DNA from: Tsukamurella sp. PLM1
Lineage (GTDB): Bacteria; Actinomycetota; Actinomycetes; Mycobacteriales; Mycobacteriaceae
Assembly (NCBI RefSeq): GCF_023168325.1
Contig: NZ_AP025688.1
Span: forward strand, 2,914,001-2,978,000
DNA: 64,000 nucleotides
Direction of reading: 5' to 3'
Position 1 is the first letter of the stretch; each line of letters opens with the position of its first letter. The notes beneath the pieces are model-generated. The model saw only the letters and a program-made list of their open reading frames with translations. It made no database searches and was not told the origin of the DNA. The position numbers and the translations under genes were made by a program. This document shows, piece after piece, positions 1 through 64,000 of the stretch.

Positions 1-582
1 CTCCTTGACGAAGGCCAGTCCCTTCTCGGGTTCCTGGCCGCCGTTCGACAGCGCCGCGTACGGCGCGAGGAGGTTCCACTTCGCCGAGCCGGAACTCGCC
101 GGGTTCGGCGTGACCACCTCGACGCCGGGCTTGAGCAGGTCCGCCCAGTCGTGGATGCCCTTGGGGTTCCCGGGGCGGACGACGACGGCGACGAGGGAGG
201 TCACGGGCACGGACCGCCGCGGGTAGGCCTTCTCCCAGTCCTTGTCGATGAGTCCGGCCTTGACGATCCGGGTGACGTCCGGCGCCACGGACAGGTTCAC
301 CACGTCGGCGGGCACGTGGCGTGCGACCTTGCGGGACTGGTCGCCGGACGCGCCGTAGGACTGCGAGAAGCCCACGTCGGGGTTGGTCTCGCGGAACAGC
401 GGGATGGCCACGTCGAAAGCGGGCTTGGGCGCCGCGAAGGCGACCAGGTTCACCCGCTTGTCGCCGCTGGAGATGTCGACGCCGTGCGGGTCATCGGTGG
501 AGCCGCCCCCGCACGCCGTGAGCAGCACGGTCAGGGCGACGGCGACGATGCCCATCGCGCGGCCCCGGAGGGTGGGTCTCAA
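1..582 (-). CDS. Sulfate ABC transporter substrate-binding lipoprotein (3' end outside window)
   Basis: Extracytoplasmic sulfate-binding lipoprotein of the Sbp/CysP/SubI family, which delivers sulfate to the CysTWA permease. A TTG start at 582 has GAGAAG six bases upstream and gives a basic N-terminus, a hydrophobic stretch and a lipobox LLTAC with the acylated Cys at residue 24; an in-frame ATG at 555 is the alternative. The family signature VVTPNPASSGSAKWN is present near the window edge, and the reading frame is open to base 1, so the C-terminus lies outside. In M. tuberculosis the corresponding gene subI heads a subI-cysTWA operon in the same orientation, so the permease genes should lie to the left. 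Family assignment is firm; sulfate rather than another oxyanion is inferred. Confidence 0.85.
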   Translation of the reverse strand, partial: MRPTLRGRAMGIVAVALTVLLTACGGGSTDDPHGVDISSGDKRVNLVAFAAPKPAFDVAIPLFRETNPDVGFSQSYGASGDQSRKVARHVPADVVNLSVAPDVTRIVKAGLIDKDWEKAYPRRSVPVTSLVAVVVRPGNPKGIHDWADLLKPGVEVVTPNPASSGSAKWNLLAPYAALSNGGQEPEKGLAFVKE

Positions 583-639
583 CACTTCTCGCCGTTCTCC
601 TGCAGGGGACTCATCAGGCGAGAATCGTACGGACCGGGG

Positions 640-756
640 TCAGAGGGTCACGGCCCACGCGACCACGAGCAGCACCAGCAGCGCGATCAGCGCCAGGGTG
701 ACTTTCGACTTGGGCACCAGCGCCCGCCACCCGCGGCCTCCGTCAGACACCGTCAT
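640..756 (-). CDS. Small single-pass membrane protein, 38 aa
   Basis: Unrecognised 38-residue protein. It has a short polar, basic N-terminal part (to about residue 18) followed by one hydrophobic helix rich in Leu, Val and Ala that runs to the C-terminus, so it is probably a membrane peptide with an N-in orientation. A good Shine-Dalgarno (GGAGAAGGG) lies five bases before the ATG. The start overlaps the end of the upstream small membrane protein (743-979) by 14 bases, which suggests translational coupling. It sits between that gene and the sulfate-binding lipoprotein, so all three may be co-transcribed. Function unknown. Confidence 0.6.
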   Translation of the reverse strand: MTVSDGGRGWRALVPKSKVTLALIALLVLLVVAWAVTL

Positions 757-979
757 CGTTCCCTTCTCCAGGTCCACGACCTGCGACATCAGCACGCTCC
801 GCACGCGCGAGGCGAGCGTCCAGCACGTCGGCCACCCGGTCGATGAGCGCGCTGAGCACCCGCACCACCAGAATTGCGATCAGCGAGAGTACAACCATCA
901 CCAGGCCGACCTGCAGGGCGAACGGGAGACCGGTGAGCCACAGCTCCACCGAGTCCCACCATCGCGCCAGTCCGTGCAC
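743..979 (-). CDS. Small membrane protein, 78 aa
   Basis: Unrecognised small protein with one long hydrophobic segment (about residues 18-42) followed by an amphipathic, charged tail containing VLDARLARAERADVAG. M. tuberculosis carries an uncharacterised small membrane gene (Rv2401A) at the equivalent place between subI and the trehalase gene, so this may be its counterpart; I infer that from position only. The GTG at 979 was chosen because TACGCT ends six bases upstream, the leaderless-promoter spacing seen throughout the window. An in-frame ATG at 1039 would add 20 residues but has no ribosome site and would touch the start of the divergent GH15 gene. Its 3' end overlaps the next small membrane gene by 14 bases. 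Confidence 0.55.
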   Translation of the reverse strand: MHGLARWWDSVELWLTGLPFALQVGLVMVVLSLIAILVVRVLSALIDRVADVLDARLARAERADVAGRGPGEGNDDGV

Positions 980-1037
980 CACACCAGCGTAGCGACCGTC
1001 CTGCGCGAACCGGCCGCCGTGCCCCATCATGGTGTGC

Positions 1038-3015
1038 ATGTCATCGACGAACGACGACTCGACCACCGACTCGCTCGGCGCCGACGCGCTGATCACCGAC
1101 ACTCCCCGCTCGGTGACGCGGTGTTCCCGCCGATCCACGACTACGCGTTCCTCTCCGACTGCGAGAACACGTGCCTGATCGCGCGCGACGGCACCGTCGA
1201 GTGGATGTGCATCCCCCGGCCGGACTCGCCGAGTGTGTTCGGCGCGATCCTCGACCGCGGCGCCGGGTCGTTCCGCCTCGCGCCGTACGGGGTGCTGGTG
1301 CCCGTGGACCGCCGGTACCTCCCGGGCAGCCTCATGCTCGAAACCACGTGGCAGACCTCGACGGGCTGGCTCATCGTGCGCGACGCGCTCGTCATGGGGC
1401 CCTGGCACGACACGCAGACCCGCTCGCGCACGCACCGCCGGACCCCACCGACTGGGACGCCGAGCACATCCTGCTGCGCACCGCGCGGTGCGTGTCGGGC
1501 ACCGTCGAACTGCAGCTCAACTGCGAGCCCGCGTTCGACTACCACCGGGCGGGGGCGGAGTGGTCCTACTCCGCCGACGGGTACGGCGAGGCGGTGGCCC
1601 GGGCCCGCACCCATCCCGACGAGCACCCCGAGCTCAAGCTCACCACCAACATGCGGCTCGGCCTCGAGGGCCGGGAGGCCCGCGCGCGCACCCGGATGAA
1701 GGAGGGCGACGAGATCTTCGTCGCGCTGTCGTGGAGCAAGCACCCGGTTCCGCAGACCTATCCCGAGGCCGCGCAGAAGATGTGGTCGACGGCGGAGTCG
1801 TGGCGGCAGTGGGTCAACGTGGGCCAGTTCCCGGACCACCCCTGGCGCTCCTACCTGCAGCGTTCGGCGCTCACGCTCAAGGGCCTGACGTACTCGCCGA
1901 CCGGAGCGCTGCTCGCGGCCTCCACCACCTCGCTGCCGGAGACGCCGCGCGGGGTGCGCAACTGGGACTACCGCTACGCGTGGGTGCGGGACTCGACGTT
2001 CGCACTGTGGGGCCTCTACACGCTGGGCCTCGACAGGGAGGCCGACGACTTCTTCTCGTTCATCGCCGACGTCTCGGGGGCGAACAACGGCGAGCGACAC
2101 CCGCTGCAGGTGATGTACGGCGTCGGCGGGGAGCGGTCGTTGCCGGAGGAGGAGCTCACTCACCTCTCGGGGTACGACGGTGCGCGGCCCGTCCGGATCG
2201 GCAACGGGGCGTTCGACCAGCGCCAGCACGACATCTGGGGCACGATGCTGGACTCCGTGTACCTCAACACCAAGTCGACCGAACGGATCCCGGAGGCGCT
2301 GTGGCCGGTGCTCAAGGAGCAGGTCGAGGAGGCGTTGAAGCACTGGCGCGAGCCCGACCGCGGCATCTGGGAGGTGCGCGGCGAACCGCAGCACTTCACC
2401 AGTTCCAAGGTGATGTGCTGGGTCGCGCTCGACCGCGGCGCGAAGCTGGCGGTGATGCACGGCGAGGACGACTACGCCCGCGAGTGGGCGAAACAGGCCG
2501 ACGTGATCAAGGCCGACATCCTGGAGCACGGCGTGGACGAGCGCGGCGTGTTCACCCAGCGCTACGGCGCGCCGGCGCTGGACGCCTCACTCCTGCTCGT
2601 GCCGCTGTTGCGTTTCCTGCCGTCCGACGATCCGCGAGTCCGCGCCACTGTGCTCGCGATCGCCGATGAGCTCACCGAGGACGGCCTGGTCCTGCGCTAC
2701 CGGGTGGAGGAGACCGACGACGGGCTGTCCGGTGAGGAGGGCACGTTCACGATCTGCTCGTTCTGGCTGGTGTCGGCGCTCGTGGAGATCGGGGAGACGG
2801 CCCGCGCCCGCACGCTGTGCGAACGCCTGCTGGCGTACTCGTCGCCGCTCAAGTTGTACGCGGAGGAGATCGACCCGACGACGGGCGCGCACCTGGGCAA
2901 CTTCCCGCAGGCGTTCACCCACCTGGCACTGATCAACGCGGTCGTGCACGTGATCCGAGCGGAGGAGGCGGGGCACGACGCCTCGGCTTTCCTCCCCGCG
3001 CACCCCACGCCCTAG
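1038..3015 (+). CDS. GH15 trehalase-like glycoside hydrolase, two frameshifts
   Basis: Glycoside hydrolase family 15 protein (glucoamylase/trehalase type), the probable counterpart of the mycobacterial trehalase Rv2402, which splits trehalase substrate into two glucose units. The N-terminal beta-sandwich (FPPIHDYAFLSDCENT, WMCIPRPDSPSVFGAIL) leads into the (alpha/alpha)6 barrel with NWDYRYAWVRDSTFALWGLY and, near the C-terminus, LGNFPQAFTHLALIN. The frame changes twice: at 1119-1121 (one G missing) and at 1443-1446 (one C missing, after RTHRRTP and before TDWDAEHILLRT). Restoring both gives one continuous protein of about 659 residues. The ATG at 1038 starts a Thr/Ser/Asp-rich leader; it is uncertain because the first frameshift lies only 80 bases later. 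Probably intact in the organism. Confidence 0.8.
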
Positions 3016-3027
3016 CATCCGCGGCAG

Positions 3028-3033
3028 TAGCGT
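3028..3033 (+). promoter_or_regulatory. Leaderless -10 element of the alpha-mannosidase gene
   Basis: TAGCGT ends six bases before the ATG at 3040, with no Shine-Dalgarno in between, so transcription would begin at or next to the start codon. It lies 13 bases after the trehalase stop codon, so the mannosidase can be transcribed on its own. Confidence 0.5.
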
Positions 3034-3039
3034 GCAGTC

Positions 3040-6000
3040 ATGCACGACGACCGGCGGCTGACCGAAGAGCGGCTCGACAGGTTCACCAACGGATTCCTCA
3101 ACGGAGCGGTCCACTCGCGTCGCGCGCCGGTCACTGTCACGGCGTGGACGGTGCCGGGCGAGCCGGTGCCGTTCGCGGACGCTGTGACGCAGGAGTTCAC
3201 GCCGATCGCCGCCGGCACGCCGTGGGGCGCGCCGTGGTCCGCCCTGTGGCTGCACGTGACCGGAACGCCGCCGGCCGACTGGGCGGGGCGCGACGGGGCG
3301 CTCGAACTGCTCGTGGAGCTCGGTTTCACCGGCGGCCCCGGGTTCAACGCCGAGGGCCTCGTGTACCGGGCGGACGGCACCGTCGTGAAAGGGATCTCGC
3401 CGTTCAACGCGTACGTGCCGCTGGCGCCCGACGAGCCGGTGGACCTGTACGTCGAGGCCGCCGCGAACCCCGACCTCGGCGGCGACTTCGTCTCCCCCAC
3501 CCCGCTCGGCGACCGCGCCACCGCGGGCGACGGTCCGCTGTACCGGCTCGGGGCGATCGAACTCGCGCTGCGCGACGTGACGGTGTGGGAACTGCAGCAG
3601 GACGTCTGGACGCTGAACGGCCTGATGCACGAGCTCCCGTTCGACCTGCCGCGCCGGCACGACGTGCTGCGCGCCCTGGAGCGGATGCTGGACGTGGTGG
3701 ACCCGCACGACGTGGCCGGGACGGCCGCTGCCGGCCGTCGGGCCCTGGCGCCCGCGCTGGCGGCGCCCGCGTACGCCTCGGCGCACCGGGTCACCGCGGT
3801 CGGCCACGCGCACATCGACTCCGCGTGGCTGTGGCCGGTGCGGGAGACGGCGCGCAAGTGCGCGCGGACGTTCGCGAACGTCGTCGACCTGATGGACCGG
3901 GATCCTTCGCTGATCTTCGCCTGCTCGTCGGCCCAGCAGTTCGCATGGGTGAAGGAGCGCTACCCGGATCTGTACGCCCGGATCCGGGAGTACGTCGCGG
4001 CAGGCCGGTTCGTGCCGGTGGGCGGCATGTGGGTGGAGGCCGATACCAACATGCCCGGCGGGGAGGCGATGGCGCGGCAGTTCGTGCGCGGCAAGGGATT
4101 CTTCCTGGACGAGTTCGGCATCGACACTCCGGAGGCCTGGCTGCCGGACTCCTTCGGGTACTCGGCCGCGATGCCGCAGATCGTCGCCGCGGCGGGCTCG
4201 GAATTCTTCCTGACGCAGAAGCTGTCGTGGAACCAGACCAACCGGATGCCGCACTCGACGTTCCTCTGGGAGGGCATCGACGGCACCGCGCTGTTCACGC
4301 ACTTCCCGCCCGTCGACAAGTACAACTCGGACCTGTCCGGTGCGGATCTCGCCCGCGCGCAGAAGAACTACCGCGAGCAGGGCGCCGGAACGCGCTCGCT
4401 CGTCCCGTTCGGGTGGGGCGACGGTGGCGGTGGCCCCACCCGGGAGATGCTCGCGGCCGCCGCGCGCACGGCGTCCCTGGAGGGATCACCCACCGTCGAG
4501 ATGGAGTCGCCCGCACGGTTCTTCGAGGCGGCGCGCGCGGAGTACGCGGCGCCGCCCCGATGGTCCGGTGAGCTGTACCTGGAGTTCCACCGCGGCACCT
4601 ACACGTCGCAGGCGAACACCAAGCAGGGCAACCGGCGCAGCGAACACCTCCTGCGCGAGGCCGAGCTCTGGGCCGCGACCGCCGCCGTGCGCGTGGGCTT
4701 CGCATACCCCGACGCGGAACTGCAGGAGATCTGGGAGACGGTGCTGCTGCAGCAGTTCCACGACATCCTTCCGGGCAGCTCGATCGCCTGGGTGCATCAG
4801 GACGCCGAGCGGAACTACGCCGCGGTGGCCCGTCGGCTCGAGGCGATCATCGCCGCGGCGCTGCAGGCGCTCGCCGGAACCGAAGACGGCGGCACCGGAC
4901 GCGGAGGCACCGGCAGCGACGCCACCGGAAGCGGAGGCACCGGAGACGGCGGCACCGGAGACGGAGGCACCGGAAGCGGAGGCGGCACCGTTCCCGCTGG
5001 TGCGCAAACCGGTTCGGCGGCGAGCACATCGCTGGTGTTCAACGCCGCGCCGCACGCCCGCGACGGTGTACCGGCCCTGGGGGCCGCGGTCGTCCCCCCG
5101 ACCGAGCCGATCACTCCGCGGGCCGAGGGTCGCGATCTGGTGCTGGACAACGGCGTCGTCCGCGCGGTGATCGACGAGCGGGGACTGCTCATGTCTCTCG
5201 TCGACGCGGCCACCGGCAGGGAGGCCATGGCCGGCCCGGGCAATCTGCTGCAGTTGCACCGCGACATCCCGAACCACTGGGAGGCGTGGGACGTCGACTC
5301 GTTCTACCGCCGCGACGTGACCGACCTGCTCGAGGCGGATGCGGTGGCGACCGCCGGCGACGCGGTGGTGGTGCAGCGCTCGTTCGGCGATTCGTCGGTG
5401 ACGCAGCACATCTCGCTTCGCGATGGCTCCCCCGCCCTGGACATCAAGCTCGATATCGACTGGTATGAGACCCAGAAGCTGCTCAAACTGGCGTTCCCGT
5501 TCGATGTGCAGGCGGACCGCAGCGCCTCGGAGACCCAGTTCGGCCACGTCTTCCGGCCGACCCACGCGAACACCTCCTGGGACGCCGCGAAGTTCGAGAT
5601 CTGCGCGCACCGCTGGGTGCACGTGGGCGAGCCGGACTACGGCATCGCCGTGGCGAACGACTCCACCTACGGACACGACATCACGCGAGCCCCGGCGGAT
5701 TCGGGCGACGCCGTCCCGGGCACCGTCGTGCGGCTGTCGCTGCTCCGCGCTCCGCGCTACCCCGACCCCCACACCGATCAGGGCCCACACCGGCTCGCCG
5801 TCTCGGTGCGGCCCGGCGCGACGATCGGCGACGCCGTCGAGGAGGGCTACCGCCGCAACCTCGCTCCGCGCGGGGTCCCCGGCTCGGCGGCGGTCGCACC
5901 GCTCGTCGCGGTCGATCACCCCGGCGTGATCGTGGAGGCGGTCAAACTGGCGGAGGACGGCAGCGGCGACGTGGTGGTGCGCCTGTACGAGTCGCGGGGC

Positions 6001-6156
6001 ACGCGCGCGACCGCGACGGTCCGCGCCGACTTCCCGCACGGCTCCACGGTCCGCACGGACCTCCTGGAGCGCCCCGTCGCCGATGCGGAGCCCGACGGTG
6101 ACGTCCGCCTCACCCTCCGCCCCTTCCAGCTGGTCACCCTCCGTTTCCGCCGCTGA
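3040..6156 (+). CDS. GH38 alpha-mannosidase
   Basis: Cytoplasmic-type class II alpha-mannosidase, 1038 residues, which removes alpha-linked mannose from mannosides or glycoconjugates; no signal peptide is visible. The catalytic GH38 domain begins near residue 252 with the zinc motif GHAHIDSAWLWP and contains WLPDSFGYSAAMPQ near residue 367, whose Asp is the family nucleophile. The mid-domain (NRRSEHLLREAELW, QQFHDILPGSSIAWV) and C-terminal beta-sandwich domains follow. Between the last two is a Gly-Thr-Gly repeat linker (residues 616-649). Its last 20 codons are found again, decayed, at 8577-8645 beyond the HNH gene. Mannose-rich lipoglycans of mycolata are plausible substrates, but that is inference. 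Confidence 0.9.
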   Translation: MHDDRRLTEERLDRFTNGFLNGAVHSRRAPVTVTAWTVPGEPVPFADAVTQEFTPIAAGTPWGAPWSALWLHVTGTPPADWAGRDGALELLVELGFTGGPGFNAEGLVYRADGTVVKGISPFNAYVPLAPDEPVDLYVEAAANPDLGGDFVSPTPLGDRATAGDGPLYRLGAIELALRDVTVWELQQDVWTLNGLMHELPFDLPRRHDVLRALERMLDVVDPHDVAGTAAAGRRALAPALAAPAYASAHRVTAVGHAHIDSAWLWPVRETARKCARTFANVVDLMDRDPSLIFACSSAQQFAWVKERYPDLYARIREYVAAGRFVPVGGMWVEADTNMPGGEAMARQFVRGKGFFLDEFGIDTPEAWLPDSFGYSAAMPQIVAAAGSEFFLTQKLSWNQTNRMPHSTFLWEGIDGTALFTHFPPVDKYNSDLSGADLARAQKNYREQGAGTRSLVPFGWGDGGGGPTREMLAAAARTASLEGSPTVEMESPARFFEAARAEYAAPPRWSGELYLEFHRGTYTSQANTKQGNRRSEHLLREAELWAATAAVRVGFAYPDAELQEIWETVLLQQFHDILPGSSIAWVHQDAERNYAAVARRLEAIIAAALQALAGTEDGGTGRGGTGSDATGSGGTGDGGTGDGGTGSGGGTVPAGAQTGSAASTSLVFNAAPHARDGVPALGAAVVPPTEPITPRAEGRDLVLDNGVVRAVIDERGLLMSLVDAATGREAMAGPGNLLQLHRDIPNHWEAWDVDSFYRRDVTDLLEADAVATAGDAVVVQRSFGDSSVTQHISLRDGSPALDIKLDIDWYETQKLLKLAFPFDVQADRSASETQFGHVFRPTHANTSWDAAKFEICAHRWVHVGEPDYGIAVANDSTYGHDITRAPADSGDAVPGTVVRLSLLRAPRYPDPHTDQGPHRLAVSVRPGATIGDAVEEGYRRNLAPRGVPGSAAVAPLVAVDHPGVIVEAVKLAEDGSGDVVVRLYESRGTRATATVRADFPHGSTVRTDLLERPVADAEPDGDVRLTLRPFQLVTLRFRR
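4885..4986 (+). repeat. Tandem G-T-G-x-G coding minisatellite
   Basis: About seven imperfect 15-base units (consensus GGCACCGGAGACGGA) encode a run of Gly-Thr-Gly-Asp/Ser-Gly pentads in the mannosidase, between the catalytic middle domain and the C-terminal beta domain. Such a repeat can change length by slippage without breaking the frame and probably acts as a flexible linker. Confidence 0.75.
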
Positions 6157-6226
6157 CCGGCCGGAAATTCGGTGGCACTCGAGGCGCACATGGGACATGC
6201 TGCCGCCGTGGACACCGTCGACGTGG

Positions 6227-8445
6227 TCAGAAGGGCGGAGGACCGTCGTACGACGGGGCCCTAGGCGGGGGCGAACCGAGCGCACGGACGACTGTGTCCT
6301 CGACGGCGCTGCGGGGCTCCGCCGCGGCTGCCTGATCGGCCTGCAGCGCAGCGACATTGCGCGCGCGGAGCCGTTCGCGCCGGGCGTGCTCGCGCTGCAG
6401 GCGGGTGCGCCCGCCGGGTCGGGGTGCATCCGGAATGAGGCGCCCGCCCGCCGAGACGACGGCCCCCGGCCCGGCGCCACTCGGCACGATCCATTGCACC
6501 CGAGCCAGGTCGGGGAACAACCGCAGCACGATCCCGCTGGGATCGACGATGTACCTCCGGTCGTCCGGCGAAGTCCACAGGATCCGCCCGTCCGGCAGGA
6601 GCGCATCGATCCATGCGCCCGCGGTCTTCAGTTGGTGGTGGGCCACGCACAACGGCTGCAGTTGGTCCGCCGTCGTCGCGCCACCGAGCCGCGGATCGCG
6701 ATGGTCGTACTCGCGCCGATGATCGATCTGCGCGCGCGACGCCGGCCGGTTGCAGAACGGGAACACGCACCGCGGGAACACCAACCGTATGTACCGCAGC
6801 AGATCCGCCGACGGCCGATACCTCGCACTGCCCCGCGCCCGCACCAGAGCACGCGCACCTTCCGCGCCGGAACGGGCGCCAGAACCCGATGCGGCGCCCT
6901 CACTGCCGCTGGACGATCCGCCACCACCGGGTGTCACTTCGCCACCCGGATCTCGCCCACCTGGATCTCGACCACCGGGAACTCCACCACCACCGGGAGC
7001 TCCACCACCGGCGGGTGATCCGCCGTCCGGTGGGCCGTCGTTCGGTGGGCCGTCGTCCGAGACGCCTCCCCCGTCGGGTGGCACGTCATCGTCGCGCGGT
7101 CCGCCGCCGTCGGGAGATCCCCCGCCATCTGGGGCTTCACCACCACCCTCGGGCCAGGAATGCACCTCGAATCCGAGCACGATCTCCGCCCACTCCCATG
7201 CAAAATCGATCGTCCCGCGCACCGCGTCCACGCCGGGCGCGGCAGGAGTCGGTGATTCGGCAGAGCCGCCCCCAGAGGACGCACCACCTGCGGCCCCGGG
7301 CATCTCGGGTGGGTCATCGATGCGGGTGCCGAACGGGCGGATCCTCGCACCGTCGCGAGCGGCCAGTTCCCGCGCGTACTCCGCACTGATCGGGCCGTGC
7401 CCCACGAGGTAGGCCACCCCACCACCCGCAGCAGGATCCGCACCCGCGGTATCGGATTCGCTGCCAGCGGAAGGAGGCTCAGCGACCTCGGGACGGGCGA
7501 CACCGGAATGGGCGAGATCGGGCTCGGCGAGGTCGCGCTCGTTCATCACCACGTGGATCATCGTGACGAACCGGGCGACGGCACCGTCGGCGTCCGGCTC
7601 CCCGTGGAACCGCGCCTGTCGGTACCGACAGTTCTCGAGGTCGCACTGGCACCCCAGAGTCGAGTACCCGCGGGCCAATTGCATCAACCCGTCCGCGCAG
7701 CGCTGCGACACCGTGCGCGGATCGGCGTCGCACACCGTGCCCGCGATGTCCTCCACGCGGGCCCGCAGTTCCAGACCGTGATGCGCCGGCAGCAACGCGA
7801 ACGCCGCCGCCATCCCGTCCTCCTCCGGGCGGAACGTGACCCTACGATCCTCGACCGCCGCCTTTCGGCGCCGCTCCCAGGCCTCCGGATCGATTCCCCG
7901 CACCACCAGATCCGCGGCCTCTCGCAACGCGGGCAGCGACAGCACCTCGTACTCGGCGACGAGTTGCTCCGCCAACTGTCGATCGAACTCCCGGGCCTGC
8001 TCCGCTGTGAGCGCCTGCGCCCGACCCAGCGCCGCCTCCCCGCCTTGGGCGAGATCACCCCGGAGCCAATGAGCGCGAATACCTGCGGCACCCGCTCGAC
8101 CAACCCGACCGCGACCTCGATCGCGTGCGACGCCGCTGTCGAACCAACCCGCAGAAGCGTGGAAACCTGCGCCTCCAACGCCTCGGACGCCGCCGACAGC
8201 CGGCGCCGTGCGGCCACCGCCTCCGCGTAATCACCAGGACCCGCCAGATACGCCGCCTCATCATCGGCGTACATCACCCGGTGCAGCGCGTACACGGTAG
8301 CAACCGTGCGACAGAACGCAGTATTCTCCGACCTCCGCTGTTCGAAGAGGATCTCCGCGATGGCCCGATCGTCTCGGCCAGCAGCATCGAGCCCCCCGGG
8401 AACCAAATCCCCAGGTAGATCGCGTAACGCCGCCGGAAGTGCCAT
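6227..8445 (-). CDS. DUF222/HNH endonuclease domain protein, one frameshift
   Basis: Member of the large actinobacterial DUF222-HNH family related to the mycobacterial 13E12 repeat proteins. The N-terminal DUF222 helical domain (MALPAALRDLPGDL to about residue 370) is followed by a long Gly/Pro/Asp-rich linker (bases about 6900-7160) and a C-terminal HNH nuclease domain with CVFPFCNRPASRAQIDH and PLCVAHHQLKT, which carry the zinc Cys pair and catalytic His. The frame breaks at a run of four C at 8038-8041: one added base joins VISPKAG to EAALGRAQALTAEQ. Restored length is about 739 residues. The ATG at 8445 is preceded by TATCAT at leaderless spacing. It is flanked by the mannosidase 3' end and its decayed copy, so it may have inserted there. 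Function in the cell is unknown. Confidence 0.8.
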
Positions 8446-8451
8446 GACTCA

Positions 8452-8457
8452 ATGATA
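8452..8457 (-). promoter_or_regulatory. Leaderless -10 element of the DUF222/HNH gene
   Basis: TATCAT on the minus strand ends six bases before the ATG at 8445, and no Shine-Dalgarno is present. This supports the chosen start. Confidence 0.5.
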
Positions 8458-8576
8458 CACCCGTTCGATAGAATGCACCACGTTTCGCTAGATACGTTCG
8501 AGAATGCGGCTCGGACCAGCGTGACCGTCTCGGACAGAATCGGAGAGTCGCGCCACCGTCGCACCCGCACTCGCCA

Positions 8577-8645
8577 CGCCAGACGGTGACGTCCGCCTCA
8601 CCATGCGCCCGTCTCAGCTGGTCACACCGCATTTTCCGCGCTGGC
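8577..8645 (+). pseudogene. Decayed second copy of the alpha-mannosidase 3' end
   Basis: This stretch aligns to the last coding bases of the mannosidase (6094-6150). The first 21 bases are identical, and CAGCTGGTCAC is shared further on. Translated, it reads DGDVRLTMRPSQLVT against DGDVRLTLRPFQLVT in the gene. No stop codon or start belongs to it, and similarity fades upstream. The two copies bracket the minus-strand DUF222/HNH gene. It is either the original gene end displaced by an insertion or what is left of a second mannosidase gene. The 8446-8736 stretch holds nothing else I recognise. Confidence 0.7.
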
Positions 8646-8736
8646 GTGCTCAGCGTCACCTCGATCGCCCCGCGACACGCTGATAGTTTGAAAGTTCATC
8701 ACTATCACTAGTGTCCTTCGAATCAAGGAGGTCGAG

Positions 8737-8889
8737 ATGCTCAGCGTGCTGGCATTGATCACTTTCGTCGTCTTCCTCGTCTGGCTGACGAACGACCGGA
8801 ACGGCCAGGACTTCCGCGCCCGCGACGTCCGTCGCGCCGTCGCGGACCGGGACCGCCGTACCGATCCTCGGGGCGTGATCGTCTCCTGA
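8737..8889 (+). CDS. Small membrane protein, 50 aa
   Basis: Unrecognised 50-residue protein with an N-terminal hydrophobic helix (about residues 2-18, LSVLALITFVVFLVWL) and a cytoplasmic tail full of Arg and Asp. A near-perfect Shine-Dalgarno, AAGGAGG, ends five bases before the ATG, which makes the start and the existence of the gene convincing despite its size. It is alone between the mannosidase remnant and the convergent M3 peptidase gene. Function unknown. Confidence 0.65.
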   Translation: MLSVLALITFVVFLVWLTNDRNGQDFRARDVRRAVADRDRRTDPRGVIVS

Positions 8890-8919
8890 CGCGCATGCCC
8901 GTCGCGTGATCGTTCGCCG

Positions 8920-10950
8920 TCAGTTCAGCCCGCGTCGCTCCAGCAGCGGCGTGATGTCGGGGTCGGCGCCGCGGAAATCGCGGTAGGCCTGCGAGGCGTC
9001 CACGCTGCCGCCGCGGGACAGCACTGCCGCGCGCAGCTTCTCGCCGTTCTCGCGGGTCGGCCCGTCGTGGGCGGTGAACCAGGCCGCGGCGTCGGCGTCG
9101 AGCACCTCCGACCAGATGTAGCTGTAGTACCCCGCGCTGTACCCGCCCGAGAAGATGTGGTTGAAGAACGGCCCGCGGTACCGCGGCGGCACCCCGTCCA
9201 CGTCGAGCCCGGCGTCGGCGAGCGCGGCGGCCTCGAAGGCCGCCACGTCGTCGACCACGGTGCCGGGCTCGATGGTGTGCCAGGCCAGGTCGATCACCGC
9301 GGCGCCCAGGTACTCGACGGTGCTGAATCCCTCACCGCGCGTTCCGGGCTCGAGCACCGACCGCCGCAACTCCGCGGGCAGCGGCTCCCCCGTTTCGTGG
9401 TGCCGCGCGTACCCGTCGAGGATCGTCGGCCACGCGGCGAACATCTCGTTGAACTGCGACGGGAACTCCACGAAATCGCGCGGCACGCTCGTACCCGAGA
9501 AGTACGGGTACGTCACGGCCGAGAGCAGCCCGTGCAGCGCATGCCCGAACTCGTGGAACACCGTGGTCACCTCGTCGCGCGTGAGCAGCGCCGGCCGACC
9601 CGCCGGCGGCTGAACGAAGTTGCACACGTTGATGATCACCGGCTGCGCGTCCAGCAGCCGGGACTGGTCCACGAAGCTGGTCATCCACGCCCCGCCGCGC
9701 TTGCTCGGCCGCGCGAAGTAGTCCCCCACGAACAGGCCGAGCGGCGCACCGTCGGGCCCCGCGACCTGCCACGCCCGCGCGGCGGGATGGTGCAGCACGA
9801 GGTCGGTGCGTTCGGTGAATTCGAGCCCGTACATGCGCCGCGCGGCCTCGAAGACGCCCTTCTCGACGACGGCGCCCAGCTCGAAGAACTCGCTCAGCGC
9901 GGGCCCGGCGGAGCCCTCACCGGTCTGTCCGCGCTGCTCGGCGATCCGCGCGTAGAACGGCCAATCCCAGGCCTCGATCGGGTGTCCCGCGATCTCCTCC
10001 AGCTCGGCTCGCTCGGCGGCGGCGTTGCGCGCGGCCGGCCCCGCGAGGTCGCGCAGCATCCCGAGGGCCGCCTCGGCGGTCCCGGCGGTCTGGTCCGCGA
10101 TCTGGTACGCGGCGTGGTGCGGGTAGCCGAACAGCGCGGCGCGCTCCGCCCGGAGCCCCGCGATCCGGGCGATCAGCTCGCGCGTGTCGTTCTCGCCGCC
10201 CCGCGTGTTCCGGCCCGACGAGGCGTCGAACACCTTCCGGCGCGACTCCCGGTTCGTGAGCCGGGCGACGTTGGGCTGGTTCAGCGGATAGCCCAGCGCG
10301 AGCAGGTATCCGTCCCGGCCCGCCTGCTCGGCCGCCGCCCGCGCGGCCCCGACGGTGTCGGCGTCGAGGCCATCGAGTTCGGCCTCGGTCGCGAACTGCA
10401 CGGCGGAGGCGTTGGTCTCCGCCAGTGTGCGCCGCGAGAACTCGGTCGTCAGCTCCGCCAGCTCGGTGTTGATCGCGCCCACCCGGGCCTGCGCGGCGTC
10501 GTCCAATCCCGCTCCGGCGCGGGTGAACCGGAGGTGGTACCGCTCCACCAGCCGCAGCTGCTCGGCGTCCAGCCCCAGGGCGTCGCGCCGGGAGTACAGA
10601 TCGTCGATGCGCCCGAACAGCGCCCTGTCCATGTGGATGGCGTCGAAGTGGGCCGACCACTGCGGCGAGATCGCCGCCTGCGCGGCCTCGAGCTCGTCCG
10701 TACGGTCCGTCGAGGTCAGCGAGAAGAAGACCGATGCCACCCGGGAGAGTTCCCGGCCCGCGCGCTCCATCGCTTCGATGGTGTTCGTGAACGTGGCGGG
10801 CTCGGGATTCTCGGCGATCGCCGCGATCTCGGCGTGGTGCCGCGTGAACCCCTCGGCGAACGCCACCGGGAAGTCGGTCCCGGCGAACGTCGCGAAGTCC
10901 GGCAGCGCGAAGGGCAGGGTGCTGGGTGCGAGAACGGCGTCGACGGTCAC
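8920..10950 (-). CDS. M3 family zinc metallopeptidase (peptidyl-dipeptidase Dcp type)
   Basis: Cytoplasmic zinc oligopeptidase, 676 residues, the usual length for Dcp/oligopeptidase A. The HExxH zinc motif is in TVFHEFGHALHGLLS near residue 463, and the downstream part has FVEFPSQFNEMFA with the third zinc ligand. HIFSGGYSAGYYSYIWSE near the C-terminus is also typical of the family and forms part of the substrate cleft. It should trim short peptides from protein turnover, releasing dipeptides if it is a true Dcp. The GTG start at 10950 is preceded by TAGGTT at leaderless spacing. It stands alone, convergent with the 50-residue protein. Confidence 0.9.
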   Translation of the reverse strand: MTVDAVLAPSTLPFALPDFATFAGTDFPVAFAEGFTRHHAEIAAIAENPEPATFTNTIEAMERAGRELSRVASVFFSLTSTDRTDELEAAQAAISPQWSAHFDAIHMDRALFGRIDDLYSRRDALGLDAEQLRLVERYHLRFTRAGAGLDDAAQARVGAINTELAELTTEFSRRTLAETNASAVQFATEAELDGLDADTVGAARAAAEQAGRDGYLLALGYPLNQPNVARLTNRESRRKVFDASSGRNTRGGENDTRELIARIAGLRAERAALFGYPHHAAYQIADQTAGTAEAALGMLRDLAGPAARNAAAERAELEEIAGHPIEAWDWPFYARIAEQRGQTGEGSAGPALSEFFELGAVVEKGVFEAARRMYGLEFTERTDLVLHHPAARAWQVAGPDGAPLGLFVGDYFARPSKRGGAWMTSFVDQSRLLDAQPVIINVCNFVQPPAGRPALLTRDEVTTVFHEFGHALHGLLSAVTYPYFSGTSVPRDFVEFPSQFNEMFAAWPTILDGYARHHETGEPLPAELRRSVLEPGTRGEGFSTVEYLGAAVIDLAWHTIEPGTVVDDVAAFEAAALADAGLDVDGVPPRYRGPFFNHIFSGGYSAGYYSYIWSEVLDADAAAWFTAHDGPTRENGEKLRAAVLSRGGSVDASQAYRDFRGADPDITPLLERRGLN

Positions 10951-10956
10951 GTCTTG

Positions 10957-10962
10957 AACCTA
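10957..10962 (-). promoter_or_regulatory. Leaderless -10 element of the M3 peptidase gene
   Basis: TAGGTT on the minus strand ends six bases before the GTG at 10950, with no ribosome site in the gap. Confidence 0.5.
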
Positions 10963-11046
10963 CCCTGAGTTCACCCGGGCGATCCCCCACGAAATCCGAG
11001 TAGTTCCACGGATCCCATGTGCCGCGCGGTCGGCCATCGTGGAGAC

Positions 11047-11451
11047 ATGACCTCGTACGCACCACCGATCGCCCCTCACCGCCCCGCCGCTTCCGGCGCC
11101 CGGACGCGGAGCACCGCCTCGTGGGTGCTCGACATCATCGCCGGCTGCACGTTCTGGGCGGTTCTGTCCCTGCTCGGGATGTGCGCGGTGTACTTCAGCT
11201 TCTTCTTCGCGATGGCCGCGGACGGGTGCTACTCCGCGACGCGATGTCCGCACGAGGAGCTGATAGGCACAGGCATGGTCACCGTCTGGGGCGGTGTCGC
11301 GGCCGCGCTCCTGATCGCGCTCGTCGGGTCGCTCGTGAGTCTGGTCCGCCGGCGGTGCTTCTGGTACTGGCCGTTGCTCGGCATCCCGATCGTCGTCGTG
11401 GCCACCTGGATCGGTACGGAGCTCGCGAACCGCGGCGGCGGGCTCTCCTAG
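11047..11451 (+). CDS. Small integral membrane protein, 134 aa
   Basis: Unrecognised protein with a short polar, Pro-rich N-terminus and three predicted membrane helices (about residues 29-56, 72-96 and 103-122). Two Cys residues in the loop after the first helix (DGCYSATRCPHEE) face the outside if the N-terminus is inside, and could form a disulfide. The ATG at 11047 has GGAG at good spacing; an in-frame ATG ten codons upstream has none. It is divergent from the M3 peptidase and its stop is four bases from the convergent pentapeptide gene. No function can be given. Confidence 0.65.
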   Translation: MTSYAPPIAPHRPAASGARTRSTASWVLDIIAGCTFWAVLSLLGMCAVYFSFFFAMAADGCYSATRCPHEELIGTGMVTVWGGVAAALLIALVGSLVSLVRRRCFWYWPLLGIPIVVVATWIGTELANRGGGLS

Positions 11452-11455
11452 CTCC

Positions 11456-12108
11456 TCAGTCGGTCACGTGGATGCCGAGGTGCGCGGCGAAGACCTCCGC
11501 GAGGCCCACCACCTGCAGATGCGACATGGTGGCGCCCGCGACGCCTTCGAGCCCCGGATCCGGTCCACCTGCAGGCCGCGCAGATCCACGTGCTGCAGCT
11601 TCGCGCGGCTCACGTCCAGTTCGCCGGCGCGGCAGTCCTCGAACAACACCCGGGTGAGCGTCGCGTCCGCCGCGTCGATCCCGTCCAGAACGCACTCGCG
11701 GAACACCACGTCAGTCAGCGCCGCGCCGCGCAGGTTCACGAAACCCAGTCGCACACCGGTGAACACGACCGACCGCAGCTTCGAGTCCATCAGCTCGACC
11801 GCACCGATCCGCGCGTCGTCGACCTCCACCTGCCGGAAGGTGGCGCGGGAGGCGCGGAAGCCGGTGGCGAACAGACTCGAGATGCGGGTCTCGAGGAACG
11901 CCGACTCCGTGAACACGGCGTCGCGCACCTCCCACCCCGCGAGCTCGCACTCGCTGAAGGTGACGCCGCCGAGGTCGCGACCCTTCACCGTGGGATCGGA
12001 GAACCGCAGCCGGTCGTAGGTCTCCCCGGGCGTCAACTCGTCCGTCACGCCGTCCTCGAGAGCTGCGCTGCTGAACGCCGAGATCTTCGGTGCCACGGGG
12101 CCGGTCAT
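11456..12108 (-). CDS. Pentapeptide-repeat-like protein, one frameshift
   Basis: Pentapeptide-repeat protein of about 217 residues. Five-residue periodicity with hydrophobic or aromatic centres is clear in FSECELAGWEVRDAVFTES and in LRGAALTDVVFRECVLDG, as expected for a right-handed quadrilateral beta helix. Some such proteins (for example mycobacterial MfpA) mimic DNA and protect gyrase, but most have no known role. The frame shifts at a run of four C at 11552-11555; one added base joins LQVDRIRG to LEGVAGATMSHLQ and the ending LGIHVTD. The ATG at 12108 overlaps the stop of the nitronate monooxygenase gene (TGATG), so the two are translationally coupled. Confidence 0.75.
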
Positions 12109-13076
12109 CAGGACAGCACCCCCGCCACCGCGCGCAGCCGCTGCTCGGCGTCGGCCGCGATCGTCCGCACCACCTCGCCGGCGGGGCGGATCGAATCCAC
12201 GAGCCCCGCCGCCTGGCCGGCGTAGACCACCCCGACGGAGGGATCGGCACCGTCGTACGCGCCGCTGATCTCCTCCTCCGACCCGGACGACGGGGCGACG
12301 CCGTCGCCGTCGTGCCACTGCGCGGTGAAGTCGTTGGTGAGCGCGCGCCCGAACCACCGTGTGGGCCAGGGTTGGTGGCGCGCCTTGTCGAAGACGTCGG
12401 TGTAGACGGTGTCGGCGCTGCCGGCCTCGAGCAGCACCTTGATCGCGTAGTCCGGGCCCACCGTCTCCGGCGACGCGAGCAGCGCCGTGCCGAGGAGCGC
12501 GCCGTGCGCGCCGGCGGCGAGCACCGCGGCCAGGCCGGCGCCGGTGCCGATCCCGCCGGCCGCGAGCACGGGCAGGTCGGTGGCGCGCACTACTTCCTGC
12601 AGCAGCGGCAGGGTCGCGATCCGCCCGGTGTGCCCGCCGGCCTCACCGCCCTGCGCGACCACCGCGTCGACCCCCGCGGCCTCGACCACCCGCAGGTCCT
12701 CGAGCGAATTGATCTGCGAGATGACCACTGCGCCGGCGTCCTTGGCGCGTGGGACGTACGGCGCGGGATCCCCGAAGGACAGCGAGATCAGCTTCGGCGA
12801 GTACGCGAGGACCGCGTCGAGGAGCGCGTCGTCCTGGTCCAGCGACCAGGTCATCAACCCGAACGCGAAGGGCGCCTCGGGTCCCGCGGCCGCGCGCACC
12901 AGCTCCGCCTGCTCCGCCAGCCAGGGCGGCGTGGCGTACCGCGCAGCGCCGATCATGCCCAGGCCACCCGCCGCGGTCACCTGTCCCGCGAGCTCACCCC
13001 CGGCGCGGCCGCCCATGGGGGCGCCGAGGATCGGCAGGTCGATGTTCAGGGTGCGCGTCAGCCAGGTGTTCCACAC
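12108..13076 (-). CDS. Nitronate monooxygenase (2-nitropropane dioxygenase family)
   Basis: FMN-dependent TIM-barrel enzyme of 322 residues that oxidises alkyl nitronates to carbonyl compounds and nitrite, generally seen as defence against propionate 3-nitronate. Motifs are the N-terminal LPILGAPMGGRAGGELA, the central VDAVVAQGGEAGGHTGR, which includes the family His, and the phosphate-binding LPVLAAGGIGTGAGLAAVL. The start is a GTG at 13076 with TAGCCT seven bases upstream, so it is probably leaderless. It heads a two-gene operon with the pentapeptide protein. Substrate is inferred from the family only. Confidence 0.85.
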   Translation of the reverse strand: MWNTWLTRTLNIDLPILGAPMGGRAGGELAGQVTAAGGLGMIGAARYATPPWLAEQAELVRAAAGPEAPFAFGLMTWSLDQDDALLDAVLAYSPKLISLSFGDPAPYVPRAKDAGAVVISQINSLEDLRVVEAAGVDAVVAQGGEAGGHTGRIATLPLLQEVVRATDLPVLAAGGIGTGAGLAAVLAAGAHGALLGTALLASPETVGPDYAIKVLLEAGSADTVYTDVFDKARHQPWPTRWFGRALTNDFTAQWHDGDGVAPSSGSEEEISGAYDGADPSVGVVYAGQAAGLVDSIRPAGEVVRTIAADAEQRLRAVAGVLS

Positions 13077-13083
13077 ACCGACG

Positions 13084-13089
13084 AGGCTA
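13084..13089 (-). promoter_or_regulatory. Leaderless -10 element of the nitronate monooxygenase operon
   Basis: TAGCCT on the minus strand ends seven bases before the GTG at 13076. On the other strand, CAGGAT at 13099-13104 has the same spacing to the divergent ATG at 13112, though its first base departs from consensus. Confidence 0.45.
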
Positions 13090-13111
13090 CGCCCGTGGCA
13101 GGATTCCGCAT

Positions 13112-14230
13112 ATGAGCCCCGCCCCGAAGGCCGACCCCGAGATCCGCCGCATCCGCGCGCTCCGCCTTCGCGCGCAGGGACTGGTGCCGGGCGTGCGGGA
13201 TTGGCGTACCGCCGAAGACGCGGCGCGCGGCATGCTCGCGCTGCAGGCGCAGGACGCGGGCGCCGCGCGGTGGGCGCTGGCGTTGCGCGCGGCCGACCGC
13301 CCCACCGATGCCGCCGTGCTCGACGACCTCGCCGGGCGGCGCATCGCCCGCAATCGCCCCGCGCGTGGCACCCTGCAGATCACCGCCGCTGACGACCTGC
13401 ACTGGCTCAGCGCCGCTCTCACCGACCGTTCGCGCGCCGAGGCCGCGAAGCGCCGCCCGCAACTCGGTCTCACCGATGCCGTGGTCGACGGTGCCGAGCG
13501 CGCGATCCGCGCCGAGCTCGCGGGTGGCAACACGCGTACGCGTTCCGAACTGGTCGACGCCTGCGCCGCCGCGGGCGTCGAGCTCGACAACGCACAGGCG
13601 GGCCACGTGCTCCGGCACCTCACCGAACTGATGGCGATCGTGTTCGCCGATCCGCGGACGAAGACGGATGTGTTCGCGCTCGCCGACGACTGGATCACGG
13701 ACCGTCGGGATCCGGATCACGCTCTCGGCGAGGCTGTTTCACGCTTCGTCGCGGCGCGGGGCCCGGTCACGCGGCAGGACTTCGGCAAATGGGCGTACCT
13801 CCCGATGGGTGCCGTGGACACGGGGCTCGAGGCCGCGGCCGGCACCGTCGAACGGGTGACGCTGGCGGGCAAGAAGTTCCTGGTGACCCCGGGCACCGCC
13901 GACATCACGGATACGCAGGTCGACGAGGCGCTCGCCACCCCACTACTCCTGCCCGCGTTCGACGAGTACATCATCGGGTACGCCTCGCGCGCACCGCAGC
14001 TCGACGAGGCCTTCCTCGCCCGGATCGTGCCGGGGCGCAACGGCGTGTTCAAGCCGATGGTCGTCGTCGACGGCGAGATCGTCGGCGTGTGGAACCGCAG
14101 GACGACGGCGAAGGCAGTCACCGTCACCGTCGAGCCCTTCACCCGGATCACGAAGGCCGACGAGCGCCGCCTCGCGGGCCCGGCCCGCGACTACGGGCGG
14201 TTCCTGGGCCTGGAGGCGACGCTGGCCTGA
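13112..14230 (+). CDS. Winged-helix DNA-binding domain protein (AlkZ/YcaQ-related)
   Basis: 372-residue protein of the HTH_42 winged-helix family, which includes the DNA glycosylases AlkZ and YcaQ that excise bulky or crosslinked bases. The N-terminal part contains MLALQAQDAGAARWAL, whose QAQ corresponds to the catalytic Q-x-Q of the glycosylases. RPARGTLQITAADDLHWL and LLPAFDEYIIGYASR near the C-terminus are also typical of the actinobacterial members. It is transcribed divergently from the nitronate monooxygenase and ends at a strong hairpin shared with the convergent secreted protein gene. Family membership is clear; glycosylase activity is not proven by sequence. Confidence 0.8.
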   Translation: MSPAPKADPEIRRIRALRLRAQGLVPGVRDWRTAEDAARGMLALQAQDAGAARWALALRAADRPTDAAVLDDLAGRRIARNRPARGTLQITAADDLHWLSAALTDRSRAEAAKRRPQLGLTDAVVDGAERAIRAELAGGNTRTRSELVDACAAAGVELDNAQAGHVLRHLTELMAIVFADPRTKTDVFALADDWITDRRDPDHALGEAVSRFVAARGPVTRQDFGKWAYLPMGAVDTGLEAAAGTVERVTLAGKKFLVTPGTADITDTQVDEALATPLLLPAFDEYIIGYASRAPQLDEAFLARIVPGRNGVFKPMVVVDGEIVGVWNRRTTAKAVTVTVEPFTRITKADERRLAGPARDYGRFLGLEATLA

Positions 14231-14280
14231 GCGTGAGGTCGACGGTCACGAGCGCCGCGGCGTCCGCCACCCGACACGAA

Positions 14281-14310
14281 CGGCCCCGGAGGGGTGAGCC
14301 TCCGGGGCCG
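14281..14310. terminator. Perfect 12-bp GC hairpin between convergent genes
   Basis: CGGCCCCGGAGG and CCTCCGGGGCCG form a perfect 12-bp stem around a six-base loop (GGTGAG). It lies between the stops of the winged-helix gene (14230) and the secreted protein gene (14333). There is no T-tract on either side, as is common for actinobacterial terminators, so it can act in both directions. Confidence 0.75.
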
Positions 14311-14332
14311 CTCGGAACGCGCGCGGAACGGA

Positions 14333-14743
14333 TCAGTTCCGCGCCGCCCAGCCGTTGTTGCCGGTGTTGATGTCGTACGTGCTCGTGGATGCCTGGATCC
14401 AGCTCGACCGGAACGCGCAGCCCCAACTCGGAACGGTGCGCTCGATCATGATGGAATCGCCCGGCGAGAGCGTGGAGCGGAACTCGCCACGGCCGCCGCC
14501 GAGGCCTCCCCATCCGACCCACACGTCGTGGGCGACGCCCGGGCCGTGGTTGGTGACCCAGCCGTGATCGGTGAGTGATGCGGTCTCCGCCCGACCCGGC
14601 AGCGGTCCGCCACAACTGACGTACCCGAACGCCTGCAGGTCGACGTACGGGGGCGCGGGATCCGCCGCCGCCGTACCGACAGTGAGCATCGACGCGACAC
14701 CCGCGATCGCGAGTCCCAGCGCTCCCGCCGTCCTCTTCCTCAT
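14333..14743 (-). CDS. Secreted protein of unknown function, 136 aa
   Basis: Unrecognised exported protein. Its N-terminus (MRKRTAGALGLAIAG) is a standard Sec signal peptide with probable cleavage after TAAA near residue 29. The mature part of about 105 residues has two or three Cys and is rich in Gly, Trp and Ser. The pattern (HGPGVAHDVWVGWGG, STLSPGDSIMIERTV) resembles a small beta-sandwich domain of the DUF11/CARDB type. The ATG at 14743 has a strong GGGGAGA ribosome site; an ATG five codons upstream has none. It is a single gene flanked by the bidirectional hairpin. No function is assigned. Confidence 0.7.
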   Translation of the reverse strand: MRKRTAGALGLAIAGVASMLTVGTAAADPAPPYVDLQAFGYVSCGGPLPGRAETASLTDHGWVTNHGPGVAHDVWVGWGGLGGGRGEFRSTLSPGDSIMIERTVPSWGCAFRSSWIQASTSTYDINTGNNGWAARN

Positions 14744-14966
14744 GGTTGATCTCCCCATCTTCCGCCGAACAATTGACCGGGCCGCCCAGCGACCACCGGC
14801 GTCGTGTGACGCAGGTCACATTGTCGCGCAGCAGCGGGAGAAATCCAACGATTCGGCATGCGCACGTGCTCAGAGTTACTGAAGGGGTTAATGATTCGCC
14901 TGAGACGCCGCTGGACACCCGCGACGCCCAGGACACCTCGCGGCGGGGAACTCACCCGCCGAAAGG

Positions 14967-16865
14967 CTACTTGCCCTTGGGCTTGTCCGCGGACGCGTCG
15001 GAGGAGAGAGCAGCGACGAAGGCCTCCTGCGGCACGTCGACCCGGCCGATGGTCTTCATGCGCTTCTTGCCCTCCTTCTGCTTCTCCAGCAGCTTGCGCT
15101 TACGGCTGATGTCGCCGCCGTAGCACTTCGCGAGCACGTCCTTGCGGATGGCGCGGATGTTCTCGCGGGCGATGATCTTGGAACCGATCGCGGCCTGCAC
15201 CGGCACCTCGAACTGCTGACGCGGAATGAGCTCCTTGAGCTTGACCGTCATCTTGTTGCCGTAGGCCTGTGCACCGTCGCGGTGCACGATGGCGCTGAAG
15301 GCGTCGACGGCCTCGCCCTGCAGGAGGATGTCGACCTTGACCAGGTCCGACTGCTGCTCGCCGGCCTCCTCGTAGTCGAGCGAGGCGTAGCCGCGGGTGC
15401 GCGACTTGAGCGAGTCGAAGAAGTCGAAGATGATCTCCGCCATCGGCAGCGTGTAGCGCAGCTCGACGCGGCTCTCCGACAGGTAGTCCATGCCGCCGAG
15501 CTCGCCGCGGCGGGACTGGCACAGCTCCATGATCGTGCCCACGAACTCGCTCGGCGCGATGATCGTGGTCTTGGTGATCGGCTCGTAGGTCTCGCGCAGC
15601 TTGCCGTCCGGCCAGTCCGACGGGTTGGTGACGATCAGCTCCTTGCCGTCCTCGCCGACCACGCGGTAGACCACGTTCGGGGAGGTGGAGATGAGGTCGA
15701 GGCCGAACTCGCGCTGCAGCCGCTCGCGGGTGATCTCCATGTGCAGCAGGCCGAGGAACCCGCAGCGGAAGCCGAAGCCCAGCGCCACCGAGGTCTCGGG
15801 CTCGTAGGTGAGCGCTGCGTCGTTGAGCTGGAGCTTGTCCAGCGCCTCACGCAGCGCCGGGTAGTCCGAGCCGTCCACGGGGTACAGGCCGGAGTAGACC
15901 ATCGGCCGCGGCTCCTGGTAACCGGTCAGCGCCTCCTCGGCACCGCCTCGCGCGGTGGTCACGGTGTCGCCGACCTTCGACTGCCGCACGTCCTTCACGC
16001 CCGTGATGAGATAGCCCACCTCGCCCACGCCGAGTCCCTTGGTGGCCTTCGGCTCCGGCGAGACGATGCCCACCTCGAGCAGCTCGTGGGTCGCTCCGGT
16101 CGACATCATCTTGATCTTCTCGCGCGGGATGATCCGGCCGTCGACCACGCGGATGTAGGTGACGACGCCGCGGTAGGTGTCGTAGACCGAATCGAAGATC
16201 ATCGCCCGCGCCGGGGCGTCCGCGTCGCCCACGGGCGCGGGGACCCGCTCGATCACGCGGTCGAGCAATGCGCCGACGCCCTCGCCGGTCTTGCCGGATA
16301 CACGCAGCACGTCGTCGGGCTCGCAGCCGATGATGTGCGCGATCTCCTCGGCGTACCGGTCCGGGTCGGCCGCCGGCAGGTCGATCTTGTTGAGGACCGG
16401 GATGATCTCCAGGTCCTTGTCCATCGCCAAGTACAGGTTGGCCAGGGTCTGCGCCTCGATGCCCTGCGCGGCGTCCACGAGGAGCACCGCACCCTCGCAC
16501 GCCTCCAATGCGCGGGAGACCTCGTAGGTGAAATCCACGTGGCCGGGGGTGTCGATGAGGTGCAGGACGTACTGCTCCTCGGCACCGTCGAGTCCCGTGA
16601 CCGTCCACGGCAGCCGGACGTTCTGCGCCTTGATGGTGATGCCGCGCTCGCGCTCGATGTCCATCCGGTCGAGGTACTGCGCCCGCATGGCCCGCTCCTC
16701 GACCACACCCGTGAGCTGCAGCATCCGGTCGGCCAGCGTCGACTTGCCGTGGTCGATGTGCGCGATGATGCAGAAGTTCCGGATCCGGGCAGGATCCGTG
16801 AAGGTGGTGTCGGCGAAACTGGGAATTTGACTCACTCCTCGGGCGGCTGGCCGGGTCCCCGGCAC
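14967..16865 (-). CDS. lepA: Elongation factor 4 (LepA), back-translocating GTPase
   Basis: Ribosomal translocase-like GTPase of 632 residues that acts on stalled or misassembled ribosomes. GTPase motifs are [14 protein letters not shown] (G1), [10 protein letters not shown] (G2), DTPGHVDF (G3) and [12 protein letters not shown] (G4). The LepA-specific C-terminal domain, with [15 protein letters not shown] and [17 protein letters not shown], separates it from EF-G. The GTG at 16865 was chosen because GGAGGA lies six bases upstream; a GTG ten codons later has its purine run directly against the start codon. M. tuberculosis has lepA at the same place downstream of the trehalase gene. About 220 bases on its 3' side hold no gene. 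Confidence 0.97.
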
Positions 16866-16883
16866 ACGTCGTCCTCCAGTTTC

Positions 16884-17524
16884 TCATGCCGCCGGAAGCG
16901 GCCGCACCATGGTGAGCTGGTGGACCCGCGCGCCGCGGTGGCGCACGCCCGGCACCGTCGGGCTCGGGCCGTACGGGACGAACCCGCAGCGTTCGAAGAA
17001 GCGGATCGCCCGCGCGTTCTCGACCAGCGTCTGCAGGTGGCAACCGGCGCCGCCGAGCAAGCCGGTCCAGGCGTCCATGAGGCCGTAGGCCGCGCCCGTG
17101 CCCCGGGCCTCCGGTGCGACGTCGATATGCAGGTGGGCGGGCCAGCGGTCGTCCTTCAGTTCCCCGGACGCGGACGGTTCCCGCCGACACACCGTCGCGA
17201 GGTCCAGGGCGGCACGCCCGAGGAAGCGCGCCGTCGCCGGGCGCAGCAGCACCGCCGGGCGCCGGAGCGCCGCGACCAGGCGGTCGTCCTCGCTCGGCAG
17301 CGACGCCCCCGGCGGGCACCCCGTCAGGTACCCGACGAGCACCCCGTCGCGTTCGGCGACGAACAGCGAGTCCGGACAGTGCTCGATGTAGGGGTCCAGG
17401 TAGACGGCGCGTTCGGAGGCTGGGTGCCGCCACAGCTCTCCCGACGGTGAGCCCTCCCCGCCCGCACGAACAGGTCGCGCAGGGCATCCGCATCGGCGGC
17501 GCGGTAGCCGCGGATGACCGTCAT
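16884..17524 (-). CDS. GNAT N-acetyltransferase, one frameshift
   Basis: GCN5-related acetyltransferase of about 213 residues; substrate unknown. It begins MTVIRGYRAADADALRDLF, and the acetyl-CoA loop region is HIDVAPEARGTGAAYGLMDAW, with ENARAIRFFERCGFVPYG after it. The frame breaks at a run of four C at 17456-17459: one added base turns the reading into EGSPSGELWRHPASERAVYL and joins DPYIEHCPDSLFVAERDGV to the rest. It is 18 bases upstream of lepA on the same strand and probably co-transcribed. The position of the frameshift makes the N-terminal third uncertain. Confidence 0.75.
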
Positions 17525-17576
17525 CGCGCGCCGCCCGGGGAATGACCGACCTCGTCCGGTTTCACGCCCTCCACGG

Positions 17577-17582
17577 TAACGT
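17577..17582 (+). promoter_or_regulatory. Leaderless -10 element of the betaine operon
   Basis: TAACGT ends eight bases before the ATG at 17591, and no Shine-Dalgarno is visible. Confidence 0.5.
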
Positions 17583-17590
17583 CGAACGCC

Positions 17591-19740
17591 ATGAGTGATT
17601 TCGCATCCTCAGAAACATCGACACCAGCAGACACGACACCGACACCGACGAGCTCCTTGAACCGCCGAGTCTTCCTCGCCGCCGCGGGCTCGGTCCTGGC
17701 GTTCGCTCTCTGGGCACTCGCCTCCCCCGCGACCGCGGAGAGCGTGATCAGCGGCGTGGTCGACTTCATCACCACCTGGTTCGGGTGGTGGTACTTCCTG
17801 CTCGCCACTGCGATCGTGGGCGTCGTCGTCTTCATCGGGCTGAGCCGCTACGGGCGGTACCGCCTGGGCCCCGAGGAGTCGCGCCCCGAGTACAGCCTGT
17901 TCACCTGGACCTCGATGTTGTTCGCCGCCGGCATCGGTATCGACCTGATGTTCTTCTCGGTCGCCGAGCCGGTGAGCCACTACCTCAACCCTCCCGTCGG
18001 CGAGGGCGGGAACAACGCGGCGGCGCGCGAGGCGGTCACCTGGACGGTGTTCCACTACGGCGTCACCGGCTGGGCGATGTACGCGCTCATGGGCGGCGCG
18101 CTGGCGTACTTCGCGTTCCGGCACAACCTGCCGCTCACCATCCGCGCGGCGCTCTACCCGATCCTCGGCAAGCGCGTGCACGGCCGGCTCGGCGACGCCG
18201 TCGACGTGGCCGCGGTTCTGGGCACCATCTTCGGCATCGCCACGTCTCTCGGGATCGGCATCGTGCAGCTCAACTACGGCCTGCACGAGCTGTTCGGCGT
18301 GCCGCAGGGCAAGGCCACGCAGATCGGCCTCATCGTGCTGTCCGTGATCGTCGCGACGATCTCCGCCACCTCCGGCGTCGACAAGGGCATCCGCCGGCTC
18401 AGCGAGCTCAACGTGATCCTGGCGATCGCGCTGCTCGTCTACATCCTGGTCGCGGGCCGTTCCGATTTCCTGCTCAACGGACTGGTCCAGAACACCGGCG
18501 ACTACGTCTCGACCTTCCTCGACCGCACCATGGACACCTTCGCGTGGGGCCAGGTCAACCCCGAGACCGCGGGCAACGATCCATCGGGCTGGCTCGACGC
18601 GTGGACGCTGTTCTTCTGGGCCTGGTGGGTGGCGTGGGCGCCGTTCGTGGGCCTGTTCCTCGCGCGGATCTCGCGCGGACGCACGCTGCGCCAGTTCGTC
18701 TTCGGCGTGTTGGTGGTGCCGTTCAGCTTCATCCTCGTGTGGATCTCGGTGTTCGGGAACAGCGCGCTGGACGTCGCCCGCGACGACAAGCCCTTCGCGG
18801 AGGCCACCGCCTCGATGCCCGAGGTGGGCTTCTACTCGTTGCTCGAGCAGTACCCGGGGGCTCCCCTACTGCTGGCGATCGCGACCATCACCGGCCTGCT
18901 GTTCTACGTCACGAGCGCCGACTCCGGGTCCCTGGTGATGGGCAACTTCACCAGCAAGCTCGACGACCCGATGGCGGACTGCGCGCGGAGCACCCGCATC
19001 TTCTGGTCCTTCGCGATCGGGCTGCTCACCCTCGCCATGCTGTTCGCGGGCAACGAGGGCTCGATCGTCACGCTGCAGAAGGCGACCATCATCATGGGGC
19101 TGCCGTTCTCGTTCGTGCTGGCGCTCGTCGGCCTGTCGCTGCTGCGGGCCCTGCACACGGAGTCGTACAAGACCGACAGTTTCCGTGCGGCCCTGCCGAA
19201 GTCGCTCGCCGCGGGGCGCGGCACCGTGGACCCCGGAGCTGGCGGCGGCGCCTGCTGGCGACCATCAACTATCCGGGCCGGGCCGCGACCCTGCGTTTCC
19301 TGGAGAACACCGTCGCGCCCGCGATGCGCGACGTCGCCGCGGAGTTCGCCGCCGAGGGCGTGACCGCGACGATCGACGAATCGGGCCGCAGCGAATCGCT
19401 GCCGTCCCCGTCGCTCAAGGTGGATCTGGCCGGCGAACAGGACTTCGAGTACTGCGTGTGGCCGGTCTCCGCGCCCGCACCCAGCTACGCGATCCTCGCG
19501 CAGCGCTCCGACGACCGCTACTTCCGCTGCGAGGTCTACCTCGCCGAGGGATCGCAGGGATACACGCTGGGCGGCTACACCCGCGAGCAGATCATCGGCG
19601 ACATCCTGGACCAGTACGAGCGCCACCTCGGCTACCTGCACCTGTGCCGATCGGCCACCGATCACTACACCGAACCGACCGAACCGCAATCGGATTCGGA
19701 CCCCGAGAGCTCACCCGAACCCGAAGGGACACCCGCATGA
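17591..19740 (+). CDS. BCCT family choline/betaine transporter, one frameshift
   Basis: Secondary transporter for choline or glycine betaine, with twelve membrane helices in the first 545 residues. The tryptophan-rich BCCT signature on helix 8 is DAWTLFFWAWWVAWAPFVGLFLARIS, here shown in two parts: DAWTLFFWAWW and VAWAPFVGLFLARIS. A cytoplasmic C-terminal domain of about 170 residues follows, with LRFLENTVAPAMRDVA and GDILDQYERHLGYLH, as in the long BetT-type osmosensing transporters. The frame breaks just after helix 12 at a run of four C at 19231-19234; one added C gives VDPRSWRRRLLATINYPG. Its stop overlaps the next start (ATGA at 19737-19740). Together with the next two genes it forms a choline-to-betaine operon. 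Confidence 0.85.
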
Positions 19741-21251
19741 CCGAACCCACCCTGTTCATCGACGGAGCCTGGCGCCACAGCGCCGACGGCGGCACGCGGA
19801 CCATCGTCTGCCCCGCCGACGGCACCGAGGTCGCGGTCGTCGACGAAGCCACCGCCACCGACACCGAGGCCGCGATCGCCGCGGCGCGGCGCGCCTTCGA
19901 CACCGGCCCGTGGCCGCACACGCCCGCCGCCGAGCGCGGCGACCTGCTGCTGCGCGTCGCGGACGCGATCGACCGCCGCCGCGACGAGTTCGCCCGCGCC
20001 GAGACCCTCGACACCGGCAAGCGCCTGTACGAGTCCGAGCTCGACATGGCCGACATCGCGGCGTGCTTCCGCTATTTCGGCAAGCTCGCCGGACAGGAGT
20101 CCGGCCGGATCGTGGACGCCGGATCCCCCGACGTGGCCTCGCAGATCGTGTACGAGCCGGTCGGCGTGTGCGGCATGATCACGCCCTGGAACTACCCGCT
20201 GCTGCAGGCCGCATGGAAGGTCGCGCCCGCGCTGGCCGCGGGAGACACGTTCGTGCTCAAGCCCTCCGAGCTCACCCCGCACACCTCCATCCTGCTCATG
20301 CGGGTTCTGCAGGAGGTGGGCCTGCCCGACGGCGTCGCGAATCTCGTGCTCGGCGCCGGCGCGCAGGCGGGCGCTCCGCTCTCGACCCATCCCGATGTCG
20401 ACCTCGTGTCGTTCACCGGCGGCCTCGTCACGGGCCGGCTGATCGCAGCGAACGCCGCGGGCACCGTCAAGAAGGTCGCGCTCGAGTTGGGCGGCAAGAA
20501 CCCCAACGTGATCTTCGCGGACGCCTGCGCCACCCCGGAGGGCCTTGCGGCGGCGGTCGACAACGCGCTCAACGCCGCGTTCCTGCACTCGGGTCAGGTG
20601 TGCTCCGCCGGGGCGCGGCTGGTGGTCGAGGAGTCCGTGCACGACGCCTTCGTCGACGAGCTCGTGCGCCGCGCCGAGGGCATCCGCCAGGGACTCCCGT
20701 TCGCCGACGGCACCGAGACCGGACCGCTGATCTCCGCCGCGCACCGCGACAAGGTGCACGCCTACGTGGAGAAGGCCCGCGAGGACGGCGCGGTCGTCCG
20801 CACGGGCGGCGCCTTCGCGACGGGCGACCAGGGCTCGGGCTCGCTCGACGCCGGCTTCTTCTACCTCCCGACGGTGCTGGACCAGTGCGACCCGTCGATG
20901 GCCTGCGTGCACGACGAGGCCTTCGGGCCCACCGTCACCGTCGAGACTTTCACGACCGAGGACGAGGCCGTGGCCATCGCCAACGACACCGAGTACGGCC
21001 TCGCCGGCGCGGTCTGGTCGGCCGACGGCGGCCGCGCCAAGCGGGTGGCGCGCCGGCTGCGGCACGGCACCGTCTGGATCAACGACTTCGGTCCGTACCT
21101 CCCCCAAGCAGAGTGGGGTGGCTTCGGCGCCTCGGGCATCGGGCGCGAGCTCGGGCCCACCGGCCTCGGCGAGTACCTCGAGGCCAAGCACGTCTACGAG
21201 AACCTGCGGCCGTCCGTCACCGGATGGTTCGCCGAGCGGAAGGACGCGTAA
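19737..21251 (+). CDS. Betaine-aldehyde dehydrogenase-like aldehyde dehydrogenase
   Basis: NAD(P)-dependent aldehyde dehydrogenase of 504 residues. In this operon it most likely oxidises betaine aldehyde to glycine betaine. The nucleotide-binding region is MITPWNYPLLQAAWKVAPAL, the general base is in VALELGGKNPNVIF (about residue 250) and the catalytic Cys in HSGQVCSAGARLVVE (about residue 288). ATGA overlap with the transporter gene and direct abutment with the choline oxidase start show tight coupling. Because the neighbouring choline oxidase can carry out both oxidation steps, this enzyme may serve to clear escaping aldehyde; that is inference. Confidence 0.85.
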   Translation: MTEPTLFIDGAWRHSADGGTRTIVCPADGTEVAVVDEATATDTEAAIAAARRAFDTGPWPHTPAAERGDLLLRVADAIDRRRDEFARAETLDTGKRLYESELDMADIAACFRYFGKLAGQESGRIVDAGSPDVASQIVYEPVGVCGMITPWNYPLLQAAWKVAPALAAGDTFVLKPSELTPHTSILLMRVLQEVGLPDGVANLVLGAGAQAGAPLSTHPDVDLVSFTGGLVTGRLIAANAAGTVKKVALELGGKNPNVIFADACATPEGLAAAVDNALNAAFLHSGQVCSAGARLVVEESVHDAFVDELVRRAEGIRQGLPFADGTETGPLISAAHRDKVHAYVEKAREDGAVVRTGGAFATGDQGSGSLDAGFFYLPTVLDQCDPSMACVHDEAFGPTVTVETFTTEDEAVAIANDTEYGLAGAVWSADGGRAKRVARRLRHGTVWINDFGPYLPQAEWGGFGASGIGRELGPTGLGEYLEAKHVYENLRPSVTGWFAERKDA

Positions 21252-22838
21252 GTGACCTCTGACGACGCACGGAACGACGAGACCTTCGACTACGTGGTGG
21301 TGGGCGCCGGTTCGGCTGGGGCCGCCGTCGCCGCCCGCCTGTCCGAGGATCCGACGGTGACGGTCTGCCTGCTGGAGGCCGGACCGTCGGACGTGGGCGA
21401 CGAGGCGATCCTGCAGCTGGACCGGTGGATGGAGCTGCTGGAATCGGGCTACGACTGGGACTACCCGATCGAGCCCCAGGAGAACGGCAACTCCTTCATG
21501 CGGCACGCGCGCGCGAAGGTGTTGGGCGGCTGCAGTTCTCACAACAGCTGCATCGCGTTCTGGGCGCCGCGCGAGGACCTCGACGCCTGGGAGCGGGACC
21601 ACGGCGCCGCCGGCTGGGGCGCCGATTCGGTGTACCGGCTGTACCCGACGATCGAGACCAACGACGCCCCCGGCGACCACCACGGACGGTCCGGCCCGGT
21701 GCACATCATGTCGGTGCCGCCGAAGGATCCGTGCGGCGTTGCCCTGCTGGATGCGTGTGAGGCCGTGGGTATTCCGCGCACGGCGTACAACACGGGCGAG
21801 ACGGTGGTCAACGGCGCCGGCTTCTTCCAGATCAACCGCAAGGCCGACGGTACGCGCTCGTCCTCGTCGGTCAGTTATCTGCACCCGATCCTGGACCGGG
21901 AGAACCTCACGATCCGAACCGGCGCGTGGGCGAAGAGGATCGCCTTCGACACCTCGGGCGATCAGCCCCGCGCGGTGGGCGTGGACATCACCGACAACGC
22001 GTTCGGGCGGACCACGCGGATCGTGGCGAACCGCGAGGTGATCGTCAGCGCCGGCGCGATCGACTCGCCGAAGTTGCTGATGCTCTCGGGGATCGGCCCC
22101 GCCGATCACCTGCGCGAGACCGGCGTCGACGTGCTCGTCGACTCCCCCGGCGTGGGCGCGCACCTGCAAGACCATCCCGAGGGCGTGATCGGCTTCGAGA
22201 CCTCGCGGCCGATGGTGCGGGAGTCGACGCAGTGGTGGGAGATCGGGATCTTCACCCCCACCGAGTACGGCCTCGACCGGCCGGACCTGATGATGCACTA
22301 CGGCAGCGTCCCGTTCGACATGCACACGCTGCGCCAGGGCTACCCGACGGCGGAGAACACCTTCTGCCTGACGCCGAACGTCACCCACGCGCGCTCACGC
22401 GGCACCGTCCGGCTGCGGTCGCGGGATTTCCGGGACAAGCCCAAGGTGGACCCGCGGTACTTCACCGACCCCGAGGGGCACGACATGAAGGTGATGATCG
22501 CGGGTATCCGGAAGGCGCGCGAGATCGCCGAGGCCGGGCCGCTCAAGGACTGGATCGAGCGGGAACTCTACCCGGGCCCGGGCGCGCAGACCGACGCCGA
22601 GCTCGCGGACTACATCCGCCGCACCCACAACACCGTCTACCACCCGGTGGGCACTGTGCGGATGGGCGCGCCCGACGACCCGATGTCGCCGCTGGATCCC
22701 GAGCTCCGGGTCAAGGGCACCGCGGGCCTGCGGGTCGCGGACGCCTCGGTGTTCCCGGAGCACACCACGGTGAACCCGAACATCACGGTGATGCTGGTCG
22801 GCGAGCGGTGCGCGGAGCTGGTAGCGGCGAGCCGCTGA
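21252..22838 (+). CDS. codA: Choline oxidase (GMC flavoprotein)
   Basis: FAD-dependent oxidase of 528 residues that converts choline to glycine betaine in two steps with release of hydrogen peroxide. The dinucleotide motif VVVGAGSAGAAVAARLSE is at residues 15-32. LGGCSSHNSCIAFWAPRED holds the His (about residue 97) that carries covalent FAD in Arthrobacter choline oxidase. THNTVYHPVGTVRMG and HTTVNPNITVM supply the active-site His and Asn. Similarity to the Arthrobacter enzyme, as I recall it, runs the whole length (for example STQWWEIGIFTPTE), which favours choline oxidase over choline dehydrogenase. The GTG start directly follows the stop of the aldehyde dehydrogenase, with GGAAGGA upstream. 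Confidence 0.85.
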   Translation: MTSDDARNDETFDYVVVGAGSAGAAVAARLSEDPTVTVCLLEAGPSDVGDEAILQLDRWMELLESGYDWDYPIEPQENGNSFMRHARAKVLGGCSSHNSCIAFWAPREDLDAWERDHGAAGWGADSVYRLYPTIETNDAPGDHHGRSGPVHIMSVPPKDPCGVALLDACEAVGIPRTAYNTGETVVNGAGFFQINRKADGTRSSSSVSYLHPILDRENLTIRTGAWAKRIAFDTSGDQPRAVGVDITDNAFGRTTRIVANREVIVSAGAIDSPKLLMLSGIGPADHLRETGVDVLVDSPGVGAHLQDHPEGVIGFETSRPMVRESTQWWEIGIFTPTEYGLDRPDLMMHYGSVPFDMHTLRQGYPTAENTFCLTPNVTHARSRGTVRLRSRDFRDKPKVDPRYFTDPEGHDMKVMIAGIRKAREIAEAGPLKDWIERELYPGPGAQTDAELADYIRRTHNTVYHPVGTVRMGAPDDPMSPLDPELRVKGTAGLRVADASVFPEHTTVNPNITVMLVGERCAELVAASR

Positions 22839-22861
22839 TCGCGGTAGCGGCGCGCCGCTGA
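22820..22861 (+). repeat. 19-bp tandem duplication at the end of codA
   Basis: The last codons of the choline oxidase gene (22820-22838) are repeated once at 22843-22861 with a single mismatch, including a second TGA. The copy supplies one arm of the hairpin that follows. Confidence 0.7.
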
Positions 22862-22874
22862 CTGCCGCCGCTAC
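22844..22874. terminator. 9-bp stem hairpin between convergent codA and sigma factor genes
   Basis: GTAGCGGCG pairs with CGCCGCTAC around a 13-base loop. It begins just after the codA stop and covers the stop codon of the convergent sigma-factor gene. There is no T-tract. Confidence 0.5.
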
Positions 22875-23853
22875 GGGAGCAGGCGGGCCGGGAGGCCGAA
22901 GGCCTCGAACCGGTCCGCCTGGTCCAGGCACGTGGTCACGCGGGTGACGCGGGCACCGTCGGACTCGACGACGACGAGGGCGAACGGGCGCATCCCGCCC
23001 TCGTCGCCGGGCGCGTACTGCCCGAAGGCCGGTGTGCCGTTCGCCGTCGTCGGGACGAGGCGGTGGCCGACGCAGGCGTCGCCCGAGCCGAACAGCGCCG
23101 CGTAGTCGGCGACACCCCGCAGCCAGAAGGCGACGGGCGGCATGGAGAAGACCACGTCCTCCGCGAGGAGGGCCGCCGGCCCGCGACGTCGTGCCGATCG
23201 AAGGCGCGGACGAAGCCGTCGAGCAGCCGGGCGTCCACCTCGCGGGCCGGAACGTCCGACGGTGCCGTCCCCGCCGCAGCGAGCACCCTTCTGGCCCGCT
23301 GCAGCGACGAGTGCGCCGCGGCCGCGCTGATCCCGAGGATCTCGGCGGTCTCGGCGGCGCTGTGCCGGTAGACGTCGCGCAGGACGAGCACCGCGCGCTG
23401 CGCCGGTGTGAGGTGCTGCAGCGCCGCGACGAAGGCCATCCGGATGGACTCGTGCCGCTCCGCCGCCGCCGCGGGGTCGCCGCCGGCGTCCGGCAGGGGC
23501 GTCACCCAACTGCCGGGCCGCAGCTCGGTGAACGCCTGGTCGCCCACGCCGTTCCGCTCCGAGAGGTCCGTGGGGAGGGCCCGGCGCGGGGCGGCGCGCA
23601 GCAGGTCGATGCAGTACCGGGACGCGATCGCGTACGCCCAGGTGCGGATACCGGCGCGCGTCGGGTCGTAGGTGTCCCGCGTGCGCCAGAGCCGCAGCAG
23701 CACCTCCTGCGCCGCGTCCTCCGCCGCGGCGCCGTCGCCGATCATTCGGTAGCAGTAGCGGACCAGTTCGGGGCGCAACTCGGCGAGGACCGCCTCGTCG
23801 AGTACGGTCCCGCCGGTCACCGCCCCGCCGACCTCCGCCACGCCCGCGATCAT
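22871..23853 (-). CDS. ECF sigma factor with SnoaL-like C-terminal domain, one frameshift
   Basis: Extracytoplasmic-function sigma factor of the SigG/SigJ type, about 328 residues. Region 2 is ELRPELVRYCYRMIGDGAAA to RTWAYAIASRYCIDLLR, and region 4 is LTPAQRAVLVLRDVYRHSAA to AHSSLQRARRVL. A C-terminal SnoaL-like domain (FSMPPVAFWLRGVADY, TRVTTCLDQADRFEAFGLP) replaces an anti-sigma factor in this group and probably senses a ligand. The frame breaks near 23178-23179, where one added base joins DRHDVAG to AALLAEDVVFSMPP. The ATG at 23853 overlaps the stop of the upstream DinB-like gene (ATGA), which fixes the start. Confidence 0.8.
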
Positions 23854-24460
23854 CCCACGGCGGTGCGGGCCGGAACCGGGTGTCGGCCGGTCGCGATCAA
23901 GACGATGGTGAGCGTGGACAGCGCGACGTCCCGCGGACCGTCGCCCAGAACCAGGTCCGAATCGTCCGCCGTCAGCCGCAGGCCGGTGAGGTCGACGCCG
24001 AAGAACGCGAGGCCCTCGGGACCCGACCCGGCCACCGTCGCGGCGAGGACCTCCGGCGCGGGGCCGGGCAGGCCGAGCGGGATCGTGATGTCGAGGCCGT
24101 GGATCACCTCGTGGGCCAGCGCTCCCTGCGTGGCCCGGGCCCGGGCGTCCACCGGCTCGCGACCCGGCCTTTCTGGATCGCCAGCAACTCGGCGTCCGAG
24201 AACCGCGCGACGTCGGCACGGGCGGTGCGGTCGACGGCCACGTTCACGTCGCCGTCGGCGTCCGCGACGGCCGCGAGGAACTCGTCGAAGGTCTGGGTAT
24301 CGGTCATGTTCAGGTGGGCGACCACCTCGCGGACGCGCCAGCCGGCGCACAGCGAGTCTGCGTCCCACTGGTCGGGGGCGAGGCCGTCCAGGATTGCAGC
24401 CATCCGGGTGCGCTCGGCGACGGTGGCGGTGTACAGATCGGTGTCGGTGCGGATGGTCAT
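23850..24460 (-). CDS. DinB/mycothiol-dependent maleylpyruvate isomerase-like protein, one frameshift
   Basis: Four-helix-bundle metal-binding protein of the maleylpyruvate isomerase N-terminal (DinB-like) family, about 203 residues. Many members use mycothiol, which this group of bacteria makes. DADSLCAGWRVREVVAHLNM is the first metal-site helix, and LAHEVIHGLDITIPLG supplies further His ligands. The frame breaks at a run of three C at 24163-24165; one added base joins LLAIQKG to REPVDARARATQGA. AGGAG lies nine bases before the ATG at 24460. Coupling by ATGA to the sigma-factor gene suggests the two act in one stress response; no substrate can be named. Confidence 0.75.
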
Positions 24461-24552
24461 GGCGGGTCTCCTGTGCTCGGAATCAGTCGTCACAGGGACA
24501 TACGAATGGGGTCGCCGGAATTCGTCGCGGGCGCCCGTCGAGCGCCCGGGCC

Positions 24553-24558
24553 TATCCT
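24553..24558 (+). promoter_or_regulatory. -10 element of the PemK-like gene
   Basis: TATCCT ends seven bases before the ATG at 24566. GGAGGG lies in the gap, so the gene could be read either leaderless or from a very short leader. Confidence 0.45.
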
Positions 24559-24565
24559 GGAGGGC

Positions 24566-25181
24566 ATGGCGAACGATTTCACCCGCTTCGCGGCCGTCGC
24601 GGCCAAGCTCGCGCGCGAGCACGGTCCGCGGCTGGCGTCGCAGGTCGTGAACAGCCCCGGTCCGCGCCGGGAGGGACGCGATCACCCAGGTGGTGTCCCA
24701 GACGGTCAACCAGGCCCTGGGCCTGGAGGCACCGTCGGAGCCCAAGGAGTTCACGCCCGGCCGGCCGGTGACCCGCACCTCCACCGCGACCGCGCTGATG
24801 GCGCGGGGCGTGATCTACGCCCCGCAGCTCGACGGCCGCGCTGACCCGGGCGAGGTCGTGTGGACCTGGGTGGAGTTCGAGGAGACGACGGGGCCGAACG
24901 CCGGCGACGGCAAGGACCGGCCCGTCCTGGTCGTGGGCCGGTCCGGGGACGACGTGCTCCTCGGACTGATGCTCTCGAGCCAGGACAAGCACATGGGCGA
25001 CCCCGAGTGGGTCGGCATCGGATCCGGCCCGTGGGATGAGGACCGTCGCCCGTCGTGGGTCCGCCTGGACCGGGTGCTCGACGTTCCCGAGGACGGCATC
25101 CGGCGCGAAGGGGCGGTCCTGGACCGCCGCCGGTTCGAGTCCGTCGCGCAGCGGTTGCGCGACGATTACGGCTGGACCTGA
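24566..25181 (+). CDS. PemK/MazF-fold protein with N-terminal extension, one frameshift
   Basis: Protein of about 204 residues ending in a PemK/MazF-like beta-barrel (GVIYAPQLDGRADPGEVVWT, DRPVLVVGRSGDDVLLGLML, WVRLDRVLDVPEDGI). MazF-fold proteins are usually ribonuclease toxins about 110 residues long. This one has an 80-residue helical N-terminal extension (MANDFTRFAAVAAKLAREHG) and no antitoxin gene beside it, so it may not be a toxin. The frame changes at 24673-24675 where one extra G is present; removing it gives PRREDAITQVVSQTVNQALG. It is divergent from the DinB/sigma operon and its stop nearly touches that of the convergent PfpI gene. Confidence 0.7.
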
Positions 25182-25182
25182 A

Positions 25183-25868
25183 TCACCCCAGGACCTCGAC
25201 GACCTTCTCCGCGGTGGCCTGGCGGAGCCCGGGTTCTGGCCGGTGACGAGGTTGCCGTCGGCGACCGCGTAGGAGACGAACGGGAGCCTGGCCTTCTCGT
25301 AGCGTGCTCCCCGCTTCTTCATCTCGTCCTCCGCGTTGTACGGGACCAGTTTGTCGACCCTGGCGAGGACCTCCTCCTGCCACGCGAATCCGGTGACCTT
25401 CCGCCCCGCGACGAGGTGTTCGCCGTTCGACAGCGTGATGTCGAGTAGCCCGCAATAGCCGTGGCAGACCGAGGAGACGACGCCGCCGCGCTCGAAGATC
25501 TCGCGGCTGATCCGCTGCAGGCCCGCGCTGCCCGGGAAGTCGTACATCACGGCGTGGCCGCCCGTGAAGAAGATCGCGTCGAACTCCGCGGAGTCGATCT
25601 CGTCCGGGCTCTTCGTGTTCTCCAGAAGTGCCATCCGCGCCGGGTCCGCGCGCCACGCCTTGGCCGTCTTGTCGTAATTCGGGAACTTCAGCGACCGCGG
25701 CTCGAGCGGCACCGCGCCACCCCGTGGGCTCACGAGCGTCTGCTCGAAACCGGCCTCCTCGAAGACGTGCCACGCGTGTGTGAGCTCGGAGAGCCACAGC
25801 CCGGTCTTGTGCGACGGGTCGTCGTAGTGGCCGACGTTGGTGACGACGTTGAGGATGCGCTTGGTCAT
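25183..25868 (-). CDS. DJ-1/PfpI family protein (Hsp31-like), one frameshift
   Basis: Class I glutamine-amidotransferase-fold protein of about 228 residues, of the Hsp31/DJ-1/PfpI group, which includes glyoxalase III enzymes and protein chaperones. The nucleophile elbow is GGVVSSVCHGYCGLLDIT, with the reactive Cys followed by His. EFDAIFFTGGHAVMYDFPG and RKVTGFAWQEEVLARVDKLV are also typical. The frame breaks within CCCGGG at 25228-25233, near the C-terminus; one added base gives GLRQATAEKVVEVLG and the stop. AGGAGA lies eight bases before the ATG. Its promoter overlaps operator O1, so it should be co-regulated with the divergent gene at 26018. Confidence 0.8.
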
Positions 25869-25902
25869 CGGTCTTCTCCTGGGGTGGGCGACCCACGGCC
25901 GC

Positions 25903-25923
25903 AATGTATGCGCCGCTTACATT
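25903..25923. promoter_or_regulatory. Operator O1 (9-3-9 inverted repeat)
   Basis: AATGTATGC, GCC, GCTTACATT: the arms match at 8 of 9 positions. It covers the -10 of the leftward PfpI promoter, so a bound repressor would block it. It has the same consensus (ATGTAWGC-N3-GCWTACAT) as O2, 79 bases away. The size and symmetry suit a TetR- or GntR-type dimer; no regulator gene lies next to it. Confidence 0.7.
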
Positions 25924-25947
25924 AACTGCGAGTCGCTCCACCGTCAA
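25919..25947 (-). promoter_or_regulatory. Promoter of the PfpI gene
   Basis: On the minus strand, TTGACG (25942-25947) and TAATGT (25919-25924) are separated by 17 bases. The -10 lies inside operator O1. Confidence 0.65.
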
Positions 25948-25950
25948 GTG

Positions 25951-25979
25951 TTGACACTGCTTACACCTGCCCGTAGCCT
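25951..25979 (+). promoter_or_regulatory. Promoter of the acetoacetate-decarboxylase-like gene
   Basis: TTGACA (25951-25956) and TAGCCT (25974-25979) are separated by exactly 17 bases. Transcription would begin inside operator O2. Confidence 0.65.
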
Positions 25980-25981
25980 CC

Positions 25982-26002
25982 GATGTAAGCAATGCATACA
26001 TC
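25982..26002. promoter_or_regulatory. Operator O2 (9-3-9 inverted repeat)
   Basis: GATGTAAGC, AAT, GCATACATC: the arms match at 8 of 9 positions, as in O1. It lies just downstream of the rightward -10, over the expected transcription start. Confidence 0.7.
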
Positions 26003-26017
26003 AGGCGAGGAGCCCCT

Positions 26018-26761
26018 ATGACCAGCACGACCACCGCCACCGTCGACATCGACCTGGGCGGCCGCACCGTCGCCGTCCCGAAGGGCGGCCTGTTCGACCG
26101 CTACCGCATGGACACCCCGCTCGACGAGGTCGCGAACGACCCGCGCGTCCCCGGCGTCGACTTCTTCCGCACGCTGCCCAAGACCGAGGTCCAGTCCCCG
26201 ATCGGCCCGACACGGACGCCGAACTTCTACTACGCCATGTCCTCCGCGCGGCTGACGATGCTCGCTCCGAGTAGAGCGATTCGGCGCCGCATCCCGCGCG
26301 AGCTCGCACCGCTGGAGATCGCACCGGGCCTCGGACTGGTCTCGGTGATGCTGTTCCGCTACGACGTGTGCGACATCGACTTCTACACCGAGGCCGCCGT
26401 CGGGGTCGCGGTCCGGCCCGCACGCAACGGCGGGATCGGCACCGCCGTCGCCGACGTCGACATCGCGTTCTCCGCCCCGACCCCGAAGCAGACGGCGTTC
26501 ACCAGCGGCGAGAAGGTCTCCACCCTCACCTCCTACACGCAGCGCGATGGAGCCTGGCATTCCACGCTCAACCAGACCAACGTCCTCTCCGGCGGCGGCA
26601 CACGGTTCCCCCGCGATATCGACCTCACGATTGGCGATGGTCGCATGGCCGACGAGCTACGCGCCCTGAAACCACTGCGGGCCATCGCGTTCGACGTCAA
26701 CACCTCCGCCCAGGCGGCGCTGCACATGCCGGTGCCGGTCTCGGTCAGGCGAGACGCGTGA
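26018..26761 (+). CDS. Acetoacetate-decarboxylase-like protein
   Basis: Protein of 247 residues that I place, with moderate confidence, in the acetoacetate decarboxylase-like superfamily from LAPLEIAPGLGLVSVMLFRY and CDIDFYTEAAVGVAVRP. The last part has KVSTLTSYTQRDGAWHSTLN and MADELRALKPLRAIAFDV. I cannot find the Gly-Tyr-Pro-Lys-like segment that carries the Schiff-base Lys in true decarboxylases, and the sequence passes straight from GVAVRPARNGGIGTAVAD to IAFSAPTPKQTAF, so an internal block may be missing or the enzyme may do other chemistry. The ATG is preceded by GGCGAGGAG. It is divergent from the PfpI gene with matching operators, and overlaps the end of the convergent transglutaminase gene by 17 bases. 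Confidence 0.6.
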   Translation: MTSTTTATVDIDLGGRTVAVPKGGLFDRYRMDTPLDEVANDPRVPGVDFFRTLPKTEVQSPIGPTRTPNFYYAMSSARLTMLAPSRAIRRRIPRELAPLEIAPGLGLVSVMLFRYDVCDIDFYTEAAVGVAVRPARNGGIGTAVADVDIAFSAPTPKQTAFTSGEKVSTLTSYTQRDGAWHSTLNQTNVLSGGGTRFPRDIDLTIGDGRMADELRALKPLRAIAFDVNTSAQAALHMPVPVSVRRDA

Positions 26762-27587
26762 TCTCCACCACCACATCGAGATCCGACGCCCCGCCGCCCG
26801 CGATCACCCCGCGCAGCGGCGGGACGTCGGCGTAGTCGCGGCCCACGCCCACGGACACGTGCCGCTCACCGATCGGAACGTCGTTCGTCGGGTCGTAGCC
26901 GCGCCACTGGCCCGTCCACGCCTCGATCCACGCGTGCGACTCGCCGGCGACCGTCGACCCGATCTCCGCGTCGCGCTGCGGATGCAGGTACCCCGACACG
27001 TACCGCGCGGGGATGCCGACGCTGCGCAGCAACAGGAGCGTGAGGTGCGCGTAGTCCTGGCACACGCCCTTGCGCTCGTCCCACGCGTCGATCGCGGACG
27101 AATGCACTCCCGTCGTGCCGGGCACGTAGTCGAGCTCGTCGTGCACCCACCGGCACACCGCGAGCACGGCATCGTCGGGCTCGAGGTCCTTGACGAGCCT
27201 GCGGGCCTGCGCCGCGAGCTTGCGCTGCTTCGGCACGTAGTCGGTGAAACTGAGCAACTCGTCGAACCGGTCGCGGACCTTCTCGGTGGCCAGCTCGTCC
27301 CAGTCGACCACCTCGCCGGAGTCGTCCGGCACCTCGGTCTCGACCACCGACGCGCCCGTGACCTCGAGCGCCGTGTGCGGCGCGTGCAGGTCGAAGGCGG
27401 TGACCGCGGTGCCCCAGTAGTCGGTGTACCGGTACGCGCGGGTCGCGGGCACCGTCTCGACGCGGTTGAGGATCACGTTCTGCCGCTGGTCGCTGCGCGG
27501 GGTCAGCCGCGCCTCGTTGTACGACGAGGTGACCGGGGCGTTGTAGCCGAATCCGGTGGAGTGCACGACTCGAAGACGCCAGCTCAC
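26745..27587 (-). CDS. Transglutaminase-like cysteine protease family protein
   Basis: 280-residue protein with an N-terminal beta domain (WRLRVVHSTGFGYNAPV) and a transglutaminase core. The catalytic triad is visible: Cys in DERKGVCQDYAHLTLLLL, His in GESHAWIEAWTGQW and Asp in RGYDPTNDVPIGERH. Counterpart of M. tuberculosis Rv2409c. In this family the fold usually acts as a peptidase or amidase rather than as a crosslinker. The GTG at 27587 follows a strong GGAGGGGGAG and overlaps the stop of the alpha-E gene (GTGA), making it the last gene of a three-gene operon with the alpha-E and ATP-grasp proteins. That trio is widely conserved and has been predicted to make or process a peptide, but its product is unknown. 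Confidence 0.9.
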   Translation of the reverse strand: MSWRLRVVHSTGFGYNAPVTSSYNEARLTPRSDQRQNVILNRVETVPATRAYRYTDYWGTAVTAFDLHAPHTALEVTGASVVETEVPDDSGEVVDWDELATEKVRDRFDELLSFTDYVPKQRKLAAQARRLVKDLEPDDAVLAVCRWVHDELDYVPGTTGVHSSAIDAWDERKGVCQDYAHLTLLLLRSVGIPARYVSGYLHPQRDAEIGSTVAGESHAWIEAWTGQWRGYDPTNDVPIGERHVSVGVGRDYADVPPLRGVIAGGGASDLDVVVEITRLA

Positions 27588-28567
27588 AGCTCCCCCTCCA
27601 GGATGGTGTCGATGTCGCCCCGCGCGCGGGCGTCGGTCCACGCGACGTACGGCGTCACGTGGAAGTAGCGGGCGGTGATGGCCTCGCCGGCCGCGTGCCC
27701 CAACTCCTGCAACGCGACGAGCCGCCGCTCCAGGTCGTCGAGCAGCTCGCCCGGTGCGAGGTACTCGAGCTCGCCCCGTGCGCGGCCCAGCAGACGCTGC
27801 GCCTCCGTCCGCGTGCCGAGGCGGCCCTCGCGGCCGCCCTCGATCGCGCTCAGGCAGTCCTCGGCGGTGGTGAGTGCGTGGATCACCGAGCGCGGGAACA
27901 GCCGGTCCACCAGGATGAACTCGACCACGCGGGTGGCGTCCAGCACACCCCGATATGTGCGGAGGTACGTGTCGTGCGCGCCGGTGGCGCGCAGGACGGT
28001 GACCCAGGTCGGCGAGTTCGCACGGTCACCGGCGCGGGAGAGCAACAGGCGCACCGCCATGTCCATGCGCTCGATCGAGCGGCCCAGCAGCAGGAACCGG
28101 TAGCCCTCGTCCCGCGAGAGGGTCGAGTCGGTGAGGCCGGCGAACATCGCCGCACGGTTCTTGATGTAGTTGAGGAACTCGTGCGGGCCCAGCCGGCGAG
28201 CGGCGCGCTCGCGTTCGGCGAGGCCGTTGTAGGTGGCGTTGAGGCACTCCCACATCTCCGAGCTGGTGACCTCGCGTGCGCCGCGGGCGTTCTCGCGGGC
28301 GGACGCGACGCTGGCCGCGATCGACCCGCTGCCGGCGTCCCGGTTGTAGGCCACGACCTCCGTCACGGCCTTGAGGTCGAGCGGCTGGTCGGCCGGCGGC
28401 TCGGGGATGCCGAGCACCCGCACCAGCTGCCGGGACACGCGATCCTCGTCGACGGTGGCGTCCTCGAGGAACTGGTGCACGGTCACGTCGAGCATGCGGG
28501 CGGTGTCGTCGGCGCGTTCGGCGTACCGGCCGATCCAGTACAGCGCTTCGGCGTTACGCGCGAGCAT
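27584..28567 (-). CDS. Alpha-E domain protein (DUF403)
   Basis: All-helical protein of 327 residues, counterpart of Rv2410c. It starts MLARNAEALYWIGRYAERAD, the standard N-terminus of the alpha-E family, and has LLLGRSIERMDMAVRLLLSR in the middle. The family contains conserved Glu and Arg residues thought to form a catalytic or binding site, but no activity has been established that I know of. Its start overlaps the 3' end of the ATP-grasp gene by 14 bases, and its stop overlaps the transglutaminase start, so the three proteins are made together. Confidence 0.9.
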   Translation of the reverse strand: MLARNAEALYWIGRYAERADDTARMLDVTVHQFLEDATVDEDRVSRQLVRVLGIPEPPADQPLDLKAVTEVVAYNRDAGSGSIAASVASARENARGAREVTSSEMWECLNATYNGLAERERAARRLGPHEFLNYIKNRAAMFAGLTDSTLSRDEGYRFLLLGRSIERMDMAVRLLLSRAGDRANSPTWVTVLRATGAHDTYLRTYRGVLDATRVVEFILVDRLFPRSVIHALTTAEDCLSAIEGGREGRLGTRTEAQRLLGRARGELEYLAPGELLDDLERRLVALQELGHAAGEAITARYFHVTPYVAWTDARARGDIDTILEGEL

Positions 28568-30236
28568 GGCGGTCCTCCTCCCGGGCCTGCTGCTGTTGTT
28601 GGTCCTGCGAGCTGAGTTCGGGCCCGAGCTCCACCTGCTGCTGCTCCGCCAGGTCGCGGCTCGGCACCACCTCGGCGCCCTCCAGCTCCGCCTCCGCGGC
28701 CGAGGAGCGCGCCGCGAGCACCCAGGTGTCCTTGGAGCCGCCGCCCTGGGACGAGTTGACCACGAGCGAGCCCTCCGGCAGGGCGACGCGGGTCAGGCCG
28801 CCGGGGAGCACCCATACGTCGTCGCCGTCGTTGACGGCGAACGGGCGCAGGTCCACGTGCCGGGGGCGGGCCGATTCGCCGATCTTGGTCGGCACCGTCG
28901 AGAGCTGCACCACCGGCTGCGCGATCCAGCCCCGCGGATCGGCCTGCACCTTGCGGCGGATGGTCGCGAGCTCCTTCTCGCTCGCGTCCGGGCCGAAGAC
29001 GATGCCGTACCCGCCGGAGCCCTCGACCGGCTTGATCACGAGCTCGTCGATGCGGTCGAGCACCTCCTCGCGCTCGTCGTCGAGCCAGCAGCGCCAGGTG
29101 TCCACGTTCTGCAGCAGCGGCTTCTCGCCGAGGTAGTAGTCGATGATGTCGGGCACGTAGGTGTACGTCAGCTTGTCGTCGCCGACGCCGTTGCCCACGG
29201 CGGAGCTGATCACCACGTTGCCGGCGCGGGCGGCGTTGAGCAGACCGGCGACACCGAGGACGGAGTCGGGGCGGAACTGCATCGGGTCGAGGAAGTCGTC
29301 GTCGATGCGGCGGTAGATCACGTCCACCTGCTGTTCGCCGCTGGTGGTGCGCATGTAGACCACGTTGTCGCGGCAGAACAGGTCGCGACCCTCGACGAGT
29401 TCGACGCCCATCTGCCGGGCGAGGAGCGAATGCTCGAAGTACGCCGAGTTCGCCATGCCGGGGGTGAGCACCACCACCGTCGGGTCGGCCTCGTTGGACG
29501 CGGCGCTGCGGCGCAGGGCGCGCAGGAGGTGGGAGCTGTAGTCGGCGACGGCGCGCACGCGGTGCCGCAGGAACAGGTCCGGGAACACCTGCGCCATGGT
29601 CCGGCGGTTCTCCATCACGTAGCTCACGCCGGACGGGGACCGCAGATTGTCCTCGAGGACGCGGAACGTGCCCTCCGCGTCCCGGATGAGGTCGATGCCC
29701 GCGACGTGGATGCGCACGCCGTTCGGCGGCCGGATGCCGGCGGCCTGCCGGTGGAAGTGGGCGCAGGAGGTGACCAGGCGCTTGGGCACCACCCCGTCGC
29801 GCAGAATCTCCTGCTCGGAGTAGACGTCGTCGAGGAACATCTCCAGCGCCTGCACGCGCTGTTTGATGCCCTTCTCCAGGCGGTTCCACTCCCCGGCCGC
29901 GATCACCCGGGGCACCAGGTCGAGCGGGAACGGCCGCTCGCGCCCCTCGAGCGAGAAGGTGATGCCCTGGTCGATGAAGGCCGCGCCGAGCGCGTCCACG
30001 CGGGCGGCGAGGTCCGATTCGTCCGCCGACGACAACGCACCGAAGATGCGCTTGTACGGGGTGCGGACGGTGCCGTCCTCGGTGAACATCTCGTCGAACG
30101 CCCGGCCGTACGACGGTGCCTCCTCGTACCCTGCGAACAACCGCGCGTCGTCGGACAGTCGGGGTACGGCCGGTCGCCGGGTTGCGGATGCCGAGCGTCC
30201 CGTGTTGGAGGCCTTGGCCTGTTTCTGCGGGGTCAC
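28554..30236 (-). CDS. Circularly permuted ATP-grasp protein
   Basis: 560-residue protein of the circularly permuted ATP-grasp type 2 family, counterpart of Rv2411c. ATP-grasp features include RVLEDNLRSPSGVSYVMENR, ELVIKPVEGSGGYGIVFG (nucleotide-binding Lys and Gly loop) and RRKVQADPRGWIAQPVVQLS. It probably forms an amide or peptide bond with ATP, as predicted for this conserved cluster. The C-terminus carries a Gln-rich tail (DQQQQQAREEDR) that is unusual. The GTG at 30236 gives a length close to the mycobacterial protein. The open frame continues 114 codons upstream into the rpsT region, which I reject as coding. First gene of the trio operon. Confidence 0.85.
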   Translation of the reverse strand: MTPQKQAKASNTGRSASATRRPAVPRLSDDARLFAGYEEAPSYGRAFDEMFTEDGTVRTPYKRIFGALSSADESDLAARVDALGAAFIDQGITFSLEGRERPFPLDLVPRVIAAGEWNRLEKGIKQRVQALEMFLDDVYSEQEILRDGVVPKRLVTSCAHFHRQAAGIRPPNGVRIHVAGIDLIRDAEGTFRVLEDNLRSPSGVSYVMENRRTMAQVFPDLFLRHRVRAVADYSSHLLRALRRSAASNEADPTVVVLTPGMANSAYFEHSLLARQMGVELVEGRDLFCRDNVVYMRTTSGEQQVDVIYRRIDDDFLDPMQFRPDSVLGVAGLLNAARAGNVVISSAVGNGVGDDKLTYTYVPDIIDYYLGEKPLLQNVDTWRCWLDDEREEVLDRIDELVIKPVEGSGGYGIVFGPDASEKELATIRRKVQADPRGWIAQPVVQLSTVPTKIGESARPRHVDLRPFAVNDGDDVWVLPGGLTRVALPEGSLVVNSSQGGGSKDTWVLAARSSAAEAELEGAEVVPSRDLAEQQQVELGPELSSQDQQQQQAREEDRHARA

Positions 30237-30334
30237 CCGGCCATCGTGCCCCACCGGCGCCGTTTCGGCAGCCGTCTGGTTCACGGCGTGGCAAGGTGAC
30301 GGCCAGGCGGCGTTCGCGCGATGAGCGCCGCGAT

Positions 30335-30363
30335 TTGGGTTGTCTCCGCCGCGCTGGTAACCT
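30335..30363 (+). promoter_or_regulatory. Promoter of rpsT
   Basis: TTGGGT (30335-30340) and TAACCT (30358-30363) are separated by 17 bases. This leaves an untranslated leader of about 50 bases before the rpsT start. Confidence 0.5.
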
Positions 30364-30417
30364 GGCACGTCGGCAGTCAGTACGGGCTGCAATTTTTCGA
30401 GACGGAGAGTTTGACGC

Positions 30418-30678
30418 GTGGCCAACATCAAGTCCCAGATGAAGCGGATCAAGACCAACGAGCGCAACCGCCTGCGCAACCAGTCGGCGAAGTCGTCGCT
30501 GCGCACGGCCATCCGCCACTTCCGCGAGGCCGTCGACGCCGGGGACAAGACCAAGGCCGGCGAGCTCCTGCTGAGCACCAGCCGTCAGCTCGACAAGGCC
30601 GCCAGCAAGGGCGTCATCCACGCCAACCAGGCCGCCAACAAGAAGTCGGCCCTCGCGCTGGCTCTGAACAAGCTCTGA
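30418..30678 (+). CDS. rpsT: 30S ribosomal protein S20
   Basis: Primary 16S rRNA-binding protein of the small subunit, 86 residues, full length. [20 protein letters not shown] at the N-terminus and the Lys/Arg/Ala-rich three-helix body are diagnostic. The GTG at 30418 gives the standard second residue Ala, with GGAG ten bases upstream. As in M. tuberculosis (Rv2412), it lies between the ATP-grasp/alpha-E/transglutaminase operon and holA, transcribed away from the former and towards the latter. Confidence 0.97.
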
Positions 30679-30700
30679 TCCTCCGCTAGACGCGCGTATC

Positions 30701-30757
30701 ACCGCGCCGCACCACCTTCCGGCACCACGCGGGCCGGGGCTGGTCCGGCGCGGTTTT
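30701..30757 (+). terminator. Long-loop hairpin with T-tract after rpsT
   Basis: ACCGCGCCG (30701-30709) pairs perfectly with CGGCGCGGT (30746-30754), followed by TTT. The 36-base loop contains further short GC pairs. It lies 22 bases after the rpsT stop. Confidence 0.45.
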
Positions 30758-30804
30758 CGCGTATCCGGGTTCGACGGTGCGCCGCCCCTCCCACCGCACA
30801 CGCA

Positions 30805-30840
30805 GTGTGGGGGTCAGGGGTTCGAGTCCTCTTACCCCCT
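30805..30840 (+). other. tRNA-like 3' fragment (T-arm and acceptor strand)
   Basis: AGGGG, TTCGAGT, CCTCT (30816-30832) has the layout and consensus of a tRNA T-arm, and TACCCCC after it is positioned like an acceptor 3' strand. A matching GGGGGTA acceptor 5' strand at the right distance upstream is missing, and no anticodon arm can be folded, so this is not a complete tRNA gene. It may be the remnant of a tRNA gene, or an attachment-site duplicate left by an integrated element. It lies between the convergent rpsT and holA genes. Confidence 0.5.
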
Positions 30841-30860
30841 GTTGCTTCCGACCGCCGCGC

Positions 30861-31861
30861 TCACCCCGCGAGGGTGGCGACCCTGCGCACGGCGATCTCC
30901 AGCGCGTAATCGGGGTCGGCCGCCTGGCCCTTGACGTCCGCATTCGCGGCCGCGACGACCCGCAGCGCGCCCGCCACGTTCTCGGCGCGCCAGCGCCGCG
31001 CGACCTGCGTCATCTTCTTCACCTTCCACGGCGCCATGCCCAGCTCCCCCGCGTCCCGGTACTGATCCGGCGTGCGGCCGAGCCCACGGATCCGGGCGAC
31101 CGAGTGCACCGCGTCCGCCAGCGCGTCGGCGATCAGCACGTGCGGGGTGCCGCGGTGCTGCGCCCAGCGCAGGGCCTCGAGCGCGGCAGCCACCTGGCCG
31201 GCGACCGCCTTGTCGGCGATCTCGAAGCCGGTGACCTCGGCGCGGCCCGCGTAGTAGCGGTGCACCGCGGCGAGGTCCACGCGGCCGCCGGTATCGGCGA
31301 CGAGCTGCGCGATCGCCGCGGCGAGTTCGCGCAGGTCCTTGCCGACGGAGTCCACCAGCAGATCCACCAGCTCGTCCGAAACGCGGACCTTCTGCGCCCG
31401 GAACTCCGACTTGGCGAAGTCCGCCCGGTCGCGCGCCGACGTGATGGTGGGCACCTCCACCATGTTCGCGCCGGCCTTCTTCAGGGCCGCGACCATCGCC
31501 TTCGCGCGGCCACCGCCGCTGTGCTCGATCACGAGGGTGATCCCGTCCGGCGGGTTCTTCGCCGCCTCCACGATGAGGTCGACGGGGGCCTTTCCGGCCT
31601 CACCCGCGGCCTCGAGGACGACGATGCGCTCCTCGGCGAAGAGGAGGGGCTCAGCAGCTCGACGAGCTCCGACTGGTCGACGTCGCCCGCGCGGATCCGG
31701 GTGACCGGCACCGCATCACCCACGCCGCCGGGCAGCCCCATCCCGCCGTCGCCCGCCGCCGCGCGCGCCGACTCGACGATCGCCGCGACCGCCCGCTCCA
31801 CCAGGAGGCCCTCGGTCCCCACCACCACGTGTACGCGCGCGCTGTCCACCACGACTCCCAT
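30861..31861 (-). CDS. holA: DNA polymerase III delta subunit, one frameshift
   Basis: Clamp-loader delta subunit, about 333 residues, which opens the beta clamp during replication; an essential gene. The N-terminal part is [20 protein letters not shown] and the body contains [38 protein letters not shown] and [18 protein letters not shown]. The frame breaks at a run of four G at 31646-31649: one added base joins SELVELLSP to [19 protein letters not shown]. As the gene is essential, this is almost certainly a sequence error. ATG at 31861 was chosen; GTG at 31876 is possible. The comEC frame overlaps its 5' end. Counterpart of Rv2413c. Confidence 0.85.
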
Positions 31862-33329
31862 ACTTCCAGACCCCACCGACGACGATGCACGCCGCGACCA
31901 GCAGTGCCCCGGCGGTCGCGCCGCCGGGCACCGTCAGCACCCCGATCCGCGCGCACCGGCGGGCGACCGTGATCACCCACCACAGCTCGGGACCGGTCGC
32001 CCGGACGGCCAGTCCCGCTACCGGGGCCGCCAGCGGTGACGCCACCGCCGCGAGCGTGCCCACCACCGTGATCACCGGAACCACCGGGCCCGCCAACAGA
32101 TTCGCGGCAAAACCGCCGAGCGGTAGGCGACCGGAGAACGCGATCACCAGAGGCAGCGTCACGACCTGCGCCACCACCGTCACCGCCAGCAGCGCGGCGA
32201 GCGTGTCCGGCATCCGCGCCGACGCCAACCTGTCGCGCAGCACCGGCGCCCACAGCACCAGCCCCGCGGTTGCCGCGACCGACAACGCGAAGCCGATGTC
32301 GCGGGCCAGCACCGGGCGCGCCGCCATGAGCACCACGACCGCCGCGAGCAGAGCCACGAACGGCTGTTTCGAGCGCCGCAGCGCGAGCGCGCCGACGCCG
32401 ACGAGACCCATCACCGCGGCCCGCACCACCGATCCGGTGGGCCCGACCAGGCCCACGAACGCCACGATCGCCGCCGTAGCGACCGCCGCTCGCGCCGCGA
32501 GCGGAAGTCCCAGCGCCGCACATACTCCCAGCACGCACAGCGCGATGATCGCGAAGTTCGCGCCGCTGACTGCGGTCAGGTGTGTCAGGCCGGAGTCCTG
32601 GAAGTCGCCGCGCACTGTCGGCAACGTCGCCGATTCGTCGCCCAGCACCAGGGCGGGCAGCAACCCGGCGGCGTCGGCCGGGAGCGCCCCTGTTGCCACC
32701 GCCGTCAGGGAGCGCCGCACCGCCGCCGCGGCCCGGAAGTGCGGCGGTGCGCGGCCGAGCACCGTCGGCGCGCCGGAACCGATGAGGACCGCGGCCACGA
32801 AACCCGGACGCGTGCTGCGGAGCACGGTGGCGCGCAGCGCGACCCGTTCGCCGGGGACCAGCCGCCCGAGGTCGATCGTGGCGCCCAGCAGCAGCACCTG
32901 CCCGCGCACCGCGATCGCCCGATCGGCCCGCACCGCGAGCGCCGTGGCGGGCACCAGCACCCGCGACGAGTCCAGGTGGCCGCCCGGCTCGCCGGAGCGC
33001 TGGCGGGGCCACTCGTCCACCTCGATCACCACTGCCACCGAGCCCGCGCCGTCGAACGCCGCGATCGGCGCACGCTCGCGGTCGTGCACCCGCACCGCGA
33101 CGGACGCCGCGACACCCGCGCCGAGGCCGGCGGCGGCGACCATCGCGAGGCAGACTGCCTGCGCCGGCGGACGCTCGGCACGGCGCCGGAACACCTCTGC
33201 CAGCACCGCGACCGCCGTCAGGGTAGCGGTCGCCGACCAGGCCGCCGTGGCCGAGACCAACGCGATCGCCGCCGCTCCCCAGCAGATCAGGGCCGCCGGC
33301 AGCAACCGCAGGTCCAGGCGCTCGCGCAT
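31716..33329 (-). CDS. ComEC/Rec2 family membrane protein
   Basis: Polytopic membrane protein of about 537 residues containing the competence domain; in transformable bacteria ComEC forms the channel for incoming DNA. Hallmarks are [20 protein letters not shown] and [19 protein letters not shown]. The C-terminal metallo-beta-lactamase domain of longer ComEC proteins is absent. GGAGAGCGAG precedes the ATG at 33329. The reading frame overlaps holA by 146 bases, which is long; the real stop may have been lost through another single-base error, since clear membrane-protein sequence ends near 31865 ([13 protein letters not shown]). Downstream of comEA in an operon, as in mycobacteria (Rv2414c). 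Confidence 0.8.
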
Positions 33330-33354
33330 CTCGCTCTCCGTCCGCGGCGCCGAC

Positions 33355-34293
33355 TCAAACGGTGGCCATCGGTTTGATCTTCGCGAGCTTCGCGTCGCCG
33401 ATGCCGCTCACCTTGGCGAGGTCGTCCACCGCGGCGAACGGCCCGTTCCGGTCGCGGTACGCGATGATCGCCGCGGCGGTGGCCGCACCGACGCCGGGCA
33501 ACCTGTCGAGCTCCGCCGGTCCAGCGGTGTTGATGTTCACCAAGCCGCCGGCGGACGCCGCCGCGCTCGCACCCGCCGCGCCCGCACCCCCGGATGCGGC
33601 GCCCGCTCCCACTACCGAGCTTCGCAGCTTCACCCCCGCTGTCGGGTCCACCACGCCCACGACCACCTGGTCGCCGTCGCGCAGCGGCTGAGCGAGGTTC
33701 AGGCTCGCCGTGTCCGCACCGTTCAGCGCGCCCCGGGCGGCATTGAGCGCATCCGCGACCCGCGCGCCGGCCCGCAGCCGATGCAGGCCCGGCGCGCGCA
33801 CCATGCCGACCACCGCCACGACGAGCTCCGACGACGGCGGTTTCGCCGCCGCCGCGGCGGACGACGGGACCCCGTTCCCAACGGCCCGGTCCGCCGCCCG
33901 CTCCGTCCCCTTGGCGGGTGCCGCGACCGACGACGACGCCCCGGCGAAGTCCACCACCGGGTACTCGCCGCCACCACCGCCGGGCGTGCCGAACACCGCC
34001 ACCGCGGCGACGATCGCCGCGATCACGCCGACGGTGATCAGGGCCAGGGCGGCCCGCGGCGTGGTGCGCACCCGGTCGACGGTCGACCGCCACCCGGACG
34101 GCTCGTCGTCCCAGAGATCGTCGTCCGCGCGGCCACCGCGGGGCGGCGGATCCAGCGTGTCGTCACGCCACTCCGGCGATCCGGCGCCCGCGCCGGCCGT
34201 CCGCGCGCCGCGGAAGTCCTCCAGCCACGCGGGCCGCGCGAAGATCTGATCGTCCTCGGCGCCCGCAGCCGGCGCCTCGCGTTCGGTGTCCAT
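33355..34293 (-). CDS. ComEA-like helix-hairpin-helix DNA-binding protein
   Basis: 312-residue single-pass membrane protein (counterpart of Rv2415c) with a long charged cytoplasmic N-terminus, one membrane helix (ALALITVGVIAAIVAAVAVF, about residues 83-102), an SLBB domain (VVAVVGMVRAPGLHRLRAG) and two helix-hairpin-helix motifs at the C-terminus (NINTAGPAELDRLPGVGAA, FAAVDDLAKVSGIGDAKLAK). It should bind double-stranded DNA outside the membrane and pass it to ComEC. Long Ala/Gly/Ser linkers separate the domains. The ATG at 34293 is preceded by TACGGT at leaderless spacing. It heads the comEA-comEC-holA operon. Whether this organism is naturally competent is unknown. Confidence 0.85.
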   Translation of the reverse strand: MDTEREAPAAGAEDDQIFARPAWLEDFRGARTAGAGAGSPEWRDDTLDPPPRGGRADDDLWDDEPSGWRSTVDRVRTTPRAALALITVGVIAAIVAAVAVFGTPGGGGGEYPVVDFAGASSSVAAPAKGTERAADRAVGNGVPSSAAAAAKPPSSELVVAVVGMVRAPGLHRLRAGARVADALNAARGALNGADTASLNLAQPLRDGDQVVVGVVDPTAGVKLRSSVVGAGAASGGAGAAGASAAASAGGLVNINTAGPAELDRLPGVGAATAAAIIAYRDRNGPFAAVDDLAKVSGIGDAKLAKIKPMATV

Positions 34294-34299
34294 GACCGC

Positions 34300-34305
34300 A
34301 CCGTA
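34300..34305 (-). promoter_or_regulatory. Leaderless -10 element of the comEA-comEC-holA operon
   Basis: TACGGT on the minus strand ends six bases before the ATG at 34293, without a Shine-Dalgarno. Confidence 0.5.
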
Positions 34306-34418
34306 GGCCGGGGGCACCGTCGGAAAGCCCCGCCAAGGCCCCGAATCGGCCCGCCTGTGGATAACCGCGGATCTGTGGATGAGCGGGCCCGGCGGACCTG
34401 CGCCGTCGGACCGGTGTG

Positions 34419-35271
34419 CTAGGCCGCGGGCGCCCCGTCGACCAGCGCGGGAGCAACCGCGACGCCCACCGCGCCGGGCCCCAGGTGCGCGGCGATGGTG
34501 CCACCGAACGAGCCGATCACCAACTCCTCGAGCTGCGGGAACTCCTGCTTCACCAGCTCGGCGACGTGCGCGGCGGCGTCGGGCGCCTCGACGTGATGGA
34601 CGGCGACTCGTGCGGGGCGGTCCCCCAGATGCTGCGATGCCAGCGCCGCCGGCTGATCCCGCGCGCGGGAGACGGTGCGCGTCTTGCGCTCGGAGACGAT
34701 CCGGCCGTCCTGCAGTCGCAGCACGGGCACGATCTGCAGCGCACCGCCCAGCAGCTTCGCCAGCGCGCTCACCCGGCCCCCGGCCCGCAGGTGGTCGAGC
34801 GTCGCGACGCAGAAGAAGCCCTCGGCACCGTCGAGCACCTGGCGCGCGGCCTCGGCGACCTCGTCGGCGGACGCGCCCGAGCGGGCGAGACGGGCCGCCT
34901 CGAGCACACCGAAGCCCATCGCCATATCGATGCACCGGGAGTCGATCACCGTGATGTCGGCATCGAGGAGCGCGGCCTGCGCGACCGAGGTGGAGTACGT
35001 CGAGCTCAGGTACGAACTCATCGTGATGACCACGACGCCGTCCCCGCCGGACTCGGCGACCGCGGCCGTGAGCACCTCACGGACCTCCCCGATGGAAGGC
35101 CCGGATGTGGTCACCCTCCTTGACGAACCGATCGGCCTGGTAACCGGTGCCCCGGTCGATGTACTCGCCCCCGGGGGAGAGCACGTGCAGCGGCAGGATG
35201 TGGATGCCCATCTCCGCGGCGCGCTCGGGGACGATCGCCGCCGACGCGTCGGTCACCACGACAACGCTCAC
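34419..35271 (-). CDS. DegV family fatty-acid-binding protein, one frameshift
   Basis: DegV-fold protein of about 283 residues, counterpart of Rv2417c. In Gram-positive bacteria DegV/FakB proteins bind a fatty acid and present it to the kinase FakA. The N-terminus VVVVTDASAAIVPERAAEMG and the middle VVVITMSSYLSSTYSTSVAQA match the lipid head-group loops, and LRAGGRVSALAKLLGGALQ is diagnostic. The frame changes at 35114-35116 where one C seems extra; removing it joins FVKE to VTTSGPSIGEVREVL. The GTG at 35271 overlaps the octT stop (GTGA) and has GGGAGGGGAG upstream. A FakA-like DAK protein is encoded at 56666-58330. Last gene of the nadD operon. Confidence 0.85.
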
Positions 35272-35978
35272 GAATCACTCCCCTCCCGCAGGGAACGCAG
35301 CACCCGCCGCGCCACCTGCTCGTGCATCTCGAACGACCAGTGGATCCCGTCGATGTTATTGATCCCCGCGTCGAACGACCACTCGCACAGGTCACGCACG
35401 GGCACCAGCGGGACCGACGCACCGTCGGCCCACTGCTCCATCGCGGCGTTCGTACGCGCCCACCCCGGCTGCGCGTAGGCGTACGCGCGGGTACGGTGCA
35501 CCGCCGGGCCGAGCACGGCCATCGGCGCGTCGGGGCGCAGCGCCCGCAGCGACTCGTAGGTCTTGCCCAGGTAGTCGACGGTAACCGCCGGTGGCAGCGC
35601 CATCGGCCATCCGACCGGCGAGAACACCCGTTGGATCACGGCGTAGCCGTCGCGCGCACGGGCCCGCAGCGACGCCGGCCGCAGGTAGCGGATCTGCTCG
35701 CGCAGCGCGGTGGGGACGGGCGAGGGCAGCGAGTCCATACCGCCGAGCGCCAGCACGGCCGCCTCCACGGTCGGCACCGTCGCCCACACCCGCGGGTCCT
35801 GCGTGACGCACCACCAGCCGTCGCGGGTGGTCCACCCGACCCGCCCGAACAGCTCGCAGCGCAGCCCCAGCTCGGCGGCCACCAGATTGGGCCAGATCCG
35901 CGGATCGGAGGTGGGTAGCGCACCGTCGGGTCCGTAGAAGCCCAGCGAATCGCTGAGCACCAGCAGTGTGCCCGTCAT
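35268..35978 (-). CDS. octT: SGNH-hydrolase-fold acyltransferase, OctT-like
   Basis: SGNH-fold protein of 236 residues, counterpart of Rv2418c, which in mycobacteria is the octanoyltransferase acting on early precursors of methylglucose lipopolysaccharide. The nucleophile block is TLLVLSDSLGFYGPDG, the Gly block is VEAAVLALGGMDSLP, and the catalytic Asp/His block is GINNIDGIHWSFEMHEQVA. No signal peptide is seen, as fits a cytoplasmic sugar acyltransferase. It follows gpgP by ten bases and overlaps degV by GTGA. Two MGLP genes side by side strengthen the assignment, which otherwise rests on synteny and family. Confidence 0.8.
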   Translation of the reverse strand: MTGTLLVLSDSLGFYGPDGALPTSDPRIWPNLVAAELGLRCELFGRVGWTTRDGWWCVTQDPRVWATVPTVEAAVLALGGMDSLPSPVPTALREQIRYLRPASLRARARDGYAVIQRVFSPVGWPMALPPAVTVDYLGKTYESLRALRPDAPMAVLGPAVHRTRAYAYAQPGWARTNAAMEQWADGASVPLVPVRDLCEWSFDAGINNIDGIHWSFEMHEQVARRVLRSLREGSDS

Positions 35979-35988
35979 CGAGATCCGC

Positions 35989-36676
35989 TCACTGCACCTC
36001 GCCGGCCACCTCGGCCGACGCGTTCCACACGTCCAGCCGCCACCGCGGCACGTCGCCGTGCCCCGACAGCTGCACCCAGCTGCAGTTGCCGAGCCCGCCC
36101 AGGATCGGCCAAGACGTGACGGGCAGGTCGAGCAGCCGGGCCGTGAGCGCGGCGATCAGGCCGCCGTGCGCCACCAGGACGACAGGCCGTTCGGACGCGC
36201 CCCACTCCGTCAGGGCGGCGGTCAGGTCCTCGACCAACGGGTACGACCGCGCCGCCACGTCCACCCGCGCCTCGCCCCCGGGCGGCGCCCACTCGGGCGC
36301 GTCGCGCCAGCGCAGTCGCGCGCCGGGCATGTACGCGTCCACCTCGCGGTGGGTCAGGCCCTGCCAATCCCCCAGCATGGTCTCCCGCAGCCGGACATCG
36401 TGTTCGACGGTGCCGCCCGTCGTCGCCGCCAGCGCCGCCGCGGTGTCGCGGGCGCGGCGCAGGTCGGAGCTGACGATGCGCAGCGGGTCGCGGTCCGAGC
36501 GCCGCCGCGGCGGCGGCCGCCTGCCGGTGCCCCAGATCAGTGAGGTCGGTGTCGAGCTGGCCCTGCATCCGCCCCTCGGCGTTGGACGCGGTCTGGCCGT
36601 GCCGGAGCAGGATCAGGCGGCGGACCGTCGGGGTGAGGCGCTCGACGGACGAGTCGAGACCGTCCTCGACGTGCAT
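35989..36676 (-). CDS. gpgP: Glucosyl-3-phosphoglycerate phosphatase, one frameshift
   Basis: Histidine-phosphatase-superfamily enzyme of about 229 residues, counterpart of Rv2419c. It removes phosphate from glucosyl-3-phosphoglycerate to give glucosylglycerate, the second step of methylglucose lipopolysaccharide synthesis. The phospho-His motif is RRLILLRHGQTASNAEGRMQ, and the second His is in RPVVLVAHGGLIAALTARL. The frame changes within a GCC/GCG triplet run at about 36501-36521 (one extra or two missing bases), between GHRQAAAAAA and SDRDPLRIVSSDLRRARD. Its ATG overlaps the rsfS stop (TGATG). Other phosphoglycerate-mutase-like roles are possible, but gene order favours GpgP. Confidence 0.85.
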
Positions 36677-37077
36677 CAGGCGCCCTCGACGCCGTCGGCG
36701 GCCTCGTCGCCGTGCTGCCCGAGCCCCTCGACCTCGATGTGCGGGCAGTCCTTCCAGAGCTTCTCGAGCGCGTAGTAGTCGCGCTCGTCCTGATGGAACA
36801 CGTGCACGACGATGTCGAGGAAGTCCAGGAGGGCCCAGCGGCCCTCGCGGGCGCCCTCGCGGCGGGTGGGCTTGACGCCCGCCTCGCGGAGCTTCTCCTC
36901 GACCTCCTCGACGATGGCGCTCACCTGTCGCTCGTTGCTCGCCGAGGCGATGACGAAGGCCTCGGTCAGCACGAGCTGCTCCGAGACGTCGAGCACCACC
37001 ACGTCGCTCGCGAGCTTGTCGTCGGCCGCGCGGGCCGCGATGGCGGCGAGGGTGCGGGCCTGATCCGATGCGGTCAT
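36676..37077 (-). CDS. rsfS: Ribosome silencing factor RsfS
   Basis: 133-residue protein of the Iojap/RsfS family that binds L14 of the large subunit and blocks subunit joining under starvation. [40 protein letters not shown] and [16 protein letters not shown] are diagnostic. The ATG at 37077 overlaps the nadD stop (ATGA) and has AGGAGG upstream; its own stop overlaps gpgP. Counterpart of Rv2420c, in the same order. Confidence 0.93.
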
Positions 37078-37724
37078 GATCCTCCTGGGTTCACGGTCTT
37101 CTCCGGCGCGGGATGGCTCTGGTAGAGCGCGCGCTTGGCGATGTACTGCACCACGCCGTCGGGCACCAGGTACCAGACGGGCCGCCCGGCATCGGCCCGT
37201 GCGCGGCAATCGGTCGACGAGATGGCCAGCGCGGGCACCTCCACGAGGAACAATCTATCCTTCGGCACGTCCGACAGGTGATCGGCGGCCAGATGGTAGC
37301 CGGGACGCGAGACGCCGATGAACGTCGCGAGCCCGAACAGCTCCTCCCAGTCCTGCCAGCTCAGGATCGACGCCAGCGCGTCGGCGCCGGTGATGAAGAA
37401 CAGGACGGCGTCGGGGTTCTGCGCCCGCAGGTCGCGCAGGGTGTCCACGGTGTAGGTGTCGCCGCCGCGGTCGATGTCCACGCGGCTCACCGAGAACCGC
37501 GGGTTCGAGGCGGTCGCGATGACCGTCATGAGGTAGCGGTCCTCGGCGGGAGTGACGTCACTCTTCTGCCACGGCCTGCCGGTGGGCACGAACACGACCT
37601 CGTCGAGGTCGAATCGGTCGGCGACCTCGCTCGCGGCCACGAGGTGCCCGTGGTGGATCGGGTCGAACGTCCCGCCCATCACGCCGATCCGCCGGCGCCG
37701 TCCGGCGGTGCTGGACTGCTGCAT
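37074..37724 (-). CDS. nadD: Nicotinate-nucleotide adenylyltransferase
   Basis: NaMN adenylyltransferase of 216 residues, an essential step of NAD synthesis. The nucleotidyltransferase motif [20 protein letters not shown] is at the N-terminus and [20 protein letters not shown] near the C-terminus matches the family ISSTxxR motif. The ATG at 37724 was chosen over one 13 codons upstream because TAGGAT lies eight bases before it and no ribosome site supports either. It heads the operon nadD-rsfS-gpgP-octT-degV, whose members all overlap or nearly touch. Two palindromic repeats cover its promoter. Confidence 0.92.
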
Positions 37725-37727
37725 AAC

Positions 37728-37767
37728 GGCCCATCCTATGGGCTGCCGGACGGCCCATCCCATGGGC
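37728..37767. repeat. Two 16-bp palindromic repeats over the nadD promoter
   Basis: GGCCCATCCTATGGGC (37728-37743) and GGCCCATCCCATGGGC (37752-37767) differ by one base and start 24 bases apart. Each is an inverted repeat with arms GCCCAT and ATGGGC. The predicted -10 of nadD (minus-strand TAGGAT, 37733-37738) lies inside the first copy, so the pair looks like a tandem operator. They sit between the divergently unrelated ends: the VWA gene stop (37773) and the nadD start (37724). Confidence 0.6.
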
Positions 37768-37772
37768 GTCGG

Positions 37773-39284
37773 TCAGACCGGTAGTAACCGTCCGATCACA
37801 TCGGCGAGTTGACCGGCCGTGCGGCACTCGTACATGTCGATCAGCCGGCCGTACTTGTCGGCCACCGAATCGCCGCTCCCCCACGCCGCCCGCCGTTCCG
37901 GATTCAGCCAGAACGCGTGCCGGGCCCGCTCGACGAGCTCGTCCAGCTCGGCGAGCGCCGGGTCGGTGTGGTTGGACCGCGCGTCCCCGAGGATCAGCAG
38001 CGTCCCCCGGTGCGTCACCGCGTCGGGGAAGTCGCGCAGGAACGTTCGCAGCACGTTCCCGTAGTCGGAGCCCCCGAACCGGGCCACGTTCGTCTCCCGG
38101 ATCACCCGGTCGAACATGTCGACCACGGTGTCCACCGTGAGCGTGCGCGTCGGGTCGATGTAGTCGGTGATCTCGTCCACGGAGTCGACGAAGCCGAACA
38201 CCCGGATCTTGGAGAACTCGGCGCTCAGCGCGTGGGTGAGCAGCAGCGTGAAGTTGGAGAACCCGGCGACCGAGCCGGACAGGTCGCACAGCAGCACGAG
38301 CTCGGGCTTGGTCGGGCGGGGTCGACGGTGCGCCAGATCGATCGGCACGCCGCCGGTCGACATCGACTTGCGCAGCGTCCGCCGCAGGTCGATGGGGCCG
38401 CGGCGGGCCCGGCGGCGCCGGACCAGCAGGCGCGTAGACAGCTGCCGGGCCAGCGGCCGGACCGTCTGCTCCATGCGGTGCAGTTCACTGCGGGTGGCGG
38501 CGAAGAACGCCACGTTCTCGGGCAGCTGCGGCGCCGCGTACTGCGCCACCGCTTCCGGTCCCCGTCGGGCGGCCATCGCAACGGAGGTGAGCTCGGTGAC
38601 CCGCTCGGTGAGCCCGGCGACGCGCGAGCGGGCGACCCGGCGGGCCGACTCGTACTCGAAGCTCCCCGGCGCCGCGCCGTCCTCTCCCGCCGCCGCGAGC
38701 AGCCCGTTGGCGATGGCGGCGATGAGCGTCTGCGGGTTGAGCGCCTTGAGCGCCTGGTACGAGGAGAACGCCGTCCCGGTGGCGGACTGGTACTCGCCGA
38801 GCTGCTCGACGATCTGGCTGGCGATGCCGTCGTGGTCGCCGCCGGCCACGAGCGCCGCGACGGCCTCCTGCCGCAGCGCCTCGCGCACGGCGTCCGGGTC
38901 GGGCGGGGTGTCGGCGGCCGGCATCTTCAACGGGTCCACCTGGTCCGGCGGGGCCTCGCCCGGGGCCCCCGAGCAGCCCTGCCCGCCGGATCCGGCGGGA
39001 CCGTCGGGCAGCGCCCCGAAACCGCCGCGGACCGGGAAGTACAGGTCGAAGATGACGTCGAAGGTCTTGCGGTGCATCTGCTCGCGCAGCAGCACTGCCG
39101 CGAGTCCCTCGCGGAGCTGGCCGCGGTCGGTGAGGTCAAGCACCGTCAGCACCTCGGCGGCGGTGATCGCCTCGCCGGGGCCGATGGCCATGCCGCGTTC
39201 GCGCAGTGTCCGGACGAAGGCGTGCAGGTGTGCGTCCAGCGGCGTTCCCGCGGCCGGTCCCGTGCCGGGTTCGACGGTGACCAT
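37773..39284 (-). CDS. VWA domain protein (CoxE-like), partner of MoxR ATPase
   Basis: 503-residue protein, counterpart of Rv2425c. The N-terminal half is helical (RERGMAIGPGEAITAAEVLT, VLLREQMHRKTFDVIFDLYF) with a Pro/Gly-rich linker, and the C-terminal half is a von Willebrand A domain with metal site KPELVLLCDLSGSVAGFSNF, the Thr of ITDYIDPTRTL and RGTLLILGDARSNHTDPAL. VWA proteins paired with MoxR ATPases act as chaperone complexes that insert metals or cofactors or assemble proteins. Its ATG directly follows the MoxR stop. The client is unknown. Confidence 0.88.
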   Translation of the reverse strand: MVTVEPGTGPAAGTPLDAHLHAFVRTLRERGMAIGPGEAITAAEVLTVLDLTDRGQLREGLAAVLLREQMHRKTFDVIFDLYFPVRGGFGALPDGPAGSGGQGCSGAPGEAPPDQVDPLKMPAADTPPDPDAVREALRQEAVAALVAGGDHDGIASQIVEQLGEYQSATGTAFSSYQALKALNPQTLIAAIANGLLAAAGEDGAAPGSFEYESARRVARSRVAGLTERVTELTSVAMAARRGPEAVAQYAAPQLPENVAFFAATRSELHRMEQTVRPLARQLSTRLLVRRRRARRGPIDLRRTLRKSMSTGGVPIDLAHRRPRPTKPELVLLCDLSGSVAGFSNFTLLLTHALSAEFSKIRVFGFVDSVDEITDYIDPTRTLTVDTVVDMFDRVIRETNVARFGGSDYGNVLRTFLRDFPDAVTHRGTLLILGDARSNHTDPALAELDELVERARHAFWLNPERRAAWGSGDSVADKYGRLIDMYECRTAGQLADVIGRLLPV

Positions 39285-40187
39285 CTACAGCCCCAGCGCC
39301 GCCGCTGCGGTATCGATGTCGACCTGGTGCTTGAGCACGACGCCGAGCGTCGAGCGGAGCGCCGCTTTGTCGATCGACCCGTTCGCGGTGCCGGTGACGC
39401 CGAGCGCGAGCAGGGTGCGGCACCAGTCCAGGGTCTCGGAGACGGACGGCTTCTTCTTCAGGTCGAGGCCGCGCAGCGTGGAGATCACGCGGAGCAGCTG
39501 CTGCGCGACCTCGGTGGGCAGGTCGGGGACGCGGCTGCGGATGATCGACAGTTCGAGTTCCGCGTCGGGGAAGTCGATGTGCAGGTAGAGGCAGCGACGT
39601 TTGAGCGCCTCCGACAGCTCGCGGGTGGCGTTGGAGGTGAGGAACACCAACGGCTTGCGGGCGGCCACGATGGTGCCGAGCTCCGGCACCGTCACCGCGT
39701 AGTCCGAGAGGACCTCCAGCAGCAGCCCCTCGAACTCGAGGTCGGCCTTGTCCGCCTCGTCGATCAGCAGGACCGACGGTCCGCTCTCCCGCACGGCCTG
39801 CAGGAGGGGCCGCGGGAGGAGGAACTCCTCGGAGAAGACGTCCTGCTTGGTGTCGTCCCAGTCGCCGTCGTTGCCCGAGGACTGGATGCGCAGGATCTGC
39901 TTGGCGTGGTTCCACTCGTACAGGGCGCGCGCCTCGTCGATGCCCTCGTAGCACTGCAGGCGCACGAGCCGCGCCTCGCGGGCCTGCGCGCACGCGCGCG
40001 CCAGCTCGGTCTTGCCGACTCCGGCCGGCCCCTCCACGAGGAGCGGCTTGCCCAGCCGGTCCGCGAGGAACACGGCGGTGGACGTGGCCGTCGACGGGAT
40101 GTAGCCCGTCGCCCGCAGCGCCGAGGACACGTCCTCGACGCTGCTGAACAGCGCGGTCGGGGCCGGGGTGATCAGGTTCGTACTCAG
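39285..40187 (-). CDS. MoxR-family AAA+ ATPase, apparent CTG start
   Basis: 300-residue AAA+ ATPase, counterpart of Rv2426c. Walker A is LVEGPAGVGKTELARACAQA, Walker B is PSVLLIDEADKADLEFEGLL, and sensor 1 is LVFLTSNATRELSEALKRRC. Homology to mycobacterial proteins begins at about residue 12, so translation should start at LSTNLITPAPTALFSS, where the codon is CTG rather than ATG or GTG. An excellent Shine-Dalgarno (GGAAGG) lies seven bases upstream, and the CTG overlaps the TGA of a 21-residue reading frame, like the ATGA and GTGA overlaps elsewhere here. A GTG further inside would cut off conserved sequence. It works with the adjacent VWA protein. Confidence 0.85.
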   Translation of the reverse strand: MSTNLITPAPTALFSSVEDVSSALRATGYIPSTATSTAVFLADRLGKPLLVEGPAGVGKTELARACAQAREARLVRLQCYEGIDEARALYEWNHAKQILRIQSSGNDGDWDDTKQDVFSEEFLLPRPLLQAVRESGPSVLLIDEADKADLEFEGLLLEVLSDYAVTVPELGTIVAARKPLVFLTSNATRELSEALKRRCLYLHIDFPDAELELSIIRSRVPDLPTEVAQQLLRVISTLRGLDLKKKPSVSETLDWCRTLLALGVTGTANGSIDKAALRSTLGVVLKHQVDIDTAAAALGL

Positions 40188-40249
40188 AGTGAGGCCTTCC
40201 TCTTGAGGACCTCCTTCGTGAAGCCCTTCGACGCGATCTCTGCACTCAT
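40184..40249 (-). CDS. 21-aa reading frame resembling the C-terminus of the SRPBCC protein
   Basis: Short frame starting ATG at 40249 and ending at the TGA that overlaps the MoxR CTG. Its second half (KGFTKEVLKRKASL) resembles the last residues of the upstream SRPBCC protein (NGLSKEVLKRKSAA). It may be the remnant of a duplicated SRPBCC gene end that now serves to couple translation of the MoxR gene, or a real small protein. No clear ribosome site precedes it. The rest of 40250-40321 shows nothing else. Confidence 0.4.
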   Translation of the reverse strand: MSAEIASKGFTKEVLKRKASL

Positions 40250-40321
40250 CTTCACACTCTCGTGCAGGCCGAGCCGAGAGGCGTACCGCCGGGCCCGATC
40301 GCGCGACCCGGCGGCGGACCG

Positions 40322-40771
40322 TCAGGCCGCGGACTTGCGCTTGAGGACCTCCTTGGACAGACCGTTCTTGATGATGTCCATCGCCAGCTTGATGCCCTTC
40401 TTCACCACGAAGCCGGGCGCCTTGACCTTGGGGTCGAGGTACATCGTGACCTTGACGTGGGTCTGATCGTCGCCCTTCGGGGACAGCTCGTAGATGCCGC
40501 CCTGGCTGCGCACGGCGGTGCCCTCGTTGCGGGTGTCCCACTTGCAGCTGGTGTCGGTGAAGACGTAGTCGAACGTCAGGTTGTCGGTGAACATCATCAG
40601 CCCGACGGACGCATCGACCACGCTGGGCCGGCCGTTCGCGTCGCGCTCGACCACCTTGACGTTGCTGTGCGCGGACGACCAGTCGGGCAGCGCGTCGACG
40701 TCGGCCAGCGTGTCCAGCACGAGGGAGACGGGGGCGTCGATGTCGAATTCGAGGGACTCGTTGATTGCCAT
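40322..40771 (-). CDS. SRPBCC (START-like) family protein
   Basis: 149-residue protein of the polyketide-cyclase/START-like fold, which holds a hydrophobic ligand in a cavity. INESLEFDIDAPVSLVLDTL, ALPDWSSAHSNVKVVERDAN and GIYELSPKGDDQTHVKVTMY are the usual beta-strand landmarks of actinobacterial members. The ATG at 40771 has TAGGTT seven bases upstream, so the message is probably leaderless. It is upstream of, and in line with, the MoxR and VWA genes. Ligand unknown. Confidence 0.8.
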   Translation of the reverse strand: MAINESLEFDIDAPVSLVLDTLADVDALPDWSSAHSNVKVVERDANGRPSVVDASVGLMMFTDNLTFDYVFTDTSCKWDTRNEGTAVRSQGGIYELSPKGDDQTHVKVTMYLDPKVKAPGFVVKKGIKLAMDIIKNGLSKEVLKRKSAA

Positions 40772-40778
40772 GCCCGAC

Positions 40779-40784
40779 AACCTA
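40779..40784 (-). promoter_or_regulatory. Leaderless -10 element of the SRPBCC-MoxR-VWA operon
   Basis: TAGGTT on the minus strand ends seven bases before the ATG at 40771. It overlaps the stop codon of proA. Confidence 0.5.
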
Positions 40785-42089
40785 CCGCCGGACCGCGCCG
40801 CTGTTAGCGGGGTCGGACATGTCCGTCCCCCAGGCCACCCACTTGGTGGACGTGAGCTCCGGCAGGCCCATCGGGCCGCGGGCGTGCAGCTTCTGCGTCG
40901 AGATGCCGATCTCGGCGCCGAACCCGAACTGCTCGCCGTCGGTGAACGCGGTGGAGGCGTTGACCATCACCGCGGCGGCGTCGACGCGAGTGGTGAAGGC
41001 GCGGGCGGCGGCGAGATCGCCGGTGACGATGGCCTCGGTGTGGCCGGTGCCGTAGCGGTCGATGTGCCCGATCGCCTCGTCCAGCCCGTCGACCAGCTTC
41101 ACGGCGACGTCGAGGCTCAGGTACTCGTCCGCCCAGTCGGTCTCCGTGGCCGGCACCATGTCGGCCTCGTCGCCGTGCACCACGACACCCTCGGCCTGGA
41201 ACGTGCCCAGCAGTCGCGGGAGGAAGGTGCCGGCGAGCGCGCGGTCGACGAGCACGGTCTCCACGGTGTTGCACACGCTGGGCCGGCGGGTCTTGGCGTT
41301 GACCACGATCCGCTCGGCCATGTCGAGATCCGCCGCGGAATGGACGTACACGTGGCAGTTGCCCGTGCCGGTCTCGATGGTCGGGACGGTCGCGTCGCGC
41401 ACCACAGCCGCGATCAGCCCGGCGCCGCCGCGCGGGATCACCACGTCGACGAGGCCGCGGGCGCGGATCAGCGCGGTGACGCTGGCGCGCGAGTCGGCGG
41501 AGAGGAGCGCGACCGCGTCCGGCGTGATGCCGCTCGCCTCCAGGGACTCGCGCAGCACCGCCACCAGGGCCGCGTTCGACGAGGCGGCCGAGCTGGAGCC
41601 GCGCAGCAGCACGGCGTTGCCCGACTTGAGGGTGAGGCCGAACGCGTCGACGGTGACGTTGGGCCGCGCTTCGTAGACGATGCCGACCACGCCGAGCGGC
41701 ACGGCCACTTGCCGCAGCTCGAGACCGTTGGGCAGGGTCGAGCCGCGCAGGACCGTCCCGACCGGGTCCGGCAGACCCGCGACCTGGCGCAGCCCCGAGG
41801 CGATGCCGTCGACCCGGGCCTCGTTGAGCGCGAGCCGGTCGATGAGGGACTCCTCGGTGCCGGCGGCGCGCGCTCGATCGACGTCCTCCGCGTTGGCCGC
41901 GAGGATCCGATCCTTGGCCGCGAGCAGCGCATCCGCCGCTGCGTGCAGGGCGTCGTTCTTCTGCTCGGTGGTGAGCGTGATCAGCGACTTCGACGCGACG
42001 CGGGCGGCGCGGGCCGCCTCCTCGATCGCGGCGGTCGCGGTCTGCAGGTCGGCAGCGGCATCGGCGTCGGAGGCGGTGGGCGTGCTCAT
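40782..42089 (-). CDS. proA: Gamma-glutamyl phosphate reductase
   Basis: NADPH-dependent reductase of 435 residues, second step of proline synthesis from glutamate. The catalytic Cys is in [20 protein letters not shown], and [20 protein letters not shown] and [19 protein letters not shown] are family signatures. Full length, with the standard C-terminal [12 protein letters not shown] region. TATTCT lies six bases before the ATG at 42089, so it is probably leaderless. Counterpart of Rv2427c; the kinase gene proB is not in the window. Confidence 0.96.
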
Positions 42090-42095
42090 GGATCG

Positions 42096-42101
42096 AGAAT
42101 A
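42096..42101 (-). promoter_or_regulatory. Leaderless -10 element of proA
   Basis: TATTCT on the minus strand ends six bases before the ATG at 42089; there is no Shine-Dalgarno. Confidence 0.55.
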
Positions 42102-42132
42102 CGTGCCGGGCTCGCCTGTCGGTGCGCGGTGT

Positions 42133-42138
42133 TAGGTT
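42133..42138 (+). promoter_or_regulatory. Leaderless -10 element of the secreted HNH nuclease gene
   Basis: TAGGTT ends six bases before the ATG at 42145. Confidence 0.5.
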
Positions 42139-42144
42139 GCGGCC

Positions 42145-42884
42145 ATGTCCCGCCGGAGATCCTCGCGCCGCCTGTCCCGCCAGGCGTGGATCGGCCTCGT
42201 TCTGGCCGTTGCGACCGCGGTGTTCGTGGCGGTCGGGGTGGTGCAGGACCGTTCGGCGGGCACGCCGTCCCCCGGCCCCTCCGCGCCGTCCGCCACCCGG
42301 TCCGACGGTGCGCCCCTGGCGGGGTCGTGATCGTCCCGGCCCGCGAGCGTGCGCCCGTGAAGTACCGGCGCGCGGCGTTCGGGAGGGCCTGGACCGACGA
42401 CCAGGCCGCGCCCCTCGGGCACAACGGCTGCGACACCCGCAACGACGTGTTGGACCGCGACCTGGAGGACAAGACCTACGTGCGCACCTCGGCGTGCCCG
42501 AACGCGGTCGCGACCGGCACGCTGGTGGACCCGTACAGCGGCAGCACCCTGCGGTTCGAGCGCGGCCCGAATACCTCCGCGAAGGTGCAGATCGATCACG
42601 TCGTCCCGCTCGCCTACGCGTGGGACATGGGGGCATGGAACTGGGACGATGCGCGCCGCACCGACTTCGCGAATGATCCGCGCAACCTCGTGGCCGTCGA
42701 CGGGCCGGCGAACGAGAACAAGAGCGACTCTCCCCCGGGCCGGTGGATGCCGTCCAACGAGCGCTTCCACTGCCAGTACGCGCGCCAGTTCGCGTTCGTC
42801 GCCCGGGAGTACGGCCTGTCCGTGGACCGGGCATCGGCCGCCGTCGTCGACCAGGCCGCGAACACCTGTCGCCCGAATGGATGA
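42145..42884 (+). CDS. Membrane-anchored HNH nuclease (GmrSD C-terminal-like), one frameshift
   Basis: Protein of about 246 residues with a basic start and one N-terminal helix (WIGLVLAVATAVFVAVGVV), probably a signal anchor, then a Pro/Ser linker and an HNH domain related to the GmrSD C-terminal/DUF1524 group. The catalytic part is VQIDHVVPLAYAWDMGAWNW, with DPRNLVAVDGPANENKSDSP completing the beta-beta-alpha metal site. The frame breaks at a run of four G at 42321-42324; one added base joins DGAPLAG to VVIVPARERAPVKYRRA. Exported HNH proteins of this type are common in actinobacteria and probably degrade external DNA. Its stop is four bases from the next start. Confidence 0.8.
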
Positions 42885-42887
42885 ACC

Positions 42888-44335
42888 GTGTTCCGTTCCT
42901 ATCTCCGATCGTCCCCGTTCGCCGGCGAGAACCTCTTCGGTCTCACATGTAATCGCAGGCCGATTCTCCTGATCGAGGACGGGGCGCTCACACAATCCCA
43001 AACCGATCCCGTCATGGAACTCGCCAGCATTGTTGATGCCAAGATACGCCGCTATCGAATCGACGGTTCAGGCCGCAGGACCTCGTGGCGGACCGTCCCG
43101 ACACTGGCGCACTCAACAGATTCGGCGATCCGAGTTCCGGGCGAGGCCTGCAGGCAGCTTGTCCAACCGGCGGCACCATCCAAACGCGAACTCGCGGCCC
43201 TGGGGCCACTGCTGCTCGCCGCACGACTCGGCGCATCGGTCGTCGTCCGCGCGGCGGGGGACGACGGCGCGGCGAACCTCGATCCGTACTGTGCATTCGC
43301 CCGCCCGAGCGAGTTCCTTCCCATCCTCGCCCACTACGGTCGTATGCGTGGGAACACCGTGTGTCTTCCGAGCATGGGGTGGGCCGATAGGAACGTCCCA
43401 CTTCACCAGTTCTACCCCATGTACTACGCACCGGTGGTCCTGCCCCAACAGGCTCGACTTCTCGGAGTCTGTCAATCGATGTCCGCCGCATCCGGTGACC
43501 CAACGCTCGTACGACTCGCGGCCACCTTGCAGATCCGACTCGGGCGGGCGTTGGCAGGATTCGATGCACTGTTGGCGGCGCTGTCCTCTCCCCCGACAGG
43601 CTCTCCTCCGTGGGCGCCATTCTCGACCGGCGGGGCGACACCGCACGAGCCGAATCCGCGGTCGATGACGTCCTGATCAATCTCACCGGAACTCTCGACG
43701 CGCTGGCCGCGCTCCATGTCCATGCGAACATCGAGAACGCCAGCCGAATGAATCAGCCACATGACCGCTCCTGGTACAACCGCAATGTCCGCGACTTCTT
43801 CGGCCAAAACCAGGTGAAAGCACTCACCGCGGCACGCGCCGATATCGCATACATCGCCAAGTTGCGAAACACAATTCACGGCGCAGTACCGGAAGTCGTT
43901 CCGATCCATTCCACGAATCTGGTCGCCGCCAATCGCGCGTTCAAGGCACCCGAATGGGCTGGCTCCTCCTGGGGCCTCGCCGTGGCGGCCGCCTCACATA
44001 GCGATCATGGGTTTCCAGCAGATTTTGCATCGCGTTTCAGTATCGGACGGCAGGAATCGGTGGTCCGCGCCTTCTCGCCGGCCCACGAGACGTCGCACGT
44101 CGTGTGCGACCCGGCCACGCTGTGTTACGAGTCGATTCGGTCCACGGCACGATTCGCGAACGAGTTCGTTCGTGCACTACTCACTTCTCCCGGGCGCGTC
44201 GGAAGCAATGCGGTATGCGCCGCGAATCGCGAACTCGATCCGCACGACTCGACCCTCCACTGGCTGCGGTCTGTGGAATCGGATACCGCCAGGAAGACCG
44301 CTCGACAGGTATCCGAGCTCACGTTCACGTTCTGA
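42888..44335 (+). CDS. Unrecognised protein of atypical composition, one frameshift
   Basis: I do not recognise this protein of about 482 residues. The start is probably the GTG at 42888. The N-terminal half contains LGPLLLAARLGASVVVRAAG and FYPMYYAPVVLPQQARLLG. The helical second half contains WYNRNVRDFFGQNQVKALT and IAYIAKLRNTIHGAVPE. RNTIH recalls the Arg-Asn...His motif of HEPN domains, but the Arg-His spacing is one short of the usual R-x4-6-H. The frame breaks at five C at 43590-43594; one more C joins ALLAALSSPP to DRLSSVGAILDRRGDTARA. GC is much lower than around it (33 and 31 of 60 in two lines counted), which suggests recent acquisition. No partner gene is evident except the HNH nuclease upstream. 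Confidence 0.6.
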
Positions 44336-44381
44336 CCGGCTGAGCGGCGTCTGCACCCGAGTGGTCGAGCCACGATCGTAC

Positions 44382-44403
44382 AAACAAGCATTGCTGCTTG
44401 TTT
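44382..44403. promoter_or_regulatory. Perfect 9-4-9 inverted repeat, likely TetR operator
   Basis: AAACAAGCA, TTGC, TGCTTGTTT: nine perfectly matched bases per arm, 28 bases before the first gene of the atu-like operon. It is the only AT-rich patch nearby. A TetR gene ends the operon (53674), which makes autoregulation through this site likely. The following T bases mean it could also terminate the upstream gene. Confidence 0.65.
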
Positions 44404-44430
44404 TTGGTCGCGGGCTGACAGAGTGTGGGC

Positions 44431-45213
44431 GTGCCCACTTCAGCCCCCGTGTTCGACGCGCTCGAGGCGACCTCCGCCGCCGTCGCCGCGATCGCCGACT
44501 CCCTGACCGACTGGTCGCTCCCCACGCCCGCCGAGGGCTGGACCGTCGCCCACCAGGTCGCCCACCTGGCCTGGACCGACGAGGTATCGCTGGTCGCCGC
44601 CACCGATACCGACGGCTTCACCGCGATCCTGCAGCAGGCGATGCAGGATCCGGTGGGGTTCGTCGACGCCGGCGCCGCCGAGCTCGCCGCCGACCCCGAT
44701 CTGCGCGCCCGCTGGGACCGCGCCCGCGCGGCCCTCGCCGTCGCGCTCCGCGAGGCCGACCCCGGCACACCGCTCCCCTGGTTCGGCCCGCCGATGCGGC
44801 CCGCCACCATGGCCAACGCCCGCCTCATGGAGACCTGGGCACACGGCCTCGACATCGCGGACGCCGCCGGGACCGAGCTGGACATCCCCGTCGCCCTGCC
44901 CCACGTAGCCAAGATCGCCTACAAGACCCGCGACTTCGCGTACACCGTCAACGGCGAGACCCCGCCCGCGGAGCCCTTCGACGTCTTCCTCGTCGCCGCC
45001 GACGGCTCCGAGCTCACCTTCGGCCCGGGCGACGCCGCGCAGCGCGTCACCGGCTCGCTCGAGGACTTCTGCCGCCTGGCGACCCAGCGCATCAACGTCG
45101 CCGACACCGACCTCGTGGCCACCGGCGACGACGCCGCCCACTGGCTCACCATCGCGCAGTGCTTCGCGGGCGCCCCCGGCGCCGGCCGCGCTCCGCAGGG
45201 AGGAATCGAATGA
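44431..45213 (+). CDS. TIGR03084-type DinB-like metal-binding protein
   Basis: 260-residue protein of the mycothiol-dependent/DinB-like superfamily, TIGR03084 type. LPTPAEGWTVAHQVAHLAWT and NARLMETWAHGLDIADAAG provide the His ligands of the metal site. The start is uncertain: GTG at 44431 or at 44425, with no ribosome site. Its stop overlaps the next start (ATGA). As first gene of an acyl-CoA carboxylase operon it may carry out a thiol-dependent or isomerase step, but its reaction is unknown. Confidence 0.75.
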   Translation: MPTSAPVFDALEATSAAVAAIADSLTDWSLPTPAEGWTVAHQVAHLAWTDEVSLVAATDTDGFTAILQQAMQDPVGFVDAGAAELAADPDLRARWDRARAALAVALREADPGTPLPWFGPPMRPATMANARLMETWAHGLDIADAAGTELDIPVALPHVAKIAYKTRDFAYTVNGETPPAEPFDVFLVAADGSELTFGPGDAAQRVTGSLEDFCRLATQRINVADTDLVATGDDAAHWLTIAQCFAGAPGAGRAPQGGIE

Positions 45214-46952
45214 CCCGCTCCATCAGCATCGCGAACGTCTCGGGGTTCTACGGCGACCGCGCGGCCGCGATCGGCGAGATGCTCGCCGGCCCGCGCGTCG
45301 ACTACATCACCGGCGACTACCTGGCCGAGCTCACCATGCTCATTCTCGGCCGCGACCGGCTCAAGGATCCCGACCTCGGCTACGCCAAGACCTTCCTGCG
45401 CCACCTGACTCCGCACCTGGGCACCCTCGCGGAGCGAGGCACCAAGGTGGTCGTCAACGCGGGCGGGCTCAACCCGGGCGGCCTCGCGGCCGCGGTAGAG
45501 AAGGCCATCGAGAACGCAGACGAGTCCGCCCGTCATCTCACGGTCGGCTGGGTCGACGGTGACGACCTGATCGCCCGGTCGGCCGACCTCGGCGTGCCGA
45601 ACGCGGTGACCGCCAACGCCTACCTCGGCGCGTTCGGCATCGCCGACCTGCTCACGGCGGGCGCCGACATCGTGATCACCGGCCGGGTCACTGACGCCTC
45701 GGTGATCCTCGGCCCCGCGATCGCCGAATTCGGGTGGCAGCGCACCGACTTCGACGCGCTCGCCGGCGCGGTGGCCGCGGGGCACATCATCGAGTGCGGC
45801 ACGCAGGCCACGGGCGGCAACTACGCGTTCTTCGACCGCCACCCCATCGAGCAGCTGCTGCACCCCGGCTTCCCCATCGCCGAGATCGCCGCCGACGGTT
45901 CCTTCGCCATCACCAAGCAGCCCGGCACCGGCGGCGTCGTGGAGGTGGGCACCGTCACCGCCCAGCTCCTCTACGAGGTCACCGGCCAGCGCTACGCGAA
46001 TCCCGATGTGACCCTGCTTCTCGACTCGATGACCCTCACCCAGGACGGCCCCGACCGGGTCGCGGTCACCGGCGTGCGCGGCGAGGCACCGCCCGAGACG
46101 ACCAAGGTCGCCACCACCACGCTCGGCGGTTTCCGCAACGAGATCGCCTTCCTGCTCACGGGAATCGAGATCGAGCGCAAGGCCGCGCTGCTCGAGGCAC
46201 AGCTGCGCGACGCGCTCGATCCGGCTCCCGCCGACCTGCAGTTCCGCCTCGCGCGCACCGACCACCCCGACGCCCCGACAGAGGCGGCCGCCTCTGCCAC
46301 CCTCACCGCGGTGGCGTGGGACGCCGACCCGAACCGCGTCGGACGCGCCTTCAGCTCCGCCGCAGTGGAACTCGCACTCGCCACCTACCCCGGCGCCTCG
46401 CCCATGGCCCCGCCGTCCAGCGGCGGCCCGTACGGGGTGTACCAGGCCGTGTACGTCCCCAACGGCGACGTCCCGCACCGCGCGCACCGCCCCGACGGCA
46501 CCGTTGTCGACATCGCCCCGCCGGCGGTCGTCCAGGAACTCCCCGCGGACCCGTCCCAGCCCGGCGGCGACGACGTTCTCCCCGCAGGCCCGACGGTCCG
46601 CGTCCCCCTCGGCACCGTCTTCGGCGCGCGCAGCGGCGACAAGGGTGGCAGCGCCAACGTCGGCGTCTGGGCGGAGTCCGACGCCGGCTACGAATGGCTC
46701 CGCAGTAATCTGACCGAACAGGCTCTGCGCGAACTCCTCCCGGAGACGGCGGACCTCCCCGTCCGCCGCTACGAACTGCCGAACCTCAAGGCCGTCAACT
46801 TCGTCATCGAGGACCTGCTCGGCAAGGGCGTCGCGCACGGCTACCGGTTCGACCCGCAGGCCAAGGGCGTCGGCGAGTGGCTTCGCGGCCGCTACGTCGA
46901 CCTGCCCACCGGCCTGCTCCCCGCCGGCCACAGCACGAAGGAGATCGCATGA
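45210..46952 (+). CDS. AtuA family protein (acyclic terpene utilisation, DUF1446)
   Basis: 580-residue protein with an N-terminal DUF1446 domain (RVDYITGDYLAELTMLILGR, AGADIVITGRVTDASVILG) and a C-terminal AtuA-like domain (LGTVFGARSGDKGGSANVGV). AtuA is required for growth of Pseudomonas on citronellol and geraniol, though its exact reaction is not settled. AGGGAGGA precedes the ATG, which overlaps the previous stop; the 3' end overlaps the following dehydrogenase start by ATGA. It identifies the operon as atu/liu-like, but the real substrate here could be another branched acyl-CoA. Confidence 0.85.
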   Translation: MTRSISIANVSGFYGDRAAAIGEMLAGPRVDYITGDYLAELTMLILGRDRLKDPDLGYAKTFLRHLTPHLGTLAERGTKVVVNAGGLNPGGLAAAVEKAIENADESARHLTVGWVDGDDLIARSADLGVPNAVTANAYLGAFGIADLLTAGADIVITGRVTDASVILGPAIAEFGWQRTDFDALAGAVAAGHIIECGTQATGGNYAFFDRHPIEQLLHPGFPIAEIAADGSFAITKQPGTGGVVEVGTVTAQLLYEVTGQRYANPDVTLLLDSMTLTQDGPDRVAVTGVRGEAPPETTKVATTTLGGFRNEIAFLLTGIEIERKAALLEAQLRDALDPAPADLQFRLARTDHPDAPTEAAASATLTAVAWDADPNRVGRAFSSAAVELALATYPGASPMAPPSSGGPYGVYQAVYVPNGDVPHRAHRPDGTVVDIAPPAVVQELPADPSQPGGDDVLPAGPTVRVPLGTVFGARSGDKGGSANVGVWAESDAGYEWLRSNLTEQALRELLPETADLPVRRYELPNLKAVNFVIEDLLGKGVAHGYRFDPQAKGVGEWLRGRYVDLPTGLLPAGHSTKEIA

Positions 46953-48121
46953 CCAGCCTGTGGGAGTCCGAGGAGCGACTCGCGCTGCGCAAGACGGTGA
47001 CCGCGTTCACCGAACGCGAGATCCTGCCGCACCTCGACGAGTGGGAGGCCGGTGGACTGCTCCCCCGCGAGCTGCACAAGAAGGCCGGCGACCTCGGCCT
47101 GCTCGGCGTCTCGTTCCCCGAGTCCGTCGGCGGCGGGGGCGGCGACCCCCGCGACGCGCTCATCGTGTGCGAGGCGCTGCACGAGGCGGGCGGCTCCGGT
47201 GGCCTGTTCGCGTCGCTGTTCACCTGCGGGATCTCGGTGCCGCACATCATCCTCGCCGGCACCGACGAACAGAAGCAGAAGTGGGTGGCCCCGGTCCTCG
47301 CCGGCGACAGGATCAGCTCGCTGGGCATCACCGAGCCCGGCGGCGGCTCCGACGTGGGACACCTCACGACCACCGCCCGCAAGGACGGCGACCACTACAT
47401 CGTCAACGGCGCCAAGACGTTCATCACCTCCGGCATCCGCGCGGACTGGGTGGTCACCGCGGTCCGCACCGGCGGCGAGGGTGCCGGCGGGATCAGCCTG
47501 CTGGTGATCCCCAAGGGCCTGGACGGTTTCGAGGTGAGCGCCCCGCTGAAGAAGATGGGCTGGCACGCCTCGGACACCGCCGAGCTGTCCTTCACGGACG
47601 TCCGCGTCCCCGCCGAGAACCTCATCGGCCCCGAGGGCAGCGGCTTCCTGCTCATCGGCGCCGCCTTCGTCACCGAACGGCTCGCTCTCGCGGTGCAGGC
47701 ATACTCGCACGCGCAGCGGTGCCTCGACCTCACGCTCGACTGGGTCCGCACCCGCGAGACCTTCGGCCAGCCGCTGATCAAGCGCCAGGCCGTGCAGAAC
47801 ACCGTCACCGAGATGCGACGCCGCATCGAGGTGGCCCGCGTCTACAGCCGGCACGTCGCCGACCAGTACGCGGAGGCACTCGAATCCGGCGGCCCCGCGG
47901 CGGCCGCTGAGCTCGTGCCCCAGGCGTGCTTCGCGAAGAACACCGCCGTCGAATGCGGCGAGTGGGTCGCGAACGAGGCCGTGCAACTGTTCGGCGGCCA
48001 CGGTTACATGTCCGAGTACGAGGTGTCCCGGCACTACCGCGACGTCCGCATCCTCGGCATCGGCGGCGGCACTACTCAAATCCTCACCACCCTGGCGGCG
48101 AACCGCCTGGGCTACAAGTAG
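46949..48121 (+). CDS. Acyl-CoA dehydrogenase (isovaleryl-CoA dehydrogenase type), AtuD-like
   Basis: FAD acyl-CoA dehydrogenase of 390 residues that makes the alpha-beta double bond needed before carboxylation. SLGITEPGGGSDVGHLTTTA and NGAKTFITSGIRADWVV are flavin and substrate signatures. The usual catalytic Glu in the C-terminal YEGT motif is replaced (ILGIGGGTTQI), but a Glu is present in FVTERLALAVQAYSHA, where isovaleryl- and citronellyl-type enzymes keep their base. This fits a branched-chain substrate. ATGA coupling to the atuA-like gene. Confidence 0.88.
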   Translation: MTSLWESEERLALRKTVTAFTEREILPHLDEWEAGGLLPRELHKKAGDLGLLGVSFPESVGGGGGDPRDALIVCEALHEAGGSGGLFASLFTCGISVPHIILAGTDEQKQKWVAPVLAGDRISSLGITEPGGGSDVGHLTTTARKDGDHYIVNGAKTFITSGIRADWVVTAVRTGGEGAGGISLLVIPKGLDGFEVSAPLKKMGWHASDTAELSFTDVRVPAENLIGPEGSGFLLIGAAFVTERLALAVQAYSHAQRCLDLTLDWVRTRETFGQPLIKRQAVQNTVTEMRRRIEVARVYSRHVADQYAEALESGGPAAAAELVPQACFAKNTAVECGEWVANEAVQLFGGHGYMSEYEVSRHYRDVRILGIGGGTTQILTTLAANRLGYK

Positions 48122-48138
48122 ACCGGAAGGACTCCGAT

Positions 48139-49728
48139 ATGACGGTGCTCCGCAGCACGCCGGCGTCCGACGCCGGCAAGTACCGCGAGACCATGCTCGG
48201 CAAGCTCGCCGACCTGACCGAAGAATTCGACAAGGCGCTCGCCGGCGGCGGCGAGAAGTACGTCGATCGACACCGCAAACGCGGCAAGCTCACCGCTCGC
48301 GAGCGGATCGACAGCGTGCTCGACCCCGCCTCCCCGTTCCTCGAGCTGATGCCGCTCGCCGCCTGGGGCAGCGACTTCCAGGTGGGCGCCTCGCTCGTCG
48401 GCGGCATCGGCGTTGTCGAGGGCGTCGAGGTGATGGTGGTCGCCAACGACCCCACCGTGAAGGGCGGCACCTCCAACCCGTGGACGCTGCGCAAGTCGCT
48501 GCGCCTCAACGACATCGCGCGGGAGAACCGGCTGCCGGTGCTCTCGCTGGTCGAGTCCGGCGGCGCCGACCTCCCCACGCAGAAGGAAGTGTTCGTCCCC
48601 GGCGGCGCGATGTTCCGCAACCTCACACAGCTGTCGAAGGCGGGCATCCCCACGATCTCCGTGGTCTACGGCAACTCCACCGCGGGCGGCGCCTACATCC
48701 CCGGCATGAGCGACCACGTGGTGATGATCAAGGAGCGCTCCAAAGTCTTCCTCGCCGGCCCGCCCCTGGTGAAGGCCGCGACGGGCGAGATCTCCGACGA
48801 CGAGACGCTCGGCGGCGCCGAGATGCACTCGCGCACCTCGGGCCTCGGCGACTACATGGCGAACGACGAGCTGGACGCGGCCCGGATCGCCCGGTCGATC
48901 GTCAAGCGCCTCAACTGGCGCAAGCAGGGCACGGCACCGTCGAGCCTGGTCAAGCCCCCGCGCTACGGCGCCGAGGGCCTGCTCGACATCGTGCCGGACG
49001 ATCTGAAGATCCCCTTCGACCCGCGCGAGATCATCGCCCACATCGTCGACGACTCCGACTACGACGAGTTCAAGCCGCTCTACGGCGGCTCGCTCACCAC
49101 CGGGTGGGCGAACCTGCACGGCTACCCCATCGGCATCCTCGCCAACGCCCGCGGCGTTCTGTTCTCCGAGGAGGCGCAGAAGGCGACGCAGTTCATCCAG
49201 CTGGCGAACCGCTACGACACGCCGCTGCTGTTCATCCACAACACCACCGGCTACATGGTGGGCGCGGAGTACGAACGCGGCGGCATGATCAAGCACGGCT
49301 CGATGATGATCAACGCCGTCTCCAACTCGGAGGTGCCGCACCTGTCGCTCATCGCGGGCGCCTCCTACGGCGCCGGGCACTACGGCATGGCGGGCCGCGC
49401 CTTCAACCCGCGGTTCCTGTTCTCCTGGCCCAGCGCGCGTTCCGCGGTGATGGGCGCCAAACAACTCGCGGATGTGGTCACCGAGGTGGCCGCGGCGTCC
49501 GCTGCTTCGCGCGGCCAGGCCATGGATCCCGCGTTCGTCGACGGGATGCGCACCGCCATCGAGACCCAGATCGACAAGGAGTCGTTGCCCGCCTTCATGT
49601 CCGGGATGCTCTACGACGACGGCATCATCGACCCCCGCGACACCCGCACGGTGCTCGGGATGGCGCTGTCCGCCATCCACAACGGCCCCGTCCACGGCAC
49701 CGACGCCTTCGGCGTCTTCCGGATGTGA
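48139..49728 (+). CDS. Acyl-CoA carboxylase carboxyltransferase (beta) subunit, AtuC/LiuB-like
   Basis: 529-residue carboxyltransferase of the methylcrotonyl/geranyl-CoA carboxylase group, which moves CO2 from biotin to the gamma carbon of an unsaturated acyl-CoA. The N-terminal RKRGKLTARERIDSVLDPAS, the acyl-CoA site GNSTAGGAYIPGMSDHVVMI and the carboxybiotin site IAGASYGAGHYGMAGRAFNP are characteristic. It forms a complex with the biotin subunit encoded immediately downstream. Whether the substrate is methylcrotonyl-CoA or geranyl-CoA cannot be read with certainty. Confidence 0.9.
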   Translation: MTVLRSTPASDAGKYRETMLGKLADLTEEFDKALAGGGEKYVDRHRKRGKLTARERIDSVLDPASPFLELMPLAAWGSDFQVGASLVGGIGVVEGVEVMVVANDPTVKGGTSNPWTLRKSLRLNDIARENRLPVLSLVESGGADLPTQKEVFVPGGAMFRNLTQLSKAGIPTISVVYGNSTAGGAYIPGMSDHVVMIKERSKVFLAGPPLVKAATGEISDDETLGGAEMHSRTSGLGDYMANDELDAARIARSIVKRLNWRKQGTAPSSLVKPPRYGAEGLLDIVPDDLKIPFDPREIIAHIVDDSDYDEFKPLYGGSLTTGWANLHGYPIGILANARGVLFSEEAQKATQFIQLANRYDTPLLFIHNTTGYMVGAEYERGGMIKHGSMMINAVSNSEVPHLSLIAGASYGAGHYGMAGRAFNPRFLFSWPSARSAVMGAKQLADVVTEVAAASAASRGQAMDPAFVDGMRTAIETQIDKESLPAFMSGMLYDDGIIDPRDTRTVLGMALSAIHNGPVHGTDAFGVFRM

Positions 49729-49735
49729 GGAAAGC

Positions 49736-51691
49736 ATGACTTCGTTCGATTCCGTTCTCGTGGCGAACCGCGGCGAGATCGCCCGTCGCGTCATCGCCGC
49801 GGCCCACGCTCGGGGCCTGCGCGCGGTGGCCGTGTACTCCGATCCCGACGCCGACGCCCCGCACGTCGCCGAGGCCGACGAGGCCGTGCATCTGCCCGGG
49901 CAGACCCCCGCCGAGACCTACCTGCAGGGCGAGAGGATCATCGCCGCCGCGCAGGCCACCGGCGCACAGGCGATCCACCCCGGCTACGGCTTCCTCTCCG
50001 AGAACGCCGAATTCGCCGCCGCGGTGCAGGACGCGGGCCTCGTCTGGATCGGTCCGTCGCCGGAGGCCATCACCGCGATGGGCTCCAAGGTCGCGGCGAA
50101 GGCCCGCCTCGCCGAGGCCGGCGTCCCGATGCTCACGAACCTCACGCCGGACCAGGTGTCCGACAGCGATTTCCCCGTCCTCGTCAAGGCCTCCGCCGGC
50201 GGCGGCGGCCGCGGCATGCGCGTGGTCCGCACCCGCGCCGAGCTGCAGGAGAACCTCGAAGCGGCCGAGCGCGAGGCGACGTCGGCGTTCGGCGACGGCA
50301 CCGTGTTCTGCGAGCGCTACCTCGAGCGGGGCCGGCACATCGAGGTCCAGGTGATGGCCGATGCGCACGGCACCGTCTGGGCCGTGGGCGAGCGCGAGTG
50401 CTCGATCCAGCGCCGCCACCAGAAGGTGCTCGAGGAGGCCCCGTCGCCCCTCGTGGAGCGCCACCCGGCGATGCGCACCGCCCTGTACGAGGCGGCGGCC
50501 AACGCCGCCAAGGCCATCGGCTACACGGGCGCCGGTACCGTCGAGTTCCTCGCCACCGACGAGGGCGAGTTCTTCTTCCTCGAGGTCAACACCCGGCTCC
50601 AGGTGGAGCACCCGGTCACCGAGGCCACCACCGGGCTCGACCTGGTCGGCCTGCAGTTCGACGTTGCCGCCGGCCTGCCGCTGCCGTCCGCCGAGCCGCC
50701 CGCCACGCGCGGCTGGGCCATCGAGGCGCGCCTCTACGCCGAGGACCCCGCCAACGACTGGCGCCCCGCCGCGGGCACCGTGCACCGCTTCGAAGTGCCG
50801 GGCGTGATCGCCGAGTTCTCGGGACCCGACCGCCCGGGCATCCGCCTCGACAGCGCGCTCGCGCCCGCGGGCAGCGTCGTCGAGGTCTTCTACGATCCGA
50901 TGCTCGCCAAGGTGATCGGCTTCGCGCCGACCCGCGCGCAGGCCCTCGCGATCACGGAGGCCGCGCTGCGCAAAGCGGCCATCCACGGCATCACCACCAA
51001 CCGCGACCTCCTGGTGCGGATCCTCGCCGACGCCGACTTCAAGGCCGGCGACTTCGCGACCGACTTCCTCACCGGCGACCGTCTGGAGCGCCTCGCCGCG
51101 CCCCTGCTCGACGAGGCCGAGCTGGCGGAGGCCGCGTCGGCGGCCGGCGCCGTGCTGGACCGGCGGGGCGCGGCCGCGAGCCCGCTGCCGCACGTCGCAC
51201 CCGGCTGGCGCAACCTCGGCTCCCGCACCCTGGTGCCGGCGTTCCGCACCGCCGACGAGCGGGAGTTCCGCGCCGACGGAGGGCAGGTCGCAACCGTTAC
51301 CGACGATGGCGTGAGCGCGCGCGTCGCGGTGGAGCGCGACGGGATCCGGCGCACCGTCGCCGTCACCGCCTACCCCGGGGACCGCACCGTCGTGGAGGTG
51401 GAGACCGCGCGCGGCGCGGCGACCCTGACGCTCGTCGACCCCCTCCCGTCGGCCGACGCGGCCGCCGCGGCCGGCTCACTGCTCGCGCCGATGCCCGGCG
51501 TGATCACCCGGATCGGCTCCCAGGAGGGCGATTCCGTCACCGCCGGGCAGCCCGTGCTGTGGATGGAGGCGATGAAGATGGAGCACGCCATCTCCGCGCC
51601 CGCCGACGGCGTCATCACCACCATCGCCGTCGAGGTGGGCCAGAACATCGATGCCGGCGCCGTCGTCGCCGTGCTGGAAGATACGGAGTAG
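49736..51691 (+). CDS. Acyl-CoA carboxylase biotin (alpha) subunit, AtuF/LiuD-like
   Basis: 651-residue biotin carboxylase plus biotin carrier. The carboxylase part begins DSVLVANRGEIARRVIAAA and contains the ATP-grasp Gly loop VLVKASAGGGGRGMRVVRT and the catalytic FLEVNTRLQVEHPVTE. The carrier domain at the C-terminus holds the biotinyl Lys in VLWMEAMKMEHAISAPADG (about residue 612). Length matches 3-methylcrotonyl/geranyl-CoA carboxylase alpha subunits. Partner of the preceding beta subunit; eight bases separate the genes. Confidence 0.93.
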   Translation: MTSFDSVLVANRGEIARRVIAAAHARGLRAVAVYSDPDADAPHVAEADEAVHLPGQTPAETYLQGERIIAAAQATGAQAIHPGYGFLSENAEFAAAVQDAGLVWIGPSPEAITAMGSKVAAKARLAEAGVPMLTNLTPDQVSDSDFPVLVKASAGGGGRGMRVVRTRAELQENLEAAEREATSAFGDGTVFCERYLERGRHIEVQVMADAHGTVWAVGERECSIQRRHQKVLEEAPSPLVERHPAMRTALYEAAANAAKAIGYTGAGTVEFLATDEGEFFFLEVNTRLQVEHPVTEATTGLDLVGLQFDVAAGLPLPSAEPPATRGWAIEARLYAEDPANDWRPAAGTVHRFEVPGVIAEFSGPDRPGIRLDSALAPAGSVVEVFYDPMLAKVIGFAPTRAQALAITEAALRKAAIHGITTNRDLLVRILADADFKAGDFATDFLTGDRLERLAAPLLDEAELAEAASAAGAVLDRRGAAASPLPHVAPGWRNLGSRTLVPAFRTADEREFRADGGQVATVTDDGVSARVAVERDGIRRTVAVTAYPGDRTVVEVETARGAATLTLVDPLPSADAAAAAGSLLAPMPGVITRIGSQEGDSVTAGQPVLWMEAMKMEHAISAPADGVITTIAVEVGQNIDAGAVVAVLEDTE

Positions 51692-51699
51692 GAACCCAC

Positions 51700-52869
51700 A
51701 TGAGCATTTCCATGGACGTCATCGAGTCCGAGGAGCGCCAGGCGCTTCGCAAGACGGTCTCGGAACTGGGCCGCAAGTTCGGCCCCGAGTACATGCGCGA
51801 GAAGATCGCGGCGGGCGAGGGCCCGACCGAGCTGTGGAAGGCCGCGGGTGATCTCGGCCTCATCGGCGTCAACATCGCCGAGGAGTACGGCGGCGGCGGA
51901 GCCGGCATGTACGAACTGGGCATCGTCGGCGAGGAGCTCGCCGCGGTCGGCTCCTCACTGCTCATGCTGGTGGTCTCTCCCGCCATCAACGGCACGATCA
52001 TCTCGAAGTTCGGCACGGAGGAGCAGAAGCAGCGGTGGCTGCCGGGGATCGCCTCGGGCCAGACCATCGCCGCGTTCGCGATCACCGAGCCCGACGCAGG
52101 CTCCAACAGCCACCGGATCACCACCACCGCCCGGCGCGACGGCGCGGACTGGATCCTCTCCGGCCAGAAGACGTTCATCTCCGGCATCGAGCTGGCCGAC
52201 GTGATCCTGGTGGTGTCCCGCACCGAGGACGCCAAGACGGGAAAGCTGCGCCCCGCGCTGTTCCTCATGCCCACCGATTCGCCGGGCCTGCAGAAGACGA
52301 AGATCCCGATGGAGGTGGGACTGCCGGAGTCGCAGTGGACGCTCTTCTTCGACGACGTCCGGCTGCCCGCCGAGGCGCTCGTCGGCGAGCCCGACGCGGC
52401 CATCGCGCAGCTCTTCGCCGGCCTCAACCCCGAGCGCATCATGGCCGCAGCGGGTTCCGTGGGCTCGGCCCGCTACGCGATCGACCGCGCGGTGGCGTAC
52501 GCCAAGGAGCGCACCGTCTTCAAGGTCCCGATCGGCGCCCACCAGGCCATCGCCCACCCGCTCGCCGAGCTCAAAGTGGAGACCGAACTGGCGAAGCTGA
52601 TGCTGCAGAAGGCCGCCACGCTGTACGACGCCGGCCAGGAGTTCGCCGCGGCCGAAGCCGCGAACATGGCGAAGTTCGCAGGCGGCGAGGCCGGCGCCAA
52701 GGCCGTGGACCGCGCGATCCATTCGCTCGGCGGCAACGGCCTGACCACTGAGTACGGCCTGGCACAGATGCTGGTCGCGTCGCGCCTGTTCCGCATCGCG
52801 CCGGTCAGCCGCGAGATGGTGCTCAACTTCATCTCCGAGCACAGCCTCGGCCTGCCCAAGAGCTATTAG
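51700..52869 (+). CDS. Second acyl-CoA dehydrogenase of the atu-like operon
   Basis: 389-residue acyl-CoA dehydrogenase. AAFAITEPDAGSNSHRITTT and LSGQKTFISGIELADVILVV are the flavin and substrate motifs. Like the first dehydrogenase it lacks a Glu in the C-terminal position (RLFRIAPVSREMVLNF) but has one in the helix LNPERIMAAAGSVGSARYA. Two dehydrogenases in one operon suggest successive rounds of oxidation or two related substrates. It lies nine bases after the biotin subunit gene. Confidence 0.87.
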   Translation: MSISMDVIESEERQALRKTVSELGRKFGPEYMREKIAAGEGPTELWKAAGDLGLIGVNIAEEYGGGGAGMYELGIVGEELAAVGSSLLMLVVSPAINGTIISKFGTEEQKQRWLPGIASGQTIAAFAITEPDAGSNSHRITTTARRDGADWILSGQKTFISGIELADVILVVSRTEDAKTGKLRPALFLMPTDSPGLQKTKIPMEVGLPESQWTLFFDDVRLPAEALVGEPDAAIAQLFAGLNPERIMAAAGSVGSARYAIDRAVAYAKERTVFKVPIGAHQAIAHPLAELKVETELAKLMLQKAATLYDAGQEFAAAEAANMAKFAGGEAGAKAVDRAIHSLGGNGLTTEYGLAQMLVASRLFRIAPVSREMVLNFISEHSLGLPKSY

Positions 52870-52877
52870 GAGTCCGC

Positions 52878-53662
52878 ATGACCGAACCCCTGGTCAGGTA
52901 CGAGACCCGCGGCGGTGCCGCGTATCTCACGATCGACAGCCCGCACAACCGGAACGCGATCTCGCAGCGGTTGCTCACCGATCTCGCCGCCGGCCTCGAG
53001 CGGGCGGCCGCCGACGACGCCGCGCGCGCCGTGGTGCTCACCCACACCGGGACGACGTTCTGCGCGGGCGCCGATCTCAAGGAAGCGGCCGCTAATGGGG
53101 CAGGAGCGACCCGAAGTCCCGCACCCTGGCGATGATCGGCGCGATGCGCGGGATCATCGAGTGCCCCAAGCCGGTGATCGCCCGGGTCGACGGGCACGTC
53201 CGGGCCGGCGGCTTCGGCCTGATCGGCTCGTGCGACTTCGTCTTCGCGGGCCCCGGGGCGTCGTTCGCGGTCACGGAGACGCGGATCGGCGTCGCACCGG
53301 CGATGGTCTCGCTGGTCCTGCTGCCGCACTTGCCGTCGCGGGTCGCCTCCACATTGCTGCTCACGGGCCGCAAGTTCGACGGTGCCGCCGCCGCCGGCTA
53401 CGGGCTGATCACCGCGGCGGTCGAGGATCCGGCGGCCGCGGTGACGGAGCAGCTCGCCGAGCTGCAGCTGTGCAGCCCGCAGGGCCTGCGGGAGACGAAG
53501 CAGATCCTGTGGCACGACGTGCTCGCGTCGTTCGACGAGCGCGCCGAGGCGCTGGCCGAACAGTCGGCGCGCCTGTTCGGCTCCGCGGAGTCCGTCGAGG
53601 GGATCACCGCGTTCCTGCAGAAGCGCGCGCCGAGCTGGGCCGAACCGGTCTCGGCCGGTTAG
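52878..53662 (+). CDS. Enoyl-CoA hydratase/isomerase, one frameshift
   Basis: Crotonase-fold protein of about 261 residues, probably an AtuE/LiuC-like hydratase acting on the carboxylated product. ISQRLLTDLAAGLERAAAD and TTFCAGADLKEAA form the first oxyanion half, and GHVRAGGFGLIGSCDFVFA the second. VTETRIGVAPAMVSLVLLPH holds the usual catalytic Glu position. The frame breaks at a run of three C at 53110-53112; one added C reads ATPKSRTLAMIGAMRGII. AGGAGT precedes the ATG. The TetR gene follows after eleven bases. Confidence 0.82.
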
Positions 53663-53673
53663 GATTCGCTCCG

Positions 53674-54297
53674 ATGAGTCCCCTCCGCCCGCCCATCCGT
53701 GCGCCCCAGCAGTCCCGCAGCCGGGAGACCCGGCAGCGACTGTTGGAGACCACCATCGCGTCCCTGGCCGTCCGCGGCTGGGGCGCGACCACCGTGGGCA
53801 GCGTCGCGCGTCAGGCCGGGGTGTCGCGCGGCGCCGCGCAGCACCACTTCCCCACCCGCGAGGATCTGATCACCGCGGCGCTGGAGTACATGGGCGAGCA
53901 GCGGATCGCGCAGGCCCGGCTCGCCGGCGCCGCAGTGCCCGAGGGTCCCGACCGGCCCTACGCGGTCGCCCGGCTGATCGTCGAGTACTACACCGACGAA
54001 CTGTTCAAGGCGGCGCTCCACGTGTGGACCGCTGCGGCCAGCGACGACGATCTCCGTTCGCGCGTTCTCCCGTTCGAGAACAAGTTCTCGCGCGAGGTCT
54101 TCGGCCTCTCGATGGGGATCCTCGGGTTCGACAAGGACGATGCCGAGGCACGGCAGGCCGTGCAGGCCACGCTCGACCTGGCACGTGGCCTGGGCCTGGC
54201 CGACCTGCTGTCCGACGACTCCGCCCGGCGTGAGCAGGTGGTGAACTTCTGGGGTGGCCAGCTCGCCGCCCTGGCCGCCGACCGCGCCTCGCGCTGA
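53674..54297 (+). CDS. TetR family transcriptional regulator, likely AtuR-type
   Basis: 207-residue repressor with an N-terminal helix-turn-helix (TTVGSVARQAGVSRGAAQHHF, shown as TTVGSVARQAGVSRGAAQ plus HHF) and a ligand-binding C-terminal domain. As last gene of the operon it most likely represses the operon by binding the inverted repeat at 44382-44403, and is released by an acyl-CoA or terpenoid intermediate; P. aeruginosa AtuR acts in this way. Those two points are inference. It converges on recG with ten bases between. Confidence 0.88.
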   Translation: MSPLRPPIRAPQQSRSRETRQRLLETTIASLAVRGWGATTVGSVARQAGVSRGAAQHHFPTREDLITAALEYMGEQRIAQARLAGAAVPEGPDRPYAVARLIVEYYTDELFKAALHVWTAAASDDDLRSRVLPFENKFSREVFGLSMGILGFDKDDAEARQAVQATLDLARGLGLADLLSDDSARREQVVNFWGGQLAALAADRASR

Positions 54298-54307
54298 TAC
54301 CGCTCGG

Positions 54308-56669
54308 CTACGCCTTGTCGAGGTAGTCGCCCCGGTCCCCGCCGAGGATGACCTCGTTCATCGCACGCAGAGCGGGATGATCCACCAGTTCCGGGTCCTC
54401 ACCGACGATCTCGTACGCGAGATCGCGGGCTGCGGCGAGCACGTCACCGTCCTGCGCGAGGTCCAGGAAGCTCAGCCGCCGCGCGAGGCCGGACTGGTCG
54501 ACGCCCAGGATGTCGCCGAAGCCCCGGTACTCGAGATCCAGCTGGGCGAGGGCGAACCCGTCCACGGTGTCCGCGACCGCGTGCAGCCGCCCCAGGGTCC
54601 GCTCCGACCCACTCGCGGTGATCAGCAGACACAGCCCCGGTAGCCCGCCGCGGCCGACGCGGCCGCGGAGCTGATGCAGCTGACTGATGCCGAACCGGTC
54701 GGCGTCGCGGACCACCATCGTGGTCGCATTCGCGACGTCGACGCCGACCTCGATCACGGTGGTGGCCACCAGGATGTCGATCTCGCCGGCGGCGAACGCC
54801 GCCATGATCTCCGACTTCTCCTCGGCGGGAAGCCGCCCGTGCAGCAGCGCGATCCGGTGCTCCCAGCGGACCCGCCGCCAGCTCGTCGTACATCTCGATC
54901 GCGGACACCGACTGCGGCTTCTTCTCCTCGTCGGGCTCGGGTTCACCACGCCCCGAGGCACTCCCGGCGGCCCTTCCGCCGTCGCCGCCGGGCGCGGCGA
55001 CCTTGTCGAAGTCGTAGTCCTCGTCCGTGAACGAGGCCTTGGCCTGCTCCCCCGTGGCGTCGTCACCGATGCGGGCGCACACCACGTACACCTGCCGGCC
55101 GGAGCGCACCTCCTCGTCGACGCGCGCCCACGCGCGGTCCAGCCAGCCGGGCTTCTCGACCGGCACGACGGACGTCTGGATCGGCTGACGGCCGCGCGGC
55201 AGCTCCCGCAGCACCGACGTCGCCATGTCGCCGAACTGCGCGAGCGCGACCGTGCGCGGGATCGGCGTCGCCGTCATCACCAGCAGGTGCGGCATCGACT
55301 CTTCCCGACTACCCTCTCCGGCACCCTTGCGCCGCAGCCGGTCGCGCTGCTCGACGCCGAACCGGTGCTGCTCGTCGACCACCACCAGCCCGAGGCGGAA
55401 GAACTCCACGGTGTCCTCGAGCAGCGCGTGCGTGCCGATCACGATCCCGGCCTCGCCGGTCACGATGCGCAGGAGCGCTGCCCGTCGCTGCTTGACGGTC
55501 ATCGAACCCGTCAGCAGGGTCACCGTCGTCGCCGCGTCCGCGGCGCCCAACTGACCCGCCTCGGCGAGATCGCCCAGCATCTTCGTGATCGACAGGAGGT
55601 GCTGCGTCGCAAGCACTTCCGTGGGCGCCAGCAACACGGCCTGGTAGCCGGCATCCACGGCGGCGAGCATCGCCAGGAGCGCCACCAGTGTCTTGCCGGA
55701 GCCGACCTCGCCCTGCAGCAGCCGCGTCATGGGGTGATCGCGGGCCATGTCGCCGAGGATCTCGGCCAGCACGTCCTCCTGGCCCGTGGTGAGCGCGAAC
55801 GGGAGCCGCTCGCGCAGGCCGGCCTGCAGCGGACCGTCGGGGGCGTGCAGCGGCGGCGCACCGACGGTGCCGACGTCGTGCGCCCGGCGCGCGAGCGCCG
55901 TCTCGATGGCGACGGCCTCGTCGAACGCGAGCCGCCGCTTGGCCTGCTCGACCTGAGCCCTGCCGTCGGGCTTGTGCGCGGCGCGCACCGCGTCGTCGAG
56001 GCTCATGAGCCCGTGCAGCGCGAGGAACGCGGGCGGCAGCGATTCGGGCACCGGCGCGAGCCGCCCCAGGACGCTGTCCACCAGCGAGAGGATCAGCCAG
56101 GTGGGAAGGTTCTTGGTGCCGTGGTAGATCGGCACGGTGGGCTGCATGAGCAGGCTCAGGTCGGCGTGTTTGAGCCGCTTCGACCCTGCCTTGGTGGTGC
56201 CGGACTCGCTCTCCGCCAGCGCCTGCGCGGACGTGATCGTCCTGTCCGGGAGGAGGATCCAGTCGGGGTGGGTCAGCTGCAGCTTCCCGTTGAACTCGCC
56301 GAGCTTGCCGATCAGCAGCAGCTGACGATCCGGCTGGATCGGCTTGGGGAGGTAGTTGAAGAACGTCACCTCGTAGGCGCGGACCTTGTTGACCACCTGC
56401 GCCTTCCACATCTTCTTGCCGCGGTGGTGCGCACGCGGCGGCGTGATCGCCGTGACGGTGCCGATCACCACCACTTCGTCGCCGATGCGGGGCTCGGAGC
56501 GGCGCGTACCGTCGTCCTCGACCGCCCCGCCCTCGTACCGGAAGGGGAAATGCCGCAGCAGGTCCCCCACAGTGACCAGCCCGAGCTCGGCGGCCGCGAG
56601 ATCCGCCATCTCCGGGTGGATCGCCTCCGCCAGCGGGGTGTGCAGTGCGAGGTCCCGCGCAGCGCTCAT
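54308..56669 (-). CDS. recG: ATP-dependent DNA helicase RecG, one frameshift
   Basis: Branch-migration helicase of about 787 residues that reverses stalled forks. The N-terminal wedge domain includes DEVVVIGTVTAITPPRAHHR, Walker A is LLQGEVGSGKTLVALLAMLA, the DEQH box is GLVVVDEQHRFGVEQRDR, and the C-terminal motif is ISQLHQLRGRVGRGGLPGLC. A Gly/Pro/Glu-rich insert (GGDGGRAAGSASGRGEPEPD) interrupts the second RecA lobe. The frame changes at 54871-54879, where one base seems extra, between EMYDELA and RVRWEHRIALLHGRL. The ATG at 56669 overlaps the stop of the DAK gene. Counterpart of Rv2973c. Confidence 0.92.
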
Positions 56670-58330
56670 TCGACGCCGATCTCCATCACGCTCGCGGTCT
56701 GTCCGCCCCGGTAGCCGATCACCTCGACCTCTGGTCGGTCCGGGCGCAGGGCGGCGCTCACCCGGTCGGGGAAGTCGCCGTCGCCCGCGTCGCCCAGGAG
56801 CACCGTCACCATGTCGCCGCCGGTGGCCAGCAGGAGCTCGGCCAGGGCCTCGCCCGCCGAGTACTGATCCTCCTCGAGCACCACCACCTCGCCGCCGACC
56901 ATGCCGAGGTAGTCCCCGGGGCCGCACGGGCCGAGGATCGTGAGTGCGTCCTCGGTGACGGCCACGACGGAGCCGCACCGCGCGCCGGCCGCGGCCTCCG
57001 CCATCGAGTAGGTGTCGTCGGCGGCGTGACCGTTCGGCTCGTGGACGGCGAGCGCCGCGATCGCCTGCACCATCGACGACGTGGGCAGCAGCGTCACCAG
57101 CACCCCCGATTCGCGCGAGCGTGCGGCGACCGCCAGCAGCTCGGGGGTGGGCAGCGCACCGTTCGGCATCAGCAGCACCTCGCGGCCCTCGAACCGGTGC
57201 AGCGCCGCCAGCAGCTCCGCGTGGGTCATCCCCGCGTCGCACCGGATGACCTCGGCGCCCGCCTCGGCGAACAGGTCGGCGGCACCGTCGCCCGAGACGA
57301 GCGCGACGATCGCGCGGGGCGCGTCCAGCAGTGCCTGCAGCGGCGTCTCGGTGTGGCCGGTCTCCTGCAACACGTTGACGGCGATGCTCCGCAGCTTCCC
57401 GTGCGCGAGGCCGGCCTGGATGGCGCGGCCCGGCTCCGTCGTGTGGGTGTGCACCGACCAGGTGGCCACGGGTCCGGGTCCGCGGCCGCCACGACGACCA
57501 CCGAGTCGCCGAAGGTCTGCAACTCGTCACGCAGCCGGGTGGCCGCAGCCTCCGTGGCGTCGGGCAGCAGATACATCACCTCGTAGTCGGCGTGCGGGCC
57601 GCGGGGCGGATCCTCGTGGCCGTGCGCATGCCCGACGGTGCCGTCGGGCGCGACGTGCACGTGCACGTGCGGGGCGCTCTGCCGGGTGAAGCGCGGGCGC
57701 TCGGCCGCCGCGCCCGCGGTGACCTCGACGAGCGCGTCGAGCAGCACGAGCAGGCCGCGGCCCCCGGCGTCGACCACGCCGGCGTCGGCGTTGACCGACA
57801 ACTGCTCCCGGGTGCGCAACAACGCGTCGAAGGCCGTGTCCGCGGCGCCGCGCGCACGCGCCGAGGTCGCCCCCGGCGGCGAGGGCCGCGCCGGCACCGT
57901 CGGACGCGCCGCGCAGGACGGAGAGGATGGTGCCCTCGACGGGCGCGGCGACGGCCGCGGTCACCAGCTCGGTGGCCGACCGCAGGCCCTCCGCCAGGCC
58001 CGCCGCGGTGAGGTCCGCGTCCTCCCCCAGCTGCGCCGCGACGCCGCGCATGATCTGGGAGACGATCACGCCGGAGTTGCCGCGGGCACCGGCGACGGCA
58101 CCCGCCACCGTCGCGCGGGCCACCGCGTGCGGCCCTTCCCGACGGTCCGCCTCTTCCGCGGCGCGTGCGGCCGCGCGCAGTGTGACCAGCATGTTCGTGC
58201 CTGTGTCGGCGTCGGCGACCGGGAACACGTTGAGGGCGTTGATCTCGTCGACGGCGCGTTCGAGCCCGAGCACGGCACGGCGGAGCCAGGCCACCACCAC
58301 ACGGCCGTCCTCCGGATTCGGTCCCGTCAC
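56666..58330 (-). CDS. DAK2/FakA-like kinase domain protein, two frameshifts
   Basis: Protein of about 555 residues, counterpart of Rv2974c, with an N-terminal DhaL-type ATP-binding domain and a C-terminal DegV-like domain, the layout of fatty-acid kinase FakA. The Mg-ATP loop is NVFPVADADTGTNMLVTLR, then ATVAGAVAGARGNSGVIVSQ and AGVVDAGGRGLLVLLDALVE. Frame changes occur at 57870-57874 (one C extra) and at 57470-57472 (one G missing). The GTG at 58330 was chosen because TAGGCT lies seven bases upstream; an in-frame GTG at 58351 would overlap that element. A DegV-type partner (FakB-like) is encoded at 34419-35271. Confidence 0.82.
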
Positions 58331-58337
58331 GCCCGCC

Positions 58338-58343
58338 AGCCTA
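58338..58343 (-). promoter_or_regulatory. Leaderless -10 element of the DAK-recG operon
   Basis: TAGGCT on the minus strand ends seven bases before the GTG at 58330. Confidence 0.5.
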
Positions 58344-58380
58344 GTGGGCACGTCCGACGGGGACCGGCGCCCGGCGCGGT

Positions 58381-58409
58381 TTGGTCGATACCCTGCGCTC
58401 CGCTATGCT
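58381..58409 (+). promoter_or_regulatory. Promoter of rpmB
   Basis: TTGGTC (58381-58386) and TATGCT (58404-58409) are separated by exactly 17 bases. A leader of about 85 bases precedes the rpmB start, unlike the leaderless genes around it. Confidence 0.6.
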
Positions 58410-58500
58410 TGCAGGGTTGCCTCGCGTCCGGGCGTGTGATCGACATGTCCGCACCGGCGGGGCGAAACACAGTTTTCAACGATACGAGGAGTACACGACT

Positions 58501-58692
58501 ATGGCTGCCGTCTGCGACGTCTGCGACAAGGGCCCCGGCTTCGGTAAGTCGGTCTCGCACTCGCATCGGCGTACCAACCGCCGGTGGAACCCGAACATCC
58601 AGACCGTGCGCGCCCAGATCGCGCCCGGCCAGACCCGGCGCCTGAACGTGTGCACCTCGTGCATCAAGGCTGGCAAGGTCGTTCGCGGCTAG
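58501..58692 (+). CDS. rpmB: 50S ribosomal protein L28, zinc-binding form
   Basis: 63-residue large-subunit protein. [20 protein letters not shown] and [14 protein letters not shown] are diagnostic. It keeps both Cys pairs (CDVC near the N-terminus, CTSC near the C-terminus), so it is the zinc-containing form; many actinobacteria also have a zinc-free paralogue induced by zinc limitation. GAGGAG lies upstream of the ATG at 58501. Single gene, ended by a strong terminator. Confidence 0.95.
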
Positions 58693-58710
58693 TTCGCGAG
58701 AACGCTTTCG

Positions 58711-58746
58711 CAAGGAGCCCGTGGCCGTCCGGCCACGGGCTTCTTG
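58711..58746 (+). terminator. Intrinsic terminator of rpmB
   Basis: GCCCGTGGCC and GGCCACGGGC form a perfect 10-bp stem with the four-base loop GTCC, and the flanks (CAAGGA / TTCTTG) extend pairing to 16 bp with one G-T pair. TTCTT follows the perfect stem. It ends just before the stop of the convergent ung gene and could serve both. Confidence 0.85.
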
Positions 58747-58750
58747 CGCG

Positions 58751-59446
58751 TCAGCGGACCTGCGCGAGGTGCGGCAGGCGCCAGTCGACCGGCTCGGCGC
58801 CGAGCGCCGTCAGCGCCTCGTTGGCGCGGGAGAACGGCCGCGAGCCGAAGAATCCGCGTGCGGCGGACAGCGGCGACGGGTGCACCGACTCGATCCGCGG
58901 CACGGCGCCGAGTCGCTTCCCCAGCGACGCGGCGTCGCGCCCCCACAGGATCGCCACCAGGGGCGCGTCGCGCTCCACGAGCGCGTCGATCGCCCGCTCC
59001 GTGACCTTCTCCCAGCCCTTCCCGCGGTGCGAGGCGGCCTCGCCCGGGCGTACCGTCAGCACGCGGTTGAGCAGGAGCACCCCCTGGCGCGCCCACGGCG
59101 ACAGGTCGCCGTTCGCGGGAAGCGGCAGCTCGAGATCCTCGCAGTACTCACGAAAGATGTTCTGCAAGCTGCGCGGGATCGGCCGCACGGACGCGTCCAC
59201 GGAGAACGACAGGCCCACCGGGTGCCCCGGCGTGGGGTACGGGTCCTGCCCCACGATCAGCACCCGCACGTCGTCGAACGGCTGCTTGAACGCGCGCAGC
59301 ACGTTCGCGCCCGCGGGCAGGTACTCGCGGCCCGCCGCGATCTCGGCGCGCAGGAAGTCCCCCATCGCGGCGATGTCGCCCGCCACCGGCTCGAGTGCCC
59401 GCGCCCAGCCCGCCTCGACGGTCTCCGCCAGTGGTCTCGCCGTCAT
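58751..59446 (-). CDS. ung: Uracil-DNA glycosylase, family 1
   Basis: 231-residue enzyme that removes uracil from DNA. The water-activating loop is [20 protein letters not shown] and the minor-groove loop is [33 protein letters not shown] and [19 protein letters not shown] are also conserved. The ATG at 59446 has GGGGAGGG upstream and overlaps the thiL stop (ATGA). Counterpart of Rv2976c. Confidence 0.96.
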
Positions 59447-60456
59447 CGGCCCTCCCCGGATTCGTCGAACGTGTTCCAGCCGCCCACCTCGGGCCCCGTC
59501 TCGCCGTCGACGGTGACCGTGCCCACCGGCAGGGCGCCGGGCCCGGCCGCGGTGCCGATCGCCCGCCACCCCGCCGGGAGCTCCGCCCCGGCGGGGAAGG
59601 TCGCGAGCAGGGCGTGGTCCTCGCCGCCCGTGCGGACCCACTGGTCGGCGTCGGCACCCAGTGCGGCGGCGCACGCGCGAAGGTCGGTGTCGGGGGCGAG
59701 CCGCGCACCGTCGAGCTCGATGACGATGCCGGAGGCCCGCGCGACGGCCCGCGCGTCGCGGAGCAGGCCGTCCGAGACGTCGGTGAGCGCGGTGGCCCCG
59801 GCGACGGCGGCCTGCGGTCCCGCAACGAGCGGCGGCACCGGGCAGCGGTGAGTCTCCACGAGGCCCTCGAAGCCGGGCAGCCCGGCGAGCAGCACCGCCA
59901 GCCCCGCCGCCGAGTGCCCCAGCGTGCCGCACACCGCGACCACGTCACCCGGCCGGGCGCCGGACAGCAGGACCGGCGCGCGTCCCTGCAGGTCGCCCAG
60001 CACGGTGACGGCGAGCAACACCTGCTCGGTGCGGACCACGTCGCCGCCCGCGATGGCTCCGCCCGCGTCCGCGGCGCCTCGGGTGATACCGCGGGCGATC
60101 CCGGCGATCACGTCCTCGCCGGTGCCGGCCGGGCAGCCCAGCGTGACGGTGAAGCCCGTGCACACGGCGCCCATCGCGGCGATGTCGGCGGCGTTCTGCG
60201 CGATCGCGCGCCGCCCCACGTGTTCGGGGGTGGTGAGGTCGAACCGGAAGTGCCGGCCCTCGACGAGTGCGTCCGAGGAGACGACCACCCGGCCGTCCGG
60301 CGCGACGACCACCGCGGCGTCGTCGCCGGGGCCCACCGGCACCCGCAGGTCCGGCCGCACGCCGCTGGTCGCCAGCGCGATCACGCCGTCCTCACCCAGC
60401 TGCGCCGCGGTGCGCACGGCGGGGCGCGCGGGGCGGGCCGGATCGGGTGTGGTCAT
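59443..60456 (-). CDS. thiL: Thiamine-monophosphate kinase
   Basis: 337-residue kinase that makes thiamine diphosphate from thiamine monophosphate. [40 protein letters not shown] and [20 protein letters not shown] are the Mg-ATP and dimer motifs; [20 protein letters not shown] holds the second Asp cluster. The ATG at 60456 has a TACCGT -10 seven bases upstream, shared with the divergent DUF3515 gene. Upstream of ung in one operon, as in M. tuberculosis (Rv2977c). Confidence 0.95.
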
Positions 60457-60462
60457 CGCGGC

Positions 60463-60469
60463 TACGGTA
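60463..60469. promoter_or_regulatory. Shared palindromic -10 for two divergent leaderless genes
   Basis: TACGGTA reads as TACGGT on the plus strand and TACCGT on the minus strand. Seven bases separate it from the GTG at 60476 on one side and seven from the ATG at 60456 on the other. No ribosome site exists for either gene. RNA polymerase can start both genes from this one site, but not both at once. Confidence 0.65.
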
Positions 60470-60475
60470 TCGGAC

Positions 60476-61131
60476 GTGAGCGATGCAGACGACGAGACCA
60501 CCCCGGGCCCCAGGACCCGACCACCCGGCGGCGCCGCAGCCCGGCGTTCCTCGCCACAGCCGTGGCCGTGCCCGTGGCGGTCCTCGCCTGCTTCGTCGCG
60601 TTCCTGATCCTGGCCCAGCAGCGCCAGGAGGATGCGCGGGCGACGGCCGAGGCCGGGCATCTGAAGTCGGTCGCGGCACCGTCGTCGGGTGACGCGGCGT
60701 GCGGCGCGCTGCTCGGCGCGCTCCCCGCCGATCTCGGCGGCTTCCAGCGCACCGACACCACCGCTCCGGCAGGGTTCGCGCGCTGGCGCGCCGACAAGGC
60801 CGGCGATGTCGAAGTACGCTGCGGCACCGAGCGCCCCGCCGAACTGACCGCCACGGCCAAGCTGCAGATCGTCAACGGCGTGCAGTGGCTCCAGGCGGTC
60901 CCGCAGGGCGCACCCGCCCCCGACGGCGGCAGCTACTGGACCGCGGTGGACCACCGCCCGTACGTGACGCTCTGGGTGCCCGACGGTGCCGGCACCGCCG
61001 CCGTGCAGGCGGCATCGGACGCGATCACTGCGCACCTGACCGCAGCGTCCTCGACCTGGGGCGCTGATCAGCGCAGGCCGGTGCCGCGGGCGAGCGCCGT
61101 GTCGATGAGCACCGTGAGCAGTTCGGCGTAG
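60476..61131 (+). CDS. DUF3515 family membrane-anchored protein, one or two frameshifts
   Basis: Counterpart of Rv2980: a polar start ([11 protein letters not shown]), one membrane helix ([19 protein letters not shown]) and an extracytoplasmic domain of about 140 residues with Cys in [19 protein letters not shown] and [18 protein letters not shown] and the typical [20 protein letters not shown]. Function unknown. The frame breaks at four C at 60501-60504; one added C gives [20 protein letters not shown]. Adding one G to the run at 61058-61061 would end the protein at a TGA at 61065-61067, next to the ddl stop, instead of the present stop at 61131 inside ddl; I think that shorter end is the true one. 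Confidence 0.75.
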
Positions 61132-62162
61132 GCCACGCCGGATTCGGCGAACATCCGGGGGTACATCGACGTCGACGTGAACCCGGGCATCGTGTTCACC
61201 TCGTTGATCACCGGGCCGTCCGCGGTCTGGAAGAAGTCCACGCGGGCCAGCCCCTGGCAGTCGAAGGCGTGGAAGGCGCGAACCGCGAGGTCGCCGATCA
61301 CGGCCGCCTCGTGCTCGGTGAGGTTCGCCGGGACCGTGTACTGCGCGCGGTCGTCGAGGTACTTGGTCTCGAAGTCGTAGAAGGCGTGCTCCGCGTCGGC
61401 GGCCATCTCGATCTCGGCGATCGCCGAGGCGCAGACGGTGCCGTCCGGTCGCTCGAGGACGCCGATCTCGACCTCGCGGCCGATGACGGCGGCTTCGATG
61501 ATCACCTTCGGATCCCACCTGCGGGCCTCCGCGATCGCGGCGCCGAGCTCCGCCAGGTCGGTCACGCGGGTGATGCCGATGGACGAGCCGCCGCGGGCGG
61601 GCTTGACGAACAGCGGCAGCCCCAGCCGGTGCAACACCTCGGGGGGCACCTCGGTGTCGCGCTGGCGCAGCACGTGGAAGTCTCCGACGGGCAGTCCCTC
61701 GGCCGCGAGCAGCTTCTTCGCGAACTCCTTGTCCATGCCGGCTGCGGAGGCGAGCACGCCCGCGCCCACGTACGGCGCCCCGACCATCTCCAGCAGCCCC
61801 TGCAGGGTGCCGTCCTCGCCGTACGGGCCGTGCAGGACGGGGAAGACCACGTCGACGTCGCCGAGCACCGTGCCGGCGGCGTCCGCGTCCACCGATACCA
61901 GTTCGGCACCCGCGGCACCGGGGAGCAGCGTCAGGTCGCTCGGCCCCTCCGGCACGCTCGGGAGGCTCCGGCCGGAGAACGTGAGCGCCTTCGAGTCGGC
62001 GTGGGAGAGCACCCAGGAGCCGGCCCGGGTGATGCCGACGGGCACGACGTCGTAGCGGTCGGGGTCGAGATGGGCGAGGATGCTGCCCGCCGATACGCAC
62101 GAGACCGCATGCTCGCTGCTGCGCCCGCCGAAGACCACTGCCACCCTGATTCGCTCCGTCAC
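61068..62162 (-). CDS. ddl: D-alanine--D-alanine ligase
   Basis: ATP-grasp ligase of 364 residues that makes D-Ala-D-Ala for peptidoglycan. [60 protein letters not shown] and [20 protein letters not shown] are the substrate, ATP and metal motifs. The Tyr of the omega-loop triad is present in [19 protein letters not shown]. The GTG at 62162 has TAAGGT eight bases upstream, so it is probably leaderless. Counterpart of Rv2981c (ddlA), a target of cycloserine. Confidence 0.96.
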
Positions 62163-62170
62163 GGTCGCCC

Positions 62171-62176
62171 ACCTTA
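62171..62176 (-). promoter_or_regulatory. Leaderless -10 element of ddl
   Basis: TAAGGT on the minus strand ends eight bases before the GTG at 62162. The sequence AAGGTGG could also act as a weak ribosome site if transcription starts further upstream from gpsA. Confidence 0.4.
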
Positions 62177-62214
62177 CGTTGCGGCCCGGAGCGGGGCCAT
62201 GCGGTTGCCCTGGC

Positions 62215-63246
62215 CTACTCGGCGTCCTTGGGCCGCCACTCGCCGCCGACGTCGCGATTGAGCAGATCGTCCATGGCCCGCGACACCGGCACACCGTCGT
62301 AACAGACGGCGCGCACGGCCTCGGTGAGGAGCATCTCGACGCCCGCGCGGCGCGCGAGGTCGGCGATCGAGATGCAGGACTTGGCGCCCTCGGCGACCTG
62401 GCCGTGCGCCGCCGCCTGCGCCTGTTCCACCGTCATCCCCTGGCCGAGGCGCGCGCCGAAGCTGAAGTTGCGCGACTGCGGGGAGCTGCACGTGGCCACC
62501 AGGTCGCCCACGCCGGCCAGACCGGCGAGCGTGAGGGGCTGCGCACCGAGCGCGGTGCCGAGCCGGAGCGTCTCCGCAAGGCCGCGGGTGATGATGGCCG
62601 CGCGAGAGTTCTCGCCGAGGTTGATGCCCGACGCGATGCCGCACACGAGGGCGATCACGTTCTTAGTGGCGCCGCCGATCTCGCAGCCCACCACGTCGTC
62701 GCTCGTGTACGGCCGGAAGTAGTCGGTGCGCACCAGGTACTGGGTGCGGGACGCGCGCTGGGCGTTGTCGGACGCGACGACGGCGAGCGTGGGCTGCCCC
62801 TTGGCGATCTCCTTCGCGAAGTTCGGACCGGTGAGCACCGCCAGCCGGTCGCGATCGATCCCCGCCGCGTCCACGACGACTTCGCTCATCCGGTCCAGCG
62901 TGCCGATCTCGATGCCCTTGGCGAGGTTGACGACGGTGACGTCCGGCGGGATCAGGTGCCCCCAATCCTGAAGGTTCGCCCGCAGCGTCTGCGACGGCAC
63001 TGCGAGGACCACCAGCCCCGCGCCCCGCATCGCCTCCTCGGGATCGTGCGTGGCGCTGAGGTTCTCCGGCAGCACTCCCTCCGGCAGGTACTGCGCGTTG
63101 ATGCGGGTGCTGTTGATCTGGTCGGCCACTTCCTGACGGCGGCACCACATCCGGACGCGGTGCGGCTCGGGCCTCGTCGCCTCGGCGAAGACCTTGGCCA
63201 TCGCCGTGCCGAAGGAACCGGCGCCCATCACTGCAACGTCGACCAT
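62215..63246 (-). CDS. gpsA: Glycerol-3-phosphate dehydrogenase [NAD(P)+]
   Basis: 343-residue enzyme that reduces dihydroxyacetone phosphate to glycerol 3-phosphate for phospholipids. The Rossmann motif is [20 protein letters not shown], the catalytic Lys is in [20 protein letters not shown], and [20 protein letters not shown] is the other signature. GAGGAGGGG precedes the ATG at 63246. Upstream of ddl on the same strand with 52 bases between, as in M. tuberculosis (Rv2982c). Confidence 0.95.
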
Positions 63247-63342
63247 CCGGCCCCTCCTCGCATCCGCGCGACCGCCCGCGGGTGCGGGCATCGCGACGAG
63301 CCTATCCCCCGCCCGGGCGCGGCACGCCGCGTTCCGCACGCC

Positions 63343-63348
63343 TAGATT
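63343..63348 (+). promoter_or_regulatory. Leaderless -10 element of cofC/fbiD
   Basis: TAGATT ends six bases before the ATG at 63355, without a Shine-Dalgarno. Confidence 0.5.
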
Positions 63349-63354
63349 GGTGAT

Positions 63355-64000
63355 ATGACCGCACAGCGCGGCGACGCCGCGTCCCCCGCCGTCGTGGTGG
63401 TGACCGCCGTGAAGTCACTGGATTCCGCGAAATCCCGGTTCGCCGCGTCCGGCGACGGAGGGCGCGGCGCCGTCCGCGGCCTCGTTCTCGCGATGTTCCG
63501 CGACACGCTCGCGGCCGCACTGGCCGCGCCGGAGGTGGCGGGGGTCTACGTCGTCTCACCCGATCCCGCGGTGCGCGCGGCCGCCTGCGCCGCCGGGGCG
63601 TTCGCGGTTGACGAGCCCGCCCAGAGCGGCCTCAACGCCGCACTCGAGGCGGGCGCGGACGCCGCGCGCGCCGACGCCGGGCGGCCCGTCGCGGTCGTCG
63701 CACTCCAGGCCGACCTCCCGGGCATCAGCGCCGCCGAACTGAGTGCGTTCCTCGCGGCGACGGCGCACCGTCGGGGATTCGTCCCGGACCACGCCGGCAC
63801 CGGGACCGCCGCGCTGTACGCACCGGCGGGCACGCCCCTGCGACCGCGGTTCGGCCCGGAATCGGCGGCCGCGCACCGCGCGGACGGTGCCACCGAGCAC
63901 GCGGGGCCATGGCCCGGCCTGCGCACCGATATCGACACCCCGCAGGACTTGCGGTCCGCGCCGGTCCTGGGCGAGCACACCGCGGCGGCACTCGCCGACG
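63355..64000 (+). CDS. fbiD: CofC/FbiD phosphoenolpyruvate guanylyltransferase (3' end outside window)
   Basis: Nucleotidyltransferase of coenzyme F420 synthesis, counterpart of Rv2983. In mycobacteria FbiD joins phosphoenolpyruvate to GTP; other CofC proteins use 2-phospholactate. [17 protein letters not shown] is the N-terminal nucleotide motif and [20 protein letters not shown] and [15 protein letters not shown] the metal and substrate motifs. About 215 codons are present, close to the full length, and the frame is open at the window end. Transcribed divergently from gpsA. Confidence 0.88.

What the first reader, a model, noticed from the sequence alone, without database searches (positions are those of the whole stretch)
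6094..8645. DUF222/HNH gene bracketed by the mannosidase 3' end and a decayed copy of it
Bases 8582-8602 are identical to 6094-6114, and similarity continues for about 60 bases, including CAGCTGGTCAC; the peptides DGDVRLTLRP and DGDVRLTMRP correspond. The copies are direct repeats on either side of a minus-strand nuclease gene. One explanation is that the nuclease gene inserted near the end of the mannosidase gene while carrying or rebuilding the coding end, so that the host gene stayed intact, as some homing or phage-like elements do. It may be a clue to how the very numerous DUF222-HNH genes of actinobacteria spread.
Basis: partly seen in the sequence, partly recalled or inferred. Interest (0 to 1): 0.7.

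Follow-up and report, generated by a model that had tools for sequence, protein, structure and literature searches.

The report
Reshuffled locus beside a nuclease gene
A worn second copy of the end of a sugar-cutting enzyme gene really does sit behind a nuclease-like gene here, but comparison with related bacteria suggests it is the scar of an ordinary local duplication followed by losses, not the landing mark of a mobile nuclease gene.

Summary
In detail: 6090-6155 (end of a GH38 mannosidase gene) and 8578-8643 are direct repeats, 80% identical, around a minus-strand DUF222/HNH gene. In 9 of 13 same-genus relatives read, the mannosidase stop runs straight into sequence like window ~8645 onward, so the decayed copy holds the ancestral place: the empty-site prediction holds. 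The insertion reading is not supported. DUF222 of the same clade lies downstream in G003 and G005, between HxlR and M3 peptidase genes. The ~70 bases between mannosidase and DUF222 match what relatives have between the small ORF and an APH-like gene, including that gene's start. G003 reads A-B-C-D-E; the window A-C'-D-A'-B-E. Tandem duplication with complementary losses explains this, one loss at a CTGAC shared by two stop codons; no intermediate was seen. Both mannosidase ends share a base found in 0 of 10 relatives. Of 36 DUF222 loci scored (from 166 matches in the genus), only this one has clearly duplicated flanks. DUF222 genes do reach new sites in this genus, without such duplications in the case examined.

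The parts
3040..6156 (+). GH38 alpha-mannosidase gene, intact reading frame (1038 aa)
6090..6155 (+). A: intact copy of the mannosidase 3' end
6153..6228 (+). C': mannosidase stop fused (at CTGAC, 6153-6157) to a stretch like the one that follows the small ORF in relatives, then the first bases of an APH-like gene (about 6197-6228), running into the DUF222 3' end
   Evidence: matches L031, L035, L036, L038 at the start of the APH-like gene
6227..8445 (-). D: DUF222/HNH gene; N-terminal part in another frame (real or sequencing error)
8446..8501 (-). DUF222 upstream region, shared with own paralog L159; its first part also with L032 (to 8464) and L033 (to 8471)
8516..8567 (.). dispersed repeat of the genus (core GGACAGAATCGGAGAG at 8532-8547)
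8578..8644 (+). A': decayed mannosidase 3' end in its ancestral place, stop codon lost
8645..8736 (+). B: sequence that directly follows the mannosidase stop in relatives
8737..8889 (+). B: small conserved ORF (50 aa, no Pfam family above cut-off)
8920..10950 (-). E: M3-family peptidase gene

Best explanation
The locus is a permuted gene order left by a local duplication and later losses. Inferred ancestral order, as in G003: mannosidase end (A), spacer and small ORF (B), APH-like/DUF1761/HxlR genes (C), DUF222 (D), M3 peptidase (E). A segment from the last ~66 bases of the mannosidase to just beyond the DUF222 start was duplicated in tandem in this species' lineage. The redundant halves were then lost in complementary fashion: B and most of C from the left copy, C and D from the right copy. 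The result is A-C'-D-A'-B-E. The complete mannosidase kept the selected coding end; the copy left behind, A', decayed. Shown: the orders, the empty site, the match to the APH gene start, the shared states of the two copies. Inferred: the duplication step and the order of the losses.
For: (1) In 9 of 13 relatives read the mannosidase stop is followed directly by the B sequence and small ORF. (2) DUF222 of the same clade lies between HxlR and M3 in G003 and G005; G006 keeps a 3' remnant there (64-base match to the G003 gene, score 83 against a maximum of 34 in 300 random versions). (3) Between mannosidase and DUF222 the window matches the small ORF-APH stretch in 4 of 4 APH-bearing relatives (scores 38-41 against maxima 27-37 in 1000 first-order random versions; L036 only just, 38 against 37; L038 aligned over ~65 bases); in G000 the APH-DUF1761-HxlR segment gives only short DNA matches. 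(4) That junction joins mannosidase CGCTGAC to what follows small-ORF CTGAC. (5) Both mannosidase ends share an A found in 0 of 10 relatives and two bases otherwise only in G003. (6) By majority of ten relatives, 9 of 12 differences are derived in A', at all three codon positions; the 2 derived in A are third positions.
Against: No intermediate (full tandem duplication) was seen in the 13 relative loci read; only the window has this order. Several steps are needed. G000 branches outside most relatives in the mannosidase and M3 trees (midpoint-rooted, weakly supported), so polarity rests on A' being a fragment rather than on an outgroup. Only G003 shows the full order A-B-C-D-E; G005 lacks the APH-like gene, G012 lacks C and its contig ends inside DUF222. 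The dispersed repeat at the D-A' junction is not explained by the model. The shared-state argument rests on few sites.
Confidence: 0.75

Rival explanations
1. Gene transfer with one homologous arm: DNA from another strain with mannosidase-C'-DUF222 order recombined within the mannosidase on the left and joined illegitimately into the recipient's mannosidase 3' end on the right, leaving the recipient's own end as A'.
For: Needs one integration step; explains a truncated A' in the ancestral place. The last 70 bases of the window's mannosidase are 87% identical to G003 but 71% to G006, although G003 and G006 are sisters: a hint of exchange.
Against: Both ends share a base found in none of ten relatives, so a donor would have to be very close kin; no strain with mannosidase-C'-DUF222 order was found among the 13 loci read; identity along the mannosidase shows no sustained switch, though the nearest relative varies from window to window.
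Confidence: 0.13
2. The DUF222/HNH gene is mobile and inserted in the mannosidase 3' end, duplicating the target or carrying a copy of the coding end.
For: Direct repeats bracket the gene; empty site confirmed. DUF222 copies do appear at new sites in this genus.
Against: The gene is flanked on the left by what look like remnants of its old neighbours; the same clade sits downstream in relatives; none of 35 other DUF222 loci scored has clearly duplicated flanks (L192 marginal); at the new site L159 the compared junctions show no obvious flank duplication.
Confidence: 0.06
3. Assembly artefact in a low-quality genome.
For: Completeness 83.88% on one contig, and DUF222 frameshifted.
Against: A' has diverged by substitutions spread over 66 bases and its right side continues as in relatives; indel errors do not make a permuted order.
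Confidence: 0.03

Closest known systems
[quoted passage not shown] PMC5122201)
   Same: Order change explained by a duplicated segment with complementary losses, leaving a fragment of a boundary gene
   Different: Bacterial chromosome; the duplicated full-length intermediate was not seen; one loss at a short shared sequence
REP13E12 repeats of Mycobacterium tuberculosis (named together with HNH endonuclease/DUF222 in PMC10589994; passages of it and of preprint PMC13061034 seen)
   Same: DUF222/HNH, multicopy; the preprint reports frequent gene conversion between REP13E12 loci, and here the C-terminal part of the window gene is sister to own paralog L159 while the N-terminal part is not
   Different: Another genus; function and any link to a prophage attachment site were not tested here
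Elements that rebuild a gene 3' end on insertion (integrases at tRNA or other gene ends; recalled)
   Same: An intact and a displaced copy of a gene 3' end as direct repeats
   Different: Between the repeats I see only the DUF222 gene, no recombinase among the ORFs listed, and the gene was already in the neighbourhood in relatives

Membership tests
Tandem duplication with complementary loss | Ancestral order in relatives and permuted order here, segments keeping their strand | tested here: met
   full order A-B-C-D-E in G003 only
Tandem duplication with complementary loss | Remnant of a gene deleted from one of the copies | tested here: met
   APH start match at about 6197-6228
Tandem duplication with complementary loss | The two copies of the boundary gene derive from the same lineage | tested here: inconclusive
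   one base shared by both copies and by 0 of 10 relatives, others shared with only 1 or 2
Tandem duplication with complementary loss | A strain with the undeleted duplication | tested here: not met
   none among 13 relative loci read; one genome per species held
Mobile element that rebuilds its target gene | Empty site with a single target-gene end | tested here: met
   9 of 13 relatives read; equally expected under duplication and loss
Mobile element that rebuilds its target gene | Only the element lies between the repeats | tested here: not met
   a stretch resembling former neighbour DNA lies inside
Mobile element that rebuilds its target gene | Same flank duplication at other copies | tested here: not met
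   no clear case among 35 other DUF222 loci scored, L192 marginal; 166 matches exist in the genus
DUF222/HNH (13E12-type) genes | DUF222 domain | tested here: met
   61 bits, cut-off 24.4
DUF222/HNH (13E12-type) genes | HNH motif | tested here: inconclusive
   14.0 bits, below cut-off 21.4; central Asn replaced by Gln
DUF222/HNH (13E12-type) genes | Nuclease activity | not testable with these tools
   no assay

The most novel reading that the evidence does not exclude
DUF222/HNH genes are not passive: cutting near their own loci provokes duplications and exchanges, so that these loci become breakpoints (the window's duplication, and the exchange in G001/G012 that re-joins two formerly separate pairs of neighbours through two DUF222 copies), and the gene rides along to new places as a gene-plus-promoter unit.
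Probability: 0.08. Interest if true: 0.6.

Novelty: new member of a known kind. Interest (0 to 1): 0.3.

Why it matters
It shows how a locus that looks like a mobile-element insertion can be a duplication-and-loss scar, and that comparison with relatives is what separates the two. It also points to cases (L159 in this genome; G001/G012) for the open question of how the numerous DUF222/HNH genes of actinobacteria multiply: L159 shares with the window gene the coding region and about 56 bases upstream, sits at a place that is nearly empty in G015, and shows no duplicated neighbour.

Tried and rejected
A general rule that DUF222 genes duplicate neighbouring gene ends: not borne out (36 loci scored of 45 offered, window included; 9 skipped because one half of the gene was not hit or a flank was missing, six of them in this genome; 166 DUF222 matches exist in the genus, so most were not tested). 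A leftward extension of the decayed copy to ~8500: rejected, that stretch matches a dispersed repeat. The dispersed repeat as a terminal inverted repeat carrying DUF222: no partner elsewhere in the window at up to 3 mismatches; of five paired copies whose inner stretch I printed, two (L300, L301) share an ORF and three are repetitive, and I did not search them for DUF222. Mosaic structure of the mannosidase: no sustained switch. Remnants of DUF222 before M3: clear in G006; doubtful in G014 (above the null maximum with 2 of 4 references); not seen in G002, G004, G011, G015. Known RNA in 5900-9000: one match far below its gathering score (17.3 against 50). PADLOC models: no match for the two DUF222 proteins scanned. 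PHROGs: weak HNH matches only. Literature searches: DUF222+HNH+actinobacteria 0 papers; REP13E12 14; DUF222 15; '13E12 repeat family'+'HNH endonuclease' 0; duplication-loss terms 199, 15 listed; '13E12 repeat'+LexA+SOS 1. From PMC10589994 and PMC13061034 I saw passages; of all others only the search listing with starts of abstracts.

Full report
What is there. The window (G000:C1:2914001-2978000) lies in a 4.39 Mb one-contig genome whose completeness is given as 83.88%, while its 15 same-genus relatives are at 93-100%. The genus is inferred to be Tsukamurella: contig G009:C3 of the same genus has the length (729203) of NZ_HE997628.1, Tsukamurella sp. 1534. The mannosidase gene (3040-6156, GH38) is open. 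Behind it on the minus strand is a DUF222 gene (6227-8445) with an HNH stretch below Pfam's cut-off, then 66 bases that repeat the mannosidase end (8578-8643), a short spacer, a 50-aa ORF (8737-8889) and an M3 peptidase gene (8920-10950).

Empty site. I read the mannosidase locus in 13 of 15 same-genus relatives; G007 and G008 gave no match. In nine (G002, G003, G004, G005, G006, G011, G012, G014, G015) the mannosidase stop is followed directly by the sequence found at window ~8645 and by the small ORF; for G011 the spacer join is seen in the alignment rather than by BLAST, and in G002 BLAST matched only part of the spacer. G001 has another stretch there, G009 goes straight to the M3 gene, and G010 and G013 have a more distant mannosidase with no small ORF or M3 match in the 13.5 kb read. 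None of the nine shows a second mannosidase end in the stretch read. So the decayed copy is in the ancestral place.

Where the DUF222 gene comes from. In G003 the order is mannosidase, small ORF, APH-like, DUF1761, HxlR, DUF222, M3 (names by Pfam). G005 lacks the APH-like gene; G004 has the APH-HxlR stretch and G015 its APH part, both without DUF222 before M3; G006 lacks DUF222 but keeps 64 bases of its 3' end before M3; in G012 DUF222 follows the small ORF directly and the contig ends inside it. In a tree of the C-terminal part, the window gene falls with the genes at this locus in G003, G005, G001 and G012 and with further copies in G000, G001 and G012 (9 rows, 90/87 support), its sister being own paralog L159 (100/98); in the N-terminal tree it pairs instead with another own paralog, L160, at 93/78. 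The DUF222 gene beyond M3 in G009 belongs to a distant clade. The different sisters of the two halves suggest exchange between paralogs, as reported for REP13E12 in M. tuberculosis (preprint PMC13061034, passages).

The left side of DUF222. Window 6157-6226 matches the stretch between small ORF and APH-like gene and the first bases of that gene in G003, G004, G006 and G015: scores 38, 38, 41, 39 against maxima of 29, 37, 27, 32 in 1000 first-order random versions each, so G004 (L036) only just exceeds its null; BLAST extends the match to 6228. The genus search finds no APH-DUF1761-HxlR segment in G000, only three DNA matches of 41-60 bases; a strongly diverged copy could be missed. The mannosidase ends CGCTGAC and the small ORF of relatives mostly ends CTCCTGAC; in the window the mannosidase CTGAC is followed by small-ORF-side sequence. 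A deletion between the two CTGAC would give this.

The two mannosidase ends. Of 67 aligned positions 12 differ (one a gap; one extra base in the decayed copy left out). Against ten relatives (G009 dropped from this count; states judged by majority), 9 are derived in the decayed copy, 2 in the intact copy (both third codon positions) and 1 is undecided. One base shared by both copies is in none of the ten, two more only in G003, and others in one or two relatives. Both copies therefore most likely come from this lineage, though the sites are few.

Reconstruction. A-B-C-D-E became A-C'-D-A'-B-E. The segments keep their strand. One tandem duplication from A to just past D, then loss of B and most of C on the left and of C and D on the right, accounts for it. 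I have not seen the intermediate. A dispersed repeat of the genus lies between D and A'; whether it took part is unknown.

Does it generalise? Flanks of 36 DUF222 loci were compared: the window scores 73; the next, L192, 42; 419 mismatched pairs reach at most 41. These 36 are a part of the 166 DUF222 matches in 16 genomes (some genes count twice). At least one other DUF222 locus is syntenic: L157, L158, L160, L161, L163 and L164 share it across six genomes. Two new placements were found. (a) L159 in G000 lies between genes that look like a CPBP protease and a TetR regulator (names recalled, not searched), where G015, the one relative of 13 fetched with the same left neighbour, has 57 bases; it shares with the window gene the coding region and about 56 upstream bases. 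(b) In G001 a copy beside the mannosidase and a copy beside M3 are 93% identical over 1833 bases, and the regions on their other sides are neighbours, 227-364 bases apart and so without room for DUF222, in seven genomes (G000, G002, G003, G004, G005, G011, G015) (whose lists were capped; the C6/C46 join is inferred from a 200-base overlap). G012 shares at least one of the new flanks. This looks like a copy placed at a new site followed by exchange between the two copies; that is inference.

Verdict. Observation confirmed; the empty-site prediction confirmed; insertion by the nuclease gene not supported. An ordinary rearrangement, with some side observations of interest. The mended counts did not change my odds.

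Noticed in passing
6227-8445 and related loci: The central Asn of the HNH motif is replaced (13 Gln, 1 Glu, 1 Cys) in 15 of 15 rows of the clade holding the window gene, while the other 25 of 25 rows have Asn.
   Followed up: partly
8516-8567; L300-L314: Dispersed repeat, core GGACAGAATCSGAGAG, exact in 12 of 16 genus genomes with no match to the reversed control; often as facing pairs with starts 39 bases apart or 0.1-1.2 kb apart.
   Followed up: partly
L159 (G000:C1:3452500-3460500): Second DUF222 gene of the same clade in this genome, at a site where G015 has only 57 bases between the flanking genes.
   Followed up: yes
L033 and L172/L162 (G001), L034 and L165 (G012): Two 93% identical DUF222 copies in G001 at the ends of a rearrangement; their outer neighbours are adjacent in seven other genomes.
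   Followed up: partly
L033 about 3640-3900: An extra small ORF that looks like ATP synthase subunit c between mannosidase and DUF222 in G001 (name recalled from the sequence, no database call).
   Followed up: no
L031 last 70 bases of the mannosidase: The mannosidase tail of G003 is closer to the window (87%) than that of its sister G006 is (71%); a possible exchange between lineages.
   Followed up: no
whole genome G000: Several genes, DUF222 and others, appear in split frames as I read the lists, and completeness is low; indel errors in the assembly are likely.
   Followed up: no
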